From the NCBI RefSeq assembly GCF_900091615.1, contig NZ_FMIA01000002.1, positions 3,968,001 to 4,032,000 of the forward strand: a stretch of DNA of 64,000 nucleotides. The letters are read 5' to 3'. The stretch is from Micromonospora yangpuensis. Lineage in GTDB: Bacteria; Actinomycetota; Actinomycetes; Mycobacteriales; Micromonosporaceae. The stretch's first letter is position 1; the number at the start of each line of letters is the position of its first letter. The notes beneath the pieces are model-generated. The model saw nothing but the letters and a program-made list of their open reading frames with translations. It was not told the DNA's origin and made no database searches. Positions 1 to 64,000 of this stretch are shown here, piece after piece. The translations under genes were made by a program, and so were the position numbers.

Positions 1-979
1 GCGGGGCGGACGGACCGGTCGGGGTCAGGTCGGGCAGCTTCGGCAGGTCGGCGAAGCGCCCGAGGGTCATCGACTCCGGCTCGCCCTGACCGGTGCGGGC
101 CAGCAGGAGGCTGGCCTGCAGTTCGGTGATCCCGGCCAGGCCGTCGGTGTCGACGACCGCGTACTGCCGGCCGCCGCCGGAGTTGCGGACCAGGTAGACG
201 TCGCCGACCGTCGCCCCGGAGACCCGGGCGGAGGCCCGGCCCAGCTCGGGTAACGCGGGCGGGACGAGGTCGGCACCGGCCGGGATGCTGTTGAGCAGGG
301 CCGGTGCGACCGGCACCGCGCGGGCCCGGGTGGCGGCCAGCGCGGCCAGGACACGGTCGGGATCCCGGACCAGGTACCGCCGGTGCCGCCAGAGCAGGTG
401 CAGGCTGCCGTCGGGATGGCGCAACAGCAGCCCGTCGTCGCCGAGCTGCCGCCCGTCCGGAGGGTCCACCCCGATCAGCAGCGCCGAGCGCGGCCCGGAC
501 CGGTCGTCGCCGGCCGGGTCGACCGAACAGACCGTCCAGGCGGCGGTGGAGAGCCGGTCGGGAGCGGGCAGCGAGTCCGGCGCGTCGGCGATGCCCAGCG
601 GCAGCCCGCGGGGCACCCCGTCGATCGACCGGCGGGCGACCAGGATCGTCCTGGGCTGCTCCGCGCCGATGATCAGCAGTGCGGAGGCGTAGTTGAGCAC
701 CGGGTGGAGCTTCTGCTCGCGGTAGACGAACCGCGCCCCGGACTCCTTCTCCACGATCACCGCGCCCTCGTCCCGCCACTTCGTGCTGCCACCGGCGAAG
801 AGCCCGTACAGCGCGAAGCCGCCCAGCCCGATCGCCGCGACCAGGACGCTGGCCAGGGCCGCGCCGGCCAGCCGCCGAAACGGCGACTGGGCTGGGTCGG
901 TGTCCCGCATGACCAGGGCCGCGACCGCCCGCTGGATGGTGAACTGGTACGAGTGGAGCTGGTCCTGCCGCGACGGCAT
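1..979 (-). CDS. eccB: Type VII secretion protein EccB (3' end outside window)
   Basis: Component of the ESX/type VII secretion membrane complex. The ATG at 979 has an AAGGGA ribosome binding site just upstream. The N-terminus (MPSRQDQLHSYQFTIQRAV) is the hallmark EccB opening and is followed by one membrane helix at about residues 38-60, then a large extracytoplasmic domain, the usual EccB layout of a short cytoplasmic N-terminus and a periplasmic core. About 326 codons are visible; the C-terminus lies left of the window, so other T7SS genes may lie there too. The gene runs away from the spermidine synthase-like gene, and the 125-bp gap should hold both promoters. Family assignment is strong; which ESX type it belongs to cannot be told. 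Confidence 0.92.
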   Translation of the reverse strand, partial: MPSRQDQLHSYQFTIQRAVAALVMRDTDPAQSPFRRLAGAALASVLVAAIGLGGFALYGLFAGGSTKWRDEGAVIVEKESGARFVYREQKLHPVLNYASALLIIGAEQPRTILVARRSIDGVPRGLPLGIADAPDSLPAPDRLSTAAWTVCSVDPAGDDRSGPRSALLIGVDPPDGRQLGDDGLLLRHPDGSLHLLWRHRRYLVRDPDRVLAALAATRARAVPVAPALLNSIPAGADLVPPALPELGRASARVSGATVGDVYLVRNSGGGRQYAVVDTDGLAGITELQASLLLARTGQGEPESMTLGRFADLPKLPDLTPTGPSAP

Positions 980-1104
980 CGGATCCCTTCCGGCGAGTCG
1001 GTCGGGGCACAGGATAAGCGCTGCGTCGATATCCCACCGACCCTGCGTGCACCCGCTCCGGCGGGTCGGTACAGTCCCGGGCACGGTCTAGAGCGGGGGA
1101 CGAC

Positions 1105-1818
1105 GTGGGCGTACGGTTTCAGGAACTGGCCTGGCGGCAGACCCCGATCGGCGAGATCAGCCTGCGCCGCCGTCGGGACCCGGCGCTGGACACCGAGGTG
1201 TACGAGGTCAAGCTCGACGACGAGTACCTGATGTCCAGCCTCTTCCCGGTCGCCGAGATCGAGCTGGCCCGACTGGGGCTGGCCGAGCTGACCGGCGACG
1301 ACCTCAACGTGGTGGTGGGCGGGTTGGGCCTCGGCTACACCGCCCGCACCGCGTTGGCCGATCCCCGGGTCGGCTCGCTGGTGGTGGTGGAGGCGATCGA
1401 GGACGTCATCGACTGGCACCGGCAGGGGTTGCTCCCCTTCGCCGCCGGGCTGGCCGACGACCGGCGTACCCGGTTCGTGCGGGCGGACTTCTTCGCCGCC
1501 GCGGAGGCCGAGGCCGGTTTCGATCCGGACGAGCCGGGCCGGCGCTTCGACGCGGTGCTGCTGGACGTCGATCACTCCCCCCGCAACGTGCTGCACCCGG
1601 ACCACGCCCGCTGCTACACCCCGGCGGGGCTGCGGCGGCTCGCCGCCCACCTGCGCGACGAGGGGGTCTTCGCCCTCTGGTCCGACGACCCGCCGGACGA
1701 GGAGTTCGGCGCGGCCCTGGCCGAGGTGTTCGCGACCTGGCAGGCACACGTCGTCAGCTTTCCCAACCCGCTCACCGGCGGCGAGTCGGCCAACACGGTC
1801 TACGTGGCCCGGCGCTGA
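1105..1818 (+). CDS. Spermidine synthase-like methyltransferase-fold protein
   Basis: A 237-aa protein of the spermidine synthase/SAM-dependent methyltransferase fold. It has a nucleotide-binding glycine motif GGLGLGYTAR near residue 71, an acidic residue ending the next strand (VVVEAIEDV) and a DAVLLDVDHSP stretch matching the catalytic-loop region of the fold. Many actinobacterial members of this family are annotated as spermidine synthase without proof of polyamine activity, and no S-adenosylmethionine decarboxylase is visible nearby. The GTG start at 1105 has a purine-rich AGCGGGGGA upstream. A shortened second copy of this gene lies at 6624-6737, before a second copy of the next small gene, so this gene marks the left edge of a partly duplicated block. 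Confidence 0.8.
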   Translation: MGVRFQELAWRQTPIGEISLRRRRDPALDTEVYEVKLDDEYLMSSLFPVAEIELARLGLAELTGDDLNVVVGGLGLGYTARTALADPRVGSLVVVEAIEDVIDWHRQGLLPFAAGLADDRRTRFVRADFFAAAEAEAGFDPDEPGRRFDAVLLDVDHSPRNVLHPDHARCYTPAGLRRLAAHLRDEGVFALWSDDPPDEEFGAALAEVFATWQAHVVSFPNPLTGGESANTVYVARR

Positions 1819-1963
1819 GCCAGGGCCGCAGGCCCCGCCCGGCGCTGAAACCCCCCACCCCGGATTTTTCCGCAGCTACCAGGCATGACGGGCCGCGAGG
1901 CGGGAACCATGATCGGAAGCCGCCGGTCGGTACGCGGCGCGACTACGACCCCGGGAGGGGACC

Positions 1964-2125
1964 ATGCGGGCCATGCTGTTGATCATCGGTGTCGTCGCCG
2001 TGGCGTTCATCGTGCTCGGGGTGCTCCTCGAAGCCGCCCGCTGGCTGGTCATCATCGGCGCGATCGCGTTCCTGGTGATGATCGTGCTGGCCTTCGTCAA
2101 GGGCCGCCAGGCAACCCGCCGCTGA
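1964..2125 (+). CDS. Small two-helix membrane protein, copy 1
   Basis: A 53-aa hydrophobic protein with a GGGAGGGG ribosome binding site seven bases before the ATG. It has two probable membrane segments (about residues 3-22 and 27-45) around a conserved LEAARWL turn and ends in a basic tail (KGRQATRR). A homologous 57-aa protein lies at 6815-6988; the two share MRAMLL-IGVVAVA, LLEAARWL and the FV-GRQ end, but their DNA is clearly diverged, unlike the exact repeat next door. No function can be assigned. It has no match to a family I recognise beyond small actinobacterial membrane proteins. Confidence 0.75.
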   Translation: MRAMLLIIGVVAVAFIVLGVLLEAARWLVIIGAIAFLVMIVLAFVKGRQATRR

Positions 2126-2219
2126 CCGGCGGGCCGCCCGCCGCGCCGTTGCGCCGCTGACCAGCGGGCCGATGCGGGCCGCCGGCCGGGGGCGCCCGCC
2201 GGGGCCGCCCGCCGCGCCG

Positions 2220-2258
2220 CTGACCACCTGGCCGGCCGGCCCGCCGCCGGGTGGTCAG
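2220..2258. terminator. Candidate bidirectional terminator hairpin
   Basis: CTGACCACC at 2220-2228 pairs exactly with GGTGGTCAG at 2250-2258, with a GC-rich loop that can fold further. It sits between the converging small membrane protein gene and the desaturase remnant. No T-tract follows, which is common for actinobacterial terminators. Confidence 0.4.
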
Positions 2259-2625
2259 GCGGGCAGTGCCGTCGCCGGGCGGCTCAGGCCGCTGACCCGG
2301 GGCCGGCGGTTGGGCAGGGAGAGCCGGATGACCTTCCACCAGGCGGAGGCGACCTGCTTGGGCAGTGGCCCGGTGGTGTAGGTCAGGCCGTACCTGTCGA
2401 ACAGGGCGCGCACCTCGGGGGCGATCTCCTGGTAGCGCTTGCTCGGCAGGTCGGGGAAGAGGTGGTGCTCGATCTGGAACGACAGGTTCCCGGTCATCAG
2501 GTGCATCAGCCGGCTGCCGCTGATGTTGGCCGAGCCGAGCATCTGCCGCAGGTACCACTCGCCCCGGGTCTCGCCCTCGATCGAGGTCTTCTCGAAGGTC
2601 TGCACCCCGCTCGGGAAGTGGCCAC
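2255..2625 (-). pseudogene. 3' remnant of fatty-acid desaturase gene
   Basis: This encodes the C-terminal part of the same desaturase as the intact gene at 7158-8333. It keeps the third histidine box (QIEHHLFP) but lacks the first two and the whole N-terminal two thirds, so it cannot be a working enzyme. The reading frame is open to a TGA at 2255, with a different C-terminal tail (PRVSGLSRPATALPA) from the intact copy. The break at 2625/2626 coincides with the start of the IS3-family remnant. From 2307 to 2625 the DNA is identical to 7243-7561 as far as I can read. Confidence 0.85.
2307..2625. repeat. 319-bp direct repeat, left copy
   Basis: By eye, identical base for base to 7243-7561, at a constant offset of 4936. 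The match starts inside the C-terminal coding part of the desaturase and ends exactly where the IS remnant begins. Sequence on either side differs. Recombination between the copies would remove 4936 bp and leave one intact desaturase gene. Confidence 0.9.
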
Positions 2626-2668
2626 TGAGGTTCCCCCGATAGCGTGGAGGCCGGACCTAAGGGGATAG

Positions 2669-2971
2669 ATGGTCATGGCTGAGACGAGGAGACGGTTCGA
2701 CCGGGAGTTCCGTGAGGGCGCGGTGCGGATCGTGCGGGAGACGGGTAAGCCGATCGCGCAGGTCGCTCGGGATTTGGGGATCAACAGCGGCACTCTGGCG
2801 AACTGGGTGGCGCAGGATCGGCGGGATCGGGGTGAGGCCGCCGCCGGCGGGCTCGGTGAGGACGAACGTGCCGAGTTGGCCAGGCTGCGTAAGGAGAACG
2901 CCGAGCTGGCGATGGAGCGTGATGTCCTCAAGCGATCCGTGGTCCTGTGGGTCAAGGAGGCGACGAAGTGA
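2669..2971 (+). CDS. IS3-family transposase OrfA (HTH_Tnp_1)
   Basis: A 100-aa protein with the IS3/IS911 OrfA pattern: an N-terminal helix-turn-helix ([20 protein letters not shown], then [17 protein letters not shown]) followed by a leucine-zipper coiled coil ([26 protein letters not shown]). OrfA normally binds the element ends and is extended by frameshifting into OrfB, which carries the DDE catalytic domain. Here OrfB starts in the overlapping GTG at 2968 but stops after about 20 codons, so the protein may be made but has no catalytic partner. The ATG at 2669 has AAGGGGAT upstream; a second ATG two codons later is possible. Confidence 0.85.
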
Positions 2972-3030
2972 CCGTGGCCGGGTTCGTCGCCGCCCAGAGG
3001 ACCGAGCACGCCGTGCCGCACCGGCCTTGA
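2968..3030 (+). pseudogene. IS3-family transposase OrfB, first 20 codons only
   Basis: GTG at 2968 overlaps the orfA stop, and the translation [20 protein letters not shown] matches the usual OrfB opening. It ends at a TGA at 3028. The DDE catalytic domain is absent. Confidence 0.7.
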
Positions 3031-3134
3031 CAAGTTCCGCCAGGCGCACGCGGTCGGTTGATTCCGTGAACCGACGGCGGTGCGACACGTCAACGTGATG
3101 GCGATAGAACCCCACTGTCAAGGAAGGGCACGAC

Positions 3135-4346
3135 GTGGACACCGAACGGCGACGTACCAACTGGACCGACGAGCACTACGCCCAGGCCCTCAACACCCGC
3201 GAACCTGGCGACCTCCCCAAGCAAAGGGACACCGACCGGATCACCATCAACGGCCACGACGCCGACGTCCCCACCGGCAGACTCCTGAACGCCCTCCGGG
3301 CCGTTGGCCGGAGTGACAGGGGCACCGAGCAGGTGCTCCTCGACGCCCTCGCCCGACACGGACTCACCCCCATCCCACACCCCACCAAACCCGACCACTG
3401 GCGGCTGCCCCCCACCGGCGACCTGGTCATGTGGACCGACCGCATCTACGCCCAAGCCCTCGACACCCGCGAACCCGGCAACCTACCCAAGCGAGAGGAG
3501 ACCGACCGCGTCACGATCAACGGCCACGACGCCGACGTCCCCACCGGCAGACTCCTGAACAAACTCCGGGCCGTTGGCCGGAGTGACAGGGGCACCGAGC
3601 AGGTGCTCCTCGACGCCCTCGCCCGACACGGACTCACCCCCATCCCACACCCCACCAAACCCGACCACTGGCGGCTGCCCCCCACCGGCGACCTGGTCAT
3701 GTGGACCGACCGCATCTACGCCCAAGCCCTCGACACCCGCGAACCCGGCAACCTACCCAAGTCCAGAGACACCGACCGGATCACCATCAACGGCCACGAC
3801 GCCGACATCCCCACCGGCGCCCTCCTGAACAACCTCCGAAGCAAAGGCCGGAGTACCGCGGGCACCGAGCAGGTGCTCCTCGATGCCCTCGCCCGACACG
3901 GACTCACCCCCATTTCGCACCCCACGAAACCCGGCCACTGGCGACTGCCCCCCACCGGCGACAAGGTCATGTGGACCGACCGCATCTACGCCCAAGCCCT
4001 CAACTCCCGCGAACCCGGCAACCTCCCCAAGTACAGAGACACCGACCGGATCACCATCAACGGCCACGAGACCGACGTCCCCACCGGCAGACTCCTGAAC
4101 ACCCTCCAGAACGGTGGCCGGAGTGACGGGGGCACCGAACAGGTACTCCTCGATGCCCTGGCCCGCCACGGCCTCACCCCCACCCCACACCCCGACAAGC
4201 CCGGCCACTGGCGGCTGCCACCCCCGGTCAGCAGCATCGCCGCCCTCACCAGCCCACACACCACCAACCCCAACCGGCCTGCCACCGAGACGACCCGACC
4301 CACCACCGACCCCACCACACCACCAACCAAACGCCCCAAACGCTGA
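3135..4346 (+). CDS. Tandem 90-residue repeat protein A (four repeats)
   Basis: A 403-aa protein not recognised as any characterised family. After nine basic residues (MDTERRRTN) it consists of four 90-aa repeats starting at residues 10, 100, 190 and 280, then a Thr/Pro-rich tail ending KRPKR. Each repeat has the skeleton WTD-x2-YAQAL, PG-x-LPK, TDR-x-TINGH, PTG-x-LL-x2-L-x3-GR-x3-GTEQVLLDAL-x-RHGLTP and HWRLPP. The W, the G-LP turn, the PTG-LL helix and the final helix weakly resemble the helicase-associated (HA) domain found in repeat at the ends of actinobacterial helicases; that link is inference. Differences between repeats fall mainly at unit positions 21-23, 40, 43-44, 46-48 and 51-53. 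No signal peptide or membrane segment is seen. GTG at 3135 has AAGGAAG upstream. Confidence 0.8.
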   Translation: MDTERRRTNWTDEHYAQALNTREPGDLPKQRDTDRITINGHDADVPTGRLLNALRAVGRSDRGTEQVLLDALARHGLTPIPHPTKPDHWRLPPTGDLVMWTDRIYAQALDTREPGNLPKREETDRVTINGHDADVPTGRLLNKLRAVGRSDRGTEQVLLDALARHGLTPIPHPTKPDHWRLPPTGDLVMWTDRIYAQALDTREPGNLPKSRDTDRITINGHDADIPTGALLNNLRSKGRSTAGTEQVLLDALARHGLTPISHPTKPGHWRLPPTGDKVMWTDRIYAQALNSREPGNLPKYRDTDRITINGHETDVPTGRLLNTLQNGGRSDGGTEQVLLDALARHGLTPTPHPDKPGHWRLPPPVSSIAALTSPHTTNPNRPATETTRPTTDPTTPPTKRPKR

Positions 4347-6505
4347 CGACACAATCACCACCCCAACCCGTCCGACCAGCTCCAACAGAAAAGAACACAA
4401 CATGGACACCCAACCCCGACGCACCACCTGGACCGACAAGCACTACGCCCAAGCCCTCGACACCCGCGAACCCGGCAACCTCCCCAAGCAAAAAGACACC
4501 GACCGCGTCACCATCAACGGCCACGACACCGACATCCCCACCGGCAAACTCCTGGACAACCTCCGGGCCCAAGGCCGGCGTGACGGGGGCACCGAACAGG
4601 TACTCCTCGACGCCCTGACCCGCCACGGACTCACCCCCATCCCCCACCCCGCAAAGCCTGACCACTGGCGACTGCCCCCCAGCGGCGACCTGGTCATGTG
4701 GACCGACCGCATCTACGCCCAAGCCCTCAACTCCCGCGAACCCGGCAACCTCCCCAAGTCCAGAGACACCGACCGGATCACCATCAACGGCCACGACGCC
4801 GACATCCCCACCGGCGCCCTCCTGAACAAACTCCGGGCCGCTGGCCGGATCACCGGGGGCACCGAGCAGGTGCTCCTCGACGCCCTGGCCCGCCACGGAC
4901 TCACCCCCATCCCCCACCCCACCAAACCCGACCACTGGCGACTACCACCCACCGGCAACCGGATCACGTGGACCGACCGCATCTACGCCCAAGCCCTCAA
5001 CACCCGCACACCCGGCAACCTCCCCAAGCGAGAGGACACCGACCGCGTCACGATCAACGGCCACGACGCCGACGTCCCCACCGGCAAACTCCTGGACAAC
5101 CTCCGGGCCCAAGGCCGGCGTGACGGGGGCACCGAACAGGTACTCCTCGACGCCCTCGCCCGACACGGACTCACCCCCATCCCACACCCCACCAAACCCG
5201 ACCACTGGCGACTACCACCCACCGGCGACAAGGTCATGCGGACCGACCGCATCTACGCCCAAGCCCTCAACACCCGCGAACCCGGCAACCTCCCCAAGTC
5301 CAGAGACACCGACCGGATCACCATCAACGGCCACGACACCGACATCCCCACCGGCAAACTCCTGAACACCCTCCGAACCGCTGGCCGGCGTGACGGGGGC
5401 ACCGAACAGGTACTCCTCGACGCCCTCGCCCGACACGGACTCACCCCCATCCCCCACCCCACCAAACCCGACCACTGGCGGCTACCACCTGCCGTCAGCA
5501 GCATCGCCGCCCTCACCAGCCCACACACCACCAACCCCAACCGGCCTGCCACCGAGACGACCCGACCCACCACCGACCCCACCACACCACCAACCAAACG
5601 CCCCAAACGCTGACGACACAATCACCACCCCAACCCGTCCGACCAGCTCCAACAGAAAAGAACACAACATGGACACCCAACCCCGACGCACCACCTGGAC
5701 CGACAAGCACTACGCCCAAGCCCTCAACACCCGCCCACCCGGCAACCTCCCCAAGTCCAGAGACACCGACCGCGTCACCATCAACGGCCACGACGCCGAC
5801 ATCCCCACCGGCAGACTCCTGCACCACCTCCGAACCGCTGGCCGGATCACCGGGGGCACCGAGCAGGTACTCCTCGACGCCCTGACCCGCCACGGACTCA
5901 CCCCCATCCCCCACCCCGAGAAACCCGACCACTGGCGACTACCACCCACCGGCAACCGGATCACGTGGACCGACCGCATCTACGCCCAAGCCCTCAACAC
6001 CCGCCCACCCGGCAACCTCCCCAAGTCCAGAGACACCGACCGCGTCACCATCAACGGCCACGACGCCGACATCCCCACCGGCAAACTCCTGAACACCCTC
6101 CGAACCGCTGGCCGGCGTGACGGGGGCACCGAACAGGTACTCCTCGACGCCCTGACCCGCCACGGACTCACCCCCATCCCCCACCCCACCAAACCCGACC
6201 ACTGGCGACTACCACCCACCGGCAACCGGATCACGTGGACCGACCGCATCTACGCCCAAGCCCTCAACACCCGCCCACCCGGCAACCTCCCCAAGTCCAG
6301 AGACACCGACCGCGTCACCATCAACGGCCACGACGCCGACGTCCCCACCGGCAGACTCCTGAGCAACCTCCGGACCCATGGTCGGAGTACCAGGGGCACC
6401 GAACAGGTACTCCTCGACGCCCTGACCCGCCACGGACTCACCCCCATCCCCCACCCCACCAAACCCGACCACTGGCGGCTACCACCTGCCGTCAGCAGCA
6501 TCGCC
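3162..6505 (+). repeat. Eleven 270-bp coding repeats in three genes
   Basis: Units start at 3162, 3432, 3702, 3972, then 4429, 4699, 4969, 5239, then 5696, 5966 and 6236; each codes for 90 residues. A higher-order period of 1267 bp also exists: the three genes start at 3135, 4402 and 5669 and share nearly identical tails, 55-bp spacers and leaders. Such similarity implies recent duplication or gene conversion. The strand is strongly C- and A-rich, unlike the neighbouring genes. Confidence 0.95.
4402..5613 (+). CDS. Tandem 90-residue repeat protein B (four repeats)
   Basis: A 403-aa paralogue of the protein encoded at 3135-4346, with the same design: basic leader MDTQPRRTT, four 90-aa units from residue 10, and the same Thr/Pro tail ending KRPKR. 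Units 1 and 3 share the variable set K / DN / RAQ / RDG at positions 40, 43-44, 46-48 and 51-53; unit 2 has A / NK / RAA / ITG and unit 4 has K / NT / RTA / RDG. ATG at 4402 is preceded by AGAAAAGA, and the 55-bp spacer suggests cotranscription with the gene before it. An upstream in-frame extension exists but would run through the tail of the previous gene in another frame and is rejected. Function unknown. Confidence 0.8.
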   Translation: MDTQPRRTTWTDKHYAQALDTREPGNLPKQKDTDRVTINGHDTDIPTGKLLDNLRAQGRRDGGTEQVLLDALTRHGLTPIPHPAKPDHWRLPPSGDLVMWTDRIYAQALNSREPGNLPKSRDTDRITINGHDADIPTGALLNKLRAAGRITGGTEQVLLDALARHGLTPIPHPTKPDHWRLPPTGNRITWTDRIYAQALNTRTPGNLPKREDTDRVTINGHDADVPTGKLLDNLRAQGRRDGGTEQVLLDALARHGLTPIPHPTKPDHWRLPPTGDKVMRTDRIYAQALNTREPGNLPKSRDTDRITINGHDTDIPTGKLLNTLRTAGRRDGGTEQVLLDALARHGLTPIPHPTKPDHWRLPPAVSSIAALTSPHTTNPNRPATETTRPTTDPTTPPTKRPKR

Positions 6506-6610
6506 GCCCTCACCAGCCCACACACCACCAACCCCAACCGGCCTGCCACCGAGACGACCCGACCCACCACCGACCCCACCACACCACCAACCAAACGCCC
6601 CAAACGCTGA
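5669..6610 (+). CDS. Tandem 90-residue repeat protein C (three repeats)
   Basis: A 313-aa third paralogue with the same leader and tail but only three 90-aa units. Its variable sets at positions 40, 43-44, 46-48 and 51-53 are R / HH / RTA / ITG, K / NT / RTA / RDG and R / SN / RTH / STR. Unit 2 matches unit 4 of protein B at these positions, pointing to unit shuffling or conversion between genes. The DNA after its stop matches the spacer that follows the other two copies for about 14 bases and then switches abruptly to a spermidine synthase fragment at about 6624, which marks the right edge of the repeat-gene array. No known function. Confidence 0.8.
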   Translation: MDTQPRRTTWTDKHYAQALNTRPPGNLPKSRDTDRVTINGHDADIPTGRLLHHLRTAGRITGGTEQVLLDALTRHGLTPIPHPEKPDHWRLPPTGNRITWTDRIYAQALNTRPPGNLPKSRDTDRVTINGHDADIPTGKLLNTLRTAGRRDGGTEQVLLDALTRHGLTPIPHPTKPDHWRLPPTGNRITWTDRIYAQALNTRPPGNLPKSRDTDRVTINGHDADVPTGRLLSNLRTHGRSTRGTEQVLLDALTRHGLTPIPHPTKPDHWRLPPAVSSIAALTSPHTTNPNRPATETTRPTTDPTTPPTKRPKR

Positions 6611-6623
6611 CGACACAATCACC

Positions 6624-6737
6624 ATGGTGTACGAGGTCAAGCTCGGCGACGAGTACCTGGCGGCCCACGTGGTGACCTTCGCCAACCCCCTGACCGGCGG
6701 GGAGTCCGCCAACACCGTCTACCTGGCCCGCCCCTGA
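6624..6737 (+). pseudogene. Internally deleted spermidine synthase-like remnant
   Basis: A 37-codon open frame joins VYEVKLGDEYL (residues about 31-41 of the gene at 1105-1818) directly to its last 25 residues (AAHVVTFANPLTGGESANTVYLARP). The first 30 residues and roughly 170 internal residues, including the SAM-binding motif, are missing, so no enzyme can result. The fusion is in frame and the array junction supplies an ATG. Its sequence differs from the intact copy, as the following small gene does, so this is a diverged second locus and not a fresh copy. Confidence 0.85.
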
Positions 6738-6814
6738 GCCTCCCTGAGCTGCCCTCGGCCCGGGCACGCCGGACCCACCGCTGACCGTCTCGGCGGGCAT
6801 GACCGGGCGGGTAC

Positions 6815-6988
6815 ATGCGGGCCATGCTGCTGGTCATCGGCGTCGTCGCGGTGGCGCTCGTGCTGCTCGGACTGCTTCTGGAGGCGGCCCGGTGGCTCAT
6901 CGTCATCGGGGCGATCGCCTTCGTGGTCCTCTTCGTGCTGGCCTTCGTGCGGGGCCGCCAGAGCACCCGACCGTCACACCGTCGCTGA
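6815..6988 (+). CDS. Small two-helix membrane protein, copy 2
   Basis: A 57-aa homologue of the protein at 1964-2125, with the same MRAML start, two hydrophobic segments, LLEAARWL turn and FVRGRQ motif before a short hydrophilic tail (STRPSHRR). It keeps its place between a synthase-like gene (here a remnant) and a desaturase gene (here intact), so the three-gene order is conserved in both blocks. No strong ribosome binding site is seen upstream of ATG 6815. Function unknown. Confidence 0.7.
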   Translation: MRAMLLVIGVVAVALVLLGLLLEAARWLIVIGAIAFVVLFVLAFVRGRQSTRPSHRR

Positions 6989-7043
6989 GCGGACCGGTTG
7001 TCCGGGGTCGGCCCGCCGTCGAGTCGTACCCGGGAAAAGACCG

Positions 7044-7068
7044 GGCCCCGGCGGGTGACGCCGGGGCC
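7044..7068. terminator. Terminator hairpin between converging genes
   Basis: GGCCCCGGCG (7044-7053) and CGCCGGGGCC (7059-7068) form a perfect 10-bp stem with a GGTGA loop. It lies between the small membrane protein gene and the end of the desaturase gene and could serve both. Confidence 0.55.
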
Positions 7069-7157
7069 GGGCGGGGTCGGCCGTGGGGCGGTGGCCCCCG
7101 GCCGGGGTTACCGGCCCAGGTCGGGCCGGGGTCTCGTACCGGTGCGGAAGCGACCGG

Positions 7158-8333
7158 TCAGGCGGCCGTGAGGGCCGGGGTGGGTGCCTCCGCGCCGACC
7201 TCGGTGGTGGCCCTCGGGGGCGCGGTGGGGGTGGCCGGGCGACGGTTGGGCAGGGAGAGCCGGATGACCTTCCACCAGGCGGAGGCGACCTGCTTGGGCA
7301 GTGGCCCGGTGGTGTAGGTCAGGCCGTACCTGTCGAACAGGGCGCGCACCTCGGGGGCGATCTCCTGGTAGCGCTTGCTCGGCAGGTCGGGGAAGAGGTG
7401 GTGCTCGATCTGGAACGACAGGTTCCCGGTCATCAGGTGCATCAGCCGGCTGCCGCTGATGTTGGCCGAGCCGAGCATCTGCCGCAGGTACCACTCGCCC
7501 CGGGTCTCGCCCTCGATCGAGGTCTTCTCGAAGGTCTGCACCCCGCTCGGGAAGTGGCCACACATGATCACCGAGTGGCTCCACAGGTTGCGGATCAGGT
7601 TGGCGGTGAAGGTGGCGGCGAGGGTGGTCAGGAAGGACGGGCCGGACAGCAGCGGGTGGATGACGTAGTCCTTGAGCACCTGCCGGCGGATCTTGCGGCC
7701 GACGGCGCGTACCCGGGCCCGGAACTCGGGGGCCTTGTGCCGGCCCTTGCGCAGGTTGCGCCCCAGCTCCAGGTCGTACGCGGCGATGCCGTACTCGAAG
7801 AAGCAGGCGTTGAGGAAGTTCCACAGCGGCTGGCCGAGGTGCAGCGGGTACCACTTCTGGTCCTCGTCGACGCGCATGATGCCGTACCCGAGGTCGTTGT
7901 CCTTGCCGAGCACGTTGGTGTAGGTGTGGTGCAGCTCGTTGTGCGAGTGCTTCCACTGGTCGGCCGGGGAGACGTGGTCCCACTCCCAGGTGGTCGAGTG
8001 GATCTTCGGGTCGCGCATGAAGTCGTACTGGCCGTGCAGGATGTTGTGGCCGATCTCCATGTTCTCCAGGATCTTCGCCACCGCCAGGCCGGCGGTGCCG
8101 ACCAGCCAGGCCGGCGGGAAGAGCGAGAAGAGCAGGACCGCCCGGCTGCCCAGCTCCAGCTTGCGCTGGGTGGCGATGACCTTGCGGATGTACGCCGCGT
8201 CGGCCTCGCCCCGCTCGGCGATGACGCGGTCGCGGATGGCGTCGAGTTCCTTACCGAGGACCTCGATGTCCGCCGCGCTGAGGTGGGCGATCGGGTTCTG
8301 GGACTTGTTCTGGATCGCGGTCACGTCCGCCAA
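7158..8333 (-). CDS. Membrane fatty-acid (acyl-CoA) desaturase, DesA3-like
   Basis: A 391-aa di-iron membrane desaturase introducing a double bond into an acyl chain. All three histidine boxes are present: GHNILHG (H96, H100), HNELHHTYTN (H131, H135, H136) and QIEHHLFP near residue 330. Hydrophobic spans lie around residues 65-90 and 225-260. It is followed by a pairing partner: the gene upstream in the same operon (8340-9431, six bases away) encodes an electron-transfer reductase. This is the arrangement of the mycobacterial DesA3/Rv3230c stearoyl-CoA delta-9 desaturase system, so delta-9 desaturation is likely but inferred. Its last 319 bp of conserved coding sequence recur at 2307-2625. 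ATG at 8333 has AGGAGT upstream. Confidence 0.9.
   Translation of the reverse strand: MADVTAIQNKSQNPIAHLSAADIEVLGKELDAIRDRVIAERGEADAAYIRKVIATQRKLELGSRAVLLFSLFPPAWLVGTAGLAVAKILENMEIGHNILHGQYDFMRDPKIHSTTWEWDHVSPADQWKHSHNELHHTYTNVLGKDNDLGYGIMRVDEDQKWYPLHLGQPLWNFLNACFFEYGIAAYDLELGRNLRKGRHKAPEFRARVRAVGRKIRRQVLKDYVIHPLLSGPSFLTTLAATFTANLIRNLWSHSVIMCGHFPSGVQTFEKTSIEGETRGEWYLRQMLGSANISGSRLMHLMTGNLSFQIEHHLFPDLPSKRYQEIAPEVRALFDRYGLTYTTGPLPKQVASAWWKVIRLSLPNRRPATPTAPPRATTEVGAEAPTPALTAA
7243..7561. repeat. 319-bp direct repeat, right copy
   Basis: Right partner of 2307-2625; here the repeat is embedded in the intact desaturase gene and reading continues without a break into the N-terminal coding part. Confidence 0.9.
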
Positions 8334-8339
8334 CTCCTG

Positions 8340-9431
8340 TCACAGGTCGATGTCGCAGGCGCCGGCCGCAGCCGACACACAGGTCTGGATGAGTACGCCG
8401 TCGCCGGGCACCGCCGTGGTGACGGTGCCGTTGCGCAGGTCCCGGACCGCGCCCTGCCGCAGCGGCAGCACGCAGCCGTAGCAGATGCCCATCCGGCAGC
8501 CGGAGGGCATCAGCACGCCGGCGGACTCCCCGGCGTCGAGGATCGGGGTGGCGCCGTCGGCCCGCAGGGTCACCGCCGCCCGGGTGAAGGTGACCTCGCC
8601 GCCGGCACCGGGGGTGACGACGGTGGGTCGGAAGCGTTCGGTGTGCAGCCGCTCGGCGCGCTGCCGGGCCGTCCAGTGCGCCTCGACGGCGTCCAGCAGG
8701 CCGACCGGGCCACACGCCCAGGTCTGCCGGTCCAGGTGGTCTCCGACCAGCTCGTCGAGCTGGTCGACGGTCAGCGGACCGGCGGTGTCGGTGTGCCGTT
8801 CGTGCAGCCGGATGGCTCCCCGCGCCGCGAGGTCCCGCAGCTCGGCGGCGAAGATCACGTCGTCGGGGGTGGGTGCGGAGTGGATCAGCACCACGTCGGC
8901 GGCCCGGTGGACCCCGGCACGCAGCATCGCCATCACCGGGGTGATGCCGCTGCCCGCGGTGACGAAGAGGACCCGCTCCGGGACGGGCCGGGGCAGCACG
9001 AAGTCACCCTGGGCCTGGTCGAGCTGGACGATCGTGCCCGGCTGGATCCGGCGTACCAGGTGGTTGCTGACCACGCCGTCGGGAATGGCCTTGACGGTGA
9101 CCGAGATGGGCGCGCCCGGCCGTCCGGGCACCGAGGTGACCGAGTACGCCCGCCACTGGCGCACCCCGTCGACGTCGACACCGAGGCGGACGTACTGGCC
9201 GGGGGTGTGGCCCCGCCAGCCCCGGCCGGGCTGGATGGTCAGGGTGGCGGCGTCGCGGGTCTGGGGTTGCACGGCGAGGATCCGGCCGCGCAGCGCCGCG
9301 CCGGAGCGCAGCGGGTCGATCAGGTCGAGGTAGTCCTCCGGCAGCAGCGGCGTCGTCACCGTCTCGGCGAGCCGCATCAGCCGGTCCCGCAGCGAGGCCT
9401 TCCGGGGCGGGCGCGTCGCGATCGAGGTCAT
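8340..9431 (-). CDS. FAD/[2Fe-2S] reductase for the desaturase (Rv3230c-like)
   Basis: A 363-aa flavin and iron-sulfur oxidoreductase that passes electrons from NAD(P)H to the desaturase. In order it has a basic N-terminal region, an FAD-binding barrel (RAYSVTS near residue 100), an NAD(P)-binding domain (FVTAGSGITPVMAML) and a C-terminal plant-type ferredoxin domain with cluster cysteines in SGCRMGICYGC plus IQTC. The order FAD-NAD-ferredoxin is that of the mycobacterial desaturase reductase. It is the first gene of the two-gene operon and is divergent from a PucR-like regulator across 99 bp. Confidence 0.9.
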   Translation of the reverse strand: MTSIATRPPRKASLRDRLMRLAETVTTPLLPEDYLDLIDPLRSGAALRGRILAVQPQTRDAATLTIQPGRGWRGHTPGQYVRLGVDVDGVRQWRAYSVTSVPGRPGAPISVTVKAIPDGVVSNHLVRRIQPGTIVQLDQAQGDFVLPRPVPERVLFVTAGSGITPVMAMLRAGVHRAADVVLIHSAPTPDDVIFAAELRDLAARGAIRLHERHTDTAGPLTVDQLDELVGDHLDRQTWACGPVGLLDAVEAHWTARQRAERLHTERFRPTVVTPGAGGEVTFTRAAVTLRADGATPILDAGESAGVLMPSGCRMGICYGCVLPLRQGAVRDLRNGTVTTAVPGDGVLIQTCVSAAAGACDIDL

Positions 9432-9496
9432 ATCCCCAGAGTGACTACCCCGGCGGATAAAATCTTGACCTGACGGTGTGAATGACTCCTGCGTTA

Positions 9497-9513
9497 TTGT
9501 TCACTGGGAACAA
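9497..9513. promoter_or_regulatory. Perfect palindrome in desaturase/PucR intergenic region
   Basis: TTGTTC-ACTGG-GAACAA is a perfect 6-bp inverted repeat with a 5-bp centre, 17 bases before the regulator's start codon. Its position in the divergent region makes it a good candidate operator for the neighbouring regulator or another dimeric regulator. Confidence 0.55.
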
Positions 9514-9530
9514 AGCAGGGAGGCTCCCCC

Positions 9531-10781
9531 ATGTCAGACGACTTCCCGGCCGGCCCGCTGCCCGCCCGGTTCGGCCTCGACGAACAGGCCAGCCGGGCCC
9601 TGCGTGACCAACTGCCCGCGCTCGCCGAACGCACGGTCACCCGGATCACCGCCGAGGTGCCGAGCTACTCGGGCACCCTCACCGGGCAGATGCGGGAGAA
9701 GATCGAGAACGCGGTGCAGATCGCCCTCGGCACCTTCCTCAACCTGATGGAACGGTCCCAGGGTATCGACCCGAGCACCCCGCTGACCCACGCCCTGGCA
9801 GCGGCGTACGCGCTGGGCAGTGGGGAGGCCCGCGCCGGTCGGAGCATGGACGCGCTGCTGGCGGCGTACCGGGTGGGCGCCCGGGTGGCCTGGCGGGAGA
9901 TGTCCACCACCACCGTGCGGGGCGGGCTGCCCGCCGCCACCGTCGCCGAGTTCGCCGAGCTGATGTTCGCCTACATCGACGAGCTCTCCGCCGCCAGCGT
10001 GGCCGGGCACGCCGACGAGCTGGCCAGTGCCGGCCAGGCCCGCCGGCGCAACCTGGAACGCCTGACCCACCTGCTGCTGGCCGGCGAGGCCGAGGAGGCC
10101 CTGCGCGGCCGGGCCGACCGGGCCGACTGGCCGGTGCCACAGACCCTGACCGCGGTGCTGCTGCCCCGCAGCACCGTCCGGGGCGCCCTGGCCCGGCTGG
10201 ACCCGCACACCCTGGACAGCGCCGAGGACCTGCCGGGCGTGGAGGCCACCGAGGAGCTGTCCGTGCTGCTCGTGCCGGACATGCACGCCGCCCGCCGGGC
10301 GCACCTGCTGCGGACCCTGCACGGCCTGCGGGCGGTGGTCGGCCCGGCCCGGCCCTGGCACCGGGCCGCCTTCTCCTACCGGCGGGCGCTGCGGGCGCGC
10401 CAGGTCGGCCTCGGCGAGGGAGGCGACGATCCGGTCGACACCGAACGGCACCTCGCCGAGCTGCTCCTCGGCGCGGACCCGGAGAGCCTGGCCGACCTGC
10501 GCGCCCAGGCGTTGGCTCCGCTGTCGGACCTGCCGCCGGCCACCGCGCACCGGCTCGCCGAGACGTTACGTTCCTGGCTGCTGCACCAGGGCCGCCGCGA
10601 CCAGGTGGCCGCCGACCTGTTCGTGCACCCGCAGACCGTGCGGTACCGGATGGGCCGGCTGCGGGAGCGCTACGCCGACCGCCTCGACGACCCGGCCGCC
10701 GTCCTGGACCTGACCGTGGCGTTGGCCTTCCTCCCGCCGCCGCCCGGCCCGGACCGGCCCGACCCCGCCCCGCAGGACTGA
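9531..10781 (+). CDS. PucR-family transcriptional regulator
   Basis: A 416-aa regulator with the PucR/CdaR-type C-terminal helix-turn-helix (RDQVAADLFVHPQTVRYRMGRLRERY at about residues 362-388) and a long N-terminal sensor and GGDEF-like region as in actinobacterial members. ATG 9531 follows GGGAGG. It is divergent from the desaturase operon, which it probably controls; this is inference from position. Codon 346 is a TTA leucine codon, rare in such genomes, but similar codons occur in other genes of the window. Confidence 0.85.
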   Translation: MSDDFPAGPLPARFGLDEQASRALRDQLPALAERTVTRITAEVPSYSGTLTGQMREKIENAVQIALGTFLNLMERSQGIDPSTPLTHALAAAYALGSGEARAGRSMDALLAAYRVGARVAWREMSTTTVRGGLPAATVAEFAELMFAYIDELSAASVAGHADELASAGQARRRNLERLTHLLLAGEAEEALRGRADRADWPVPQTLTAVLLPRSTVRGALARLDPHTLDSAEDLPGVEATEELSVLLVPDMHAARRAHLLRTLHGLRAVVGPARPWHRAAFSYRRALRARQVGLGEGGDDPVDTERHLAELLLGADPESLADLRAQALAPLSDLPPATAHRLAETLRSWLLHQGRRDQVAADLFVHPQTVRYRMGRLRERYADRLDDPAAVLDLTVALAFLPPPPGPDRPDPAPQD

Positions 10782-10784
10782 CCG

Positions 10785-11633
10785 TCACCGCCGGTCCTGC
10801 CGGCTGCCCGTACCGGCCAGCCAGATGCCGGCCAGGATCGCCACCGCGGACACCCCGAGCCCGACGAGCCGGATCCCACCCAGCGACACGGTCTCCTGGA
10901 AGGCGGTCACCCCGACCACGACGCTGACCACCGGATCGGTGAGGGTCAGCGCGGTCAGCGGCGCGGCGAGCCGGCCGCTCTGGAAGGCGTTCTGGTTGAG
11001 CAGCAGACCGAGCAGGGCCACCAGCGCCAGGGCCGCGAACCGCCAGTCCAGCAGCACCGGCACCAGATCGCCCTGGTACCGGCCGACGACCGCCTTGGCC
11101 AGGGCGGCCGCCACGCTGTAGGCGATCCCGCAGGCCACCCCGAGCACCGCGCCCCGCACCGCCCCCCGCAGCCGGACCGAGAGCAGCACACAACCCGCCA
11201 CGGCCACGCCGGCACCCACCCCGACCCAGACCCAACTCGACAGGGACGGGTCGGTGACGCCGGCCCGCGCGTCGGAGACCACCAGGAAGGCGGCCAGTCC
11301 GGTCGCGCCGACCCCGATGGCCATCGCGTCCCGGCGCAGCACCCGCCGCCGGTCGAGCACCGCCTCGATCAGGATCGCCATGAACAGCCCGCTGGCCAGC
11401 ACGGGTTGGACCAGCACCAGGGGGCCGAAGCGCAGCGCGGTGGCGTGCAGGGCCGCCCCGGCGGTGTCCGGCAGCCAACCGGAGAGCCACAACCGGTTGC
11501 GGAACAGCCGTACCAGCAGTCGGGGGTCCAACGCGGCATGCGGGCGTTCCCGCTTCGCCGCCCGCTGGTGCACGGCGGCGGAGAGCCCGTAGCAGAAGGC
11601 GGTGGCGAAGGAGAGCAGGACGGCGAGCAGCAT
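10785..11633 (-). CDS. DMT/EamA-type membrane transporter
   Basis: A 282-aa integral membrane protein with about nine or ten hydrophobic helices and the two-fold repeat of the drug/metabolite transporter superfamily (actinobacterial DMT type). The loop AAKRERPHAALDPRLLVRLFRNRLWLSG after the first helix and the FGPLVLVQPVLASGL and LTDPVVSVVVGV segments fit DMT members annotated across Streptomyces and Micromonospora. Substrate unknown. It converges with the PucR-like gene with only three bases between stops, and ends the leftward cluster with the glycosyltransferase and deacetylase genes. Confidence 0.8.
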   Translation of the reverse strand: MLLAVLLSFATAFCYGLSAAVHQRAAKRERPHAALDPRLLVRLFRNRLWLSGWLPDTAGAALHATALRFGPLVLVQPVLASGLFMAILIEAVLDRRRVLRRDAMAIGVGATGLAAFLVVSDARAGVTDPSLSSWVWVGVGAGVAVAGCVLLSVRLRGAVRGAVLGVACGIAYSVAAALAKAVVGRYQGDLVPVLLDWRFAALALVALLGLLLNQNAFQSGRLAAPLTALTLTDPVVSVVVGVTAFQETVSLGGIRLVGLGVSAVAILAGIWLAGTGSRQDRR

Positions 11634-11642
11634 GGGCGGCCG

Positions 11643-12773
11643 TCAGGCCCACCGCGGCAGCGGCCGGGGGGCGGCCACCGGCGTCGTCGGTGCCAGCCCC
11701 TCGACCACGGCGGCCACGTCCACCCCGGCCGGCGGGACGGCGGCGGGTTCACCCGCCCCGGTGAGCAGGTCGGTCAGGGCCGGCCCCAACCGCGCGGTGG
11801 AGTCGACGTACGTGGTCAACCCGCAGCGGGTGAGGATCTCGGCGTTGGCCCGGCCGTGCCCCGGCAGCGGCCGGTAGGTGACCGTGGGCAGGCCGGAGGC
11901 GAGGGACTCCTGGCAGGTCAGCCCGCCGGCGTTCTCCACGATCACGTCGACCGCGCGCATCAGGGCGGGCATGTCCGCCACCCAACCGAGGACGTGCCCG
12001 GGAAAGTCCCGCAGCCGGCGGCGCAGCCGCTCGTTGTGACCGCAGACCACCACCGGCTGGACCCCGTCGGTGGCGAGCACCTCGCGGGCGGTCCGGACCA
12101 CGTCCCCGGCGCCCCAGGCGCCCGCCACGATCAGGGCCAGCCGGGCCCGCTGCGGCAACCCGAACCGGTCCCGGGCGGCGGCCCGACTCAACCCGGCCGC
12201 GTCGGTGAACCGCCGGGAGATCAGCGGCCCCACCACCCGGACCGCCCGCGCCCCGTTGGCGTCCGCGGTGTCCCGGGCCGCGTCGTGGACCACGCAGTAC
12301 AGGTCGACCCCCGGGCTGATCCAGGAGGGATGGACCGCGAAGTCCGTCACGTACGCGACGACCGGGACGGTGATCCGCCGGTCCTCGCGCAACGGTCCGA
12401 GCAGCTGGTTGGCGAACGGGAAGGTGGTGACCACGGCCCGGGTGTCCGGGGGCAGGTGCGCAAGCATCCGCCGGTACGCCGGACGCAGCGCGGCCCGGAT
12501 CAGCGCCAGCGCCACGGGTGACCGGCTGGTGACCGTGAACAACGCCTGGTAGCTCCAGGGCAGCCAGCGCAGCATGCCCCAGTAGGTCTGGCGGACCAGC
12601 CGGTCCAGCGGGCCGGGCAGGGTGGCCAGGAAGTTCACCCGGTCGACGGTGAACCCCCGCGCCCGCAGCCGGCGCGCCAACTCCCCGGCGGCGGCGTCAT
12701 GGCCGGCACCGATGTCGGCCGACACCACCACGATCCGGTGGTCGACGTGCTCGTTCCCACCGCGCCCCCTCAC
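11643..12773 (-). CDS. MGDG synthase-like (GT28-type) glycosyltransferase
   Basis: A 376-aa protein with the N-terminal signature of monogalactosyldiacylglycerol synthase and UgtP-type glycosyltransferases: VSADIGAGHDAAAGEL, then the region leading to VVTTFPFANQLL and YVTDFAVHPSW. The C-terminal half has the nucleotide-sugar part (VAGAWGAGDVVRTA, ENAGGLTCQESLASGLPTV). Such enzymes add sugars to membrane diacylglycerol; whether lipid is the acceptor here is not shown. The GTG at 12773 is the longest reasonable start. The gene lies between a deacetylase and a permease, all in one direction, possibly an envelope cluster. Confidence 0.8.
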   Translation of the reverse strand: MRGRGGNEHVDHRIVVVSADIGAGHDAAAGELARRLRARGFTVDRVNFLATLPGPLDRLVRQTYWGMLRWLPWSYQALFTVTSRSPVALALIRAALRPAYRRMLAHLPPDTRAVVTTFPFANQLLGPLREDRRITVPVVAYVTDFAVHPSWISPGVDLYCVVHDAARDTADANGARAVRVVGPLISRRFTDAAGLSRAAARDRFGLPQRARLALIVAGAWGAGDVVRTAREVLATDGVQPVVVCGHNERLRRRLRDFPGHVLGWVADMPALMRAVDVIVENAGGLTCQESLASGLPTVTYRPLPGHGRANAEILTRCGLTTYVDSTARLGPALTDLLTGAGEPAAVPPAGVDVAAVVEGLAPTTPVAAPRPLPRWA

Positions 12774-12805
12774 CCGGCGCGCTTACCCCGCCGGATGGAG
12801 AACAG

Positions 12806-13579
12806 TCACCGGTTGTTCCGGGTTGGCCCGCGCCAGCCGTCCGGATCGTCCCCGCGGGGGGTGCCGAGTCCGTGTTCGGCCAACGGCCCGAGGGTGATCC
12901 CCCGTCGCCCGGCCCAGCGCACCAGCAGGGGCAGCGTGCCCAACGCGCCCTGCCAGGCCCGGGGCGACGAGGCGCAGTCGGAGTCGTGCAGCAGGACGGT
13001 GCCGCCGTCGGCCAGGGTCCGGGTGAGATTGCGCTGGATCCACTCCGGCTCGGCCCCGGACACCCAGTCCCGGCCCCACGCCGTCCACAGCACCGGGGTC
13101 AGCTCCAGCCGTCGGCAGGCCAGCACGGCGGCGGTGGTCAGCACCCCGTACGGCGGCCGGTACCAGCGGGGTGTCGTCCCGGTCGCCGCCGCGATCCGGT
13201 CCCGGGCCCGGCCGATGTCGGCGTACGTCACCCGGGGCGGGCACCGCAGCAGGTTGCGGTGCCGCCAGCCGTGCACGGCGACCTCGTGCCCGGCGGCCAC
13301 GATCTCCCGCCCCAGCCCGGGGTCCCGGTCCACCATCACGCCGAGCAGGAAGAAGGTGGCCCGGACCCGGGTGTCGGCCAGGGTCCGCAGGAACCAGGGG
13401 GTGGAGTCGCGGTCCGGCCCGTCGTCGAGGGTCAACGCCACGTGCCCGGGTCGGCCGACCCCCGCGAGACCCGGCAGGAAGCGGCGACGCAGCGGCAGGA
13501 TGGCGCTGAGCGCCGGCCCGGCGTGCACCGCGAGCGCCCCGGCCAGCGCGGCGGCGCCGAGCCCGGCCCGGTTCACCAC
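12806..13579 (-). CDS. Polysaccharide deacetylase (NodB homology)
   Basis: A carbohydrate esterase family 4 protein that removes acetyl groups from amino sugars. Motifs are in order: TLDDGPD (catalytic base and metal aspartates), HGWRHRN (metal histidines, H-x3-H), RPPYG and a late LLHDSD. A hydrophobic segment at the N-terminus (GLGAAALAGALAVHAG) looks like a membrane anchor. The frame is open to a GTG at 13642 but without a ribosome binding site; the GTG pair at 13574-13579 follows GGGAG and starts just before the membrane segment, so I use 13579, giving 257 aa. Confidence 0.85.
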   Translation of the reverse strand: MVNRAGLGAAALAGALAVHAGPALSAILPLRRRFLPGLAGVGRPGHVALTLDDGPDRDSTPWFLRTLADTRVRATFFLLGVMVDRDPGLGREIVAAGHEVAVHGWRHRNLLRCPPRVTYADIGRARDRIAAATGTTPRWYRPPYGVLTTAAVLACRRLELTPVLWTAWGRDWVSGAEPEWIQRNLTRTLADGGTVLLHDSDCASSPRAWQGALGTLPLLVRWAGRRGITLGPLAEHGLGTPRGDDPDGWRGPTRNNR

Positions 13580-13710
13580 GCTCCCGCCCGACTCCGCCGT
13601 CCGTCCCGCACGGACCCGCCGATACCCGGCCCGACCGGGCACAAACCCGGCCGGCGGGCCACCGCGACGCCGGCGCCGGCTGGGACCGGCGGTCGGTCAC
13701 CGGTCTTCGG

Positions 13711-14736
13711 TCACCGGTCGCCGGGCAGGCCGGGTCTGCTGCCGAAGGCGGCGGCGGCGTTGGCGGTGGCGGCCTGCCGGGCCAGTGGGTCGTCCCGGCC
13801 GCCGAGGAACGCCGCCGGGTCGTCGGTGCCCATCGGGAACGGCCAGTCGCTGCCGAGCAGCAACCGGTCCGTACCGAACACCTCGGCGACCACGGCGGTC
13901 ATCGACGGCTGGTGGGTCAGGCAGTCGGTCCAGATCCGGCGCAGCGCCCGCGCCGGGGGAAGCGACAGCGGGCCGACGCCGGGACGGTCGGTGGCCACCC
14001 CCCGGTCCCAGCGGCCCACCAGCGCCGGCACGGCACCGCCGCCGTGCACCAGCACCAGCCGCATCCCCGGGTACCGGCCGACGACGTCACCGAAGACCAA
14101 CTGCCCCACCGCGACGGCCGTCTCCACCGGATTGCCGAGCAGGTTGCCGAGATAGAACTCGTCCAGCCGACGATCCGGTGACGCCGACGGGTGCAGCAGC
14201 AGCCCCCGCCGGTCTGCGTCCAGCGCCGCGAAGAGCGGCCCGAACGCGGCACCGGCCAGCGACGGAATCCGCCCACCCGCCCCGGCGGTCACCCCCCACC
14301 AGCGGTCGTCGGCGCGGATCCGCTGGTACTCGGCCAGCGCCACGGCGGGCTCGTGCAGCGGCAGGAACGCCAGCGGGCGCAGCCGGGGCTGCCCGGCGGT
14401 CCGGGCCAGCAGTCCGTCGTTGACCGCCGCCGCCCACCGCGCACTGTCCGCCGGCCCGAGATGCTGACCGTGGTACGGCGGCGGAACGGTCACCACCGCG
14501 GCGTCCAGCCCGGCCGCGTCCAGGTACGCCAGCAGCGCCTGCGGCCGGTGCAGGGCGGCCGGCCCGACCGGGTGTCCGGCCACCACGTGCCGCCCGTCGT
14601 CGGCGGTGGTGACCAGGTCGTCGATGCCCGCGTCGACAAGCGACGGCGCGAGATGGGTGTGCACGTCCACCCCACGCTGAGCAGGCTCGTTCGCGACTGC
14701 GGTACTCGCAACACCGGCGAGTTCCTCGCGCTTCAC
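13711..14736 (-). CDS. Amidohydrolase 2 (ACMSD-like) family protein
   Basis: A 341-aa metal-dependent hydrolase or decarboxylase of the amidohydrolase-2 family. It shows the metal-binding VDVHTHL near the start, HGGG in the middle and the C-terminal GSDWPFPM with the conserved aspartate. Relatives decarboxylate aromatic-ring breakdown products such as aminocarboxymuconate semialdehyde or hydroxybenzoates. GTG 14736 overlaps the preceding stop by four bases (GTGA), so it is the last gene of a tightly coupled five-gene operon (17650 down to 13711). The operon context (RidA, FAH-type and cupin proteins) fits breakdown of an aromatic or amino-aromatic compound, but the substrate is not identified. 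Confidence 0.8.
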   Translation of the reverse strand: MKREELAGVASTAVANEPAQRGVDVHTHLAPSLVDAGIDDLVTTADDGRHVVAGHPVGPAALHRPQALLAYLDAAGLDAAVVTVPPPYHGQHLGPADSARWAAAVNDGLLARTAGQPRLRPLAFLPLHEPAVALAEYQRIRADDRWWGVTAGAGGRIPSLAGAAFGPLFAALDADRRGLLLHPSASPDRRLDEFYLGNLLGNPVETAVAVGQLVFGDVVGRYPGMRLVLVHGGGAVPALVGRWDRGVATDRPGVGPLSLPPARALRRIWTDCLTHQPSMTAVVAEVFGTDRLLLGSDWPFPMGTDDPAAFLGGRDDPLARQAATANAAAAFGSRPGLPGDR

Positions 14737-15611
14737 AGCTGGACCACGCGGTTGTGGAGGGTGCCGAGCCTGTCCACCTCGGTGGTGACCACGTCGCCGG
14801 GGGCCAGGAAGACCTGCGGGTCGCGGGCGTTGCCGATGCCGGCGGGGGTGCCGGTCAGCAGCACGTCGCCGGGGCGCAGTGTCATACCCCAGCTCAGCTC
14901 GGCGATGAGCTGCGCGACCGAGAAGGCCATCTGCCCGGTTACCGCGTCCTGGCGTACCTCGTCGTTGACCAGGCAGCGGATCCGCAGCGCCGCCGGGTCG
15001 CCGATCTCGTCGGCGGTGGTGACCCACGGGCCCAGCGGCATGGTGTCGTCGATGCTCTTGCCCTTGAGCCACTGGCCGCCGTGGGCGCGTTGCAGGTCCC
15101 GCTGGGAGACGTCGTTGGCCACCAGGTAGCCGAAGACGTGCTCCAGCGCCCGCTCCGCCGGGATCGACCGGCCCGCCCGGCCGATCACCAGGGCCACCTC
15201 GGCCTCGTAGTCCCAGCGGTCAGAGACCCGCGCGTCGTAGCGGATGTCGTCGTACGGGCCGACGACGGTGTCCGGGCCCTTGGTGAAGAAGGTGGGGTGG
15301 CGGGGCCGCTCGGCCGGGTCCTGCCCCTCCCGACGTCCGGCGGACTCCTCGTAGTGGGCCCAGTAGTTCCAGCCGGTACAGAGGATGTCCCGGTTGAACC
15401 GGGTAAGCGGCGCGCCCAGCAGTGCCGGATCGAGCCGCCGCACGGGTGCCGTGGACTGGGCCGCCTGCGCCGCGGCGAGCGCCTGCGGGCCGCCCCGGAC
15501 CAGGTCGTCGACGCTGCCCAGGTCGCCCGGGAGGACCACGACCTCCTGCTCGTCGGGGCGGACCGAGACGGTACGCCACTGACCGTCGAGGAGCATCCGC
15601 CCCAGCCTCAC
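14733..15611 (-). CDS. Fumarylacetoacetate hydrolase family protein
   Basis: A 292-aa protein with the FAH catalytic domain in its C-terminal two thirds: DYEAEVALVIGRAGRSIP with the metal-binding acidic residues, YLVANDVSQRDLQ, KGKSIDDTMPLGPW and TGTPAGIG. Members hydrolyse C-C bonds in, or decarboxylate, ring-cleavage products such as oxalocrotonate and fumarylpyruvate. GTG start at 15611 overlaps the RidA stop and its own stop overlaps the amidohydrolase start, so translation is coupled. The exact reaction cannot be read from sequence. Confidence 0.88.
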   Translation of the reverse strand: MRLGRMLLDGQWRTVSVRPDEQEVVVLPGDLGSVDDLVRGGPQALAAAQAAQSTAPVRRLDPALLGAPLTRFNRDILCTGWNYWAHYEESAGRREGQDPAERPRHPTFFTKGPDTVVGPYDDIRYDARVSDRWDYEAEVALVIGRAGRSIPAERALEHVFGYLVANDVSQRDLQRAHGGQWLKGKSIDDTMPLGPWVTTADEIGDPAALRIRCLVNDEVRQDAVTGQMAFSVAQLIAELSWGMTLRPGDVLLTGTPAGIGNARDPQVFLAPGDVVTTEVDRLGTLHNRVVQL

Positions 15612-16015
15612 GCCGACTCCCCCGCGTCGAGCACCGCGATCGCGTTGATCTCGATCAGGTAGTCCGGGTGGACGAAGCGGGACACCTCCACCATGGTGGA
15701 CGCCGGTGGCGGGCCGGTGAAGTACTGCCGGCGTACCCGGTGGATGGTGTCGAAGTGGCCGATGTCGCGGACGTAGACGTCGACCCGCGCGACGTCGTCG
15801 AGGGTGCCGCCGGCGGCCCGCACGGCGGCGTCCAGGTTCCGGCAGACCTGGTGGGTCTGCTCCTCGACGTCGCCGATGCCGGCGATGCCGCCGTCGGCGG
15901 TGCGGGCGGTCATCCCCGAGACGAAGACCAGCCGGCCGGGGCCGGCGACGGTGGCCTGGGCGAAGTGCCCGTTCGGCGGGGCCAGGTCGGGCGAGACAAG
16001 CAGTTCCTTCGGCAT
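15608..16015 (-). CDS. RidA-family (YjgF/YER057c/UK114) protein
   Basis: A 135-aa RidA-type protein; such proteins deaminate reactive enamine or imine intermediates, and one branch acts as 2-aminomuconate deaminase in aromatic degradation. The fold markers VFVSGMTA, QTHQVCRNLDAAVRAAGGTLDDV and VDVYVRDIGHF are present; the terminal region ends EINAIAVLDAG, where canonical RidA has EI-A-A. The key arginine before EI is not in its standard place (YLIEINAIAV), so it may be a non-archetypal member. ATG 16015 has GAGGAC upstream. It overlaps the FAH-family gene by four bases. Confidence 0.85.
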   Translation of the reverse strand: MPKELLVSPDLAPPNGHFAQATVAGPGRLVFVSGMTARTADGGIAGIGDVEEQTHQVCRNLDAAVRAAGGTLDDVARVDVYVRDIGHFDTIHRVRRQYFTGPPPASTMVEVSRFVHPDYLIEINAIAVLDAGESA

Positions 16016-16025
16016 GGCGGTGTCC

Positions 16026-16508
16026 TCAGCGGGCGTCGTCGGTGCTGGTGTACCAGTCGGGTTGGGTCGGATAGTGCGGGCCGTCGTAGACCTCCAGCAG
16101 CACCGACTCCTGCTCGGCCACCGTCGGGCCGTGCACGCTGCCCTTGGGGTTCCAGTAGAACGAGCCGGGCACCAGGGTGATCCCGGTCGGCTGGTAGGTG
16201 TAGCGGCCGGCCAGGCAGTACATGAACTGGTTCGAGGCGTGCGCGTGCGCCGACGGGATGCCGGACCCGGCCTGGAACCGGACCAGGGCGATCGACGCGC
16301 CGGTCTCGTCGTCGCGCCAGAGCATCTTGTGCGACAGCCCGGCCAGCGTCTTGTCCACCCACGCCAGGTCGCCGACGTTGACCATGATCTCCCGGAACCG
16401 GCGCAGCGCCGGATCGCCGTCCACCGGCACGGCCGACCGGTCGGGCAACTCCCCCGAGTACGCCGCCGCGGCGGAGAGGTTGTCGACGGGCGGGATCTCA
16501 GCGGACAT
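16026..16508 (-). CDS. Cupin-domain protein (dihydroxyacetophenone dioxygenase-like)
   Basis: A 160-aa single-domain cupin with metal-binding residues in SAHAHASNQFMYCLAGRYTYQ and a second motif around PKGSVHGP. Its length and the LYEVYDGPHYP ending-like region resemble proteins annotated as 2,4'-dihydroxyacetophenone dioxygenase family, which cleave C-C bonds with oxygen. It could instead be an isomerase or a sensor cupin. Its ATG overlaps the dehydrogenase stop by one base (TGATG). If a dioxygenase, it would be the only oxygen-using step in this operon. Confidence 0.75.
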   Translation of the reverse strand: MSAEIPPVDNLSAAAAYSGELPDRSAVPVDGDPALRRFREIMVNVGDLAWVDKTLAGLSHKMLWRDDETGASIALVRFQAGSGIPSAHAHASNQFMYCLAGRYTYQPTGITLVPGSFYWNPKGSVHGPTVAEQESVLLEVYDGPHYPTQPDWYTSTDDAR

Positions 16509-17650
16509 CAGTGAACTCCTTCGGGTGCCGGTGCCACGGTGCTCGGGGGTTGGTCGGGCAGGCCCAACTCCCCCGCCAGTTGGTGCAGTCGGTCCAGCAG
16601 CGCCCGGTCCAGGGGCGTCCCCCGGTACGCCGACTCGCGCAGCCGCCGCGCGGACCGCTCGCCGGGCAGGGTGACCCGGTCCACCCCGGGCGCGTACGGC
16701 GGCGCGGTCACCTGCCGGCCCAGGGCGGCCAGCCGGGCGGTGAACTCCGCCGGATCGCCGAAGGCCGCCGGATCCAACGCCAGGAAGAAGTGCGCACAGT
16801 CGTTGGGTACGGCGGTGTCGGCGTACAGGCCGCGCACCTGCTGGCCGAAGCCGCCCCCGGAGAGCACCCCGGTCAGCGCGTCGACCATCAGGGCCAGCCC
16901 GAAGCCCTTGTGCCCGGCGGCGGGCAGCAGCATGCCGGCGAGCGCCGCGGCGGGGTCGGTGGTGTCCCGGCCGAGGCTGTCGGTGGCCCAGCCGGTGGGG
17001 ATCTGCCCGCCGGCGGACTCGGCCAGCCGGATCCGGCCCAACGCCACCTCGGACAGGGCGATGTCCAGCACCACCGGCTCACCGTCGACCCCGGCCGGCA
17101 GGCCGAGCGCGACCGGGTTGTTGCCGACCACCGGGTGCCCGCCACCGGGTGCCGGCATCAGCGGTCGGGTGTTCGACATGGCCACCCCGATCAGGCCGGC
17201 CTGGGCGGCCGCGCGGGCGTACCGGCCGGCGGCGCCGAAGTGGAAGGCCCGCCGTACGCTCACCGCCCCGATTCCGAACTCGCGTGCCTTGCCGACCGCC
17301 AGGGCCATGGCCTGGTCGGCGGTGAGCACGCCGAGGGCGTGGCCGGCGTCGAGGACGGCGATCGCGCCGAGGTCGACCACCGGCTCGGCCCGGGTGGCGG
17401 TGCTGACCGAGCCGCTGCGCAGCCGGTCGAGGTACATCGGGACCAGCATCACGCCGTGCGACGGCACCCCACGACGGTCGGCGTCGACAAGCGACTCGGC
17501 GACCGTGGCGGCGGCGGGACGGGGTAGGCCGGTGGCCGCGAGCAGCCCACCGACCAGGGTGGTCAGCCAGTCGCTGTCGACCCGTACCCGGCCGGTCGGC
17601 GCGGCCGGGTCGGCGCGCACCGCTGTCGGACTCCCGGACCCTCGTTGCAT
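16508..17650 (-). CDS. Malate/L-lactate dehydrogenase (Ldh) family oxidoreductase
   Basis: A 380-aa NAD(P)-dependent oxidoreductase of the Ldh/ureidoglycolate/sulfolactate dehydrogenase family, unrelated to classic malate dehydrogenase. Markers: SLVDADRRGVPSHGVMLVPMYLDRL (with the catalytic His), VRRAFHFGAAGRYA, MSNTRPLMPAPGG, GNNPVALGLPA and AAGHKGFGLALMVDALTG. I use ATG 17650, preceded by AGGGGAAC; the frame is open further upstream but has no such signal. First gene of the catabolic operon; its substrate is probably a 2-hydroxy or 2-keto acid. Confidence 0.88.
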   Translation of the reverse strand: MQRGSGSPTAVRADPAAPTGRVRVDSDWLTTLVGGLLAATGLPRPAAATVAESLVDADRRGVPSHGVMLVPMYLDRLRSGSVSTATRAEPVVDLGAIAVLDAGHALGVLTADQAMALAVGKAREFGIGAVSVRRAFHFGAAGRYARAAAQAGLIGVAMSNTRPLMPAPGGGHPVVGNNPVALGLPAGVDGEPVVLDIALSEVALGRIRLAESAGGQIPTGWATDSLGRDTTDPAAALAGMLLPAAGHKGFGLALMVDALTGVLSGGGFGQQVRGLYADTAVPNDCAHFFLALDPAAFGDPAEFTARLAALGRQVTAPPYAPGVDRVTLPGERSARRLRESAYRGTPLDRALLDRLHQLAGELGLPDQPPSTVAPAPEGVH

Positions 17651-17928
17651 GGCGGCCGTTCCCCTGCCCCTGGTGCGGATCCCACCGGCCGCAGTGGATG
17701 GTCGGCGGCGCGGGTGGACCACGTCCGGTTCGGACGTTGGCCGAAGGGTAACCGCCCGACCGGTGTCCCCAGCAGGAAGGATGCAGATCCGTTCGCCCTG
17801 GCGGGCCGCCGTCAGCGCACCGTGACCGGGCTCTCGCGCAGCGGGGTCGGTCGGGCCCGACCACGGTCGGCCCCAGGCCGGGCGGTGACGGGTCCCCGGC
17901 GGCGGGCCGGACGGCGGCGGGTGCCCGC

Positions 17929-18525
17929 TCAGGCGGCGAGTCCGGCGGCGCCGAAGGAGACCGAGAAGCGCTTGCACCAGATGGAGACGCTGGTCAGCGC
18001 GGTCAGGTCGACGCTCGCGGGAATGTCGTAGGCCTGGGTGCCCCGGTTGCCCTTGAGTCGGCCCAGCTCCACCCACTCGCCGTCGTCGAAGACCCGCCAG
18101 CCGGCGACGCCGGGCAGCACCGGCTGGTCGGTCAGCCAGACCCGCAGATCCGGACCGTTGCTGGTGGCGAGGTCACGCAGGACGAGCTGACGGCGACCGT
18201 CGGGCAGCTCGACCACCTGGGCGACGCCACTGGTGTCGTGCTCGTGGGTGACGAACTCCCCGGCGGCCAGCAACCGGTTGCCCGTCCGGGTCGGCGAGGG
18301 CTCGACGGGGGTGGGCACGGCGGTCGGGGACGCGGCGGTCGCCGGTTCGGCGGGACCGGACGGCAGGGACGCGGGCGGGCCGTCGACCACCGGGACCGCC
18401 TCGTCGACCACCGTCTCGGTGACCAGTTTCCACGGTTGGAACCAGTAGAGCCCGAAGACCGCGCCGAGCACGACGGCGAGGGTGACGGTCCAGATCAACG
18501 GCTTGCTGCGCGGCGATTTCGACAC
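17929..18525 (-). CDS. Membrane-anchored DM13-domain protein
   Basis: A 198-aa protein with one N-terminal membrane helix (about residues 10-28), a Pro/Thr/Ala-rich linker (residues 45-80) and a C-terminal DM13 domain carrying THEHDTSGVAQVVEL, GPDLRVWL, LGRLKGNRGTQAYDIP and SIWCKRFSVSFG. DM13 domains are proposed redox or cytochrome-like electron-transfer modules with a conserved cysteine, present here in WCKRF. ATG 18525 lies 85 bp after the siderophore-interacting protein gene and in the same direction, so read-through from the iron operon is possible. Confidence 0.85.
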   Translation of the reverse strand: MSKSPRSKPLIWTVTLAVVLGAVFGLYWFQPWKLVTETVVDEAVPVVDGPPASLPSGPAEPATAASPTAVPTPVEPSPTRTGNRLLAAGEFVTHEHDTSGVAQVVELPDGRRQLVLRDLATSNGPDLRVWLTDQPVLPGVAGWRVFDDGEWVELGRLKGNRGTQAYDIPASVDLTALTSVSIWCKRFSVSFGAAGLAA

Positions 18526-18609
18526 GCCGGTCAGCGTACGGCCCCTTGGTGCCGTCCCTTGCGGACGTTCACCGTCGGTGCCCCCTGCGGGTACGGTCCG
18601 GCACCGGAG

Positions 18610-19509
18610 TCAGGCGGCCCGGCCGTGCCGCCAGTAGCCCATGAAGGCCACCGCGCTGCGGTCCATCCCGCAGTCGACCACCAGGTGCCGACGCAGGGTA
18701 CGGATCACGCCGGCCTCCCCGGCCAGCCACGCGTACAGCGGCACCGCCGTCGGCGGGGTCGGGCACTCCCAGAGGATCTCGGTGTCCACGTCCACCTCGG
18801 CGATCAGCGACGCACCGACGGGCTGCCGGTCGGCCAGCAACCGGCCGGCGGCCTCCCGGACCGCCGGGACCAGGCGGCTGCCGTGCTCGGCGTCGCCCCG
18901 GGTCAGCCAGGTGACCTCGACCCCCGGTGGCGTCAGCAGCGGCAGGGCGTCGGTCGACTCGGGCACCTCCAGCAGCACCCGGCCCCGGGCGTCCAGCGGC
19001 AGCCGTTCCAGGATGGCGCTGATCGCCGGCACCGCCGTCTCGTCCCCGGCCAGCAGCAGCTCTCCGCTGGTCGGGGGCCGGAACTCGATGCCGCCGTGGT
19101 CGCCGTCGTAGCCGGCGTCCGGGCCGACGATGGCGACCTCGTCGCCGGGGCGTACCCGACGGGCCCAGCGGGTGGCCGGGCCGCCGTCGCCGTGCAGGAC
19201 CAGGTCGACGTCGAGCTCACCGAGTTGCGCCCGGACCGCGCGCGCGGTGTACGTGCGGATCGGGTTGCGGCGGTGCTCGGGCAGGGCCCGCCACTGCGCG
19301 TACCAGTCGGGGCCCTGCGGCAGGTACACCCCACGCTGTCCGGGCAGCGGCAGGGCCAGCTTGATCCGCTGGTCGTAGCCGTTGTCGGCGAAGCGGTCCA
19401 GGTCGGCACCGGTGAAGGTGACCCGGACGAAGGAGGGGCTGAGCCGACGCACCGCGCGAACTTCCACGGTGAACAGGCGCCACGGCGTGATGGGCAGGGT
19501 CTGGGTCAT
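18610..19509 (-). CDS. Siderophore-interacting protein (ferric reductase)
   Basis: A 299-aa SIP/ViuB-family flavoprotein that reduces ferric siderophore in the cytoplasm to release iron. It has the N-terminal FAD-binding barrel (RTYTARAVR with the flavin arginine and tyrosine) and the C-terminal SIP domain ([38 protein letters not shown] and [10 protein letters not shown]). It is the last gene of the iron operon that begins at 23506, after a 39-bp gap, and so provides the release step after uptake. Confidence 0.93.
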
Positions 19510-19548
19510 GGGTTCTTCCTGTGCGGGATCCGGCGCACGGGCGCGCGC

Positions 19549-21657
19549 CTATCGGGGACCGGTCGCCACGGCGCGTGAACGCCACAGCAACCAGACGAAG
19601 TAGGGGGTGCCGATCATGGCGGTGACCAGGCCGGCGGGGATCTGGGCGGGGGCGATGACGGTCCGGCCGACGGTGTCGGCGAGGCTGACCAGGACGGCAC
19701 CGAGCAGGGCGGCGACCGGCAGTACCCGGGTGTGCCGGGCACCGACCAGGGCGCGGGCGGCGTGCGGCGCGACCAGGCCGACGAAACCGATCACCCCGAC
19801 GGCGGAGACCGCGGTGGAGGTCAGCAGGGCCGCGGCGGCCAACGCGACCAGCCGGGTGCGTTCCAGCCGGACGCCCAGCACCCGTGGGGTGTCGTCGTCG
19901 AGGGCGAGCAGGTCCAGCTCCCGGCGGGCCGCCAGCACCGCCGGGGTGAGCACCACCAGGGCGATCGCCACCGGCAGCACCTGGCCGGCGGTACGGCCGT
20001 AGGTGGAGCCGGAGAGCCAGGTCAACGCCTTGCCGGTGTTGTACGGGTCGAACGCGACGATCAGGAAGGTGATCACCGCCATGCCGCCCTGCCAGGCGCC
20101 GAAGCCGATCAGCACGAGCCGGTCGGAGCTGAGGCCGCCCCGCCAGGCGGTGGCGTAGACCAGGGTGAACGCCAGCATCGCGCCGATGCCGGCGACCCCG
20201 GAGACGGCCCACACCCCGGCGGCCGGCAGGAAGGTCAGCAACGCCACCGCGCCCACTCCGGCGCCGGCGGTGATGCCGAGGATGCCGGGTTCGGCCAGCG
20301 GGTTGCGGCAGACCGCCTGAACGGTGGTGCCGGCGACCGCCAGGGCCACCCCGGCCAGGGCCGCCGCCGCGACGCGTGGCCAGCGCTGGTCCAGTACGAA
20401 GGTGTAGCCGGTCCCGGTGCGGCCCTGCACCCAGTTGACGATGTCACCGAGCAGTACCCAGGTGTCGCCGAGCAGCATCCCGACGGCCAGCGCCGTGACG
20501 ACGAGCGCGACGCCGCAGCCCACCACCAGGCGGTGGAACCGGGCGGACCGCACGGCGGCGTGGCCACCGGGGGGACGGCGGGTCGGGCCGGCGTCGCGGT
20601 GCCGGCGGGCCAGCCAGATCAGGATGGCCGCGCCGAGCAGCGTGGTGACCACGCCGGTGGGGATGTCCACCCCGGCCTGCCCGCCCATCACCGCGCGCAG
20701 CAGCACGTCCGAGCCGAGCACGATGATGACGCCGGCGATGCCGGAGAGCGGCAGCAGGATGCGGTGCCGGTGCACCCCGGGGAAGACGGGGGCGAGCAGC
20801 CGGACGATCACCGGGGCGCAGAGGCCGACGAAACCCACCGGCCCGGTCAGGGTCACCGCGACGGCGGAGAGCAGCACGGCCAGCAGGGTCACCAGCAGTC
20901 GGGTACGCCGCACGTCCAGCCCGAGCACGGTGGCGGTGTCGTCGCCGAGGGCGAGGATGTCCAGGCGGTGCCCGAGCAACAGCAACGCGCCGACCGCGAC
21001 GGCGATCACCGGGGCGAGCTGGGTCAGGGCGTGCAGGTCACTCTGCACGAGCGAGCCGTTGCCCCAGGCGAACAGGCCGATGGTGCCCTGTTCGAACAGG
21101 AGCAGCAGAAGCATGGTCAGGCTGTTGAGCGCCAACGCGATGGCCGAGCCGGCCAGGATGAGGCGGGTGGTGCTGGCCTGGCCGCCGGCGGCGAGCGCCA
21201 TCACCAGGGCGGCGGCCACCAGCCCACCGCCGAGGGCGAGGCCACCGGCGGGCAGCACCGGCAGGGTGATGCCGAAGGCCGCCACGCCCACGATGGCCAG
21301 GTGCGCTCCGGCGTTCACCGCGAGGGTGTCCGGGGAGGCCAGCGGGTTGCGGGCGATGGACTGCAGGGCGGCACCGGCGAAGCCCAGGGCGATGCCGATG
21401 GCCAGTCCGGTGAGCAGCCGGGGCAGCCGGGAGGCGACCAGGACCCGGGCCGTCTCGTCGTCGCCGCCGGTGGCGAGCCGGAGCAGGTCCAGCGCGCCGA
21501 CCGAGGAGGTCCCCTGGGTGAGGTGGACCGCGGCGACCACGATCAGGACGGCGGTGGCCAGCACGAAGGCGGCCACGATCCGGGTGGCGGGGGGCCTGCC
21601 GACCGGGGCCGGCCGGGTGGCCGGCTCCGGTGCGGCGGGTTTGAGCAGCTGGTTCAC
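19549..21657 (-). CDS. Fused two-domain ferric-siderophore ABC permease (FhuB type)
   Basis: A 702-aa protein containing two complete FecCD permease domains in one chain, about residues 25-345 and 365-690, each with about nine to ten membrane helices. Both halves show the family sequence around ARNPLASPDTLAVNAGA and CRNPLAEPGILGITAGAG and the late GPVGFVGLCAP / GVIGFVGLVAPH segment that contacts the ATPase. Most actinobacteria use two separate permeases; a fused one is known from FhuB. GTG 21657 overlaps the binding-protein stop by four bases. Confidence 0.93.
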   Translation of the reverse strand: MNQLLKPAAPEPATRPAPVGRPPATRIVAAFVLATAVLIVVAAVHLTQGTSSVGALDLLRLATGGDDETARVLVASRLPRLLTGLAIGIALGFAGAALQSIARNPLASPDTLAVNAGAHLAIVGVAAFGITLPVLPAGGLALGGGLVAAALVMALAAGGQASTTRLILAGSAIALALNSLTMLLLLLFEQGTIGLFAWGNGSLVQSDLHALTQLAPVIAVAVGALLLLGHRLDILALGDDTATVLGLDVRRTRLLVTLLAVLLSAVAVTLTGPVGFVGLCAPVIVRLLAPVFPGVHRHRILLPLSGIAGVIIVLGSDVLLRAVMGGQAGVDIPTGVVTTLLGAAILIWLARRHRDAGPTRRPPGGHAAVRSARFHRLVVGCGVALVVTALAVGMLLGDTWVLLGDIVNWVQGRTGTGYTFVLDQRWPRVAAAALAGVALAVAGTTVQAVCRNPLAEPGILGITAGAGVGAVALLTFLPAAGVWAVSGVAGIGAMLAFTLVYATAWRGGLSSDRLVLIGFGAWQGGMAVITFLIVAFDPYNTGKALTWLSGSTYGRTAGQVLPVAIALVVLTPAVLAARRELDLLALDDDTPRVLGVRLERTRLVALAAAALLTSTAVSAVGVIGFVGLVAPHAARALVGARHTRVLPVAALLGAVLVSLADTVGRTVIAPAQIPAGLVTAMIGTPYFVWLLWRSRAVATGPR

Positions 21658-22640
21658 ACCGTGTAGACCTTGACGAGCTCGTCAAGGTACTGCTTGCCGG
21701 AGAGCGGGCCACCGAAGGTCCAGATCCCGTCGGGCATCCGGTGCAGGTTGCCCTGCTTGACGAAGGCGAAGGAGGTCCAGATGGCGTTGCTGTTCAGGCC
21801 GTCGGCGAAGACGTCCCCGCCGTCGGAGGCGTTGTAGAAGAAGTGCAGGTCCTGGTCCTTGAGGTTGGTCAGCCCCTCGACGTCGGTCTGCCCGAGCCCC
21901 CACGCCTTGTCGACCTCACCGGTCCAGGCGTTCTTCAGGCCGAGCTGCAGCCCGATCTGGGAGACCAGCGCACCCTGACCGAACATCCGGATGGAGATGG
22001 TGCTGCCTTCCTTCCAGCCGTCGGCGATGGCGAAGGACTTTCCGGCGGCGCCGGCGTCGGCGATCTTCTTCTTGCCGTCGGCGATCGCCGCGTCGAAGTC
22101 GGTGAGCAGCTTCTCCGCCTCCGCCGTCTTGCCGACGGCGGTGGCGATCATGTTCAGGTCGGAGCGCATCCGGCCCAGGTTGTCGGTGGCGTCGCTGCCC
22201 TTGGTGACCACCACCGGCACGTACTTCTCCAGCTGGTCGATGAGGGTGGCGCCCCGGTCGGAGCCCAGCACCACCAGGTCGGGCTCCAGGGCGACGATCG
22301 AGTCGACGCTCGGCTCGGCCCGGGTGCCGACGTCCTTGACGCTGGCGTCGAGCTTGGCGGCGGTCACCCAGGTGGCGTACCCCTTGGGGTCGGCGACACC
22401 GACGGGCATCACGCCCAGGCTGACCAGCATCTCGGCCTCGCCCCACTCCAGGCCGACGACCTTGGTCGCCGGGGCGTCCAGGGTGACGGCCTTGCCCCGG
22501 CTGTCGGTGACGGTGACCGGACCGCCGGCGGCGGCGCTGGTCGGCGTCTCGGCCGGGGCGTTCTCGGTGGTGCCGCAGGCGCTGACCAGCAGTGCGGTCA
22601 GAGCGGCGACCAGGACGGTGGCACGGGTACGGTTCATCAC
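21654..22640 (-). CDS. Ferric-siderophore-binding lipoprotein
   Basis: A 328-aa solute-binding protein of the FecB/FhuD type. A lipobox (LLVSAC, cysteine near residue 22) follows a signal sequence, so it is anchored outside the membrane. The mature part has the class III two-lobe pattern: VTDSRGKAVTLDAPATKVVGLEWGEAEML, then EPDLVVLGSDRGATLIDQLEKYVPVVV and the LHFFYNASDGGD region. The gene lies 32 bp after the ATPase gene and overlaps the permease start. Confidence 0.92.
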   Translation of the reverse strand: MMNRTRATVLVAALTALLVSACGTTENAPAETPTSAAAGGPVTVTDSRGKAVTLDAPATKVVGLEWGEAEMLVSLGVMPVGVADPKGYATWVTAAKLDASVKDVGTRAEPSVDSIVALEPDLVVLGSDRGATLIDQLEKYVPVVVTKGSDATDNLGRMRSDLNMIATAVGKTAEAEKLLTDFDAAIADGKKKIADAGAAGKSFAIADGWKEGSTISIRMFGQGALVSQIGLQLGLKNAWTGEVDKAWGLGQTDVEGLTNLKDQDLHFFYNASDGGDVFADGLNSNAIWTSFAFVKQGNLHRMPDGIWTFGGPLSGKQYLDELVKVYTV

Positions 22641-22672
22641 TGTCTTTCTGCTTCTGCGTGGGATGGGGGTGT

Positions 22673-23506
22673 TCAGGCGGGGAGACGGACGCTGTGCCGC
22701 CCCACCGGTCGGGTCGACAGCAGTCCGGTCGACGGGTCGATGCTCACCTCGATGCGGATGCCGTACGTCTCGGTGAGGGCGGCCTCGGTGAAGACCTCGG
22801 CGGGGGTGCCGGTGGCCCGGACCCGCCCGCCGTGCAGCAGCACCACCTCGTCAGCCACGGCGGCGGCCTGGTTGAGGTCGTGCAGGACGACCCCGACGGC
22901 GACGGCGTGCTCGTCGGCCAGGTCACGCATCAGGTCGAGGATCTCCACCTGGTAGCGCAGGTCCAGGAAGGTGGTGGGCTCGTCGAGCAGCAGTACCGGG
23001 GTGTCCTGGGCCAGGCAGGTCGCCAGCCACACCCGCTGCAGCTCGCCGCCGGAGAGTTCGTCGACCGGCCGGTCGGCCATCGCGGTCACGCCGGTGACCG
23101 TCATCGCCCGGGCGACCATGGCGGGGCCGTCGGGGTCGGCGGCCCGCCACCGGCCCCGGTACGGATGCCGGCCGTAGCCGACCACGTCCCGGACGGTGAT
23201 CCCGCTGGGCACGGGGCGGCTCTGCGCCAGCAGGGTGACCCGGCGGGCGAACTCCCGGGCCGGCAGCTCGCCGGCGGCGGTGCCGTCGCCGAGCAGCACC
23301 TCACCACCGGCCACCGGGTGCAGCCGGGCCAGCGCCCGCAGCAGGGTCGACTTGCCGCTGCCGTTCGGGCCGACCAGGGCCGTCACCGCGCTGGGGCGTA
23401 GCCTGATCGCGGCATCGTGGACCACGACGGTGCCGTGGTACCCCAGCCGCAGATCCACCCCGCGCAGGCCCACGGCAGGGTCGATCGGCTCTTCACCGTT
23501 GGACAT
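22673..23506 (-). CDS. Ferric-siderophore ABC transporter ATPase (FepC type)
   Basis: A 277-aa ATPase with Walker A GPNGSGKST, Q-loop LAQSRPVP, signature LSGGELQRVWLA, Walker B VLLLDEPTTFLD and the H-loop VLHDLNQA typical of iron-chelate uptake ATPases. First gene of the operon 23506 to 18610: ATPase, binding protein, fused permease, reductase. An iron box ends two bases before the ATG at 23506, so the message is probably leaderless; no ribosome binding site is visible. This points to repression when iron is plentiful. Confidence 0.92.
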   Translation of the reverse strand: MSNGEEPIDPAVGLRGVDLRLGYHGTVVVHDAAIRLRPSAVTALVGPNGSGKSTLLRALARLHPVAGGEVLLGDGTAAGELPAREFARRVTLLAQSRPVPSGITVRDVVGYGRHPYRGRWRAADPDGPAMVARAMTVTGVTAMADRPVDELSGGELQRVWLATCLAQDTPVLLLDEPTTFLDLRYQVEILDLMRDLADEHAVAVGVVLHDLNQAAAVADEVVLLHGGRVRATGTPAEVFTEAALTETYGIRIEVSIDPSTGLLSTRPVGRHSVRLPA

Positions 23507-23508
23507 GC

Positions 23509-23543
23509 GGTTAGGCTAGCCTAACCTTGCCGCCGGGTGTCAA
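23509..23543 (-). promoter_or_regulatory. Iron box and promoter of siderophore uptake operon
   Basis: GGTTAGGCTAGCCTAACC (23509-23526) is a perfect 18-bp palindrome matching the DmdR/IdeR iron-box consensus TTAGGTTAGGCTAACCTAA. On the minus strand a consensus TTGACA (23543-23538) precedes it by 11 bases and TAGCCT (23518-23513) inside the box can act as the -10. The box ends two bases before the ATG, implying a leaderless transcript whose -10 is covered by the repressor. Confidence 0.85.
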
Positions 23544-23653
23544 GAAGGGGGTCGACACCCCGGACGAACCCGCTCACGAGGCCCTCGGCCGGATCTCTGT
23601 GGGAAGCTGGAGCCGGCCTGCAGGCTGGCGCGACGCGGAGGGAGACGGGCCGG

Positions 23654-23911
23654 ATGATCAAGACGCTGCGTCCCAGGGACTACGACGAGGCGATCTACAT
23701 CGGCCACTACTTCTGCGAGGGCTTCACGGTGGTCATGGACCTGACCGGGTTGACCAGCGAGCAGGCCCGCTCCTTCGTCGACTTCGCCTCCGGCCTGGTG
23801 ATCGGCCGCGACGGCGGGATGGAGCGGGTGGCACCCCGGGTCTTCGTGCTGCGACAGCCAGCCGGCCGGCCGGTGTCCGTCGTCAACCCACCCGCGACCA
23901 CTCCGGCCTGA
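23654..23911 (+). CDS. Short SepF-like protein
   Basis: An 85-aa protein matching the SepF core: VxxPRxYDEAIYIGHYF, GFTVVMDLTGL, QARSFVDFASGLVIG, then a GGMERV and VFVLRQP strand. SepF ties FtsZ filaments to the membrane during division, using an N-terminal amphipathic helix that this short protein lacks, so it resembles the extra SepF-like proteins (Sfl) of actinobacteria. ATG 23654 follows GGAGGGAG; the longer frame to 23537 has no such signal. It is divergent from the iron operon; no functional link is implied. Confidence 0.75.
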   Translation: MIKTLRPRDYDEAIYIGHYFCEGFTVVMDLTGLTSEQARSFVDFASGLVIGRDGGMERVAPRVFVLRQPAGRPVSVVNPPATTPA

Positions 23912-24329
23912 CCCCCGCCACGCAGCGCCTGCGCGCCCCGGTCAGCGGACACCCAGCCTGGCCGGACGGCCGGACGGCCACGATGGACGGTCCCGTGACC
24001 CATCGTGGCCGCGCCGCAGCCGCCCCCGCCGACGTGCGGCGCGGGTCGACCGAGGGCGGGCACAGCTTCGCCGGACCTGCCGGAATGGATCCACCCCCGC
24101 TCCGACAGAACCGGCGACGCCGCCCGACCCGTCCCCCCGGGCGGGCCGGTCGTCGAACTGTTCGACTCCCCCCACTCGCGCAACAGGCGTTGAGCAAAAA
24201 CCCGAACCGCTCAACGCTTGTTGCTCAAGTACGGCGAGCATACGCTCACGTTCGGTAGAGATGTCAACACCTGTTTATCCGGCAGCGATACCTGCGACAC
24301 TGTTGTTCACGCCGGGGAGGGACACAGTC
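23912..24329. other. 418-bp intergenic region with a long inverted repeat
   Basis: No convincing gene. It is GC-rich up to 24180, then holds an inverted repeat and an AT-richer stretch (about 24196-24310) that probably contains the promoter of the XRE-regulator operon starting at 24330. Confidence 0.6.
24180..24224. promoter_or_regulatory. 16-bp inverted repeat upstream of XRE operon
   Basis: GCAACAGGCGTTGAGC (24180-24195) and GCTCAACGCTTGTTGC (24209-24224) pair over 16 positions with one G-T wobble and a 13-base A-rich loop. Lying 106 bp before the XRE gene, it is either an operator for that regulator (half-site TTGAGCAA / TTGCTCAA) or a terminator of upstream transcription. Confidence 0.5.
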
Positions 24330-24836
24330 ATGGCCGAAGAACCACCCGAGGAACCACGCCTGCCCTCACTCGACACCCTCGCGGCCCGCCTGGAGTACCT
24401 CTTCACCACGATCCGGCCCACCGCCGAGGAGATCGGCGAATCCGAGGACCCGCTGCGCAGCTACACCAACCGGGAGATCGCCGACAAGATCAACCTTGCC
24501 GCCACCGACACCGGCGTCACGATCAGCGCGGCGTACGTCGGCGAGTTGCGCCGCGGCGTTGCCCAGGATCCCCGGATGTCCCACATCCGGGCGCTGGCCC
24601 GGGCCTTCGGGGTCAGCTCGGGATACTTCGTCGACGACGCGGCGGCCCGGCGGGTCGAGGAACAGATCACCCTGCTGGCCGAGCTACGCCGGATGGACGT
24701 CAAGCAGGTAGCCCTCCGCCAGGTGCTCACCGACGCGGGCCTCTCCCCCACCGACACCCAACTGGTGGAGCAGATGGTCGCCCGGTTGCGGGCGGTGGCC
24801 GCCGAGGTTGACCCCGACGAGCACCATCGGCTGTGA
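24330..24836 (+). CDS. XRE-type helix-turn-helix regulator
   Basis: A 168-aa DNA-binding protein with an XRE helix-turn-helix at about residues 50-100: TNREIADKINLAATDTGVTISAAYVGELRRG followed by RMSHIRALARAFGVSSGYFVD. The remainder is a helical C-terminal domain. ATG 24330 follows GGGGAGG. Such regulators commonly control, and are cleaved by, an adjacent ImmA/IrrE-type peptidase, which is the next gene. The long inverted repeat upstream is a possible autoregulatory site. Confidence 0.85.
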   Translation: MAEEPPEEPRLPSLDTLAARLEYLFTTIRPTAEEIGESEDPLRSYTNREIADKINLAATDTGVTISAAYVGELRRGVAQDPRMSHIRALARAFGVSSGYFVDDAAARRVEEQITLLAELRRMDVKQVALRQVLTDAGLSPTDTQLVEQMVARLRAVAAEVDPDEHHRL

Positions 24837-24845
24837 CAGCGGGGC

Positions 24846-25421
24846 GTGGTGTTGGTCCTCCGATGGCACCGTGCCGACGAGCGGGAGTGGGCAGAGGTGA
24901 AGCTGCACCGGCTACGAAAGCACTGTGAGCGGGTCCTGGCCGACCTCGGGGTGCCCGAACCGTTCGACATCCACCAACTCTGTCGCCTACTGGGCGAACG
25001 CCGGGGTCGCCCGCTGCGGCTGGTGCCGATCAGCCTGCCGGTGCACACCGTCTGCGGCATGTGGGTGCCCACCGGCGGCTTCGACGCCATCTTCTACGAG
25101 CAGGACACCTCACCGCTGCACCAGTTGCTGATCATCGGCCACGAACTGGGGCACCTGCTCGCCGGGCACCGCGCCTCGGCGGTGCTCGACCCGGCCGCGT
25201 CCCGACTGCTCCTGCCCGACCTCGACCCGCAACTGGTACGCCGGTTCCTCGGCCGCAGCAACTACGACGCCGACGAGGAACGGGAGGCCGAGATGATCGG
25301 CTCGCTCCTGCTGCGCCGGGCCCGCGACGACCGCGGCGTACGCCCCGACGCACCGTTGGACGCCGACCAGAGCGAACTCTACGGCCGGCTCCGGCACTCC
25401 CTGGAACATCCGGACCGGTGA
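24846..25421 (+). CDS. ImmA/IrrE-family metallo-endopeptidase
   Basis: A 191-aa protein with the zincin motif HELGHLLAGH (about residue 98) and a downstream glutamate-rich EEREAEMIGSLLL that supplies the third ligand; this is the ImmA/IrrE layout. Members cleave XRE-type repressors in response to stress. The regulator gene ends ten bases upstream, and the next gene overlaps by four bases (GTGA), so all are cotranscribed. The start codon is uncertain: GTG 24846 is used, but GTG near 24897 (VKLHRLRKHCERVL) would also keep the whole family region. Confidence 0.85.
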   Translation: MVLVLRWHRADEREWAEVKLHRLRKHCERVLADLGVPEPFDIHQLCRLLGERRGRPLRLVPISLPVHTVCGMWVPTGGFDAIFYEQDTSPLHQLLIIGHELGHLLAGHRASAVLDPAASRLLLPDLDPQLVRRFLGRSNYDADEEREAEMIGSLLLRRARDDRGVRPDAPLDADQSELYGRLRHSLEHPDR

Positions 25422-26650
25422 CGGCGGTGGCCGTCGTCCTCTACACCCTCTGCGCCGCCACCGGCTGGCTCGCGTTCGGGTACCTGCTGCGGCTGCAACG
25501 ACGCCGCCCCAGTCAGGCCCGCCGGGCGATCTGCGTCGCCTTCGGCGCCTTCGCCGCCGGCATCACCCTCGCCGTCCCTCCGGTGGCCACCCTGCTCGAC
25601 CAGGGCTCGGGCCTACCCAACCTGGCCAAGGTGATCTCGCACGGCTGCGCGCTGACCATCGCGGCCAGCGCCGAGACCATGCTGCTGCACCTCGCCCTGC
25701 CCCCGGCCACGGCCGCCACCCGCAGCCGGTGGTGGATCCGGATCACCGGCGTCACCTTCGCCGTGATGGTCGCCCTCTTCGCCTGGACGCTGCGCTACCC
25801 CACCCCGGTACGGTTGACCGTGGAGTACGCCACCGACCCGGTGGTCACCGCCTATCTGCTGATCTTCATGGCGATGGGCTTCCTCGCGTACTGCTTCGAC
25901 ATCACCCGGCTCTGCTGGCGCTTCGCCCGGATCTGCGGACGTCCCTGGCTGCGACGAGGGTTGCGGGTCACCGCCGTCGGCGCGGTCTTCGCCCTGCTCT
26001 ACAGCATCAACAAGATCTGCTACCTGGTCGCCTACCGCTCCGGTGCCCGCCCCGGCGGCGAGGAGGAGATCGCGGCGGTACTGGTCACCGCCGCCGCCCT
26101 GCTCATGATCACCGGCCTGACCATGCCCGCCTGGGGTCCCCTGCTCACGCTCACCCGCCGCTGTGCCGACCTGCGCGCGTACCGTCGGCTCGGTCCACTC
26201 TGGCACGACCTGGTCCGCGCCCTGCCCGGCATCGAACTCGACGACAGCCTGCGGCGACCGTTCACCGCGCTGCGCGACATCGACTACGCGCTCACCCGTC
26301 GGGTGGCCGAGATCCGCGACGGCCGGCTGGCACTGCGCCCGTACCTGGCGGTCGCCGTCGGCCGGACCGCCGAACGCCTCGCCGACGCCGCGGGCCTGAC
26401 CGGCGCGGACCGGCGGGCCGCCGTCGAGGCCGCCCAGCTGGCCTGCGCGCTGCACGCCCACCGGGCCGGAACCCTGGCCGCCGAGCCGCAACCCGCCGAC
26501 GACCTGCACCGGCCGGCCGGTGGATACGCTGGCGAGGTCGCGTGGCTGGGACAGGTCACCGACGCGTACGCCCGATCGTCGGTGGTGGCCCGGACGCTCG
26601 ACGCGGTCCGCGGCGCCCCGCAGCATCCGGTGGGAGACAGCAGGCGTTGA
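25418..26650 (+). CDS. MAB_1171c-like multi-pass membrane protein
   Basis: A 410-aa protein with about seven membrane helices in the first 240 residues and a cytoplasmic C-terminal half rich in helices. The family (MAB_1171c putative transporter) is found beside XRE and ImmA/IrrE genes in many actinobacteria; its actual role is unknown, and the seven-helix plus cytoplasmic layout would equally suit a receptor. GTG 25418 overlaps the peptidase stop, and the TTG start of the next gene overlaps its own stop. Confidence 0.75.
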   Translation: MTAVAVVLYTLCAATGWLAFGYLLRLQRRRPSQARRAICVAFGAFAAGITLAVPPVATLLDQGSGLPNLAKVISHGCALTIAASAETMLLHLALPPATAATRSRWWIRITGVTFAVMVALFAWTLRYPTPVRLTVEYATDPVVTAYLLIFMAMGFLAYCFDITRLCWRFARICGRPWLRRGLRVTAVGAVFALLYSINKICYLVAYRSGARPGGEEEIAAVLVTAAALLMITGLTMPAWGPLLTLTRRCADLRAYRRLGPLWHDLVRALPGIELDDSLRRPFTALRDIDYALTRRVAEIRDGRLALRPYLAVAVGRTAERLADAAGLTGADRRAAVEAAQLACALHAHRAGTLAAEPQPADDLHRPAGGYAGEVAWLGQVTDAYARSSVVARTLDAVRGAPQHPVGDSRR

Positions 26651-27504
26651 GAGACCGTTACGCGAACCTGGCCCGCATCCGCACCCTCGATCCCGAACGC
26701 GACCATCTGGAGATCTACCAGACCATGCTGCGGCGGGAGTTCTGCTGGGACCTCAAGCTCGGGCTGAACCTCGCCTTCAACCGTTCCTTCTCCATCCCCC
26801 GGATCGCCGCCGTACACACCGGCACCGGCGAGCTGACCGAACGCACCCAGCAGCGCATCGACGACACCGGCCTGCTGATGTACGAGATGGTGCTCAACGG
26901 CTTCGACCAGCCGCGTGGCCGCGAGGCGTTGCGCCGGATCAACCAGATCCACCGCCGGTACGACATCGACGCCGACGACTACCGGTACGTGCTGGCCTGC
27001 CTGGTGGTCGTCCCGATCCGCTGGCTGGAGCGCTACGGTTGGCGCCGCCCCTGCTGTCACGAGCGCCAGGCCACCCACGCCTTCTACCGGGAGCTGGGCC
27101 GGCGGATGGGCGTCACCGACGTCCCCGCCAGCTACGCGGAGTTCGCCGCCTGGTTCGACGCCTACGACGCCGCGCACCTGCACCCCAACGACGACGCGGC
27201 GACCATCGAACGGGCCACCCGGATGCTGATGCTGACCCGGCTCCCCAGGCTCCTCACGCCACTGGGAAATTCCCTGGTCAGCGCCATGTACGACGCACCG
27301 CTGCGACGGGCCACCCTCCTCGCGCCGCCCGGCTGGCCGATCCGGGCCGGAGTGCACCTGACCCTGCGCGGCCGGGCCCGACTGCAACGCTGGTTCGGCC
27401 GGCCCCGCCGCACACCGCTGTTCGCCGACGGCATCCGCACCCGCACCTACCCCGACGGGTACGACATCAGCCGCCTCGGACCGCCCCCGCCCCCGGCCGG
27501 CTGA
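26647..27504 (+). CDS. MpaB-family oxygenase (DUF2236-like)
   Basis: A 285-aa protein of the MpaB/rubber oxygenase-related family, probable haem-dependent oxygenases. Family-like segments: MLRREFCWDLKLGLNLAFNRSFSIPRIA, DDYRYVLACLVVVPIRWLERYGWR, then HATHAFYRELGRRMGV-like and the C-terminal GNSLVSAMYDAPLRRA. It starts at TTG 26647, four bases before the upstream stop, with GGAGA in front; no ATG or GTG fits as well. Last gene of the four-gene XRE operon. It converges on the ABC-F gene. Confidence 0.75.
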   Translation: MRDRYANLARIRTLDPERDHLEIYQTMLRREFCWDLKLGLNLAFNRSFSIPRIAAVHTGTGELTERTQQRIDDTGLLMYEMVLNGFDQPRGREALRRINQIHRRYDIDADDYRYVLACLVVVPIRWLERYGWRRPCCHERQATHAFYRELGRRMGVTDVPASYAEFAAWFDAYDAAHLHPNDDAATIERATRMLMLTRLPRLLTPLGNSLVSAMYDAPLRRATLLAPPGWPIRAGVHLTLRGRARLQRWFGRPRRTPLFADGIRTRTYPDGYDISRLGPPPPPAG

Positions 27505-27525
27505 CCGGGAGCGGGGTCTGGTCGA

Positions 27526-29163
27526 TCAGCGTGGTTCCGGAGCGGGAACCTCCCGAAGGTCACCGGCGTCCAGCCGAAGCCAGCGCTGCACGCCGATGTC
27601 GGCCAGGAACCGTTCGTCGTGGCTGACCACGACGAACGCGCCCCGGTACGCCGCCAGCGCCCCCTCCAGCTGGGCCACACTGGTCAGGTCCAGGTTGTTG
27701 GTGGGCTCGTCCAACAGAAGCAGGTGCGGTGCCGGCTGGGCGTAGAGCACACAGGCCAGGGTCGCCCGCAACCGTTCACCGCCGGAGAGCACCCCCACCG
27801 GCAGTTGGGCACGGGCGCCCCGGAACAGGAACCGGGCGAGCAGGTTCATCCGCTCGGCCGGCGGCCGGTCGGGGGCGTAGTCGGCCAGGTTCTGCGCGAC
27901 CGTCCGCTCAGGATCGAGCAGGTCCAGCCGCTGCGACAGGTACGCGACCCGACCGTCCCCGCGCCGCACCGACCCGCCCTCGCTGGCCAGGTCGCCGTGC
28001 AGCAGACGCAGCAGGGTGGACTTGCCCACCCCGTTGGGTCCGGTCAGCGCGATCCGTTCCGGGCCCCGAACCATCAGGTCGACGCCGTCGTCGGCGAACA
28101 GGGCCCGCCCGTTGTGGCGTACCTGCAGGTGTTCGGCGGCGACCACGGTCCGGCCGGCGGGTACCTGGGTGTCCGGCAGGTCCAGGGTCAGCGTCTGGTC
28201 CTCCCGCAACGCCCGGCTGGCCTCGTCCAGGCGGGCCTGCGCGCCGGTGACCCGGCTGGCGTGTGCCTGCTGGGCCCGCCCGGCGGACTCCTGCGCGCTG
28301 CGCTTGAGGCCACCGGCGACGATGCGGGGCAGGCCGGCGTTGCCGAGGTTGCGGGCGGCGGTCCCGGCCCGCCGGTCGGCTCGTTCGCGGGCCTGTTGCA
28401 GCTCCCGCTTCTCCCGCTTGACCTCCTGCTCGGCGCTGCGCACCGTCCGCTCGGCCGCCTCCCGGGCCAGCTGCGTGGCCTCCTGGTACGCGGTGAAGTT
28501 GCCGCCGAACAGCCGCAGCTCGCCCCGGTCCAGCTCGGCGACGCGGTCCATCCGGTCCAGCAGCGCCCGGTCGTGGCTGACCAGCAGCAGACACCCGGAC
28601 CAGTCCGCCAACACCGCGTACAGGCGCTGCCGGGCGTCGATGTCGAGGTTGTTGGTGGGCTCGTCCAGCAACAGCACGTCCGGGTGTGCCAGCAGTTGCG
28701 CCGCCAGCCCGAGGGAGACCACCTGACCACCGCTGAGGGTGTGCAGGCGCCGGTCCAGGTCCACCGCGCCGAGGCCGAGCCGGTCGAGGGCGGCGTGGCT
28801 GCGTTCGGCCACGTTCCAGTCGTCGCCGATCGCCGTGAAGTGCTCCTCCGCCGCGTCGCCCGCCTCGATGGCGCGCAGGGCCGCGAGGGTGGCGTCGACG
28901 CCGAGCACCCGGGCGACCGTCAACTCGCCGGCCAGCGGCAGGTCCTGCGGCAGATAGCCCAGGTGGCCCTCGACCGTCACGGAGCCGGTGGTCGGGGTGA
29001 GTTCACCGGCGATCAGCCGCAGCAGGGTCGTCTTCCCGGCACCATTCGGCGCGACCAGGGCGGTCCGGCCGGGTGGCACGGTGAAGGAGAGTTCCTGGAA
29101 CACCGGAGTGTCATCCGGCCAGGAGAAGGAGAGGTTGGTGACGACGACACAGGATTCAGGCAT
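27526..29163 (-). CDS. ABC-F family ATPase (ribosome protection candidate)
   Basis: A 545-aa cytosolic protein with two ATPase domains and no membrane part. Domain 1: Walker A APNGAGKTT, signature TLSGGQ, Walker B LLLDEPTNNLD. A basic coiled-coil linker (about residues 235-310, RSAEQEVKREKRELQQARERADRR) corresponds to the antibiotic-resistance or P-site tRNA interaction motif. Domain 2: GPNGVGKST, LSGGERLR, LLLDEPTNNLD. ABC-F proteins free ribosomes from macrolides, lincosamides, pleuromutilins and similar drugs. A leader peptide and hairpins upstream strongly favour an inducible resistance role; which drug is unknown. Confidence 0.9.
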   Translation of the reverse strand: MPESCVVVTNLSFSWPDDTPVFQELSFTVPPGRTALVAPNGAGKTTLLRLIAGELTPTTGSVTVEGHLGYLPQDLPLAGELTVARVLGVDATLAALRAIEAGDAAEEHFTAIGDDWNVAERSHAALDRLGLGAVDLDRRLHTLSGGQVVSLGLAAQLLAHPDVLLLDEPTNNLDIDARQRLYAVLADWSGCLLLVSHDRALLDRMDRVAELDRGELRLFGGNFTAYQEATQLAREAAERTVRSAEQEVKREKRELQQARERADRRAGTAARNLGNAGLPRIVAGGLKRSAQESAGRAQQAHASRVTGAQARLDEASRALREDQTLTLDLPDTQVPAGRTVVAAEHLQVRHNGRALFADDGVDLMVRGPERIALTGPNGVGKSTLLRLLHGDLASEGGSVRRGDGRVAYLSQRLDLLDPERTVAQNLADYAPDRPPAERMNLLARFLFRGARAQLPVGVLSGGERLRATLACVLYAQPAPHLLLLDEPTNNLDLTSVAQLEGALAAYRGAFVVVSHDERFLADIGVQRWLRLDAGDLREVPAPEPR

Positions 29164-29187
29164 CGGGGAACACCCTCGGGACGAGAG

Positions 29188-29212
29188 CCGGGGATGCGAC
29201 CGGCATCCCCGG
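29188..29212 (-). promoter_or_regulatory. Second leader hairpin before ABC-F gene
   Basis: CCGGGGATGC (29188-29197) and GCATCCCCGG (29203-29212) form a perfect 10-bp stem with a five-base loop, 25 bases before the ABC-F start codon. It could be an attenuator or could limit access to the start region. Confidence 0.6.
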
Positions 29213-29241
29213 TCGGGCAGACAGGTCGACGGCAGGAACCG

Positions 29242-29267
29242 GCCGTACCGGCACTGGCCGGTACGGC
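29242..29267 (-). promoter_or_regulatory. First leader hairpin before ABC-F gene
   Basis: GCCGTACCGGC (29242-29252) and GCCGGTACGGC (29257-29267) form a perfect 11-bp stem with a four-base loop, 15 bases downstream of the leader-peptide stop codon. Its place fits a terminator that a stalled ribosome would disrupt. Confidence 0.65.
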
Positions 29268-29281
29268 TGCGGTGGGGTCAC

Positions 29282-29314
29282 TCACCCGCCGATGTCGTCG
29301 TCCCCCGTCACCAT
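29282..29314 (-). CDS. Ten-codon leader peptide upstream of ABC-F gene
   Basis: A short frame encoding MVTGDDDIGG with a good ribosome binding site (GAGGAGAC) before its ATG at 29314, lying about 120 bp upstream of the ABC-F gene and followed by two strong hairpins. This is the classic layout of ribosome-mediated attenuation for drug-inducible ABC-F and Erm genes: a ribosome stalled by the drug on the leader changes folding and lets transcription continue. It is too short to prove by coding statistics; the evidence is its position, ribosome binding site and hairpins. Confidence 0.6.
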   Translation of the reverse strand: MVTGDDDIGG

Positions 29315-29523
29315 GCTCTGTCTCCTCGCTGGGCGTCCGGTCCGCTCGCGCGGACCGGATCACGGTCGGTGCGCCGGGTCGGTCACGGGCACCGCACGGC
29401 GACCAGCTTAGTACGGCGAAGGCGGCCCGGCGACCGCATTGTCGGCCGGGTCGGAGGCTGTATCAGGCCGGCCGGTGTTCGCACGCCCCGACCGCGGGCT
29501 CCGATGCGATAGCGTGTGGCCGC

Positions 29524-29853
29524 ATGGGAGCCGTGGAAGTGACCCTGGCCGTGATGGTGGCCGTGGGCAACCTCGCCATCGCCGCCGTGCTGCTCGTCAG
29601 GAGCCGCGGTGGCGCGGTGCCCCGGCTGTTCGGTCGCCCGCAACCCCTGCCGCGCCTGCGGGCCGTGATGCACGTCTGCCTCGGTCTGGGGTTGGGCGTC
29701 GGCTGGCTCGTGCAGGACGTCTTCCCGGCCCACTCCACCGGCGACACGGTGCTGTCCAGCCTGACGAGGTTCCTGCTGGTGGCCGGCATGATGACCGCCC
29801 TGCTGGTCGCCTTGCGGCATCCGCGCCCCGTCCCCGACGAGGCCACCCGCTAG
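29524..29853 (+). CDS. Small three-helix membrane protein
   Basis: A 109-aa hydrophobic protein with probable membrane helices at about residues 5-24, 47-64 and 78-96 and polar loops between. No family recognised. ATG 29524 is chosen because it begins the first helix (MGAVEVTLAVMVAVGNLAIA); no clear ribosome binding site precedes it. It is divergent from the ABC-F leader region, converges on the LacI gene and stands alone. Confidence 0.6.
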   Translation: MGAVEVTLAVMVAVGNLAIAAVLLVRSRGGAVPRLFGRPQPLPRLRAVMHVCLGLGLGVGWLVQDVFPAHSTGDTVLSSLTRFLLVAGMMTALLVALRHPRPVPDEATR

Positions 29854-29900
29854 CCACCCGGCACGACCCTCGGACCGGGAGGTGACCGTGGACGGCGACG

Positions 29901-30923
29901 TCAGGGCTGCTTGGGTGGGGCGGCGCTGTCGCGGATGACGAGTTCGGTGGCGAGTTCCACCCGTGGGCTCTCGATCTTCTCGCCGTTGGCCAGGCGCAGC
30001 ACGGTGCGGGCGGCCAGCATGCCCATCTCGGCAAGTGGCTGGCGGATCGTGGTCAGCGGCGGCGAGCACCACCGTACCTCCGGCAGGTCGTCGAAGCCGA
30101 CCACGCTGATGTCGTCGGGCACCCGCAGGCCGCGCTTGCGCACCGCCTCGTAGACGCCGAGCGCCATCTGGTCGCTGGCGGCGAAGATCGCGGTGGGCGG
30201 GTCGGCCAGCCCCAGCAGTTGGGTGCCGGCGGCGTACCCGGACTCGTGGTAGAAGTTGCCGGGGCGGATCAGGGCGTCGTCGACGGCGATGCCGGCGGCG
30301 TTGAGGGCGGCCCGGTAACCGTCCATCCGGGCCCGGCTGCACATCAGTTGCGGTGGGCCGGCGATGAAGCCGATCCGGCGGTGGCCGAGGCCGAGCAGGT
30401 ACTGGCTGGCGCCCAGGCTGCCGGCCCAGTTGGTGGCGCCGATGGTCGGGTTCTCCTGCAGGCTCACCCCGGCGGGGTCGACCATCACCACGGGCAGGTT
30501 GAGCCGGTGCAGTTCGGCCTGCAGCGGGGGTGCCACCATCGAGGTCACGAAGATGACCCCCTCGGTGGACCGGTTGCGCATGTTGTCCAGCCACTGCTTG
30601 GCCGATGAGGTACGCCGGTGGATGGCCGAGACGACGGTGCCGGTGCCGCTGGCGTGCGCGACGTCCTCCACCCCCCGGATGATCTCCACCGCCCACGGGC
30701 TGTCCAGGTCGTTGAAGACCAGGTCGATCAGGGCCGAGCTGGGCCGTCGGCCCGGCGAGCGGCGGCGGTACCCGTGCGTGGTCAGCAGGTCCTCGACGCG
30801 CTCCCGGGTCCCGGGAGCGACGTCGGAGCGACCGTTGATCACCCGGGAGACCGTGGGCACGGAAACGCCGGCCAGGCGCGCGATCATCGCGATGGTGACG
30901 TTTCGGTTGTGGTCGGAACCCAC
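29901..30923 (-). CDS. LacI-family regulator of the first glycan locus
   Basis: A 340-aa LacI/GalR repressor. The N-terminal helix-turn-helix and hinge (TIAMIARLAGVSVPTVSRVINGRSDV) are followed by a periplasmic-binding-protein-like sugar sensor ending with the usual VVGFDDLPEVRWCSPPLTTIRQPLAEMG. The inducer is probably a xylo- or arabino-oligosaccharide, judging by the neighbouring transporter and GH43 enzyme. It is transcribed in the same direction as the ABC genes, 62 bp after them, and could be read as the last gene of that operon. Confidence 0.9.
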   Translation of the reverse strand: MGSDHNRNVTIAMIARLAGVSVPTVSRVINGRSDVAPGTRERVEDLLTTHGYRRRSPGRRPSSALIDLVFNDLDSPWAVEIIRGVEDVAHASGTGTVVSAIHRRTSSAKQWLDNMRNRSTEGVIFVTSMVAPPLQAELHRLNLPVVMVDPAGVSLQENPTIGATNWAGSLGASQYLLGLGHRRIGFIAGPPQLMCSRARMDGYRAALNAAGIAVDDALIRPGNFYHESGYAAGTQLLGLADPPTAIFAASDQMALGVYEAVRKRGLRVPDDISVVGFDDLPEVRWCSPPLTTIRQPLAEMGMLAARTVLRLANGEKIESPRVELATELVIRDSAAPPKQP

Positions 30924-30985
30924 GGTCCACCCTTTCTTTCTGGCTTGGGCCTACGGTCGCGCAAGGCTACCGGACCGGCGGTACG

Positions 30986-31825
30986 TCACCCCTTGACGCT
31001 GCCGGCCAGACCGCCGATGAGCTGGCGTTCCGCGACAGCGTAGAAGGCCAGCGCGGGCACCATGGACAGCACGACGTAGGCGAGCACCCGGGCGGTGTCG
31101 TCGGCGTACTGACCCTGGAAGGCCTGGACCCCCAGCGGCAGCGTCCACCAGCTCTGGTCGGTGAAGACGACCAGCGGAAGCATGAAGTTGTTCCAGCTGG
31201 CCACGATGGCCAGCACCGAGACGGTGGCCAGCGCGGGACGGGCCATCGGCAGCAGGATCCGCCAGAAGAAGCCGAACGGTCCACAGCCGTCGAGGGTGGC
31301 CGCCTCCTCGACCTCGCCGGGGATGGTCCGGAAGAACTGGCGCAGGATGATGATGGTGATCGGCAGCCCGAAGGCCGCCTGGGGCAGGATCACCCCGAGC
31401 GGGTTGTCCAGCAGTCCGGCGCTGCGCAGCAGGACGAACAGCGGCAGGATGGCCACCGCGAACGGGAACATCAGCCCGATGGCGAAGAGCGTGACCAGAA
31501 GTTCCCTGCCCCGGAAGGCGTAGCGGGCGAAGACGAAGGCCGCCATCGCCGCGGTGGCGACCACGATGAAGGTGCTGCTGACCGCGACCAGCAGGCTGTT
31601 GAAGAGGTTGCGGTAGAACACCTGCGAGCTGAGGATGTCGGTGTAGTTGCCGGGCGTCCAGGGGTCGGGCAGCCCGAGCGGGTTGGTGGAGAGCTGCCCG
31701 TTGTCCTTGAACCCGCCGATCACCCCGAACCAGACCGGTACGACGATGAGCGCGCCGACGGCGATGCAGACCAGGTGCAGCACCAGGCGGCGGGAACGCG
31801 CCGAAGAGTTCGTCGTGCCGGTCAT
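30986..31825 (-). CDS. Sugar ABC transporter permease (MalG type)
   Basis: A 279-aa inner-membrane permease of the carbohydrate uptake family 1, with six predicted helices and the EAA loop EEAATLDGCGPFGFFWRILLPMARPAL, which docks the ATPase. It starts at ATG 31825, overlapping the stop of the partner permease (ATGA); the open frame continues upstream but within the other gene. No ATPase is encoded in this operon, so a shared MsiK-type ATPase is probably used, as is usual in actinobacteria. Confidence 0.92.
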   Translation of the reverse strand: MTGTTNSSARSRRLVLHLVCIAVGALIVVPVWFGVIGGFKDNGQLSTNPLGLPDPWTPGNYTDILSSQVFYRNLFNSLLVAVSSTFIVVATAAMAAFVFARYAFRGRELLVTLFAIGLMFPFAVAILPLFVLLRSAGLLDNPLGVILPQAAFGLPITIIILRQFFRTIPGEVEEAATLDGCGPFGFFWRILLPMARPALATVSVLAIVASWNNFMLPLVVFTDQSWWTLPLGVQAFQGQYADDTARVLAYVVLSMVPALAFYAVAERQLIGGLAGSVKG

Positions 31826-32811
31826 CGTTGGCCTCCCTGGGTGGTGAGCGCGCCCTCGGTGTCCCGGCGCAGCACGAGGCGCTGGTAGAAGAGGGCGAAG
31901 ACGAGGCTCAGCAGGAACATGATGATGCTGATCGCGCTGGCGTAACCGACCTCGAAGCGGCGGAAGCCGTACTGGAACATGGTGACCGCCATGGTCTCGG
32001 AGGCGTGGATCGGTCCGCCGCCGGTGAGCACCCACACCATGTCGAAGAGTTGGATGGCGCCGATCACCGACAGGAACACCGCGATCCGGATGGTCGGGCC
32101 GAGCAGCGGCAGGGTGACGTGCCGGAAGGCCTGCCAGGCGCCGGCGCCGTCGGTGCGGGCGGCCTCGTTGAGTTCCCTGGGGATGCCCTGCCGGGCGGCC
32201 AGGAAGAGAATCATGTAGAGGCCGAAGTACTTCCAGCTCACCACCAGGAAGACCCCGAACAGGACGGTGTCCGGGTCGGCGAAGATCGCCCCGGCCTCGG
32301 CGCCCAGCAACCGGGAGATCGCGTCCCCCATGCCCCGGTTCGGGCTGAACACCAGGTTGAACAGGACCGCGGTGGTCACCTCGGAGAGCACGTACGGGGC
32401 GAAGAAGATCACCCGGTAGATCGCCCGGCCGCGCAGCGGCTGGTTGAGCAGCATGGCCAGGGCCATCGCGAAGGGCAGCTGGACCACCAGGGAGAGCACG
32501 ATCAGGATGGCGCCGTGGACCAGGTCGCCGCGGAAGACCGGGTCGGCGAAGGCTCGGGTGTAGTTGTCCAGCCCGACGAAGTTCTCCGGCAGGCCGAAGC
32601 CGTTCCACTTGAACAGGCTGGCGTAGCTGGCCACCACGATCGGGGCGACGACCAGCAGCAGGAACAGCAGCAGGGCCGGGGTGAGGAACACCGCGAGGGT
32701 GAGGCGACGGCCCGCCCGGGGCCGGCCGCCGCGCGTGGCCGGGCCCGACGCCGCGGGTGCGGCTTCCGGGCCGCCGGGCCGCGGACCCGACATGGTCGAG
32801 GATGTGGTCAT
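31822..32811 (-). CDS. Sugar ABC transporter permease (MalF type)
   Basis: A 329-aa permease with a long basic cytoplasmic N-terminus (about 35 residues), six membrane helices and the EAA loop ELNEAARTDGAGAWQAFRHVTLPLL. Forms the heterodimeric channel with the permease it overlaps. It follows the binding-protein gene by 55 bp. Confidence 0.92.
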   Translation of the reverse strand: MTTSSTMSGPRPGGPEAAPAASGPATRGGRPRAGRRLTLAVFLTPALLLFLLLVVAPIVVASYASLFKWNGFGLPENFVGLDNYTRAFADPVFRGDLVHGAILIVLSLVVQLPFAMALAMLLNQPLRGRAIYRVIFFAPYVLSEVTTAVLFNLVFSPNRGMGDAISRLLGAEAGAIFADPDTVLFGVFLVVSWKYFGLYMILFLAARQGIPRELNEAARTDGAGAWQAFRHVTLPLLGPTIRIAVFLSVIGAIQLFDMVWVLTGGGPIHASETMAVTMFQYGFRRFEVGYASAISIIMFLLSLVFALFYQRLVLRRDTEGALTTQGGQR

Positions 32812-32866
32812 TCCTGCTCCACTCGGGTCGCGCGGCCGGCTGGGGGTCGGTGGTGGCTGGGCATCG

Positions 32867-34168
32867 CTACTGGCTCTTCGCCACCTGGGTGATGTCCTTG
32901 ACGATCTGCGCGGGCGTCTTGGAGCCGGCGACCAGTTCGGCGACGCTGTCGTTGACCTGCTGGCCGACGGCCGGCGGGTACGCCTGGTCGAGGTAGAGCT
33001 GGAAGCCGGTGGCGCTGGCCAGGGTCTCCGCGACGGTCTTGTTGTTGGCGTCGGTGACGGCGTCGACGGCCTCCTTCACCGTCGGCAGCACCGCCCCGGT
33101 CTTGGCGGACGTGCGCTGGTTGTCCGCGGTGAGCAGGAACTTGAGGAAGTCGATGGTGGCGGCGGGGGCGTCCTTGCCGACGGCGAAGCCGTTGCCGCCG
33201 CCGAAGGCGTCGGTGGCGTTGCCCTTGCCGCCCTCGACGGTGGGGAAGGTGAAGAAGCCGAGCTTGTCGCCGATCCCCTTCTTGCTGGTGGAGCTGGACG
33301 CCTGCATCGACGGGGCCCACTGGCCCATGAGTTCCATGGCCGCGCCGCCGTTGCCCATGATGGCGGCCTGGCCGTCCGGTGAGCCGTACTCGGCACCGAG
33401 GAAGCCCGGCTGGAAGGGCTGCAGGTCGGCCAGCTCCTTGAGGCGTTCACCGGCGGCGACGAAGTCGGGGGTGTCGAAGTTGCCGTCCTTGGCGGCCTGC
33501 TGCAGCGCGCCCAGCCCACCGATGCGCATGGCCAGGTACGCCCAGTAGTTGTGCACCGGCCACTTGTCCTTGCCGGCCAGGGCGATCGGCACGGTCCCGG
33601 CCGCCTTGAGCTTGCGGACGGTGTCCAGGACGCCGGCCCAGGTGGTGGGCGTCTCGGTGATCCCGGCCTGCGAGAAAAGATCCTTGTTGTACCAGAAACC
33701 GACCATTCCGACGTCGAACGGGATGCCGTAGATCCTGCCGTCGATGGTGTACGGCTGCAGGGAGGCCGGCAGGAGACCGTCGACCCAGGGCTTCACGTCG
33801 TCGGTGAGGTCCTTGACCAGGCCCGCGTCCAGCTGCTGCTTGAGCACTCCCCCGCCCCAGGACTGGAAGAGGTCGGGCGGGGAGCCGGCCTGGGTGGCGG
33901 TGGTCAGCTTGGCCTTGAAGGCCTCGTTCTCCAGCGGCTGGATCTCGATGGTGACGTTGGAGTGGGCGCCCCTGTACTCCTCGGCCATGGCCGCCCACAC
34001 CGGCAGCATCGGCTCGGTGTTCTGGATGTGCCACCAGTTGATGGTCTGCGGGGCGTCCGGGTCGTCGCTGGAGTCGTCACCGCTACAACCGCCGAGCAGG
34101 TACGCGCCAGCACCGGCGCCGACGAGGCCGAGCAAGGATCTACGGGAGAGAGGGGCGGTCATGATCAT
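32867..34168 (-). CDS. Sugar ABC transporter substrate-binding lipoprotein
   Basis: A 433-aa family 1 solute-binding protein. The signal has twin arginines (SRRSLLGLVG) and a lipobox LLGGC with cysteine near residue 28, so it may be a Tat-exported lipoprotein. The mature chain has the typical WWHIQNTEPMLPVWAAMAEEYRGAHSNV opening and FDVGMVGFWYNKDLFSQAGI segment. Ligand probably an oligosaccharide released from xylan, by context with the divergent GH43 gene. ATG 34168 begins after ATCATCC; MIM-T start region has another ATG two codons later. Confidence 0.9.
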   Translation of the reverse strand: MIMTAPLSRRSLLGLVGAGAGAYLLGGCSGDDSSDDPDAPQTINWWHIQNTEPMLPVWAAMAEEYRGAHSNVTIEIQPLENEAFKAKLTTATQAGSPPDLFQSWGGGVLKQQLDAGLVKDLTDDVKPWVDGLLPASLQPYTIDGRIYGIPFDVGMVGFWYNKDLFSQAGITETPTTWAGVLDTVRKLKAAGTVPIALAGKDKWPVHNYWAYLAMRIGGLGALQQAAKDGNFDTPDFVAAGERLKELADLQPFQPGFLGAEYGSPDGQAAIMGNGGAAMELMGQWAPSMQASSSTSKKGIGDKLGFFTFPTVEGGKGNATDAFGGGNGFAVGKDAPAATIDFLKFLLTADNQRTSAKTGAVLPTVKEAVDAVTDANNKTVAETLASATGFQLYLDQAYPPAVGQQVNDSVAELVAGSKTPAQIVKDITQVAKSQ

Positions 34169-34217
34169 CCCTTCGGGAACTGACGGGTACGGGCACGCCG
34201 ACGGGTCGACGGTTATT

Positions 34218-34305
34218 CGAAGTTCTGGCTCCGGAACTTTCGGTGTCTGTGCGGAATTACCGATCGATGGCCGGCACGCTACGACGTCGTTTCAGTCCGG
34301 GTCAA
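34218..34305 (-). promoter_or_regulatory. Candidate promoter and operator, ABC/GH43 divergent region
   Basis: On the minus strand TTGACC (34305-34300) and TAGCGT (34281-34276) are spaced by 18 bases, a good promoter for the ABC operon. Just downstream an imperfect inverted repeat, CGAAGTTC (34218-34225) and GGAACTTTCG (34233-34242), resembles CGAA-TTCG type LacI operators. One T is extra in the right arm. Confidence 0.45.
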
Positions 34306-34418
34306 GGGGTCTGTCCTATGCCGACACAACCGGCTAACGTGGTCGGTACTTCCGAATCTGCCGGCCCATGAGGCCGGAAGTTTGCCGAGAGCCGAGAGCC
34401 TTCCGCAGAGGAGCCGAC

Positions 34419-36044
34419 GTGTCGACCGAGACCGCTGACGTGGCGACCACTACCCGGTCGATCCGCAACCCCGTCCTCGCCGGGTTCCATCCGGACCCGT
34501 CGATCCTGCGGGTCGACGACGACTACTACCTGGCCACCTCCACCTTCGAGTGGTATCCGGGCGTCCGGGTGCACCACTCCCGCGACCTGGTGCACTGGCG
34601 TGCCCTGGGCGGGATCATCACCGAACGCCGCCTGCTCGACCTGCGCGGCTGCGGTGACTCCAACGGCGTCTGGGCCCCGGACCTGACCTGGCACGACGGG
34701 GAGTTCTTCCTCGTCTACAGCGACGTGGCCAGCTTCGCCAGCGGCTACTGGGACCCGCAGAACTTCCTGGTCACCGCCCGGGACATCGCCGGGCCCTGGT
34801 CGGATCCGGTACGGCTGCACGGGCGTGGTTTCGACGCCTCGTTCTTCCACGACGACGACGGCACCACCTGGGTGCTGAGCATGAGCGCCGACTGGCGGCC
34901 CGGCCGCGACCGCTTCGGCGGCATCGAGATCCAGCAGTACGACCGGGCCTCGCGCCGGCTGGTCGGCCGGCCCCGGCTGCTGTTCACCGGCACCCCGGTC
35001 GGGCTCACCGAGGGCCCCCACCTGTACCGCCACGAGGGGTGGTACTGGCTGGTCACCGCCGAGGGGGGCACCAGCTGGGAGCACCAGGTGACGGTGGCGC
35101 GTTCCCGCGAGCTGTTCGGGCCGTACGAGGTGGACCCGGACGGGCCGCTGTTGACCTCGGCGGGGCGCCCGGAACTGCGGTTGCAGAAGGCCGGACACGG
35201 CAGCCTGGTCCAGACCCCGCGCGGCGAGTGGTACCTCGCGCACCTGGTCGGACGCCCCTACACGCCGCTGGGCAACTGCGTGCTGGGCCGGGAGACCGCG
35301 ATCCAGCGGGTCGAGTGGCCGGCCGGTGACTGGCCCCGCATCCCCGGTGGCGTGCCGGCCGACGAGGTCACCGCACCGGACCTGCCGGCACACCCGTGGC
35401 CGGCCGAGCCCGCCACCGACCACTTCGACGACCCGCGGTTGGCACCGAGCTGGTCGACGCTGCGCCGGCCGGCCAGCGAGGACTGGCTCGACCTGCGCAG
35501 CCGCCCGTCGTACCTGCGGATCCACGGTGGGCAGTCACCGGTGGGTCGGCGGACCCCCAGCCTGGTCGCCCGGCGGGTCGGCGCGACGCACTGCTCACTG
35601 GAGACCGTTGTCGAGTTCGACCCGGTCGACCACCGCCAGCTGGCCGGGATCACCGCCTACTACAACACCCTGAACTGGCATCACCTCTACCTGACCCGGG
35701 ACGACGACGGCCGGGTGGTGCTCAACCTGCTCAGCTGCGACAGCGGGCGGCGCACCGCGTACCCGGAGATGTCCGTGGACACCGACCGGGCCGACCGGGT
35801 CGGTCTGCGGGCGACCTTCGACGGCCCGGTGGTGCGCTTCGACTACGACCTCGGTGCCGGCTGGCGGCAGGTGCCGGTGGAGTTGGACGCCACCATCCTC
35901 TCCGACGAGCACGCCGCGCTGGTCATCGACGGCGAGCCGGCGGCGTGGGGGTTCACCGGGGCGTTCCTCGGCCTGTGGGTGCAGGACCTCGGCGGCGACG
36001 GCGGCTACGCCGACTTCGACCTGGCCACCTACCAAGAGCACTGA
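34419..36044 (+). CDS. GH43 beta-xylosidase/arabinofuranosidase, cytoplasmic
   Basis: A 541-aa glycoside hydrolase family 43 enzyme. The five-bladed propeller domain covers about residues 14-300, with the catalytic-base aspartate in FHPDPS (D26), an aspartate in WAPDLTW and the catalytic-acid glutamate in LTEGPHLY. A C-terminal concanavalin-like sandwich (about residues 330-541) is typical of the XynB-type subfamily. No signal peptide is seen, so it acts on imported oligosaccharides. I use GTG 34419, preceded by AGAGGAG, over ATG 34368. It is divergent from the sugar importer and probably shares its LacI control. Confidence 0.92.
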   Translation: MSTETADVATTTRSIRNPVLAGFHPDPSILRVDDDYYLATSTFEWYPGVRVHHSRDLVHWRALGGIITERRLLDLRGCGDSNGVWAPDLTWHDGEFFLVYSDVASFASGYWDPQNFLVTARDIAGPWSDPVRLHGRGFDASFFHDDDGTTWVLSMSADWRPGRDRFGGIEIQQYDRASRRLVGRPRLLFTGTPVGLTEGPHLYRHEGWYWLVTAEGGTSWEHQVTVARSRELFGPYEVDPDGPLLTSAGRPELRLQKAGHGSLVQTPRGEWYLAHLVGRPYTPLGNCVLGRETAIQRVEWPAGDWPRIPGGVPADEVTAPDLPAHPWPAEPATDHFDDPRLAPSWSTLRRPASEDWLDLRSRPSYLRIHGGQSPVGRRTPSLVARRVGATHCSLETVVEFDPVDHRQLAGITAYYNTLNWHHLYLTRDDDGRVVLNLLSCDSGRRTAYPEMSVDTDRADRVGLRATFDGPVVRFDYDLGAGWRQVPVELDATILSDEHAALVIDGEPAAWGFTGAFLGLWVQDLGGDGGYADFDLATYQEH

Positions 36045-36075
36045 CCCCCCGCCCCCGCCCACCCCCGCCCACCCC

Positions 36076-36136
36076 GTTGATCATGAAGTTATTGCCGCGA
36101 CACGCCGGTGTGCACGGTCATAACTTCATGATCAAC
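36076..36136. repeat. 17-bp perfect inverted repeat (REP-like or terminator)
   Basis: GTTGATCATGAAGTTAT (36076-36092) and ATAACTTCATGATCAAC (36120-36136) form a perfect 17-bp stem with a 27-base GC-rich loop. It follows the GH43 gene by 31 bp. I recall very similar GTTGATCATGAAGTT elements scattered between genes in Micromonospora, so it may be a dispersed palindromic element that also ends transcription. Confidence 0.7.
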
Positions 36137-36244
36137 GCGGGCCGATGAGAGGGGGCGTCTGTTCGGTAGTCGACAGTGCGGTGCCCGCAGCGGCTGTGGT
36201 GCCACATCCTGAGGGCCGGCATCACCAGTCGACAGGAGACGCGC

Positions 36245-36898
36245 GTGCTCTGGATCATCGAGACCAGCGAGCAGATCAGCCCCGAGTTCCAGGCTGACCT
36301 CGATCACTTCAAGGTCAACAAGGCGGTCGCCGACAAACTCGGTGACCAGGTGCTCAACTCGTCGATCAAGCAGATGCAGACCCCGCTCGCCGCGCCGCTG
36401 GCCGCCAGCGAGCCGGTGTTCGTGCTGGCCCACTCCGGCTACGACACCGACCCGCGCAACAACCAGCGCGCGCCCTGGATCGGCGGGCGCTGGCTGGACG
36501 AGCTGGTGAGCGACATGATCGCCAAGTTCACCCCCGCCGGGCTGAGCGGCCGGGTGCTGTGGTTCCTCGTCTGCCACACCGGACACGACGTCGCCAACCT
36601 GGCCGGCCGGCTGGCTACCGCCGGCGTCGACAACGTGACCCTGTACATGCCGAAGGACTTCATGTACATCAGCACCAAGGGCATCCCGCACATCCTGCCC
36701 AACCAGCAGAACGTCAAGAGCGCCAACCGGACCGTCGCCCAGGCCGGCTGTGACTACTACCGGCTGCCCTCCTCACTGCTCACCGGCCGGGGCTGGGCCG
36801 GCAGCTCCATCAGCGGCCAGGTGGTCACCCCGGTGTCGGCAAAGGCCGTCGAGGACGCCGTCATCGAACTCTTCGACCCGGACGAGGACGAGGCCTGA
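36245..36898 (+). CDS. Possible caspase-fold (clan CD) cysteine peptidase
   Basis: A 217-aa soluble protein not matching a family I can name with certainty. Two segments look like the clan CD catalytic dyad: a hydrophobic strand then His (PVFVLAHSGYD, H63) and, 47 residues on, another strand then Cys (VLWFLVCHTGHD, C110). The spacing, strand-then-HSG and strand-then-C patterns and the following helix plus strand (LAGRLATAGVDNVTLYMP) fit C80/gingipain/CHAT-like domains. The charged C-terminus ends FDPDEDEA. GTG 36245 follows CAGGAGAC. It is monocistronic and without a signal peptide. The assignment is inference; it could be another Rossmann-like fold. Confidence 0.45.
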   Translation: MLWIIETSEQISPEFQADLDHFKVNKAVADKLGDQVLNSSIKQMQTPLAAPLAASEPVFVLAHSGYDTDPRNNQRAPWIGGRWLDELVSDMIAKFTPAGLSGRVLWFLVCHTGHDVANLAGRLATAGVDNVTLYMPKDFMYISTKGIPHILPNQQNVKSANRTVAQAGCDYYRLPSSLLTGRGWAGSSISGQVVTPVSAKAVEDAVIELFDPDEDEA

Positions 36899-36923
36899 CC
36901 TGGTCAGGACACGCGGCCAGGTC

Positions 36924-37163
36924 TCACTCCTGCTGCTGCCGGTTGTCCGGGTCGCCTGTGGTCGGCGCGGTGCCGACGCGCCAGAGGCGGACCTGGCTGA
37001 CCGTCCGGATGACGTCGCGGGCGGCGTCGGCGATCCGGCAACCGGTGCTACGGCAGGTGGGGCAGCGTCCGTCCGGCTCCGGCTCGTGTTGTCGGAGGAT
37101 CTGGCGGGCGGTGAGGATCAGTCGGTTGTGGATCTGGGCCAGAGACAGGTTCGGGCCGGTCAT
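36924..37163 (-). CDS. Small cysteine-motif protein coupled to XRE regulator
   Basis: A 79-aa protein with CPTCRSTGC in the middle, a probable zinc-binding cluster, between two helical stretches (LAQIHNRLILTARQILRQHEPE and IADAARDVIRTVSQVRLW). Its ATG at 37163 overlaps the stop of the regulator gene (ATGA), so translation is coupled. I do not recognise the family; similar short proteins follow large XRE regulators in other actinomycetes as I recall. Function unknown. Confidence 0.7.
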   Translation of the reverse strand: MTGPNLSLAQIHNRLILTARQILRQHEPEPDGRCPTCRSTGCRIADAARDVIRTVSQVRLWRVGTAPTTGDPDNRQQQE

Positions 37164-38350
37164 CAGCCGATGCCGAGGCGGGTCGCGAGGTGGGTGATGG
37201 TGGCCGGCACGTCGGGTTCGTGGGCGATGCGGGCGAGCAGGTCGCGGCCGGCGGGTCGGTGGCGCACCTCGGCGGGTGCGGTCCGGTCCGCCTCGGCGAG
37301 GATGCGGCCGGCGGCATGTGGGTCGTTGGTGTGCAGATGGGCGCGGGCGGTGTCGATCAGGTGCGCGGCGCGGTGTTCGGTGGGCAGCCACCGCCAGCCG
37401 TCGCGGCGGATACCGCTGTCGTGCCAGGCGATGGCCTGCCCGGCGTCGCCGAGGTCCACGGCTGCGGTGGTGCGGGCCAGCGCGACGGCGGTCGGCCCGA
37501 ACCCGGTCCGGTGATGGTCGAGGCCGTCACCCACCTGCGCGGCCAGGGCGGCGGCCTCGTCCAGGAGGTCCGCTGTCGTGCTGTCGTCGCCGTCGGAGGC
37601 GGCGGCCAGGGCCGCCTGCACCAACAGGGTTCCGCAGAGCGACAGGTGCGGGCCGTCACCGTGCTCCGGCGGAGCAACCCGGTACGCGGCGGCCAGCATC
37701 GCCGACTTCGCCACCCGCACCCGCCCGGCAGCGCGTAACACCTGCCCGAGCTGCACCGCGGCAGCCGCGACGAGGGTCCGGTCGCCGGTGGCGACCGTCA
37801 TCGCCCGGTCGGCGGCCAACCAGGCCAGATCCGGCTCACCGAGCTTGACCAGAACAGCGGCGGTGACCCGGTAGACCTGCACCAACGGGACCCGCCCACC
37901 AGCGGAATCGGCGGCGTGACAGTGATGGACATCGGTCAACAGGCCGGGCAGCAGACCGAGCAGATGCCGGTACCGGGCGTACTGGAACGTCGTCCAGGCG
38001 TGCGCGACCTGCCGGGCCATCCGATCGGCCGGCAGCACCGGCCGAGCCCCCGGCGGCCGACCGAGGGGGATCTCGTACCGGGACAGGGCCGACCGGACAC
38101 CTTCCAACTCCTCGGCCCGAGTGGTCACCTCAACAGGGCGGGCATCGCAGCCGAGCAGCACTGCGGTGTCGATGCGCAACACGGCGGCGACGTCCTGGAG
38201 CGTGGAGACCCTGTCCAGGGCCCGGACCCCACGCTCGACCTTGTCCACCCAACTCTTCGACTTCCCGAGCCGATCGGCGAACACCTGCTGCGACAACCTG
38301 CGCCGAGCCCGCCAGTACGCCACCCGACGCCCCACCGGCAACTCACTCAC
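37163..38350 (-). CDS. Large XRE-family regulator with TPR-like C-terminal part
   Basis: A 395-aa protein with an N-terminal XRE helix-turn-helix (about residues 8-60: RVAYWRARRRLSQQVFADRLGKS, KSWVDKVERG) and a 300-residue alanine-rich helical region that looks like TPR repeats, as in many Streptomyces and Micromonospora regulators. GTG 38350 overlaps the stop of a 58-aa gene; the longer frame to 38563 is rejected because that small gene uses the region. Codon 205 is a TTA. Middle gene of a three-gene operon: 58-aa protein, regulator, 79-aa protein. Confidence 0.8.
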   Translation of the reverse strand: MSELPVGRRVAYWRARRRLSQQVFADRLGKSKSWVDKVERGVRALDRVSTLQDVAAVLRIDTAVLLGCDARPVEVTTRAEELEGVRSALSRYEIPLGRPPGARPVLPADRMARQVAHAWTTFQYARYRHLLGLLPGLLTDVHHCHAADSAGGRVPLVQVYRVTAAVLVKLGEPDLAWLAADRAMTVATGDRTLVAAAAVQLGQVLRAAGRVRVAKSAMLAAAYRVAPPEHGDGPHLSLCGTLLVQAALAAASDGDDSTTADLLDEAAALAAQVGDGLDHHRTGFGPTAVALARTTAAVDLGDAGQAIAWHDSGIRRDGWRWLPTEHRAAHLIDTARAHLHTNDPHAAGRILAEADRTAPAEVRHRPAGRDLLARIAHEPDVPATITHLATRLGIG

Positions 38351-38519
38351 GACCACGCCGCCTGCGCCGGTCCGGGACCACCCGGGTGGTCTCCTCGACC
38401 GGAATCCGCTCCGCCTCCGCCAGATCCAGAATCCGCTGGCGGGCCGCCTCGTGCTCAGCCGCCTGCATCGCGGCCCCGGACATGGGCCGATCCGGTTCCC
38501 TACGCGCCTGTCTGAACAT
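38343..38519 (-). CDS. 58-aa helical basic-tailed protein leading XRE operon
   Basis: A short gene with a strong ribosome binding site (AGGAGA seven bases before the ATG at 38519) encoding an acidic-basic helix (MQAAEHEAARQRILDLAEAER) and an arginine-rich end (DRRRRRGRE). Its TGA lies inside the start region of the XRE regulator (GTGAGTGA), an eight-base overlap that implies translational coupling. No family recognised. The overlap and ribosome binding site are the main evidence that it is real. Confidence 0.6.
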   Translation of the reverse strand: MFRQARREPDRPMSGAAMQAAEHEAARQRILDLAEAERIPVEETTRVVPDRRRRRGRE

Positions 38520-38634
38520 GGCTGTCTCCTGCTCGTTCGCAAGGGTGGTGGAACAGCTCCCACACCGCTGTGATCGGCAGATTACGAACAGTCATGGCGG
38601 GTGATGGGGATGGTCTATACCCCAGACAGCACGC

Positions 38635-39825
38635 CTACCCGGTCAACCCCAGCGCGAGCGACAGTTCACGTGCGTCCTCCCCGATCGTTCCCGGTCGCCT
38701 CGACAACTCCATCGCCACCGTCCGGGCGAACGGGTGATGACGGACCGTGTCCGTGCTCTCCCGCAACGCCCGACCCAGCAGGTGCACCGCCGCGACCTCA
38801 CCACGGGCCAGCAGGTGTGCCCTAGCGGCCTCGATCAGGTAACCCGCTCGACGGGTCTGTGAGGGCAGCGCCCGGTAGTCGGTGCTGTCCGCCCGCTGCA
38901 CCGCCTCCCCGGACCGGCACAGGTCGGTCGCGATGGTCACCGAGTACGCCTCGCACGCCGCCGACCCGAACATCAACCACGGATGCGTCCCGCCGAGCCG
39001 GCCAGCCGCCTCGGCGGCAGTGTCCCACGCCCGCCATGCCCGCCCCGCCCGTCCCGCCTTGCTGTGTCCCAACGCGATTCCCAACTGCACCTGTCCCCAC
39101 CGCGCCAACTGCTCCTCGCCGGCAGCAGGGTCGACCAACCCACCAGCATCGACCAGGACCTGTTCGGCGGCGTCGACCTGGTTCGAACTCCGGTACACGT
39201 GCGCGTAGTACCAGGCGGCAGCGGCGATCGCGGCCGGATCGTCGGCGTCCTGCGCGGCCAGCATCGCCCGGTCGGCTGCCAACCACACCAACTCCGGATA
39301 CGGCTGGTGAGCGATGTACAGCTGCGCCAGGTGATAGACCCGCGCCAGTTCCACCGACGCCGAACGCCGCTCCAGCCCGGTCAGCCGACGAGCACTGCGA
39401 CGCGCCTCATCCAGCAGCCCCGGTAGTACGGCAGCAACGGCCGTCCGTTCCGTCGTGGACCGGTGCCACAACCGCCAGGCCTGATCGACCAGCCCGCGCA
39501 ACACCGCAGCCGAAGTCGGATCACCTGCCGGCACGACGGTCCGCTGCATCGCCGCAGCGACCCGGCCCACGTCGGGATGCCCGGCCCGGGTCACCGACGC
39601 TACCGGCAGGGATTGATCACCTGTCAACGCCGCCAGATCGGCGATGTCGAGTACCTCGGCCAGCCGCAACAGCATCGGCAGCCGAGGCGGCAGAAGCTTG
39701 CCGTTCTCCAGGGCCTTCACCCACTCGGCGCTCCGACCAACCAGGCCACCCAGCACCGGGCGGGTCTTCCCCGACCGCTCACGAAAAGCCCGAAGTCGCG
39801 CGCCGAACGTCACGGGATCAGCCAT
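38635..39825 (-). CDS. Second large XRE-family regulator with TPR-like region
   Basis: A 396-aa protein with the helix-turn-helix at about residues 8-62 (LRAFRERSGKTRPVLGGLVGRSAEWVKALENGK) and a helical C-terminal sensor similar in plan to the regulator encoded at 37163-38350: both contain a LVWLAADRAM or LAWLAADRAM segment and a DTARAHL or EAARAHL segment near the end, so they are paralogues. The 115-bp gap to the next operon lacks a clear terminator. Target unknown. Confidence 0.82.
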   Translation of the reverse strand: MADPVTFGARLRAFRERSGKTRPVLGGLVGRSAEWVKALENGKLLPPRLPMLLRLAEVLDIADLAALTGDQSLPVASVTRAGHPDVGRVAAAMQRTVVPAGDPTSAAVLRGLVDQAWRLWHRSTTERTAVAAVLPGLLDEARRSARRLTGLERRSASVELARVYHLAQLYIAHQPYPELVWLAADRAMLAAQDADDPAAIAAAAWYYAHVYRSSNQVDAAEQVLVDAGGLVDPAAGEEQLARWGQVQLGIALGHSKAGRAGRAWRAWDTAAEAAGRLGGTHPWLMFGSAACEAYSVTIATDLCRSGEAVQRADSTDYRALPSQTRRAGYLIEAARAHLLARGEVAAVHLLGRALRESTDTVRHHPFARTVAMELSRRPGTIGEDARELSLALGLTG

Positions 39826-40064
39826 GATCGTCTCCCAGGTATCGGGTGCCGATGGTGCCCCACCGACCTCAGGCCGGACAGTCCGCCATATCGGACCGTA
39901 CTCCTGGGGAACACAGGGCGCTACCAGGATGCGGGGCCGGTGTGCCGACCACGGAACCTACGACGTCCCACCACCATCAGGGGTGACTACGGAGCGGTGG
40001 GACTCATGCTTTTGCAGCCACTGCGGACGGTACACCCGAAGCTCACGCACAGCACACACTGACG

Positions 40065-40835
40065 CTACGGTACGGAGGCGCCGGCCACCGCTGGTTGCAG
40101 GGCCCTGGCCCGGACCAGCACCGTCGCCCGCGTTCCGATCTTGAATCGTGCCGTGGCACGAACGCCCGCGGGGAGACCGACGCGGCGTCCGCGTGTCGTC
40201 AACGCGACCATGGCGTCGGCGGGGAGCACCGACCCGAGCGTCCCCAGCAGGCCGGAAAGGCCCGCCTCCTGAGGTGCGCCCCGCCACGAGGTCTGCTCGC
40301 CGTACGGCAGGTCGGTCAACACGAGCCCCGGCGGTGGTGACGCGGTCAACAGAGCGGACACCTGCTGTTGGTCGAGGGCGTCGGCCGCTCCGACCACATA
40401 GGGAAGGTCGCCGCCCCCCTGGGCGAGCAGTGCCTGCAGGCGTCGAGAAGCCTCGGCGGATTCCCGGTAGGAGGGCCGGCCGAACCGGCGAGCCAGGTCC
40501 TCCAGCTCGGCGGTCCGCCTCCGCATTCCCTCGGCGGACAGGAGAGCCAGGTTCGCTCGGGCGAGCCGGAGCGGGCCATCGGCGATGTCCGAGGCGACAA
40601 CTGCCGCGATCTTGTCCCGATGCAGCAGGCCCAGCACGGTGAGCAGATAGCCGCCACCACAGCAGGGATCCCACACGGTCAGCGGCCGGGACTGCCCCAG
40701 GGCGTGCCACGCGCGGAGGAACACCTCCGAGGCGAGGCGGACAGGAAAGGCCGGATGGCCCGGTGCCGAACGCAGCACCGCCCCGCTGGCCAGGTCGGAG
40801 TAGTCATGTCGCTCCGCCACGAACCGATAGGTCAT
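40065..40835 (-). CDS. aviRa: AviRa-like 23S rRNA (guanine) methyltransferase
   Basis: A 256-aa SAM-dependent methyltransferase closely resembling AviRa, the avilamycin-resistance enzyme that methylates G2535 of 23S rRNA. Shared features as I recall them: the opening YRFVAERHDYSDLASGAVL-SAPG-PAFPVRLA, the SAM site VWDPCCGGGYLLTVLGLLHR, LVLTDLPYGEQT and the closing FKIGTR-VLVRA. Resistance to orthosomycins (avilamycin, everninomicin) is expected. The ATG at 40835 follows GGAGGTG, so the upstream extension to 40871 is rejected. No orthosomycin biosynthesis genes are in the window. Confidence 0.88.
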   Translation of the reverse strand: MTYRFVAERHDYSDLASGAVLRSAPGHPAFPVRLASEVFLRAWHALGQSRPLTVWDPCCGGGYLLTVLGLLHRDKIAAVVASDIADGPLRLARANLALLSAEGMRRRTAELEDLARRFGRPSYRESAEASRRLQALLAQGGGDLPYVVGAADALDQQQVSALLTASPPPGLVLTDLPYGEQTSWRGAPQEAGLSGLLGTLGSVLPADAMVALTTRGRRVGLPAGVRATARFKIGTRATVLVRARALQPAVAGASVP

Positions 40836-40981
40836 CACACCTCCGAACAGCCACCACTGCCCACGCCACATATCTCAGGCATCGATGTACGTCTACTGTG
40901 CCACGCGACCCCGGTTTCGTGGTCAGCACGACCCAACCGTCAACCGGCGCGGCATCGCACGAGATCGAGCAGCCGGCGTCG

Positions 40982-41626
40982 TCAGCAGGATAGATAGGCG
41001 ATCAGCCGGTCGGCGAGTTGTTTCGGGTGGCTGAGCGCCACCGCGTGGCAACCGTCCATGTCGTCCGGGACGATGCCGAGCCGATCGGCGCCCACTCGGC
41101 GCTGGAAGTCCACCGGGAAGAACCGGTCCTCGCGGGCGATCAGCACTCTGGTCGGCACGGCCGGCCAGGCCTCCAGCGGCCACGGCTCGTCCCACTCGGC
41201 ACTGACCTGCTCCCGGTTGTGCGCCGCAGCCGCCGCGACGGTCTCGGCCGGCACGCCCTGGTAGAACTGCTGCTCCTCGCTCAGTCCCTCCGGGCCACGG
41301 TGTCCGGTGTCGTCCCACCACTGGCCGGGACGCTCACCGGGCTTCGGGATCATCGGTGTCAGCAGGACGATCAGCCGCACCGGCAACCTCTCGGCGACCA
41401 GCGGCGCGGTGAGGGCACCGTACGAATGGCCCACCACCACGAGGTCTCTCCGGTCACCGACCGCGTCCACGACGGTCTGGCGGAACTCGGTGAAGCCGGC
41501 CGACCTGTCCCCGATCGGCAGCTCCGGCACCACCACGTCGTGACCTCGACCGGACAACTCCGGAACCACCAGATGCCAGTCCCAGGCGCTGCCCCCGCCG
41601 CCATGGATCAGAACGAACGTCGCCAC
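40982..41626 (-). CDS. Alpha/beta hydrolase
   Basis: A 214-aa hydrolase of the small alpha/beta fold type. HGGGGSAWDW gives the oxyanion-hole loop, GHSYG the nucleophile elbow with serine near residue 68, and the C-terminal GCHAVALSHP carries the catalytic histidine. Members of this group are esterases of the salicylate-binding or EstC type and also unspecific lactonases. No signal peptide. It stands between the AviRa-like and MazG-like genes in the same direction, with gaps of 50-150 bp. Confidence 0.85.
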   Translation of the reverse strand: MATFVLIHGGGGSAWDWHLVVPELSGRGHDVVVPELPIGDRSAGFTEFRQTVVDAVGDRRDLVVVGHSYGALTAPLVAERLPVRLIVLLTPMIPKPGERPGQWWDDTGHRGPEGLSEEQQFYQGVPAETVAAAAAHNREQVSAEWDEPWPLEAWPAVPTRVLIAREDRFFPVDFQRRVGADRLGIVPDDMDGCHAVALSHPKQLADRLIAYLSC

Positions 41627-41677
41627 ACCCGCAGCCTCACACCCCGGTACGACAATTCCGTGCCACCGACGACGCCC

Positions 41678-41995
41678 CTACCGCCAGGTGCGTTGCTCGT
41701 TGTGCTCTTCCTTGCGGCACAGGGCATCACCAAGATCAATACCGTACCGGTTGGCGACGGCGCAGAGAAAGATCAGGATGTCGGCCAGTTCCTCGTCGAC
41801 GCTGCCGACGATCGAGGTCGTGCCGATCGGAAGCTGCTGGTTCTTACGTACCGCCTTGAACAGCTCCCCAACCTCCTCGCCGAGCATCAGACACTGGTCG
41901 AGCACCGTACGGTCGGTGAAGCCGCGCTGTTTTTCCATGTCGGCGACGTAACGCTGAAGATCGGGCAGCGTGGCGGTGCGGGCGAGTGGTTGCAT
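41678..41995 (-). CDS. MazG-like nucleotide pyrophosphohydrolase
   Basis: A 105-aa all-alpha NTP pyrophosphohydrolase with the metal-binding EEVGEL (residues 40-45) and DEELADILIFL (about 68-78) motifs. It probably clears non-canonical or phage-induced nucleotides. It is a short single-domain form, unlike two-domain MazG. Stands alone, divergent from the DUF72 gene across 132 bp that hold both promoters. Confidence 0.85.
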   Translation of the reverse strand: MQPLARTATLPDLQRYVADMEKQRGFTDRTVLDQCLMLGEEVGELFKAVRKNQQLPIGTTSIVGSVDEELADILIFLCAVANRYGIDLGDALCRKEEHNEQRTWR

Positions 41996-42127
41996 CGGCC
42001 AGCCTCGTGAGGACGATCAGGGTGTCGGGGACGCTACCAGGCGTACCGGTCAGTCTCGCCCCGTTCGGTCGTACGTCGTGGCTCTGTCGTACCGTGACGG
42101 CCAACCGGTAGTGAGGGGTGGCGGCGG

Positions 42128-42967
42128 ATGCGGCTTCGGGTGGGGTGCGCGATGTGGACGCACAAGGCCTGGCCGGGGCACGCGTTGCCGGCGCAGGAAC
42201 GCCTGCGGGACTACGCCGGCTGGTGCACCGCCGTCGAGGGCAACACCACCTTCTACGCCACCCCGACCCGACAGACGGTCGAGTCGTGGGTGCACCAGAC
42301 CGGGCCCGACTTCCGGTTCGTGCTCAAGCTGCCGAAGGTGGTCACGCACGAGCGTCGCCTCGGTGCCGTCGACGAGGAGTTGCGGATCTTCCTGGCCGCG
42401 ATCGAGCCGCTCGGTGAGCGCACCGGGGCGCTCTGGATCCAGGTGCCGGGCTCGTTCGGCCCCGACGACGTGCCGGTGCTGGCCCGGTTCCTACGGCGGG
42501 CTCCCCGCGACTACCGGTACGCCGTGGAGGTGCGCCATCCGGCCTTCTTCACCGACCCCGACGCGGCGCGGTTGCTGGAGGAGGCGCTCGCGGTCGCCGG
42601 CGCCGAGTGGGTTCCGTTCGACACCACCGCCTTCTTCGTCTCCCCGCCGACCAGCGACGCCGAACGTGACGCCTGGACGAAGAAGCCCCGGATGCCACGC
42701 CGGTCGGTGGCGTTGACCGACCGGCCGATCGTGCGGTACCTGGGGCGCGACGACACCGCGCGGACGGTCGAGGGCTGGCAGCACTGGGTCGGGGTGACGG
42801 CCGGGTGGCTGCGCGAGGGCCGCAGCCCCACCGTGTTCGTGCACACCCCGGACAACGCGGACGCGCCGGTACTGGCCCGCCGCTTCCACGACGAGGTACG
42901 CGCCCGGGTGCCCGAGCTGGCCGCCCTGCCCGACCCGGTGCCGGTCGAGCCGCCGACCCTCTTCTGA
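42128..42967 (+). CDS. DUF72 family protein (YecE-like TIM barrel)
   Basis: A 279-aa protein of the conserved DUF72 family. Markers are VGCAMWTHKAWPG, EGNTTFYATP, FRFVLKLPKVVTH, YAVEVRHPAFF and the terminal VFVHTPDNADAPVLARRF. The family has a TIM-barrel fold and is often found with iron-sulfur or peroxide-related genes, but its activity is not established. ATG 42128. Followed 48 bp later by an LLM-hemerythrin gene with its own probable operator. Confidence 0.85.
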   Translation: MRLRVGCAMWTHKAWPGHALPAQERLRDYAGWCTAVEGNTTFYATPTRQTVESWVHQTGPDFRFVLKLPKVVTHERRLGAVDEELRIFLAAIEPLGERTGALWIQVPGSFGPDDVPVLARFLRRAPRDYRYAVEVRHPAFFTDPDAARLLEEALAVAGAEWVPFDTTAFFVSPPTSDAERDAWTKKPRMPRRSVALTDRPIVRYLGRDDTARTVEGWQHWVGVTAGWLREGRSPTVFVHTPDNADAPVLARRFHDEVRARVPELAALPDPVPVEPPTLF

Positions 42968-42979
42968 CCGACCGGCTAT

Positions 42980-42995
42980 GGTTGATTCGTCAACC
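42980..42995. promoter_or_regulatory. Palindrome before LLM-hemerythrin gene
   Basis: GGTTGA-TTCG-TCAACC is a perfect inverted repeat 20 bases before the GTG at 43016. The core TTGA-N4-TCAA resembles MarR-family operators; no MarR gene is nearby. Confidence 0.45.
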
Positions 42996-43015
42996 AAGTC
43001 TCGGAGGTACCCCCC

Positions 43016-44611
43016 GTGACCGACTACGGGCATGAGCTGCAGTTCGGAACGTTCCTCACCCCGCGCGCCGACCGCGCCGACGAGGTCGTCGCCCTCGCCC
43101 AGCTCACCGAGCAGGTCGGGCTGGACCTGGTCACCGTACAGGACCACCCCTACCAGCCGGCGTTCCTGGACGCCTGGACGCTGCTGTCGGTGGTCGCGAC
43201 GAGCACCGAGCGGGTCCGGGTCTCGCCCAACGTGGCCAACCTGCCGCTGCGCCCGCCGGCCGTGCTCGCCCGCGCGGCGGCCAGCCTCGACCTGCTCAGC
43301 GGGGGTCGGGTCGAGCTGGGTCTGGGCGCCGGGGCCTTCTGGGAGGCGATCGTGGCCAACGGCGGCCCGCAGCGCACCCCCGCCGAGGCGGTGCAGGCGC
43401 TGGAGGAGGCGATCCGGGTCATCCACGGGATCTGGGGGCGCTCCGGGCGCAGCGTGAAGGTCGAGGGCAGCCACTACCGGGTCACCGGGGCCAAGGTCGG
43501 CCCGGCCGCCGCCCACGACATCGGCCTCTGGGTCGGGGCGTACAAGCCGAGGATGCTCCGGCTGGTCGGCCGGCTCGCCGACGGTTGGCTGCCCAGCCTC
43601 GGCTACCTCAGGGTCGAGCAGCTGCCCGAGCTGAACGGGATCATCGACGAGTCGGCCGAGCGCGCCGGCCGCCGCCCCGCCGACGTGCGTCGCCTGCTCA
43701 ACATCAACGGCAGCTTCGGCCACGACGGGAACGGCAACGGCGGTCAGGCCATCACCGGCAGCCCCGGGGACTGGGCCGAGCAGCTGGCCGAGCTGACCCT
43801 GACCCACGGGATCGGCACCTTCATCCTGGGCAGCGACGACCCGACCGACATCCAACGGTTCGGGCTGGAGGTCGTACCCCAGGTCCGGGAACTGGTCGAC
43901 GCGGGCCGGACCGGGACCATCGCGGCCGGGCCCGGGACGGACGGGCCGGGCGAGCAGGACCGCGGCACGGCCGTGACCGCAGGTCAGCCGGCGGCGGTGG
44001 CGCGGGAGATCCCCGGCCTCGGGGTGACGCCGACGCCCGACGACGGCCGGCGGCACAGCGACACGACCGTCTGGGACGAGAGCACCCGCCCGAGCGGGCC
44101 GCCGCCACCGGCGGGTCACGTGTACTCCGCCCGCGAGCAGGCCCAGGGCCAGCACCTGGTCGACGTGCACGACCACCTCCGGCGGGAGCTCGACCAGGTG
44201 CGCGACCTCGTCGACCAGGTCGAGGCGGGCACCGTCGGGGTGGCGGCGGCCCGCTCGCACATCAACCAGATGACGATGCGGCAGAACAACTGGACCCTCG
44301 GCACCTACTGCGAGTCGTACTGCCGGGTCGTCACCACCCACCACACCCTCGAAGACGCCACCATGCTGCCGCACCTGCGTCGCGCCGATCCGCGGCTGGA
44401 GCCGGTCACCCGACGGCTGGAGGAGGAGCACCACGCCATCCACGGCGTCATCGAGGGCCTCGACCGGGCCCTGGTGGCGCTGGTCAGCGGCGACGGCGAC
44501 CTGAAGGGCCTGCGCGCGGCGGTCGACCTGTTGACCGACACCCTGCTCTCCCACCTGTCGTACGAGGAACGCGAACTGGTCGAACCCCTGGCCCGACTGA
44601 GCTTCCAGTAA
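43016..44611 (+). CDS. LLM flavin oxidoreductase fused to hemerythrin domain
   Basis: A 531-aa two-domain protein. Residues 1-300 are a luciferase-like F420/FMN monooxygenase (TPRADRADEVVALAQLTEQVGLDLVTVQDHPY, then GGRVELGLGAGAFWEAI and DGWLPSLGYL). A charged Pro/Gly-rich linker (about 300-370) joins a C-terminal hemerythrin HHE domain (about 375-528) with iron ligands expected in VDVHDHLRREL, TTHHTLEDATMLPHL, EEEHHAIH and LLSHLSYEERELV. Hemerythrin domains bind oxygen, NO or iron, so the enzyme may sense or buffer oxygen for the flavin domain. GTG 43016 follows GGAGG. Confidence 0.88.
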   Translation: MTDYGHELQFGTFLTPRADRADEVVALAQLTEQVGLDLVTVQDHPYQPAFLDAWTLLSVVATSTERVRVSPNVANLPLRPPAVLARAAASLDLLSGGRVELGLGAGAFWEAIVANGGPQRTPAEAVQALEEAIRVIHGIWGRSGRSVKVEGSHYRVTGAKVGPAAAHDIGLWVGAYKPRMLRLVGRLADGWLPSLGYLRVEQLPELNGIIDESAERAGRRPADVRRLLNINGSFGHDGNGNGGQAITGSPGDWAEQLAELTLTHGIGTFILGSDDPTDIQRFGLEVVPQVRELVDAGRTGTIAAGPGTDGPGEQDRGTAVTAGQPAAVAREIPGLGVTPTPDDGRRHSDTTVWDESTRPSGPPPPAGHVYSAREQAQGQHLVDVHDHLRRELDQVRDLVDQVEAGTVGVAAARSHINQMTMRQNNWTLGTYCESYCRVVTTHHTLEDATMLPHLRRADPRLEPVTRRLEEEHHAIHGVIEGLDRALVALVSGDGDLKGLRAAVDLLTDTLLSHLSYEERELVEPLARLSFQ

Positions 44612-44795
44612 AACGGACATCTATCTGGGTCACTGCCGTTGAGTACACTGTGGGCGGTCGGCACGGCCACAACCGGGCCGACCGCCAGCCGGAACGGCCC
44701 CGCCACGCCCGCTGGCCCCTCCTGGAGATCGGCACCGTCGTCCCACCGACCCCGAGGCGGTCCCGCCCGGGGCCACCCCCCGGTGAGGAGAAACG

Positions 44796-46019
44796 ATGAC
44801 CAGTTCACCTCTGCGGGTCCGGCTGCTCGCGCTCGCCCTGGCCGGCACGCTCGGCGGCGCACTGCTGCCGGCCGCCGCCGCGAGCGCCGCCGAGGGCACC
44901 ATCGGCCACGCCGACACCGCCGACGCCGTCGCCGGCAGCTACCTCGTCCGGCTGCGCGACACCCCGGCGAGCGCGTCGGCCGGTGCGGCCGACACCGAGG
45001 TCACCCGGGTCGCCGACCGGCTGCGGGCCCGCTACGGGGGCACCGTCGGCCACGTCTGGCGCAACGCCCTGAAAGGCTTCGAGGTACGCCTGCCGGAGCG
45101 GGCCGCCCGTCGGCTGGCCGCCGACCCGGCGGTGGCCGCGGTCGAGCAGAACCAGCGTACGGCCCTGCTCGCCCCGGGCGTGCAGCCCAACCCGCCGTCC
45201 TGGGGGCTGGACCGCATCGACCAGCGGTACCTGCCCCTGGACGGCCAGTACGCGTACCCGAACACCGCGCCCAACGTGCACGTGTACCTCGTCGACACCG
45301 GGGTCCGGGCCACCCACGTCGACTTCGGCGGCAACCAGGTGAGCGGCGGCATCGACCTGGTCGACGGGGCGCTGCCGGCGGCCGACTGCAACGGTCACGG
45401 CACCCACCTCGCCGGCACCATCGGCGGCACCGCCCACGGGGTGGCCAAGGACGTGCGGATCCATCCGGTACGGGTGTTCAACTGCGCCGGCAGCGGCACC
45501 ACCGCCACGGTGATCGCCGGCATCGACTGGATCACCGCCAACGCCGTCCGACCCGCCGTGGTGGAGTTGGCCATCGGCGGACCGGCCAGTACGGCGCTGG
45601 ACGCGGCGGTGACCAACTCGCTCAACCGGGGGATCACCTACGTCACCACCGGCGGCAGTTCCGGCGGCAACGCCTGCAACTTCTCACCGGGGCGGGTGCC
45701 CGGCGCGCTGACCGTGGTGGGCACCTCGGCCACCGACGCCCGGCTGTCCAGTGGCAACTACGGCAGCTGCATCGACCTGTTCGCCCCCGGCGCGAACATC
45801 GTCTCCACCTGGCACACCGGCGACACCGCGGTCGCCACGATCAGCGGCGGCTCGACGGCCTCGGCCCACGTGGCGGGCTGTGCCGCGCTGGCCCTGTCGG
45901 ACAATCCGACCTGGACCCCGGCGCAGGTGGCCAGCTACCTGACCGGCCGGGCGACCACCAATGTGGTCTCCGGCGTGCCCGGCGGCACCCCGAACAGGTT
46001 GCTCTACTGCGGCCCGTGA
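44796..46019 (+). CDS. Secreted S8 (subtilisin-like) protease, altered active site
   Basis: A 407-aa secreted protease with a signal peptide (cut near ASA, residues 29-31), an I9 propeptide (about 48-118) and an S8 domain. The triad is present: D167 (VYLVDTGV), H201 (CNGHGTHLAG) and S353 (ISGGSTASAHVAG). Two normally fixed spots differ: the oxyanion-hole Asn of AAGNS is Ser288 (TTGGSSGG), and GTSMA-PHVAG is GGSTASAHVAG. It may be slow, specialised or inactive. ATG 44796 follows GGTGAGGAGAA. The 184-bp upstream region holds no gene. Confidence 0.88.
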   Translation: MTSSPLRVRLLALALAGTLGGALLPAAAASAAEGTIGHADTADAVAGSYLVRLRDTPASASAGAADTEVTRVADRLRARYGGTVGHVWRNALKGFEVRLPERAARRLAADPAVAAVEQNQRTALLAPGVQPNPPSWGLDRIDQRYLPLDGQYAYPNTAPNVHVYLVDTGVRATHVDFGGNQVSGGIDLVDGALPAADCNGHGTHLAGTIGGTAHGVAKDVRIHPVRVFNCAGSGTTATVIAGIDWITANAVRPAVVELAIGGPASTALDAAVTNSLNRGITYVTTGGSSGGNACNFSPGRVPGALTVVGTSATDARLSSGNYGSCIDLFAPGANIVSTWHTGDTAVATISGGSTASAHVAGCAALALSDNPTWTPAQVASYLTGRATTNVVSGVPGGTPNRLLYCGP

Positions 46020-46059
46020 GGCCGGGCGCCACCCGGCGCAAAGAAACTGCGATTGTCGA

Positions 46060-46065
46060 TACGAT
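46060..46065 (+). promoter_or_regulatory. Candidate -10 giving a leaderless LacI message
   Basis: TACGAT ends six bases before ATG 46072, placing the likely transcription start on the start codon. No ribosome binding site precedes the ATG, which supports leaderless translation. Confidence 0.45.
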
Positions 46066-46071
46066 GGCTCC

Positions 46072-47394
46072 ATGCCAACTGGCTCCAGGCCCGGCCGGCG
46101 GGCCCGTGGCGAGATCGAAGAGCTGCCCAGCGGTTCGCTGCGGGTGCGGGTGTACGCCGGGATCGACCCGTCGAGCAGGCGGCGGCGCTACCTGACCGAG
46201 ACGGTGCCGGCGGGTCCACACGCGCGCGAACGGGCCGAGACGGTGCGCGCCCGACTGCTCGACGCGGCGAGCCGGCAGCCACGGACCCGGGTCCGGACGC
46301 AGCCCGATCGGGTGCCGACGCCCAGGGTGGGGCCCGAACCGTTCGTCCGGCCGGCGCCGGAGGCGCAGCCGCGCGGGTGGCGGCGGGGAGAGATGACGCT
46401 GACCATGATCGGCCGGCTGGCGGACGTCTCCCCGCCGACGGTGTCGAAGGTGCTCAACGGGCGCTCCGGGGTGGCCGCACAGACCCGCGCCCGGGTCGAG
46501 GCGGTGCTGCGGGAACACGGGTACCGCCGGCCCGGCACGGTCACGCCGAGTGCCACCGTGGAGGTGGTCTTCTACGGCATGCAGAGCAACCTCGCGGTGG
46601 CGATCATGCACGGGGTGGAGCGGGTCGTGGGTGGGCACCGGCTCACCGTCGGCTTCACCGACGCCCGCCGGCAGGTCTCCGAGGGCAGGTACTGGGCACA
46701 CGACCTGTTGGTCCGACGCCCGACCGGGGTGATCGTGGTCCACCTCGGCTTCACCACCGAGCAGCACGCCCTGCTCGCCGCGAGCGGGATCCCGCTGGTG
46801 GCGTTGGATCCGACGGGTGAACCGCCGCTGCACACCGTGCCCTCGGTGGCAGCGACCAACTGGAGCGGCGCCTTCGACGCCGCCCGGCACGTGCACGCAC
46901 TCGGGCACCGACGGGTCGCCGTACTCACCGGGCCGACGGAGCGGTTGTGTGCCAAGGCCCGCCTGGACGGTGCCCGGGCCGCCCTGGACGCCGCCGGCTG
47001 CGGGCTGGATCCACGGCTGGTGCGTACCGGGCCGTACTTCTCCTTCGACGACGGGCTGCACCTCGGCCGGGAGTTGCTCCGCCTGCCCGAGCCACCGACG
47101 GCGATCCTGTGCGGCAACGACCTGCAGGCGCTCGGTGTCTACGAGACGGCCCGGCAGGCCGGTATCCGGATCCCGCAGGACCTCAGCGTGGTCGGCTTCG
47201 ACGACATCCCGGCCACGAGCTGGTGCGGACCGCCGATGACGACCGTACGGCAGCCGTTGCGGGAGATGGGGGAAACCGCTGCCACCATGGTCCTGGCCCT
47301 GGCTGCCGACGAGCGGCTCGCCACCACCCGCATCGAGTTGTCCACCACCCTCATCGCCCGGGACAGCACCGCCGCCGCCCCGCCCGCCCGTTGA
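46072..47394 (+). CDS. LacI regulator with integrase-type N-terminal domain
   Basis: A 440-aa protein combining two DNA-binding modules. Residues about 10-66 (GEIEELPSGSLRVRVYAGID, then YLTETVPAGPHARERAETVRARLL) match the arm-site-binding, AP2-like N-terminal domain of actinobacterial tyrosine integrases. After a Pro-rich linker, residues 109-155 form a LacI helix-turn-helix (TMIGRLADVSPPTVSKVLNGRSG), followed by a sugar-binding domain ending VVGFDDIPATSWCGPPMTTVRQPLREMGETAA. No recombinase catalytic domain is present. The sensor half is closely similar to that of the regulator at 29901-30923. It precedes the CBM2-GH43 gene, a likely target. Confidence 0.85.
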   Translation: MPTGSRPGRRARGEIEELPSGSLRVRVYAGIDPSSRRRRYLTETVPAGPHARERAETVRARLLDAASRQPRTRVRTQPDRVPTPRVGPEPFVRPAPEAQPRGWRRGEMTLTMIGRLADVSPPTVSKVLNGRSGVAAQTRARVEAVLREHGYRRPGTVTPSATVEVVFYGMQSNLAVAIMHGVERVVGGHRLTVGFTDARRQVSEGRYWAHDLLVRRPTGVIVVHLGFTTEQHALLAASGIPLVALDPTGEPPLHTVPSVAATNWSGAFDAARHVHALGHRRVAVLTGPTERLCAKARLDGARAALDAAGCGLDPRLVRTGPYFSFDDGLHLGRELLRLPEPPTAILCGNDLQALGVYETARQAGIRIPQDLSVVGFDDIPATSWCGPPMTTVRQPLREMGETAATMVLALAADERLATTRIELSTTLIARDSTAAAPPAR

Positions 47395-47706
47395 CCGAAA
47401 AACGCCTGGCCAAGACGCCGACACGAGATGATCACACTTGACGATTGTCTATGTTAACGATAACAGATATGCTCGGCGCCAAGGAGCCCCGGGCAGGCTC
47501 CGGTCCGCAGGCGCCGCTATCCCTCGGGTTTCGGCCGTCCTGACTCAGACGGCATCGACCACGGTGAGAACGTCCGGGTTCACCCGTCGACGCCGCCGAG
47601 CACCCCCTCGGCAACGCGGTCACCGGTCACCAGCTGACGGCCCAGCCTCCCGGCACGCCGTCACGACCGGGCACCGGGCCGGCTTTCCGCTAGTGGAAGG
47701 AATCCG
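47395..47706. other. Promoter region and 240-bp leader of CBM2-GH43 gene
   Basis: No gene seen. It holds the promoter/operator at 47438-47466, then a long untranslated leader with a small hairpin (GGAGCC/GGCTCC near 47486) and a GGAAGGA ribosome binding site before ATG 47707. Confidence 0.65.
47438..47466 (+). promoter_or_regulatory. Promoter with TGTTA-ACGA-TAACA operator (GH43)
   Basis: TTGACG (47438-47443), 17 bases, TAACAG (47461-47466). The palindrome TGTTAACGATAACA (47452-47465) starts eight bases after the -35 and covers the -10, as expected for repression by a LacI-type protein. Confidence 0.65.
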
Positions 47707-49692
47707 ATGAAAAGACGTTCGCGACTGCGGCTCTGGCTCGCGTCGAGCCTGGCGCTCGCCGTCAGTGCCGCCGGCGCCGTCACCGCTGTCTCCGCCCAGG
47801 CGGCGGTCGCCTGCCGGGTCACCTACACCGTCACCAACCAGTGGCAGGGTGGCTTCGGCGCCAACGTCATCGTGGACAATCTCGGCGACCCGGTCAACGG
47901 TTGGCGACTGACCTGGTCCTTCGCGGCCGGGCAGACGGTCGGTCAACTGTGGAACGGCACCGCGACACAGTCCGGGACCCAGGTCACCGTCACCGGTGCC
48001 GACTGGAACCGCGACCTGGCCAGCGGAGGCAGCGCCAACTTCGGCTTCAACGGCACCTGGACCTCGTCGAACCCGGTACCCACCAGCTTCGCCCTCAACG
48101 GCGTCACCTGCACCGGCACGACCAACCCGACGACTCCCCCGCCCAACCCCACCACCCCGCCACCGACCACCCCACCGCCCACGACCCCGCCGCCGTCGGG
48201 GAGTTTCACGAATCCGGTGGTGTGGCAGGACTTCGCGGATGTGGACATCATCCGGGTCGGGGACGTGTACTACATGTCGGCCTCCACCATGCACTACTCC
48301 CCGGGTGCGCCCGTCCTGCGTTCCTACGATCTGGTGAACTGGGAGTTCGCCGGGCACTCGGTGCCCCGGCTGGACTTCGGCACCAAATACGACCTACCCG
48401 GCAACGCGCATGCCTACGTCGACGGGATCTGGGCCTCGACCCTGAACTACCGGCCGTCGAATCGGACGTTCTACTGGGCCGGGTGTATCGACTTCGCCCA
48501 GACCCACATCTACACCGCCACCGCCGTGGACGGCACCTGGAACAAACACACCACCATCCCGAACTGCTACTACGACGCCGGGATGCTCATCGACGACGAC
48601 GACACCATGTACGTCGCCTACGGCAACGGCCGCATCAGCGTCGCCCAACTCTCCGCCGACGGCCGCACCCAGGTCCGCAACCAGCAGGTCTACCAAACCC
48701 CCACGAACATCGGCACCCTGGAAGGCGCCCGCTTCTACAAACGAAACGGCGCCTACTACATCTGGCTCACCCGACCCGCCAACGGCCAGTACGTCCTCAA
48801 ATCCACCAACGGACCCTTCGGCCCCTACGAACAACGCCAGGTCCTACTCGACCTACCCGGCCCCATCACCGGCGGCGGCGTCCCCCACCAAGGCGGCCTC
48901 GTCCAAACCCAGACCGGCGCCTGGTACTACATGGCCTTCACCGACGCCTACCCCGGCGGACGCATGCCCACCCTCGCCCCCATCACCTGGACCGCAGACG
49001 GCTGGCCCCAAGTCCAAACCGTCAACGGACGCTGGGCCACCACCTACCCCAACCCCCTACCACTACGCCCCGTCAAACCCCTCACCGGCACCGACACCTT
49101 CACCGGCACCACCCTCGGCCCCCAATACGAATGGAACCACAACCCCGACAACACCCGCTGGAGGGTCAACAACGGCCTCCACCTCACCACCGCCACCGTC
49201 ACCAGCGACCTCTACAAAGCCCGCAACACCCTCACCCACCGCATCCAAGGCCCCACCTCCACCGCCACCATCGAACTCGACCACACCGGCATGCGCGACG
49301 GCGACCGCACCGGCCTCGCCGTCCTACGCGACACCTCCGCCCACATCGGCCTCAAACGCGACAACGGCACCACCAGAATCGTCATGACCAACGGCCTCAC
49401 CATGAACACCAACTGGGACACCACCAACACCGGCACCGAACAAGCCAGCGCCCCCATCACCGGCACCCGCATCTGGCTACGCGCCACCGCCGACATCCGA
49501 CCCGGCACCGGCCGACAAGCCCGCTTCTCCTACAGCACCAACGGCACCACCTACACCCCCCTCGGCAACGCCCTCACCCTCAACAACAACTGGCAATTCT
49601 TCATGGGCTACCGCTACGCCATCTACCACCACACCACCGGCCAACTCGGCGGCCAAGTCACCATCCGACAATTCACCCAAACCACCCCCTGA
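47707..49692 (+). CDS. Secreted CBM2-GH43 arabinan/xylan hydrolase
   Basis: A 661-aa secreted enzyme. Signal peptide residues 1-33; CBM2 carbohydrate-binding module about 34-137 (CRVTYTVTNQWQGGFGANV, VNGWRLTWSF); Pro/Thr linker about 138-163; GH43 propeller about 165-440 with acidic residues in FADVDIIRV, YYDAGMLID and LEGARFYKR; C-terminal beta-sandwich about 455-661. CBM2 binds cellulose or xylan, so the enzyme works on plant cell wall outside the cell, probably releasing arabinose or xylose. From about 48540 on, the coding strand becomes markedly C/A-rich and G-poor. Confidence 0.93.
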   Translation: MKRRSRLRLWLASSLALAVSAAGAVTAVSAQAAVACRVTYTVTNQWQGGFGANVIVDNLGDPVNGWRLTWSFAAGQTVGQLWNGTATQSGTQVTVTGADWNRDLASGGSANFGFNGTWTSSNPVPTSFALNGVTCTGTTNPTTPPPNPTTPPPTTPPPTTPPPSGSFTNPVVWQDFADVDIIRVGDVYYMSASTMHYSPGAPVLRSYDLVNWEFAGHSVPRLDFGTKYDLPGNAHAYVDGIWASTLNYRPSNRTFYWAGCIDFAQTHIYTATAVDGTWNKHTTIPNCYYDAGMLIDDDDTMYVAYGNGRISVAQLSADGRTQVRNQQVYQTPTNIGTLEGARFYKRNGAYYIWLTRPANGQYVLKSTNGPFGPYEQRQVLLDLPGPITGGGVPHQGGLVQTQTGAWYYMAFTDAYPGGRMPTLAPITWTADGWPQVQTVNGRWATTYPNPLPLRPVKPLTGTDTFTGTTLGPQYEWNHNPDNTRWRVNNGLHLTTATVTSDLYKARNTLTHRIQGPTSTATIELDHTGMRDGDRTGLAVLRDTSAHIGLKRDNGTTRIVMTNGLTMNTNWDTTNTGTEQASAPITGTRIWLRATADIRPGTGRQARFSYSTNGTTYTPLGNALTLNNNWQFFMGYRYAIYHHTTGQLGGQVTIRQFTQTTP

Positions 49693-49716
49693 TCAGCGGA
49701 GGCGTCACAGCCGAGG

Positions 49717-49763
49717 CTCCCGGTGGTGCCACGTCGCGACGAACGGCGCGACACCACCGGGAG
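49717..49763 (+). terminator. Terminator hairpin after CBM2-GH43 gene
   Basis: CTCCCGGTGGTG (49717-49728) and CACCACCGGGAG (49752-49763) form a perfect 12-bp stem; the loop folds again through GTCGCG/CGCGAC. It lies 25 bp after the stop codon. Confidence 0.7.
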
Positions 49764-50000
49764 ATCACGGCGATGGAGCCATTCCTGGAGCAATTCCGGG
49801 CTGTTGGCTCCACGAACCTTGGGTTCCCCACGCCTGGTCGACGCGTGCGGAGCCGCGCCCGCAGCGGGCCACCTGCCTCGGTCGAGCGCCTTCACCGGGC
49901 CCGGAAACCAGCCCTTGTCGCTTCCGACATATTTCGGTAACATCCGGCTCGATCGATAGCTCGGCCACTCCGCCCCACTCCCCGACCACTCCGGCTCCGC

Positions 50001-50038
50001 CCGGAATCCGGCAGGCCGCCCGGAATCCGGCAGGCCGC
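50001..50038. repeat. Two tandem copies of a 19-bp sequence
   Basis: CCGGAATCCGGCAGGCCGC occurs twice in direct succession. Non-coding; no further copies follow. Confidence 0.8.
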
Positions 50039-50232
50039 CCGCCGAAAAGGAGGCCAGGGGGCGTACCCGACCGGTCGCGCCGGTCCGTCGAGAAAGGAAG
50101 GTGCCGCCCACCACCACCCGCGTCGCCCCACCCGAGCCGCACCGCCCACCGATGATGACGAACGTCACGGGACGCGAGCGGCAATCGGTCGTGCCGTGCG
50201 GTCCCCGGACAGCGCTACGCCGCGTACACTTT

Positions 50233-50245
50233 CGCTGATCTAGCG
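50233..50245. promoter_or_regulatory. Small palindrome CGCT-GATCT-AGCG before LacI gene
   Basis: Lies just downstream of a TACACT -10-like element (50225-50230), where an autoregulatory operator would sit. Arms of only four bases make it weak. Confidence 0.3.
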
Positions 50246-50353
50246 TTGTCCACGGTGGTGTGCCCGGACCCGCCGTCGGCTTGCCGTCACGGCGGCCGGA
50301 CCAGGCACCTCCGTCGTCGACAGCTCGCGGCGGCGGACGGAGAGTGGGCTGCG

Positions 50354-51361
50354 ATGACCGTACGCGTTCCCGCGATGCGGGACGTCGCCCGCCTGGCTGG
50401 TGTCTCCCACCAGACCGTGTCGCGCGTGCTCAACGGGCATCCCCACGTCCGCGAGCAGACCCGGGTACGGGTGCAGGCCGCCATCGCCGAGTTGCACTAC
50501 CGCCCGAACCGCGCCGCCCGCGCGCTGGTCACCGGCCGGTCGCAGGTCATGGGCGTGGTCGCGCAGAACACCACCCTCTACGGCCCGGCGTCCCTGCTCT
50601 CCGCCTTCGAGCTCGTCGCCGCCGAGGCGGGTTTCGCCGTCAGCGTGGGCAGCGTCCGCAACCTGGACCGGACCTCCATCGCCCAGGTCGTCGAGCGGCA
50701 CCTGGCCCACCGGGTGGCCGGCATCGTGGTGATCGCGCCGGTGGAGTCCGCCGGTGAGGCGCTCGAGGTGCTGCCCACCGGCATCCCGCTGGTCACCGTG
50801 GACGGTGATCCCCGACGGCCGGTGCCGCTGGTCACCGTCGACCAGGTGGAGGGTGCCCGGCTGGCCACCCAGCACCTACTCGACGCCGGTCACCAGACCG
50901 TCTGGCACGTGTCGGGCCCGGCGGACTGGTTCGACAGCGCCGGCCGGATCGCCGGCTGGCGGCAGGCACTCCGGGCGGCCGGGGCCGAGGTGCCGCCGCT
51001 GATCCAGGCGGACTGGTCGGCGGAGTCGGGCTACCGCTGCGGTCAGTTGCTGGCCAGGATGCCTGCGGTGACCGCGATCTTCACCGCCAACGACCATCTC
51101 GCGCTGGGTGTGCTGCGCGCGCTGCACGAGCACGGCCGGCGGGTGCCGGACGACGTCAGCGTGGTCGGCTTCGACGACGTCCCCGAGGCGGCGTACTTCA
51201 TTCCGCCGCTGACCACCGTGCGGCCGGACTTCGACGCGGTGGCGGCGGCCAGTCTGGACCTGCTGATGGAGCAGATCGAGTCCGGCAGCAACCGGGCGCT
51301 GCGGCACACCATCGCCCCGACGCTGATCACCAGGGACAGCGTCGCCGCACCACCGAGCTGA
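50354..51361 (+). CDS. LacI-family regulator of the MmsAB sugar importer
   Basis: A 335-aa LacI repressor: helix-turn-helix MRDVARLAGVSHQTVSRVLNGHPHV, hinge RPNRAARALVTGRSQVMGVV, then the sugar-sensing domain ending DDVSVVGFDDVPEAAYFIPPLTTVRPDFDAVAAAS. ATG 50354 follows GGAGAG; an upstream open stretch is rejected. The next operon (51549 on) starts with an operator of the TGTGAGCGCTAACA type 117 bp after this stop, so local control is likely. Confidence 0.9.
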   Translation: MTVRVPAMRDVARLAGVSHQTVSRVLNGHPHVREQTRVRVQAAIAELHYRPNRAARALVTGRSQVMGVVAQNTTLYGPASLLSAFELVAAEAGFAVSVGSVRNLDRTSIAQVVERHLAHRVAGIVVIAPVESAGEALEVLPTGIPLVTVDGDPRRPVPLVTVDQVEGARLATQHLLDAGHQTVWHVSGPADWFDSAGRIAGWRQALRAAGAEVPPLIQADWSAESGYRCGQLLARMPAVTAIFTANDHLALGVLRALHEHGRRVPDDVSVVGFDDVPEAAYFIPPLTTVRPDFDAVAAASLDLLMEQIESGSNRALRHTIAPTLITRDSVAAPPS

Positions 51362-51463
51362 GGCGAACGGGCCGCCGTTCAGACTGCCCGGCCGCACGGT
51401 GGATAAATCCACAAACCTCGACCTTTGTTACGGGAATGTGACCCACAGATTGCAAGGGCACTA

Positions 51464-51492
51464 TTGACCTTCAATTATGTGAGCGCTAACAC
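51464..51492 (+). promoter_or_regulatory. Promoter with TGTGA-GCGC-TAACA operator (sugar importer)
   Basis: TTGACC (51464-51469), 17 bases, TAACAC (51487-51492). The operator TGTGAGCGCTAACA (51478-51491) starts eight bases after the -35, exactly the same geometry as at 47438-47466. Confidence 0.65.
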
Positions 51493-51548
51493 TGGCCCAG
51501 ATACGGCGTCGGTGCGGCCGGCGGCGAAGTCCTGGGGAGGAGAAGCCC

Positions 51549-52691
51549 GTGCGCAGAAAGTTCTTGGCAGCTCTCGGCGGCGTCGTCCTGGCGTTCAGCA
51601 TGGCGGCCTGCAGTGGTGACGGTGCCGGCAGCGGAGGTGACACCGGCGACAAGGCCCCCGGGGACCTGACCATCGGCGTCTCGATGCCGACGCAGACCTC
51701 GGAGCGATGGATCGCCGACGGCAACTCGGTCAAGGAGAAGCTGACCGCCAAGGGATACAAGGTCGATCTCCAGTACGCCGGGGACGACATCCCCACCCAG
51801 TCACAACAGATCGACCAGATGATCACACAGGGTGCGGACGTGCTGATCGTCGCGGCGATCGACGGCACCGCGCTCAGCGGCCAGCTCCAGGCGGCGGCGG
51901 AGGCGAAGATCCCGATCATCTCCTACGACCGGCTGATCCTGCAGAGCCCCAACGTCGACTTCTACGTCAGCTTCGACAACTACAAGGTCGGCGTCGCCCA
52001 GGCCACCGCGCTCCTGGCCGGACTCGGCCTGCAGAACAAGGACGGCTCGAAGGGCACCGCCACCGGGCCGTTCAACATCGAGATCTTCGCCGGCTCCCTC
52101 GACGACAACAACGCGCAGTACTTCTTCAACGGCGCGATGGAGACGCTCAAGCCCTTCCTCGACAACAAGTCACTGGTGGTCAAGTCGGGCCAGACCAGGA
52201 TCGAGCAGGCGGCGATCCTGCGCTGGCAGCAGGAGACCGCGCAGCAGCGGATGGAGAACCTGCTGACCTCGACCTACAACGACGGCACGACGGTCGACGG
52301 GGTGCTGTCGCCGTACGACGGGATCTCCCGGGGCATCATCACCGCCCTGCAGAACGCCGGCTACGGCGCCTCGGGCAAGAAGATCCCGGTCATCACCGGC
52401 CAGGACGCCGAGATCGCCTCGGTCAAGCTGATCAACGACGGCGTGCAGAACTCGACCATCTTCAAGGACACCCGGCTCCTGGCCGAGCAGGCAGTCGTCG
52501 CGGCGGAGGCGTTCCTGCAGGAAAAGCAGCCGGAGGCCAACGACACCACGACCTACAACAACAAGGTCAAGGTCGTGCCGTCGTACCTGCTGCCGGTGGT
52601 GACCGTCTACAAGGAGGACATCACGAAGGCGCTTGTCGACTCCGGTTACTGGACGGCCGAAGAGGTCGCCTCCGGTCAGGCCAAGGGCTGA
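51549..52691 (+). CDS. chvE: Monosaccharide-binding lipoprotein (ChvE type)
   Basis: A 380-aa type I periplasmic sugar-binding protein, lipid-anchored through FSMAAC (cysteine near residue 21). The mature part matches the ChvE multiple-sugar-binding family: [62 protein letters not shown] and [16 protein letters not shown]. ChvE-type proteins bind arabinose, xylose, galactose and others. GTG 51549 follows GGAGGAG. First gene of a three-gene import operon; the gap to the ATPase gene is 115 bp. Confidence 0.9.
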
Positions 52692-52806
52692 CGGCGCTGC
52701 CGGGTGCGACGCCGGCGGGAGCGACAACACCCGCCCGGCGTCGCACCCGGCACCACCCGACCGTGCCAGCGACCCCGATCCGACCAGCAACGACCAGGAG
52801 GATGAC

Positions 52807-54341
<1,535 letters not shown>

Positions 54342-54342
<1 letters not shown>

Positions 54343-55574
54343 TGAAGCGCACCAACAACGAGGCGGCCGAGAGTTCCCCCTCCATCGCCCTGCACACCGG
54401 CATCGCCGATCCGCGTACGCTGATCATGCGCAACCTGCGGCAGAGCGGCATCTACGTCGCCCTGGCCGTCATCGTCGCCCTCTTCGCGGTGCTGACCGGG
54501 GGCACGCTGCTGAGCCCCGGCAACATCACCAACATCGTCCTGCAGTACTCCTACATCCTCGTGCTCGCGATCGGCATGGTCATCGTGATCATCGGCGGGC
54601 ACATCGACCTGTCGGTGGGCTCGGTGGTGGCGCTGACCGGCGCGGTCTCGGCCGTCCTGGTCATCCGGCAGGGGCAACCCTGGTGGGTCGGGGTGTTGGC
54701 CGCCCTGGCCGTCGGCCTGGCGGTCGGCGCCTGGCACGGCTTCTGGGTGGCCTATGCCGGCATCCCGGCCTTCATCGTGACCCTGGCCGGCATGCTGCTG
54801 TTCCGGGGTCTCACCCTGCAGGTGCTGGACAACATCTCGCTGTCGCCGTTCCCGGCCGAGTACCAGCGCATCGCGGCGGGTTTCCTCAACGGACTGATCG
54901 GTGGCGACGGCTACGACGCCTTCACCCTGCTCATCGGCGCCCTGGCGGTGGCCGGGTACGCGGTCAGCGGATTCCGTACCCGGGTGGCCCGGATCCGGTA
55001 CCAGCAGCCGGTGGAGTCGTTCCCGCTCTTCGTCGCCCGGGTGCTGCTGGTCGGCGCGGTCATCATGTACTTCGCCTGGCAGCTGGCCCACGCCCGGGGC
55101 CTGCCGATCGTCCTGATCATTCTCGCCTTCCTGGTGCTGGTCTACGGGCTGCTCACCCGGCGGACCATCTTCGGCCGCCAGGTCTACGCGATCGGCGGCA
55201 ACCTGTCGGCGGCGATGTTGTCCGGCGTGAAGGTGCGTACGGTCAACTTCTGGATCTTCGTCAACATGGGGTTCCTGTCGGCGGTGGCCGGGGTGATCTA
55301 CTCCTCCCGGTCCAACGGCGCGCAGCCTGCCGCCGGCAACATGTTCGAGCTGGACGCGATCGCCGCCGCGTTCATCGGCGGGGCGGCCGTCACCGGCGGG
55401 GTCGGCACCGTCGTCGGGGCCATGGTCGGTGGTCTGATCATGGCGGTGATGAGCAACGGCATGCAGCTGATGGGCGTGGACCAGTCCATCCAGTCCGCGG
55501 TCAAGGGGCTGGTGCTGCTGGTCGCGGTGGCCTTCGACGTCTACAACAAGCGTCGGGCCGGCACGTCGCGCTGA
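54342..55574 (+). CDS. mmsB: Multiple-monosaccharide ABC transporter permease
   Basis: A 410-aa CUT2 permease with about ten membrane helices. Family segments: IGMVIVIIGGHIDLSVGSVVAL, VAYAGIPAFIVTLAGMLLFRGL, YAIGGNLSAAMLSGV and AIAAAFIGGAAVTGGVGTVVGAMVGGLIM. The long central insert matches the GguB/MmsB type and not the shorter RbsC type. Last gene of the operon, followed by a strong bidirectional terminator. Confidence 0.92.
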
Positions 55575-55587
55575 CCTGCCCCCACGA

Positions 55588-55632
55588 ACGACGAACCGCC
55601 GCCGGCCAGGACAGCCGGCGGCGGTTCGTCGT
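55588..55632. terminator. Bidirectional terminator, 19-bp perfect stem
   Basis: ACGACGAACCGCCGCCGGC (55588-55606) pairs perfectly with 55614-55632 across a seven-base loop. It lies between the converging permease and esterase genes. Confidence 0.85.
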
Positions 55633-55640
55633 GCTCCGTA

Positions 55641-56945
55641 CTATCCGCGCTGGGCCAGCAGCCACCGCAGGATGCCGCGGTCGGCGTACGTCGGCCCGTA
55701 GGCGGCGTGGTAGTCCGGCAGGGTGAACGCCTCGTTGCCATACTCGGTGTAGCGCAGCAGCGTGTCGATCTGCGCCGGCGTCCGGCCCTCGGCCGCGTGT
55801 GCCTCGCGCAGGGCCGTACGGGAGTTGCGGGCCAGCGAGATGTTCAGCAGGTGGTCGTTGACGCCGTGGGTGATCCAGATCGGGATGCCGGCGGCGGCGA
55901 TGGCCGTGGCCTGCGTGGGGCTGACCTGGAATCCACCGGTGACCAGGCCGCCGGCGAAGAGGTCCGGGCGCTTGGCGAACGCCTCCCAGAGCAGCTGCGA
56001 GCCGTAGGAGACGGTGGTCGCGTAGACGCGCCTGGTGTCGACCCGGTGCTCGGTGACGAACTGGTCGATCAGCTTGACCAGCAGGTCGGCCTCGGCGGGC
56101 GCGCCGACCCGCTGGTGCTGCGGGGCCAGCACGATGACGTCCTCGTCGCTGCCGGTCCAGCTGCGCTGCAGCCACGCGGTGGCGGGGATGTCCGCCGCGA
56201 GCTGCACGCCGGTGTTCTCACCGTCGAAGCCCATGCCGTGTCCGGGCAGGACGACCATGAGCGGGTACGTCCGACCGGGCTGGTAGTTCTTCGGCAGGTG
56301 GTAGTGGTAGGGCAGCACCATCCCGCCGCTGAGGAACGAGGCGTACCGGAAGTCGTCGACCAGCCGGTCGACCGGCTCCTCGGTCATCGCCCGGACCCGG
56401 TTGGGCGTCCCGGGCGCCAGCACCGGCCGGTTGCCGCCGTCGGTGGCGAGCCCGTGCACCGGCTTGCGCTGCACCAGGGTGGTCGGCTGGTCCGGGTTGA
56501 CCTTGACGGTGCAGAGGAAGGTCGGGCACTTGGAGACCTGTACGGTCCAGCCGCCGGTGTCGGCCGGGTCGAGCTCGACGATGACGTACCGGCCGGTGAC
56601 CGACCGCTGGTCGGCCCGGGGGTGCGGCCGGTTGTTGGTGTAGACGTGGGTGATGGTCCGGTCGGCCATCTTGGACAGGTCCTCGACGGGATCGAACCGG
56701 AAGTTGTAGGTGGTGTCGGCGACGGTGAACGTGCGCGCGTCCAGGCCGGCGGGGTCGACGGTGCCGGCGTACTCGACGGCCACCGCGGACACCTTCTGCC
56801 CGTAGGTGTAGACGGTGGTGATGGGGGTGATGCTCTGGATCCCGGTGGCGGTGCCGCTGCCACCGTTGTTGGCGTACGCGGCACCGGCGGTGGTGAGCAC
56901 CACCGCCGCGGCGAGCAGCGCGACCAACTTCTTCCGAAGAGCCAT
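55641..56945 (-). CDS. Secreted alpha/beta-hydrolase esterase
   Basis: A 434-aa secreted protein: signal peptide (ALRKKLVALLAAAVVLTTAGAAYA), an N-terminal Ig-like domain (about 35-170) and an esterase domain with YPLMVVLPGHGMGFDGE, the nucleophile elbow VYATTVSYGSQ (serine with a nonstandard T-x-S-x-G start) and WITHGVNDHLLN. It resembles LpqC or feruloyl/acetyl-type esterases acting on polysaccharide side groups; substrate unproven. ATG 56945 follows GGAAGG, so the upstream extension is rejected. Under an operator shared with the importer at 60003-61358. Confidence 0.8.
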   Translation of the reverse strand: MALRKKLVALLAAAVVLTTAGAAYANNGGSGTATGIQSITPITTVYTYGQKVSAVAVEYAGTVDPAGLDARTFTVADTTYNFRFDPVEDLSKMADRTITHVYTNNRPHPRADQRSVTGRYVIVELDPADTGGWTVQVSKCPTFLCTVKVNPDQPTTLVQRKPVHGLATDGGNRPVLAPGTPNRVRAMTEEPVDRLVDDFRYASFLSGGMVLPYHYHLPKNYQPGRTYPLMVVLPGHGMGFDGENTGVQLAADIPATAWLQRSWTGSDEDVIVLAPQHQRVGAPAEADLLVKLIDQFVTEHRVDTRRVYATTVSYGSQLLWEAFAKRPDLFAGGLVTGGFQVSPTQATAIAAAGIPIWITHGVNDHLLNISLARNSRTALREAHAAEGRTPAQIDTLLRYTEYGNEAFTLPDYHAAYGPTYADRGILRWLLAQRG

Positions 56946-56975
56946 GCGCCCTTCCTTCCTGGCTGGCAAGTAGAC

Positions 56976-56991
56976 GCTAAATTGATTTAGC
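56976..56991. promoter_or_regulatory. 16-bp LacI-type operator, copy 1 (esterase)
   Basis: GCTAAATTGATTTAGC: seven-base arms with a TG centre, 31 bp before the esterase start. Identical to 61435-61450. A candidate minus-strand promoter lies just upstream (TTGACT 57038-57033, 17 bases, CATGCT 57015-57010). Confidence 0.8.
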
Positions 56992-57064
56992 CGAGATTCA
57001 CTAGGCCGGAGCATGCGGGCCACGGTCACGGAAGTCAAGAAACCTGCCGGAAACACCGGCCGGG

Positions 57065-58219
57065 TCAGCGGTCCAGGCAGGAGCGCAGGGCCGCGGTGAG
57101 CCGGTTGGCCCGGTCGTCGGCGGCCCCACCCATCTGGTTCAGCACGTACCCGAACCCGACCTGGTACGTGTCGTCGCCGAAGGCCAGGTGTCCCCCGGCG
57201 CCGTCGTGGCCGAAACTGCGGTCACCCAGCAACGGGCGCGCCGGCGGGGAGTCCAGCAGGAACCCGGTCCCCCAGCGCTGCCCGGTGTCGGGCGGGCCGT
57301 ACCGCTGCTGTCCCCGGACCCGCACCACGGTGGCGTCGGTGACGGAGGCGGGGTCGAGCAGCCGGGGACCGGCCACCTCGGAGACACAGCCGGCGTAGAG
57401 CCGGGCCAGCCCGTCGGCCGTACTGAGCGCACCGGCGCCCGGGATGCCGGCCGCCTGGATCGTCGGGTCGTTGAAGCTGACCAGGCCGGCGTCGTCGGCG
57501 GGGAAGGCGAAGGCGCCACCCATGGTCAGCGCCCGTCGGGCCACCGGGTCGGGGTCGGCGGCCGGTTCCGCCGGCGGCGGCAGCGTCCAGGCGACCGGAT
57601 CGGCCCGCGCCCCGGCCGACCCGAGCCAGGTACGCAGGCCGAGCGGGCCGGCGACGGCGTCGCGGAAGAACTCCCCCGGCAGCTGACCGGTGACCCGGTG
57701 GACGACCTCACCGACCAACCACCCGTACGTCATCGGGTGGTAGCTGTGCGCGGTACCCGGTGGCCACAGCGGTGCCTGCTCCTCGATCGCCCGTACCACC
57801 GTCGGGAAGTCGAGCACCTCGTCGAGGCTCAGGTCCCGGTCGAGGGCGGGCAGCCCCACCTGGTGGGTGAGCAGCCACCGCACCGGGACGCCGTCCTTGC
57901 CGCGCTGGCCGAACTCGGGCCAGTAGCGGGTCACCGGCGCGTCGAGGTCCAGCTGTCCCCGCTGCACCAGCAGGTAGGCGCAGACCGCGAGGATGCCCTT
58001 GGTGCAGGAGAAGACCACCGCCGGGGTGTGCGCGGTCCAGGGGCGCCGCGACCGGGGGTCGGCCAGCCCGCCGTACAAGTCGACGACCTTGCGACCCCGC
58101 AGGTAGACGCAGACCGCGGCACCGACCTCCCCCCGGCTGGCGAAGTTGTCGCGGAACACGTCGGCGACCGGGCCGAACCGTTCGTCGGCGACCCCGTGGA
58201 TCGCTGGCTGGGTGGGCAC
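57065..58219 (-). CDS. Serine hydrolase, beta-lactamase/EstB fold
   Basis: A 384-aa enzyme of the class C beta-lactamase-like family, probably an esterase. The nucleophile motif S-x-x-K is FSCTKG (about residue 71), the tyrosine motif is SYHPMTYG, and the third motif is HDGAGG in place of KTG; HxG is typical of esterases. No signal peptide, so it is cytoplasmic. It begins four bases after the stop of a sugar permease and is therefore the last gene of that importer operon, suggesting de-esterification of imported oligosaccharides. Confidence 0.85.
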   Translation of the reverse strand: MPTQPAIHGVADERFGPVADVFRDNFASRGEVGAAVCVYLRGRKVVDLYGGLADPRSRRPWTAHTPAVVFSCTKGILAVCAYLLVQRGQLDLDAPVTRYWPEFGQRGKDGVPVRWLLTHQVGLPALDRDLSLDEVLDFPTVVRAIEEQAPLWPPGTAHSYHPMTYGWLVGEVVHRVTGQLPGEFFRDAVAGPLGLRTWLGSAGARADPVAWTLPPPAEPAADPDPVARRALTMGGAFAFPADDAGLVSFNDPTIQAAGIPGAGALSTADGLARLYAGCVSEVAGPRLLDPASVTDATVVRVRGQQRYGPPDTGQRWGTGFLLDSPPARPLLGDRSFGHDGAGGHLAFGDDTYQVGFGYVLNQMGGAADDRANRLTAALRSCLDR

Positions 58220-58222
58220 GCA

Positions 58223-59050
58223 CTATCCCTTCACTGACCCCTGGATCAGGGCCTTGATGAACTGACGCTGGAAGATCAGGAAGACGATGAGGGTGGGGGT
58301 GAGGATGAGCAGCGAGCCGGCGCAGAGCAGCACCAGGTCGGTGCCCCACTGCCCCTGGAACGCACCGAGCGCGCCGGCCATGGTGCGCTTGGTCGGGTCG
58401 TCGACCAGCACGATGGCGATCAGGAACTGGTTCCAGGTCCAGAGGAACAGCAGGATGGTCAGCGAGGCGATGGCCGGCCGGGCCAGCGGCACCTGGACGC
58501 GCCAGAACACCTGCCAGGTGTTGCCGCCGTCGACCCGGGCCGCCTCGGACAGCTCCTTGGGCACGTTGATGAAGTGGGCCCGCATCCAGTAGACGGCGAA
58601 CGGCATGTAGAGGCCGATCAGCGGCAGGATGATCGCCCACCGGGTGTTGAGCAGGCCGAGGTCGCGCATCTGGTAGTACAGCGGGGTGACCACCGCCTCG
58701 AAGGGCAGGGTCAGGCCGAGCAGCAGCAACGCGAAGGCGATCCGGCCGCCGGGCACCCCGAGCTGACCGAGGCCGAAGCCGGCCATCGTGGCGATGAGCA
58801 CCCCGACCGGCACCACCCCGGCCACGATCAGCAGGCTGGAACGGAGCAGGGCGCCCATGTTGGCGGCGGTGAACGCGTCGACGAAGTTGCCCCACTGCGG
58901 GTCGGACGGCCAGGCGAGTCCGGTGGGGACGGTGCCCCGGGGTTGCAGCGCGGCCGAGAGCATGCTGAGGAACGGCAGCAGCGTGACGACGACCAGCGCG
59001 ATCAGGAAGATCCGACCGGTCAGCCGTTCACCACGGGTGGTGAGGTTCAT
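58223..59050 (-). CDS. Sugar ABC transporter permease (MalG type), second locus
   Basis: A 275-aa CUT1 permease with six helices and the EAA loop ELSEAARVDGGNTWQVFWRVQVPLARPAI. ATG 59050 overlaps the stop of the partner permease (ATGA). As in the first importer, no ATPase gene is present, so a shared ATPase elsewhere is likely. Confidence 0.92.
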   Translation of the reverse strand: MNLTTRGERLTGRIFLIALVVVTLLPFLSMLSAALQPRGTVPTGLAWPSDPQWGNFVDAFTAANMGALLRSSLLIVAGVVPVGVLIATMAGFGLGQLGVPGGRIAFALLLLGLTLPFEAVVTPLYYQMRDLGLLNTRWAIILPLIGLYMPFAVYWMRAHFINVPKELSEAARVDGGNTWQVFWRVQVPLARPAIASLTILLFLWTWNQFLIAIVLVDDPTKRTMAGALGAFQGQWGTDLVLLCAGSLLILTPTLIVFLIFQRQFIKALIQGSVKG

Positions 59051-60006
59051 GCCTTGTCCTCCCGGGTCAGCCGCTGGATCGGCAGCACGCAGAGCAGCAC
59101 CAACGCCATCAGGACCACGGCGAGGGCCGAGGCGAGCCCGACCTGACGCTGGGAGAAGGCGAGCCGGTAGATCTCCAGGCCGGGCACGGTGGTCTGCAGG
59201 CCGGGGCCACCGCTGGTGGCGATGTAGACGATGTCGAAGCTGGCCAGGGCGGCGATGATGGTGACGGTGAGGCAGACCCCGATCTCCTGGCGCAGGCTGG
59301 GCAGGGTCACCGCGAAGAACTCGCGGACCGGTCCGGCGCCGTCGATGCGAGCCGCCTCGTACAGCGAGGGGTCGATCTTGCTCATGCCGGTCACCAGCAG
59401 GATCGTGCAGAGGCCGAGGCTGACCCAGGCGCCGATCACGCCCACCGCCGGCAACGCCGTACCGAACTCGCCGAGCCAGGCCCGGGTGACCGAGTCCAGG
59501 CCGACCGCCCGCAGCACCTGGTTGACCAGACCGTTCGTGGAGAACAGCCAGCTCCACGCGATGCCGGCGGCGACCAGCGGGATCACCTGCGGCAGGAAGA
59601 GCACGGTCCGTACCCCGGTGCCGAACGCGCCGGTGGTGATCCGGCGGACCAGGCTGGCCACCAGCAGGCCGAGCGTGACCGGGATCAGGCTGAAGAAGAT
59701 GATCAGGATGAACGCGTTCGAAATGATCTTCAGCAGGTCGCGGTCGGTGAAGACGGTGAGGTAGTTGTCCAGGCCGGCCCAGCGGGCCGCGCCGATGCCG
59801 TTCCAGTGGTACAGCGAGTACTGCATGGTCAGCAGCAACGGGCGCAGGACGAACAACCCGTACATGAACAGGGCGGGCAGCACCCACAGCCAGCCGGCCC
59901 ACCGCATCGGGCGACGCCGTCGGGCCGGGGTGACCCGCCGGGCGCCCCCGGCGGACCGGGGCGGGGTGCCCGGTCCGGCGGGGGCGCTGCCGACGGCAGA
60001 GGTCAC
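59047..60006 (-). CDS. Sugar ABC transporter permease (MalF type), second locus
   Basis: A 319-aa CUT1 permease with a basic cytoplasmic N-terminus (about 38 residues, ARRVTPARRRRPMR), six membrane helices and the EAA loop LYEAARIDGAGPVREFFAVTLPSLR. It overlaps the binding-protein stop by four bases and forms the channel with the permease downstream. Confidence 0.92.
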   Translation of the reverse strand: MTSAVGSAPAGPGTPPRSAGGARRVTPARRRRPMRWAGWLWVLPALFMYGLFVLRPLLLTMQYSLYHWNGIGAARWAGLDNYLTVFTDRDLLKIISNAFILIIFFSLIPVTLGLLVASLVRRITTGAFGTGVRTVLFLPQVIPLVAAGIAWSWLFSTNGLVNQVLRAVGLDSVTRAWLGEFGTALPAVGVIGAWVSLGLCTILLVTGMSKIDPSLYEAARIDGAGPVREFFAVTLPSLRQEIGVCLTVTIIAALASFDIVYIATSGGPGLQTTVPGLEIYRLAFSQRQVGLASALAVVLMALVLLCVLPIQRLTREDKA

Positions 60007-61358
60007 CGGGACAGTTCCTTCTCGTACTCGGCCTGGACCGCCTTGACGTACCCCTCGGGGTTCTGCTGGCCGGCGATCAGCTTCTGCATCTCCGGGGTGA
60101 TGGCCGCGGCGAAGATCCCACCGGTGGCGTTGGCGGTGAAGTCCACCGCGCCGTTCTCGGCGCCGAGCTGCTGCGAGGCCTTGAGGGTCTCGGCCAGCAC
60201 GGTGCCCTCCTCGACGGCGGGCAGGGGCAGGTCGCTGGGGCCGCCCGGGTGCGAGCCGCCGACCTTGACCGAGATCTCCCGGGCCTTGTCGTTGGTGTGC
60301 AGCCAGTTGAGGAAGAACGCGGCGGCGTCCGGGTTCTTGGCCTTGGCGCCGATGCCGAAGGTGTTCGGCGCGGACATCGCCACGTGCTTACCGCCGGCGC
60401 TCTCGGCGGGGAAGAGGAAGAAGCCCACGTTGCCGGTCATGCTCTGGTCGAGGTTGCCCGACTCCCAGTCGCCGTTGAACATGAACAGCCCGTTGCCCTT
60501 CTGGAACTCGCCGACCATGGTGGCGTAGTCCAGGGCGTTGGCGTCCTTGGTGAAGTACCCGGCCTGCGCCCACTTCTGGATGCTCTGGGTCGCCTTCAGC
60601 GCGGCGGGGGTGTCGAAGGTGGCACCCGGCTTCTGGAAGATCCAGTCCGCCACCTGCGCCGGGTCGCCGAACTGGTTCTGCAGCGCCTGGTGCGGGAAGT
60701 TGATGCCGGCGGTGTTCTTGTTGAACTGCACGATCGGCTGGACCCCCGCCGACTTGGCCTTGGCCAGCAGGTCCTCGAACTCGGCGATGGTGGCCGGCGG
60801 CTGGGTCATGCCTACCTGCTCGGCCAGTTTCCTGTTGTAGAAGACGCCGGTCACGCTGTAGCCCAGGCCCATCCCGTACAGCGAACCGGAGCCGCGCAGC
60901 GCACCGCCGTCGGCCAGCCGCGACTGCACCAGCTGCGAGGCCGGGAAACGGTCCCAGTCGTACGCCTCGAAGTACGGGTCGAGGTTCTTCAGCAGCCCGT
61001 CCTTGACCAGGTCGACCATGGTGGGCAGCCGGATGATGTCGGGCGAGTTGTCCGAGGCGAGCACCCGTGGCGCGTTCTCGGTGATCACCGTGAACTGGTC
61101 CTCGCGGATGTTGAACGTGACGTTCGGATGCTGCTTGGTGAACTCGTCGGCCAGCGCCTTGGCCAGCGGGAACCCGGTCTCGGCGTACAGCTCGAGGGTG
61201 ATCGGGTCGCTGCCCAGCTCGGTGCTGACCGGCTGGTTGGTGTCGGTCGTCGGCTGCTCCTCGCCGGGTGCGCCGCAGCCCGCCGCGACCAGGCCGACCG
61301 TCAGCAACGGGACGAGCAGCGCGCTGCGCCGGGAGAACTTCCGCGATGTTTCGGACAC
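60003..61358 (-). CDS. Sugar-binding lipoprotein, second importer
   Basis: A 451-aa family 1 solute-binding protein with a lipobox GLVAAGC after a twin-arginine-like FSRRSALLVPLL. Mature features: ITLELYAETGFPLAKALADEFTKQHPNVTFNI and YSVTGVFYNRKLAEQVGM. I take GTG 61358 as start because AAGGAG lies eight bases upstream; the longer ATG at 61391 has none. First gene of an operon of four (binding protein, two permeases, serine hydrolase), headed by a perfect 16-bp operator. Confidence 0.9.
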   Translation of the reverse strand: MSETSRKFSRRSALLVPLLTVGLVAAGCGAPGEEQPTTDTNQPVSTELGSDPITLELYAETGFPLAKALADEFTKQHPNVTFNIREDQFTVITENAPRVLASDNSPDIIRLPTMVDLVKDGLLKNLDPYFEAYDWDRFPASQLVQSRLADGGALRGSGSLYGMGLGYSVTGVFYNRKLAEQVGMTQPPATIAEFEDLLAKAKSAGVQPIVQFNKNTAGINFPHQALQNQFGDPAQVADWIFQKPGATFDTPAALKATQSIQKWAQAGYFTKDANALDYATMVGEFQKGNGLFMFNGDWESGNLDQSMTGNVGFFLFPAESAGGKHVAMSAPNTFGIGAKAKNPDAAAFFLNWLHTNDKAREISVKVGGSHPGGPSDLPLPAVEEGTVLAETLKASQQLGAENGAVDFTANATGGIFAAAITPEMQKLIAGQQNPEGYVKAVQAEYEKELSR

Positions 61359-61434
61359 TTCGACCACTCCTTGACTCCTGCACGCGTCCACCGGGTGTTC
61401 TGGCGCGGGCCACCGCGTGGCGCAGAACCTCGTG

Positions 61435-61450
61435 GCTAAATTGATTTAGC
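61435..61450. promoter_or_regulatory. 16-bp LacI-type operator, copy 2 (importer)
   Basis: Same GCTAAATTGATTTAGC as at 56976-56991. On the minus strand it directly follows TTGACA (61482-61477), 18 bases, CATGCT (61458-61453), so it covers the likely transcription start of the importer. It lies in the divergent region with the LacI gene at 61626. Confidence 0.82.
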
Positions 61451-61625
61451 AGAGCATGCTCAGTGACCTCCGGCACTGTCAAGGGCGACGTTGGCAACGA
61501 GTTCGCAACGACCGCTTAACACCGGGCGCACCAACCCCCGCCGGTACGCCCGCCCCGCGGGGCCGCATGATGATGGGCAGGCAGCATCCTGGTGTCGGGC
61601 AGACCGGCCACCGATCGGAGGAGTG

Positions 61626-62780
61626 ATGGGCCGCAGCAGAGTGACCCTGGCCGACGTGGCCCGGCGGGCCGGCCTGTCCAAGACCGCCGCGTCGATGGTG
61701 CTCAACGGCCGGGAGGGCACCCGACTCTCCGCCGAGGCCCACCAACGCGTCTTCGCCGCCGCCGAGGAGCTCGGCTACCGGCCCAACATCGCCGCCCGCA
61801 GCCTGCGTACCCGCAAGACCGCCACCATCGCCTTCGTCTCCGACATCGTCGCCACCACCCGGTTCGCCGGTGAGCTGATCCGGGGCGCGGTGGACGCCGC
61901 CCGGGAACGGGACCACGTCCTGCTCATCACCGAGACCCAGGGTGACGCCACGTTCGAGCGGTACGCGATCGAGGCGATGCTCGACCGCCAGGTCGACGGG
62001 GTCATCTACGCCGCCATGGCCACCCGCCGGCTGAGCGTGCCACCGGCCATCCTGAACGGACCGGTGGTGCTGCTCAACGCCACCAGCACCGACGACCTGC
62101 CCCGTGTCCTGCCCGACGACGAGCAGGCCGGCCGGACCGCCGCCGGCACCCTGCTCGCCCACGGTCACCACGACCGGATCGCCATCATCGGGCGCCACCA
62201 GCTCAAGGAGGAGGACCCGGAGGTCTCGCTGGCCGCGACCGCCCGGCTCACCGGCATCCGGGACGCGCTCGGCGCCGCCGGGGTCCGACCCCTGACCGAG
62301 GTGGCCAGCGCCGAGTGGCAGCCCGAGCACGGTTACGCCGCCATGCGCACCCTGTTGCGCCGCTCCGTCCGACCGAGTGCGGTGATCTGCATGAACGACC
62401 GGCTCGCGTTCGGCGTCTACCAGGCGCTCGGCGAGGCGGGCCTGACGGTCCCCCACGACATCTCGGTCATCTCGTTCGACGACGACCCGATCGCCGCCTG
62501 GCTGCGCCCCGGGCTGTCCACGGTGGCCCTCCCGCACGAGCAGATGGGGCGTCGGGCGGTGGAACTCCTGCTCGACGGCGCCGACAACAGGCCGGTCATG
62601 GTGCCCATGCGGTTGCGGCGGCGGATGTCGGTCGCCCGCCTGGCACCCGGTCCCGAGGCGCCCCGGCCGAGACCCGGTGCCGAGCCCGCCGGACCACCGG
62701 CCACCGCGGACGACCCGACGGCGGTGGTCACGCCCGATCCACCGGGACCCGCTGGCCGTACCGCGGATCCGGTGGCCTGA
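61626..62780 (+). CDS. LacI-family regulator of the second importer
   Basis: A 384-aa LacI repressor: RSRVTLADVARRAGLSKTAASMVLNGREGTRLS helix-turn-helix, RPNIAARSLRTRKTATIAFVS hinge, sugar-binding domain ending ISVISFDDDPIAAWLRPGLSTVALPHEQMGRRAVELL, and an extra Pro/Ala-rich C-terminal tail of about 50 residues. ATG 61626 follows GGAGGAG. It is divergent from the importer whose promoter carries GCTAAATTGATTTAGC and is the best candidate to bind both copies of it. Confidence 0.9.
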   Translation: MGRSRVTLADVARRAGLSKTAASMVLNGREGTRLSAEAHQRVFAAAEELGYRPNIAARSLRTRKTATIAFVSDIVATTRFAGELIRGAVDAARERDHVLLITETQGDATFERYAIEAMLDRQVDGVIYAAMATRRLSVPPAILNGPVVLLNATSTDDLPRVLPDDEQAGRTAAGTLLAHGHHDRIAIIGRHQLKEEDPEVSLAATARLTGIRDALGAAGVRPLTEVASAEWQPEHGYAAMRTLLRRSVRPSAVICMNDRLAFGVYQALGEAGLTVPHDISVISFDDDPIAAWLRPGLSTVALPHEQMGRRAVELLLDGADNRPVMVPMRLRRRMSVARLAPGPEAPRPRPGAEPAGPPATADDPTAVVTPDPPGPAGRTADPVA

Positions 62781-62968
62781 GGCGGACCGGCCGCGACACC
62801 GCGGTCGGTCTGGTGCCGGACCTCCACGGCTCTCGGCATCGCGGTCGGTTTCGGGCGGTCGGTTTCGGCGTGACCCGGACAGCGCCCGGGTCACGCCGAA
62901 ACGCGCGCCCCCGCGGATCGCACAGTCGTGACCCCGGACCTCACGACTCGACGGCATCCAGCCCCAAG

Positions 62969-62997
62969 TATGTTACCGATAACACGAACAGTGTCAA
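62969..62997 (-). promoter_or_regulatory. Operator TGTTACCGATAACA with a leftward promoter
   Basis: The palindrome lies at 62971-62984. On the minus strand TTGACA (62997-62992), 16 bases, TAACAT (62975-62970) form a good promoter covering it. The next minus-strand gene is over 1.5 kb away, so any transcript would first run antisense to the LacI gene. Confidence 0.5.
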
Positions 62998-63137
62998 TGC
63001 CCCGATCGGAACGATGCGGCCACCCGTCGGCCGAAAAGATCATTCGGTGGCACACCGTCCAAGTTTGATCTCCTCCCGCCCACCGCGGCCATTGCGGAAT
63101 ATTTGCATCCTTGGATTCAATGACATGCTGCCGTAAC

Positions 63138-63166
63138 GTGACCGACACGATTGTTATCGCTCACAG
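63138..63166 (+). promoter_or_regulatory. Promoter/operator of GH127 gene
   Basis: TGTTATCGCTCACA (63152-63165) is the same operator type. GTGACC (63138-63143) stands eight bases before it in the -35 place and TCACAG at the -10, repeating the geometry at 47438 and 51464 with weaker promoter elements. Confidence 0.5.
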
Positions 63167-63191
63167 TTGTGCCTTTCTCGTCGGAGGTGCC

Positions 63192-64000
63192 ATGTCATCC
63201 CTACCTCTCAGCCGACGTCGCGTGCTGCAGGCCACCGGTGCGACCGTGCTGTTCTCGGCGACCGGGGCCACCCTGGTCGACCCGCGGTCGGCCAGCGCGG
63301 CGGTGCTGCCGCCGGCCCGGCCGGACCTGGGCGTCTCGGCGTACCCGTTCGACCTCGGGCAGGTACGGCTGACCGCCGGCCGCTGGCTGGACAACCAGAA
63401 CCGGACCCTCAACTACCTGCGGTTCGTCGACGTCAACCGGCTGCTCTACGTCTTCCGCACCAACCACCGCCTCAGCACCAACGGCGCCCAGGCCACCGGC
63501 GGCTGGGAAGCACCCGGGCACTTCCTGCGCGGGCAGAGCCAGGGACACTTCCTCACCGCCTGGGCCCAGGCCTACGCCGTGCTCGGCGACACCACCTGCC
63601 GGGACAAGGCCAACCAGATGGTCACCGAACTGGCCAGGTGCCAGGCGAACAACGCCGCCGCCGGCTTCAACACCGGGTACCTGTCGGCCGCCCCCGAGTC
63701 CGACATCACCACCATCGAGAACGGCGGCAGCGCGGGCGTGCCGTACTACTGCCTGCACAAGACCCTGGCCGGGCTCCTGGACGTCTGGCGGTACATCGGC
63801 AACACCGAGGCCCGTGACGTGCTGCTGCGCTTCGCCGGCTGGGTCGACTGGCGTACCGGCCGGCTCAGCGCCAGCCAGATGCAGACCGTCCTGCGTACCG
63901 AGTTCGGCGGCATGAACGCGGTGCTGACCGACCTGTACCAGCAGACCGGTGACGCCCGCTGGCTGACCGTGGCCCAACGCTTCGACCACGCCGCCGTCTT
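63192..64000 (+). CDS. Tat-exported GH127-type hydrolase (3' end outside window)
   Basis: 269 codons visible. A twin-arginine signal (LSRRRVLQATGATVLFSATGATL, cleavage near SASAA) precedes a DUF1680/GH127 domain: WEAPGHFLRGQSQGHFLTAWAQAYAVLGD, NTGYLSAAPE, VPYYCLHKTLAGLLDVWRYIGN and EFGGMNAVLTDLYQQTGD. GH127 contains beta-L-arabinofuranosidases acting on arabinan and hydroxyproline-linked arabinose. ATG 63192 follows GGAGG. Catalytic cysteine and zinc ligands, if present, would be beyond the window. Confidence 0.9.
   Translation, partial: MSSLPLSRRRVLQATGATVLFSATGATLVDPRSASAAVLPPARPDLGVSAYPFDLGQVRLTAGRWLDNQNRTLNYLRFVDVNRLLYVFRTNHRLSTNGAQATGGWEAPGHFLRGQSQGHFLTAWAQAYAVLGDTTCRDKANQMVTELARCQANNAAAGFNTGYLSAAPESDITTIENGGSAGVPYYCLHKTLAGLLDVWRYIGNTEARDVLLRFAGWVDWRTGRLSASQMQTVLRTEFGGMNAVLTDLYQQTGDARWLTVAQRFDHAAV

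Follow-up and report, generated by a model that had tools for sequence, protein, structure and literature searches.

Results

Three Tandem Genes Built from a 90-Residue Unit

The window analyzed here, a 64,000-nt stretch of the Micromonospora yangpuensis genome, carries three tandem genes with 4, 4, and 3 repeat units, just as an earlier note on this DNA had counted, and each unit measures exactly 270 nt, i.e., 90 residues. The features of the locus are listed by window coordinates and strand; each variable set gives the residues at unit positions 21 and 22 and, after the hyphen, those at 40, 43, 44, 47, and 48.

2300..2629, minus: second copy of the C-terminal part of the fatty-acid desaturase gene at 7158-8333 (DNA 99% over 300 nt; 98% over 110 aa)
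2669..2971, plus: transposase orfA remnant adjoining the array (PF01527, 56.7 bits)
3135..4346, plus: gene 1, 403 aa, GTG start, 4 units and then a basic C-terminal tail; pI 9.4
3162..3431, plus: unit 1.1, QR-RNAAV
3432..3701, plus: unit 1.2, RE-RNKAV
3702..3971, plus: unit 1.3, SR-ANNSK
3972..4241, plus: unit 1.4, YR-RNTNG
4347..4401, plus: 55-nt spacer/leader preceding gene 2; a second copy at 5614-5668 precedes gene 3
4402..5613, plus: gene 2, 403 aa, 4 units and then the tail; pI 9.9
4429..4698, plus: unit 2.1, QK-KDNAQ
4699..4968, plus: unit 2.2, SR-ANKAA; used for the structure model
4810..4842, plus: predicted recognition helix of unit 2.2 (codons 38-48), which holds variable positions 40, 43, 44, 47, and 48 (model helix 38-47; helical wheel)
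4969..5238, plus: unit 2.3, RE-KDNAQ
5239..5508, plus: unit 2.4, SR-KNTTA
5669..6610, plus: gene 3, 313 aa, 3 units and then the tail; pI 11.0
5696..5965, plus: unit 3.1, SR-RHHTA
5966..6235, plus: unit 3.2, SR-KNTTA
6236..6505, plus: unit 3.3, SR-RSNTH
6506..6610, plus: C-terminal tail with KRPKR end, residues identical across the three genes; predicted disordered
6663..6731, plus: C-terminal fragment from another copy of the methyltransferase-like gene (1105-1818)

The orfA remnant is presumably IS3-type, and the array is missing from the matching locus in all six relatives compared. An Rfam search of window positions 1-9500 returned nothing above gathering scores. A further paralogue with 3 units, L016, lies elsewhere in the same genome; it and the window proteins are basic (pI 9.4-11), and the single-unit consensus is near neutral (pI 7.1).

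Variation Is Concentrated at a Few Positions

The earlier note had placed the differences between units at positions 21-23, 40, 43-44, 46-48, and 51-53. Every one of the eleven residue sets it quoted from position 40 onward was correct on recount, and the clustering itself was borne out, as a concentration at these positions rather than a confinement to them. Its description of the rest as "almost invariant even in DNA" was overstated, since 34 of the 90 residue columns vary, 18 further columns carry synonymous changes only, and just 38 codons are invariant; the other varying columns are 1, 4, 5, 11, 12, 14, 17, 27, 33, 34, 36, 64, 71, 72, 75, and 78 and the linker, 85-90. The twelve positions had been fixed before the present analysis and were taken unchanged into the enrichment tests. 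Nonsynonymous divergence among the window units was 0.372 at these positions, compared to 0.038 in the remaining columns of 6-72, a level reached by none of 5,000 random twelve-column draws.

The same pattern was seen in relatives. Seven intact genes of the family, with 30 units in all (~47% identical), lie on a linear plasmid of Streptomyces; across the family, units measure 87-91 residues. In the plasmid units, at least four residue types occurred at 6 of 11 counterparts of the listed positions vs. 3 of 61 others (P = 2.0e-4), while L016 varied at 7 of 12 listed positions vs. 10 of 54 others (P = 0.009); units share ancestry, so neither these P values nor the pN/pS ratios below come from independent data. 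Divergence at the eleven plasmid counterparts was matched by 5 of 5,000 random draws, and the column entropies of window and plasmid units correlated at 0.50 across 71 columns, a value that none of 20,000 permutations reached. Positions 23, 46, and 51-53 generalize less well: the plasmid units show no variation at 46 and 51 and a gap at 52, and only two residue types occur at 23 and likewise at the counterpart of 53.

We refer to positions 21, 22, 40, 43, 44, 47, and 48 as the core seven. They vary at 6 of 7 in the plasmid by the same measure (3 of 65 others) and at 7 of 7 in L016 (10 of 59 others); since they were picked with both families in view, the tests were also run on the original list. 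The pN/pS ratio was 1.49 in the window and 1.90 in the plasmid for the original list, compared to 0.34 and 0.46 elsewhere. For the core seven, it was 1.69 and 1.68 (1.38-2.93 and 1.19-2.61 on resampling units). Over the entire stretch 38-48, the plasmid ratio was only 0.77, and for helix 57-66 it was 0.10 in the window and 0.47 in the plasmid. Core cells hold R, K, H, N, Q, S, T, D, or E, all polar or charged, in 264 of 308 cases (86%) and L, I, M, F, W, Y, or C in 1 of 308. Distinct core sets number 10 among the 11 window units and 24 among the 30 plasmid units, and window, plasmid, and L016 share no helix set with one another.

Distribution of the Family

Genome-wide, 15 unit matches were found: 11 in the window array, 3 in the paralogue, and one half unit. 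The half unit and 2 of the 32 plasmid matches were omitted from unit counts:

L017, 6003-6161: half unit, truncated
Plasmid, 281428-281640: truncated copy
Plasmid, 285747-285941: diverged piece

The 7 intact plasmid genes have transposase genes nearby, and each is preceded by GGAGGG, a ribosome-binding-type sequence. The pI lies below 7 in 2 of the 7 plasmid proteins. Cysteines number 0-1 per protein across 11 proteins (3 window, 1 paralogue, and 7 plasmid).

The viral contigs searched yielded no confirmed relative, nor did the genome contigs, where the patterns came from this genome's units, so that plasmid-like relatives could escape. Phage records gave nothing by tblastn at E 0.01; a one-unit search with E up to 10 gave 80 records, of which 77 came from Vibrio phages and none was significant (best E 0.9), the rows shown being tail or hypothetical proteins. 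Several candidates were judged chance matches: L028, whose frame has no convincing gene; L072 and L073, by eye the C-terminal part of ABC-transporter ATPases; L074, on the strand opposite to a gene that looks ClpX-like; and L095, a UvrA-like frame. L072 and L073 are the two inspected out of 10 weak profile matches (best E 1.8e-5), 9 of which span model columns 33/34 to 80-82. We found no published description of this rare protein family.

Remote Likeness to the Helicase-Associated Domain

The earlier note had also seen a weak likeness to the helicase-associated domain (PF03457). The likeness is present but remote, falling below the Pfam cut-off and finding no fold match. Three scanned plasmid proteins scored 24.8, 23.0, and 27.5 bits (the last a 5-unit protein) against a curated cut-off of 28.4, PF03457 was not listed in a Pfam scan of the three window proteins and L016, and only 1 of 44 single units matched (E 0.059). 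Profile-profile comparison with all 44 units gave a probability of 90% over 34 columns, and 15.7% with the 14 units of the window genome alone; a comparison with aligned helicase-associated units scored 36, against at most 14.6 in 60 column shuffles. The comparison alignment of helicase-associated units (A5) comprised 9 of 10 such units, and 2kta is a solved PF03457 example located by sequence. None of the seven array proteins scanned had a helicase domain over cut-off.

Judged from the profile searches, no Pfam family clearly fits the units. DUF3641 (PF12345) reached 41.7, 29.5, and 28.0 bits in three plasmid proteins (cut-off 24.9), these being whole-protein scores with a best stretch of 36-38 of 134 positions; 14 of 44 single units matched (best E 0.012), and the family was absent from the Pfam listing for the window proteins and L016. 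For the tail assembly chaperone phrog_15555, E was 3.9e-13 with one 5-unit plasmid protein and 0.078 with window gene 2; of the 44 single units, 19 gave a match, the best at E 0.001. Further weak PHROGs and Pfam matches were not used as evidence, e.g., in gene 2, phrog_2089 (E 3.6e-6), of which no stretch passes alone, and RRM_DEAH11, below cut-off at 24.1 of 27 bits. For TAL effector repeats (PF03377), the one match was to a plasmid protein at E 0.057; NCBIfam searches matched 4 proteins, always below cut-off, and PADLOC returned nothing for 3 proteins.

The Unit Is Predicted to Fold as a Compact Domain

Structure prediction, likewise proposed in the earlier note, gave a compact α-ββ-α-α-β domain for the single unit (AlphaFold2; pLDDT 91.4, pTM 0.81), from an alignment of 14 rows only; 2 of the 5 models were poor (pLDDT 49 and 47). 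In the model, positions 40, 43, 44, 47, and 48 fall on one helix face. On a helical wheel, they cover 300-80 degrees, and 100-240 degrees is filled by L/F41, L42, L45, R/Q46, and G/R49; exposure of the variable residues was judged from this helical pattern. For the full gene 3 tandem, unit borders were soft (pTM 0.45) and tail residues 276-313 had pLDDT below 50; the modeled tandem looks like beads on a string, with units separate on flexible linkers. A PDB fold search with the unit model gave no convincing match and no nucleic-acid-binding domain among the matches, and a PDB sequence search with the units gave nothing credible.

Discussion

A fixed scaffold with a few variable helix positions, as first proposed for the window, is supported by L016, by the 30 plasmid units, and by the confident unit model. 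Near-identical blocks of ~90 residues that differ mainly on one helix face are what would be expected of block-by-block reading of a target, probably DNA or RNA. We consider that the three genes encode modular recognition proteins whose exposed helix face reads most likely nucleic acid, and we put the probability of this reading at about 0.5. Each unit would form an autonomous domain; 3-5 such domains would follow one another on short, flexible linkers, and the protein would close with a disordered tail that is basic at its end. The helix face 40, 43, 44, 47, and 48 would read the target, helped by loop 21-22, the remainder serving as fixed scaffold. The residues R, K, H, N, Q, S, T, D, and E are those that usually contact bases, and the target would most likely be a sequence of DNA (or RNA), of which each unit reads a few nucleotides; the tail would contribute non-specific affinity. 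Selection for differing targets may diversify the variable positions, and new unit orders may arise as whole units and genes duplicate and recombine. The genes appear to travel on mobile DNA and may serve as sequence-addressed repressors or interference factors; target, reading helix, and role are what we infer to be most likely.

A scaffold with a variable face would also fit if the proteins were intracellular protein- or peptide-binding repeats recognizing, e.g., phage or plasmid proteins, and the near-neutral unit and the plasmid proteins that are not basic agree with this. However, variable positions of protein-binding repeats are usually aromatic and aliphatic, which the single such core cell among 308 does not resemble, and the basic tail end and the remote helicase-associated-domain likeness also argue against protein targets; we regard them as unlikely. 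That likeness would also suit beads that bind nucleic acid non-specifically and whose exposed helix face drifts unconstrained. In any array the exposed positions would be expected to drift in the same way, so recurrence does not by itself argue against drift, and the plasmid ratio of 0.77 over the whole of 38-48 is in keeping with it. What speaks against drift is that in both families pN/pS at the variable positions reaches 1.5-1.9 and stays above 1 after unit resampling, that helix 57-66 is not variable likewise, and that the substitutions avoid hydrophobic residues, and we hold it to be distinctly improbable.

Two further explanations concern how the array arose or what became of it. If an adenine-directed diversity-generating retroelement had made the variable codons, A should mark the polymorphic nucleotide columns, and in the core seven codons it occurs in 18 of 19 such columns in the window and 15 of 17 in the plasmid, compared to 22 of 36 and 45 of 70 in other codons of 6-72. 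The one reverse-transcriptase gene of the window genome, however, is unlinked, ~3 Mb distant, an RVT_1 search of the plasmid gave no match, no separate template copy is among the 15 unit matches in the genome, and some columns without A vary too, making targeted mutagenesis very improbable. Broken flanking gene copies, a broken transposase, and the truncated units at L017 and on the plasmid could suggest a functionless, decaying cluster. Yet open frames persist in 11 genes (3 window, 1 paralogue, and 7 plasmid), the unit bodies are under purifying selection (pN/pS below 0.5), and ribosome-binding-type sequences stand before all 7 plasmid genes, and we give decay hardly any credence.

The units are best read as recognition modules that each act on their own and that most likely bind nucleic acid sequence-specifically and have spread on mobile DNA. 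A separable code is uncommon among modular recognition families, and those known to have one have become both models in biology and tools. The searches gave the present family no clear Pfam assignment and no convincing fold match, and 41 units from two lineages (11 window and 30 plasmid), plus 3 paralogue units, already document its natural variation at five to seven positions; the question of a code could thus be put to the test on a few purified proteins. More tentatively, the family could be a new non-TALE, zinc-free class of modular nucleic-acid readers, in which each bead reads a few nucleotides via five helix residues, the natural sets are words of a readable code open to deciphering and reprogramming, and actinobacterial mobile elements use families of such readers that differ in unit order.

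Comparison with Known Systems

The family shares tandem units with PF03457, and in the remote profile-profile alignment given above (90% over 34 columns with all 44 units), its residues ~34 to 68 face the second half of that domain. It differs in having no helicase, in the β-hairpin that precedes and the strand that follows the aligned part, and in near-identical units with a variable face, and the structure search gave no fold match.

The earlier comparison with TALE, PUF, and ankyrin proteins stands for the scaffold with variable positions but not for the architecture, which, as modeled, looks like separate beads (tandem pTM 0.45) and in this resembles zinc-finger arrays more than a rigid superhelix. 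TAL effector repeats form a superhelix with the variable residues in a loop. With TAL effectors and TALE-like proteins (STAR, BurrH, and RipTAL), the family has in common near-identical units, few specificity-like positions, and paralogues with different units; unlike them, it has units of 87-91 residues, more variable positions, a variable helix face, and independent-looking units. C2H2 zinc-finger arrays are beads on linkers, and each finger binds zinc through two Cys and two His. The family resembles them in its predicted beads on linkers and in a ββ-α element with specificity-type residues on the helix, but it has no zinc ligands (0-1 cysteine per protein), a unit about three times longer, and a bacterial origin.

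According to the main text of PMC11417379, the TAL effector unit has 34 residues with two variable ones, and the C2H2 finger is a ββ-α element with specificity residues on its helix. The same text, in which the words Streptomyces, Micromonospora, and Actino- are absent, reports MOON and pTERF (Hu et al. 2024), DNA-binding tandem repeats obtained via repeat-protein screening, the MOON repeats having hypervariable positions. Another published screen (PMC5472282) was limited to units of 30-43 residues and at least 10 repeat pairs and, by those limits, could not have detected the present family. Likened by description only, MOON and pTERF share tandem repeats with the family described here and, in MOON, hypervariable positions.

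A three-gene array of 90-residue units

The array in the window occupies three co-directional genes, in which units of 270 nt each run in register:

3135-4346, forward strand: gene 1, four units
4402-5613, forward strand: gene 2, four units
5669-6610, forward strand: gene 3, three units

The genes are separated by 55-nt spacers that match each other, and a Pfam scan of the three proteins gave no model above cut-off. The residue sets that the earlier note had read from these units were all correct. It had also described the remainder of the unit as almost invariant, which holds for 38 invariant codons and otherwise overstates the uniformity: 34 of the 90 residue columns vary, and a further 18 vary synonymously only. 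Part of the variation outside the listed sets comes from the linker at 85-90 and from positions 4-5 (first versus later units).

Occurrence in the same genome, on a Streptomyces plasmid and elsewhere

Within the window's genome (6.52 Mb, two contigs), 15 unit matches were found: the 11 of the window, three in a 320-codon paralogue (locus L016) and one half unit (locus L017). The half unit is followed by a tail-like stretch (L017, 6003-6161), apparently the remnant of another paralogue. Upstream of the three-unit paralogue, the forward strand at L016 6060-6150 resembles, by eye, the reverse complement of part of a unit, which hints at a past rearrangement.

When 72,556 plasmids were searched by tblastn, a single relative emerged: the 510-kb linear plasmid NZ_CP109471.1 from Streptomyces sp. 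NBC_01462. It has 32 unit matches, 30 of them within seven intact genes annotated as hypothetical proteins. These genes hold three to five units of about 87 residues each, include two tandem pairs and have transposase genes close by; like the window proteins, their products carry a long tail that ends basic (KRGRKR). Over residues 1-50, window and plasmid units have a mean of 55% in common. Directly 5' of each plasmid array gene (loci L039, L070 and L071) lies a common leader of about 90 bases with the core GGTGGGGTGAACCGTGG, beyond which the upstream DNA differs from group to group; judged by its conservation, this leader is a candidate shared promoter, operator or mobile-cassette border.

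A protein search of the other 60 relatives gave no match, and a profile search of 159 other genomes of the genus gave no unit match; in this and the following profile searches, no more than 13 or 33 candidates were scored in each genome. Those further searches gave matches in 2 of 396 genomes for the phylum, 4 of 394 for the class, 2 of 397 for the order and 10 of 392 for the genus taken to be Streptomyces, the window's own genome being counted in three of these four tallies. The remaining matches, one per genome, were weak (E 1.8e-5 to 8.9e-4), and those at the five loci inspected resembled chance.

Variation is concentrated at largely the same unit positions in both families

The variable positions listed in the earlier note (21-23, 40, 43-44, 46-48 and 51-53) are the sole set chosen ahead of the data, and, taken as listed, their enrichment was borne out beyond the window. 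At least four residue types occur in 6 of 11 counterparts on the plasmid, compared with 3 among the 61 columns outside the list (P = 2.0e-4); in the L016 paralogue 7 of 12 listed positions are variable, compared with 10 of 54 others (P = 0.009). By a counting method applied to all unit pairs over columns 6-72, pN/pS at these positions reached 1.49 for window units and 1.90 for plasmid units, versus 0.34 and 0.46 elsewhere. For a recurring core of seven positions (21, 22, 40, 43, 44, 47 and 48), picked after both families had been seen, the corresponding figures were 6/7 versus 3/65 on the plasmid, 7/7 versus 10/59 in L016, and pN/pS of 1.69 (window) and 1.68 (plasmid) versus 0.46 and 0.48; owing to kinship among units, none of these enrichment and pN/pS figures comes from independent data. 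Position 21 shows just three residue types among plasmid units, and hairpin positions 26 and 33 vary on the plasmid and hardly do so in the window.

Across the 44 units (11 window, 30 plasmid and 3 L016), polar or charged residues fill 264 of the 308 core cells; a single core cell holds one of L, I, M, F, W, Y and C, compared with 21.7% of cells elsewhere. Core sets are distinct in 10 of 11 window units and 24 of 30 plasmid units, and no helix set (positions 40, 43, 44, 47 and 48) occurs in more than one of the three groups of units, window, plasmid and L016.

A putative recognition module and its alternatives

The most economical reading is that the unit would be a bead-type recognition module, with a conserved scaffold and a helix face that may be under selection for diversity. 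Unconstrained drift of the variable positions is a rival that has to be weighed against the core pN/pS, which ranged under unit resampling from 1.38 to 2.93 in the window and from 1.19 to 2.61 on the plasmid, and together with the ratio over the entire stretch 38-48, which was 2.41 in the window and 0.77 on the plasmid; these values, too, come from related units. Targeted mutagenesis of the variable codons is another: polymorphic nucleotide columns of core codons contain A in 18 of 19 cases in the window and 15 of 17 on the plasmid, more commonly than elsewhere, and no retroelement link to these codons was found. The genome's only RVT_1 match, a 497-aa frame at 856-2349 of locus L094, is unlinked to the arrays.

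Several features would point to nucleic acid as the target: variable positions occupied by polar residues, a tail that ends basic, the basic character of the window proteins and a remote likeness to the helicase associated domain. Peptide binding by the units is a further rival.

Genomic setting and possible origin of the array

At locus L092 of one relative, genes for a methyltransferase-like protein, a small membrane protein and a desaturase adjoin one another and the array is absent; at five other relatives' loci it was likewise missing within 1.5 kb either side of the methyltransferase-like gene. The window array is flanked by two incomplete copies of this group, and the extra desaturase piece shows 99% identity over 300 nt. 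The stretch holding the partly duplicated methyltransferase-like, small membrane protein and fatty-acid desaturase group around the array spans 1105-8333. A transposase remnant adjoins the array, whose GC3 is 0.84-0.86 versus 0.945 and 0.952 in two neighbouring genes. Together, the duplicated flanks, transposase remnant, lower GC3 and absence in relatives fit a recent arrival on mobile DNA.

Relation to known families

None of the titles and abstracts listed in literature searches describes the array family, and the words Streptomyces, Micromonospora and Actino- are absent from the main texts of two published screens of tandem-repeat proteins, PMC5472282 (units of 30-43 residues) and PMC11417379. 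Two matches stand as unexplained leads: DUF3641, above cut-off in three plasmid proteins by whole-protein score only (best stretch 36-38 of 134 positions), and phrog_15555, a tail assembly chaperone, which weakly matches 19 of the 44 single units (best E 0.001). At plasmid locus L071 (9794-11470), a weak phrog_15555 match aligns profile and units over positions 10-59 of each.

Judged by sequence, the helicase associated domain offers the best lead, and on the figures that follow the array family is not assigned to it. The likeness proposed in the earlier note stands as a remote one: a plasmid protein of five units scores 27.5 bits, below the cut-off of 28.4, and 1 of the 44 single units matched (E 0.059). 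In profile-profile comparison, units of the window's genome alone gave a probability of 15.7%, and all 44 units together gave 90% over 34 columns, spanning the variable helix and the next helix.
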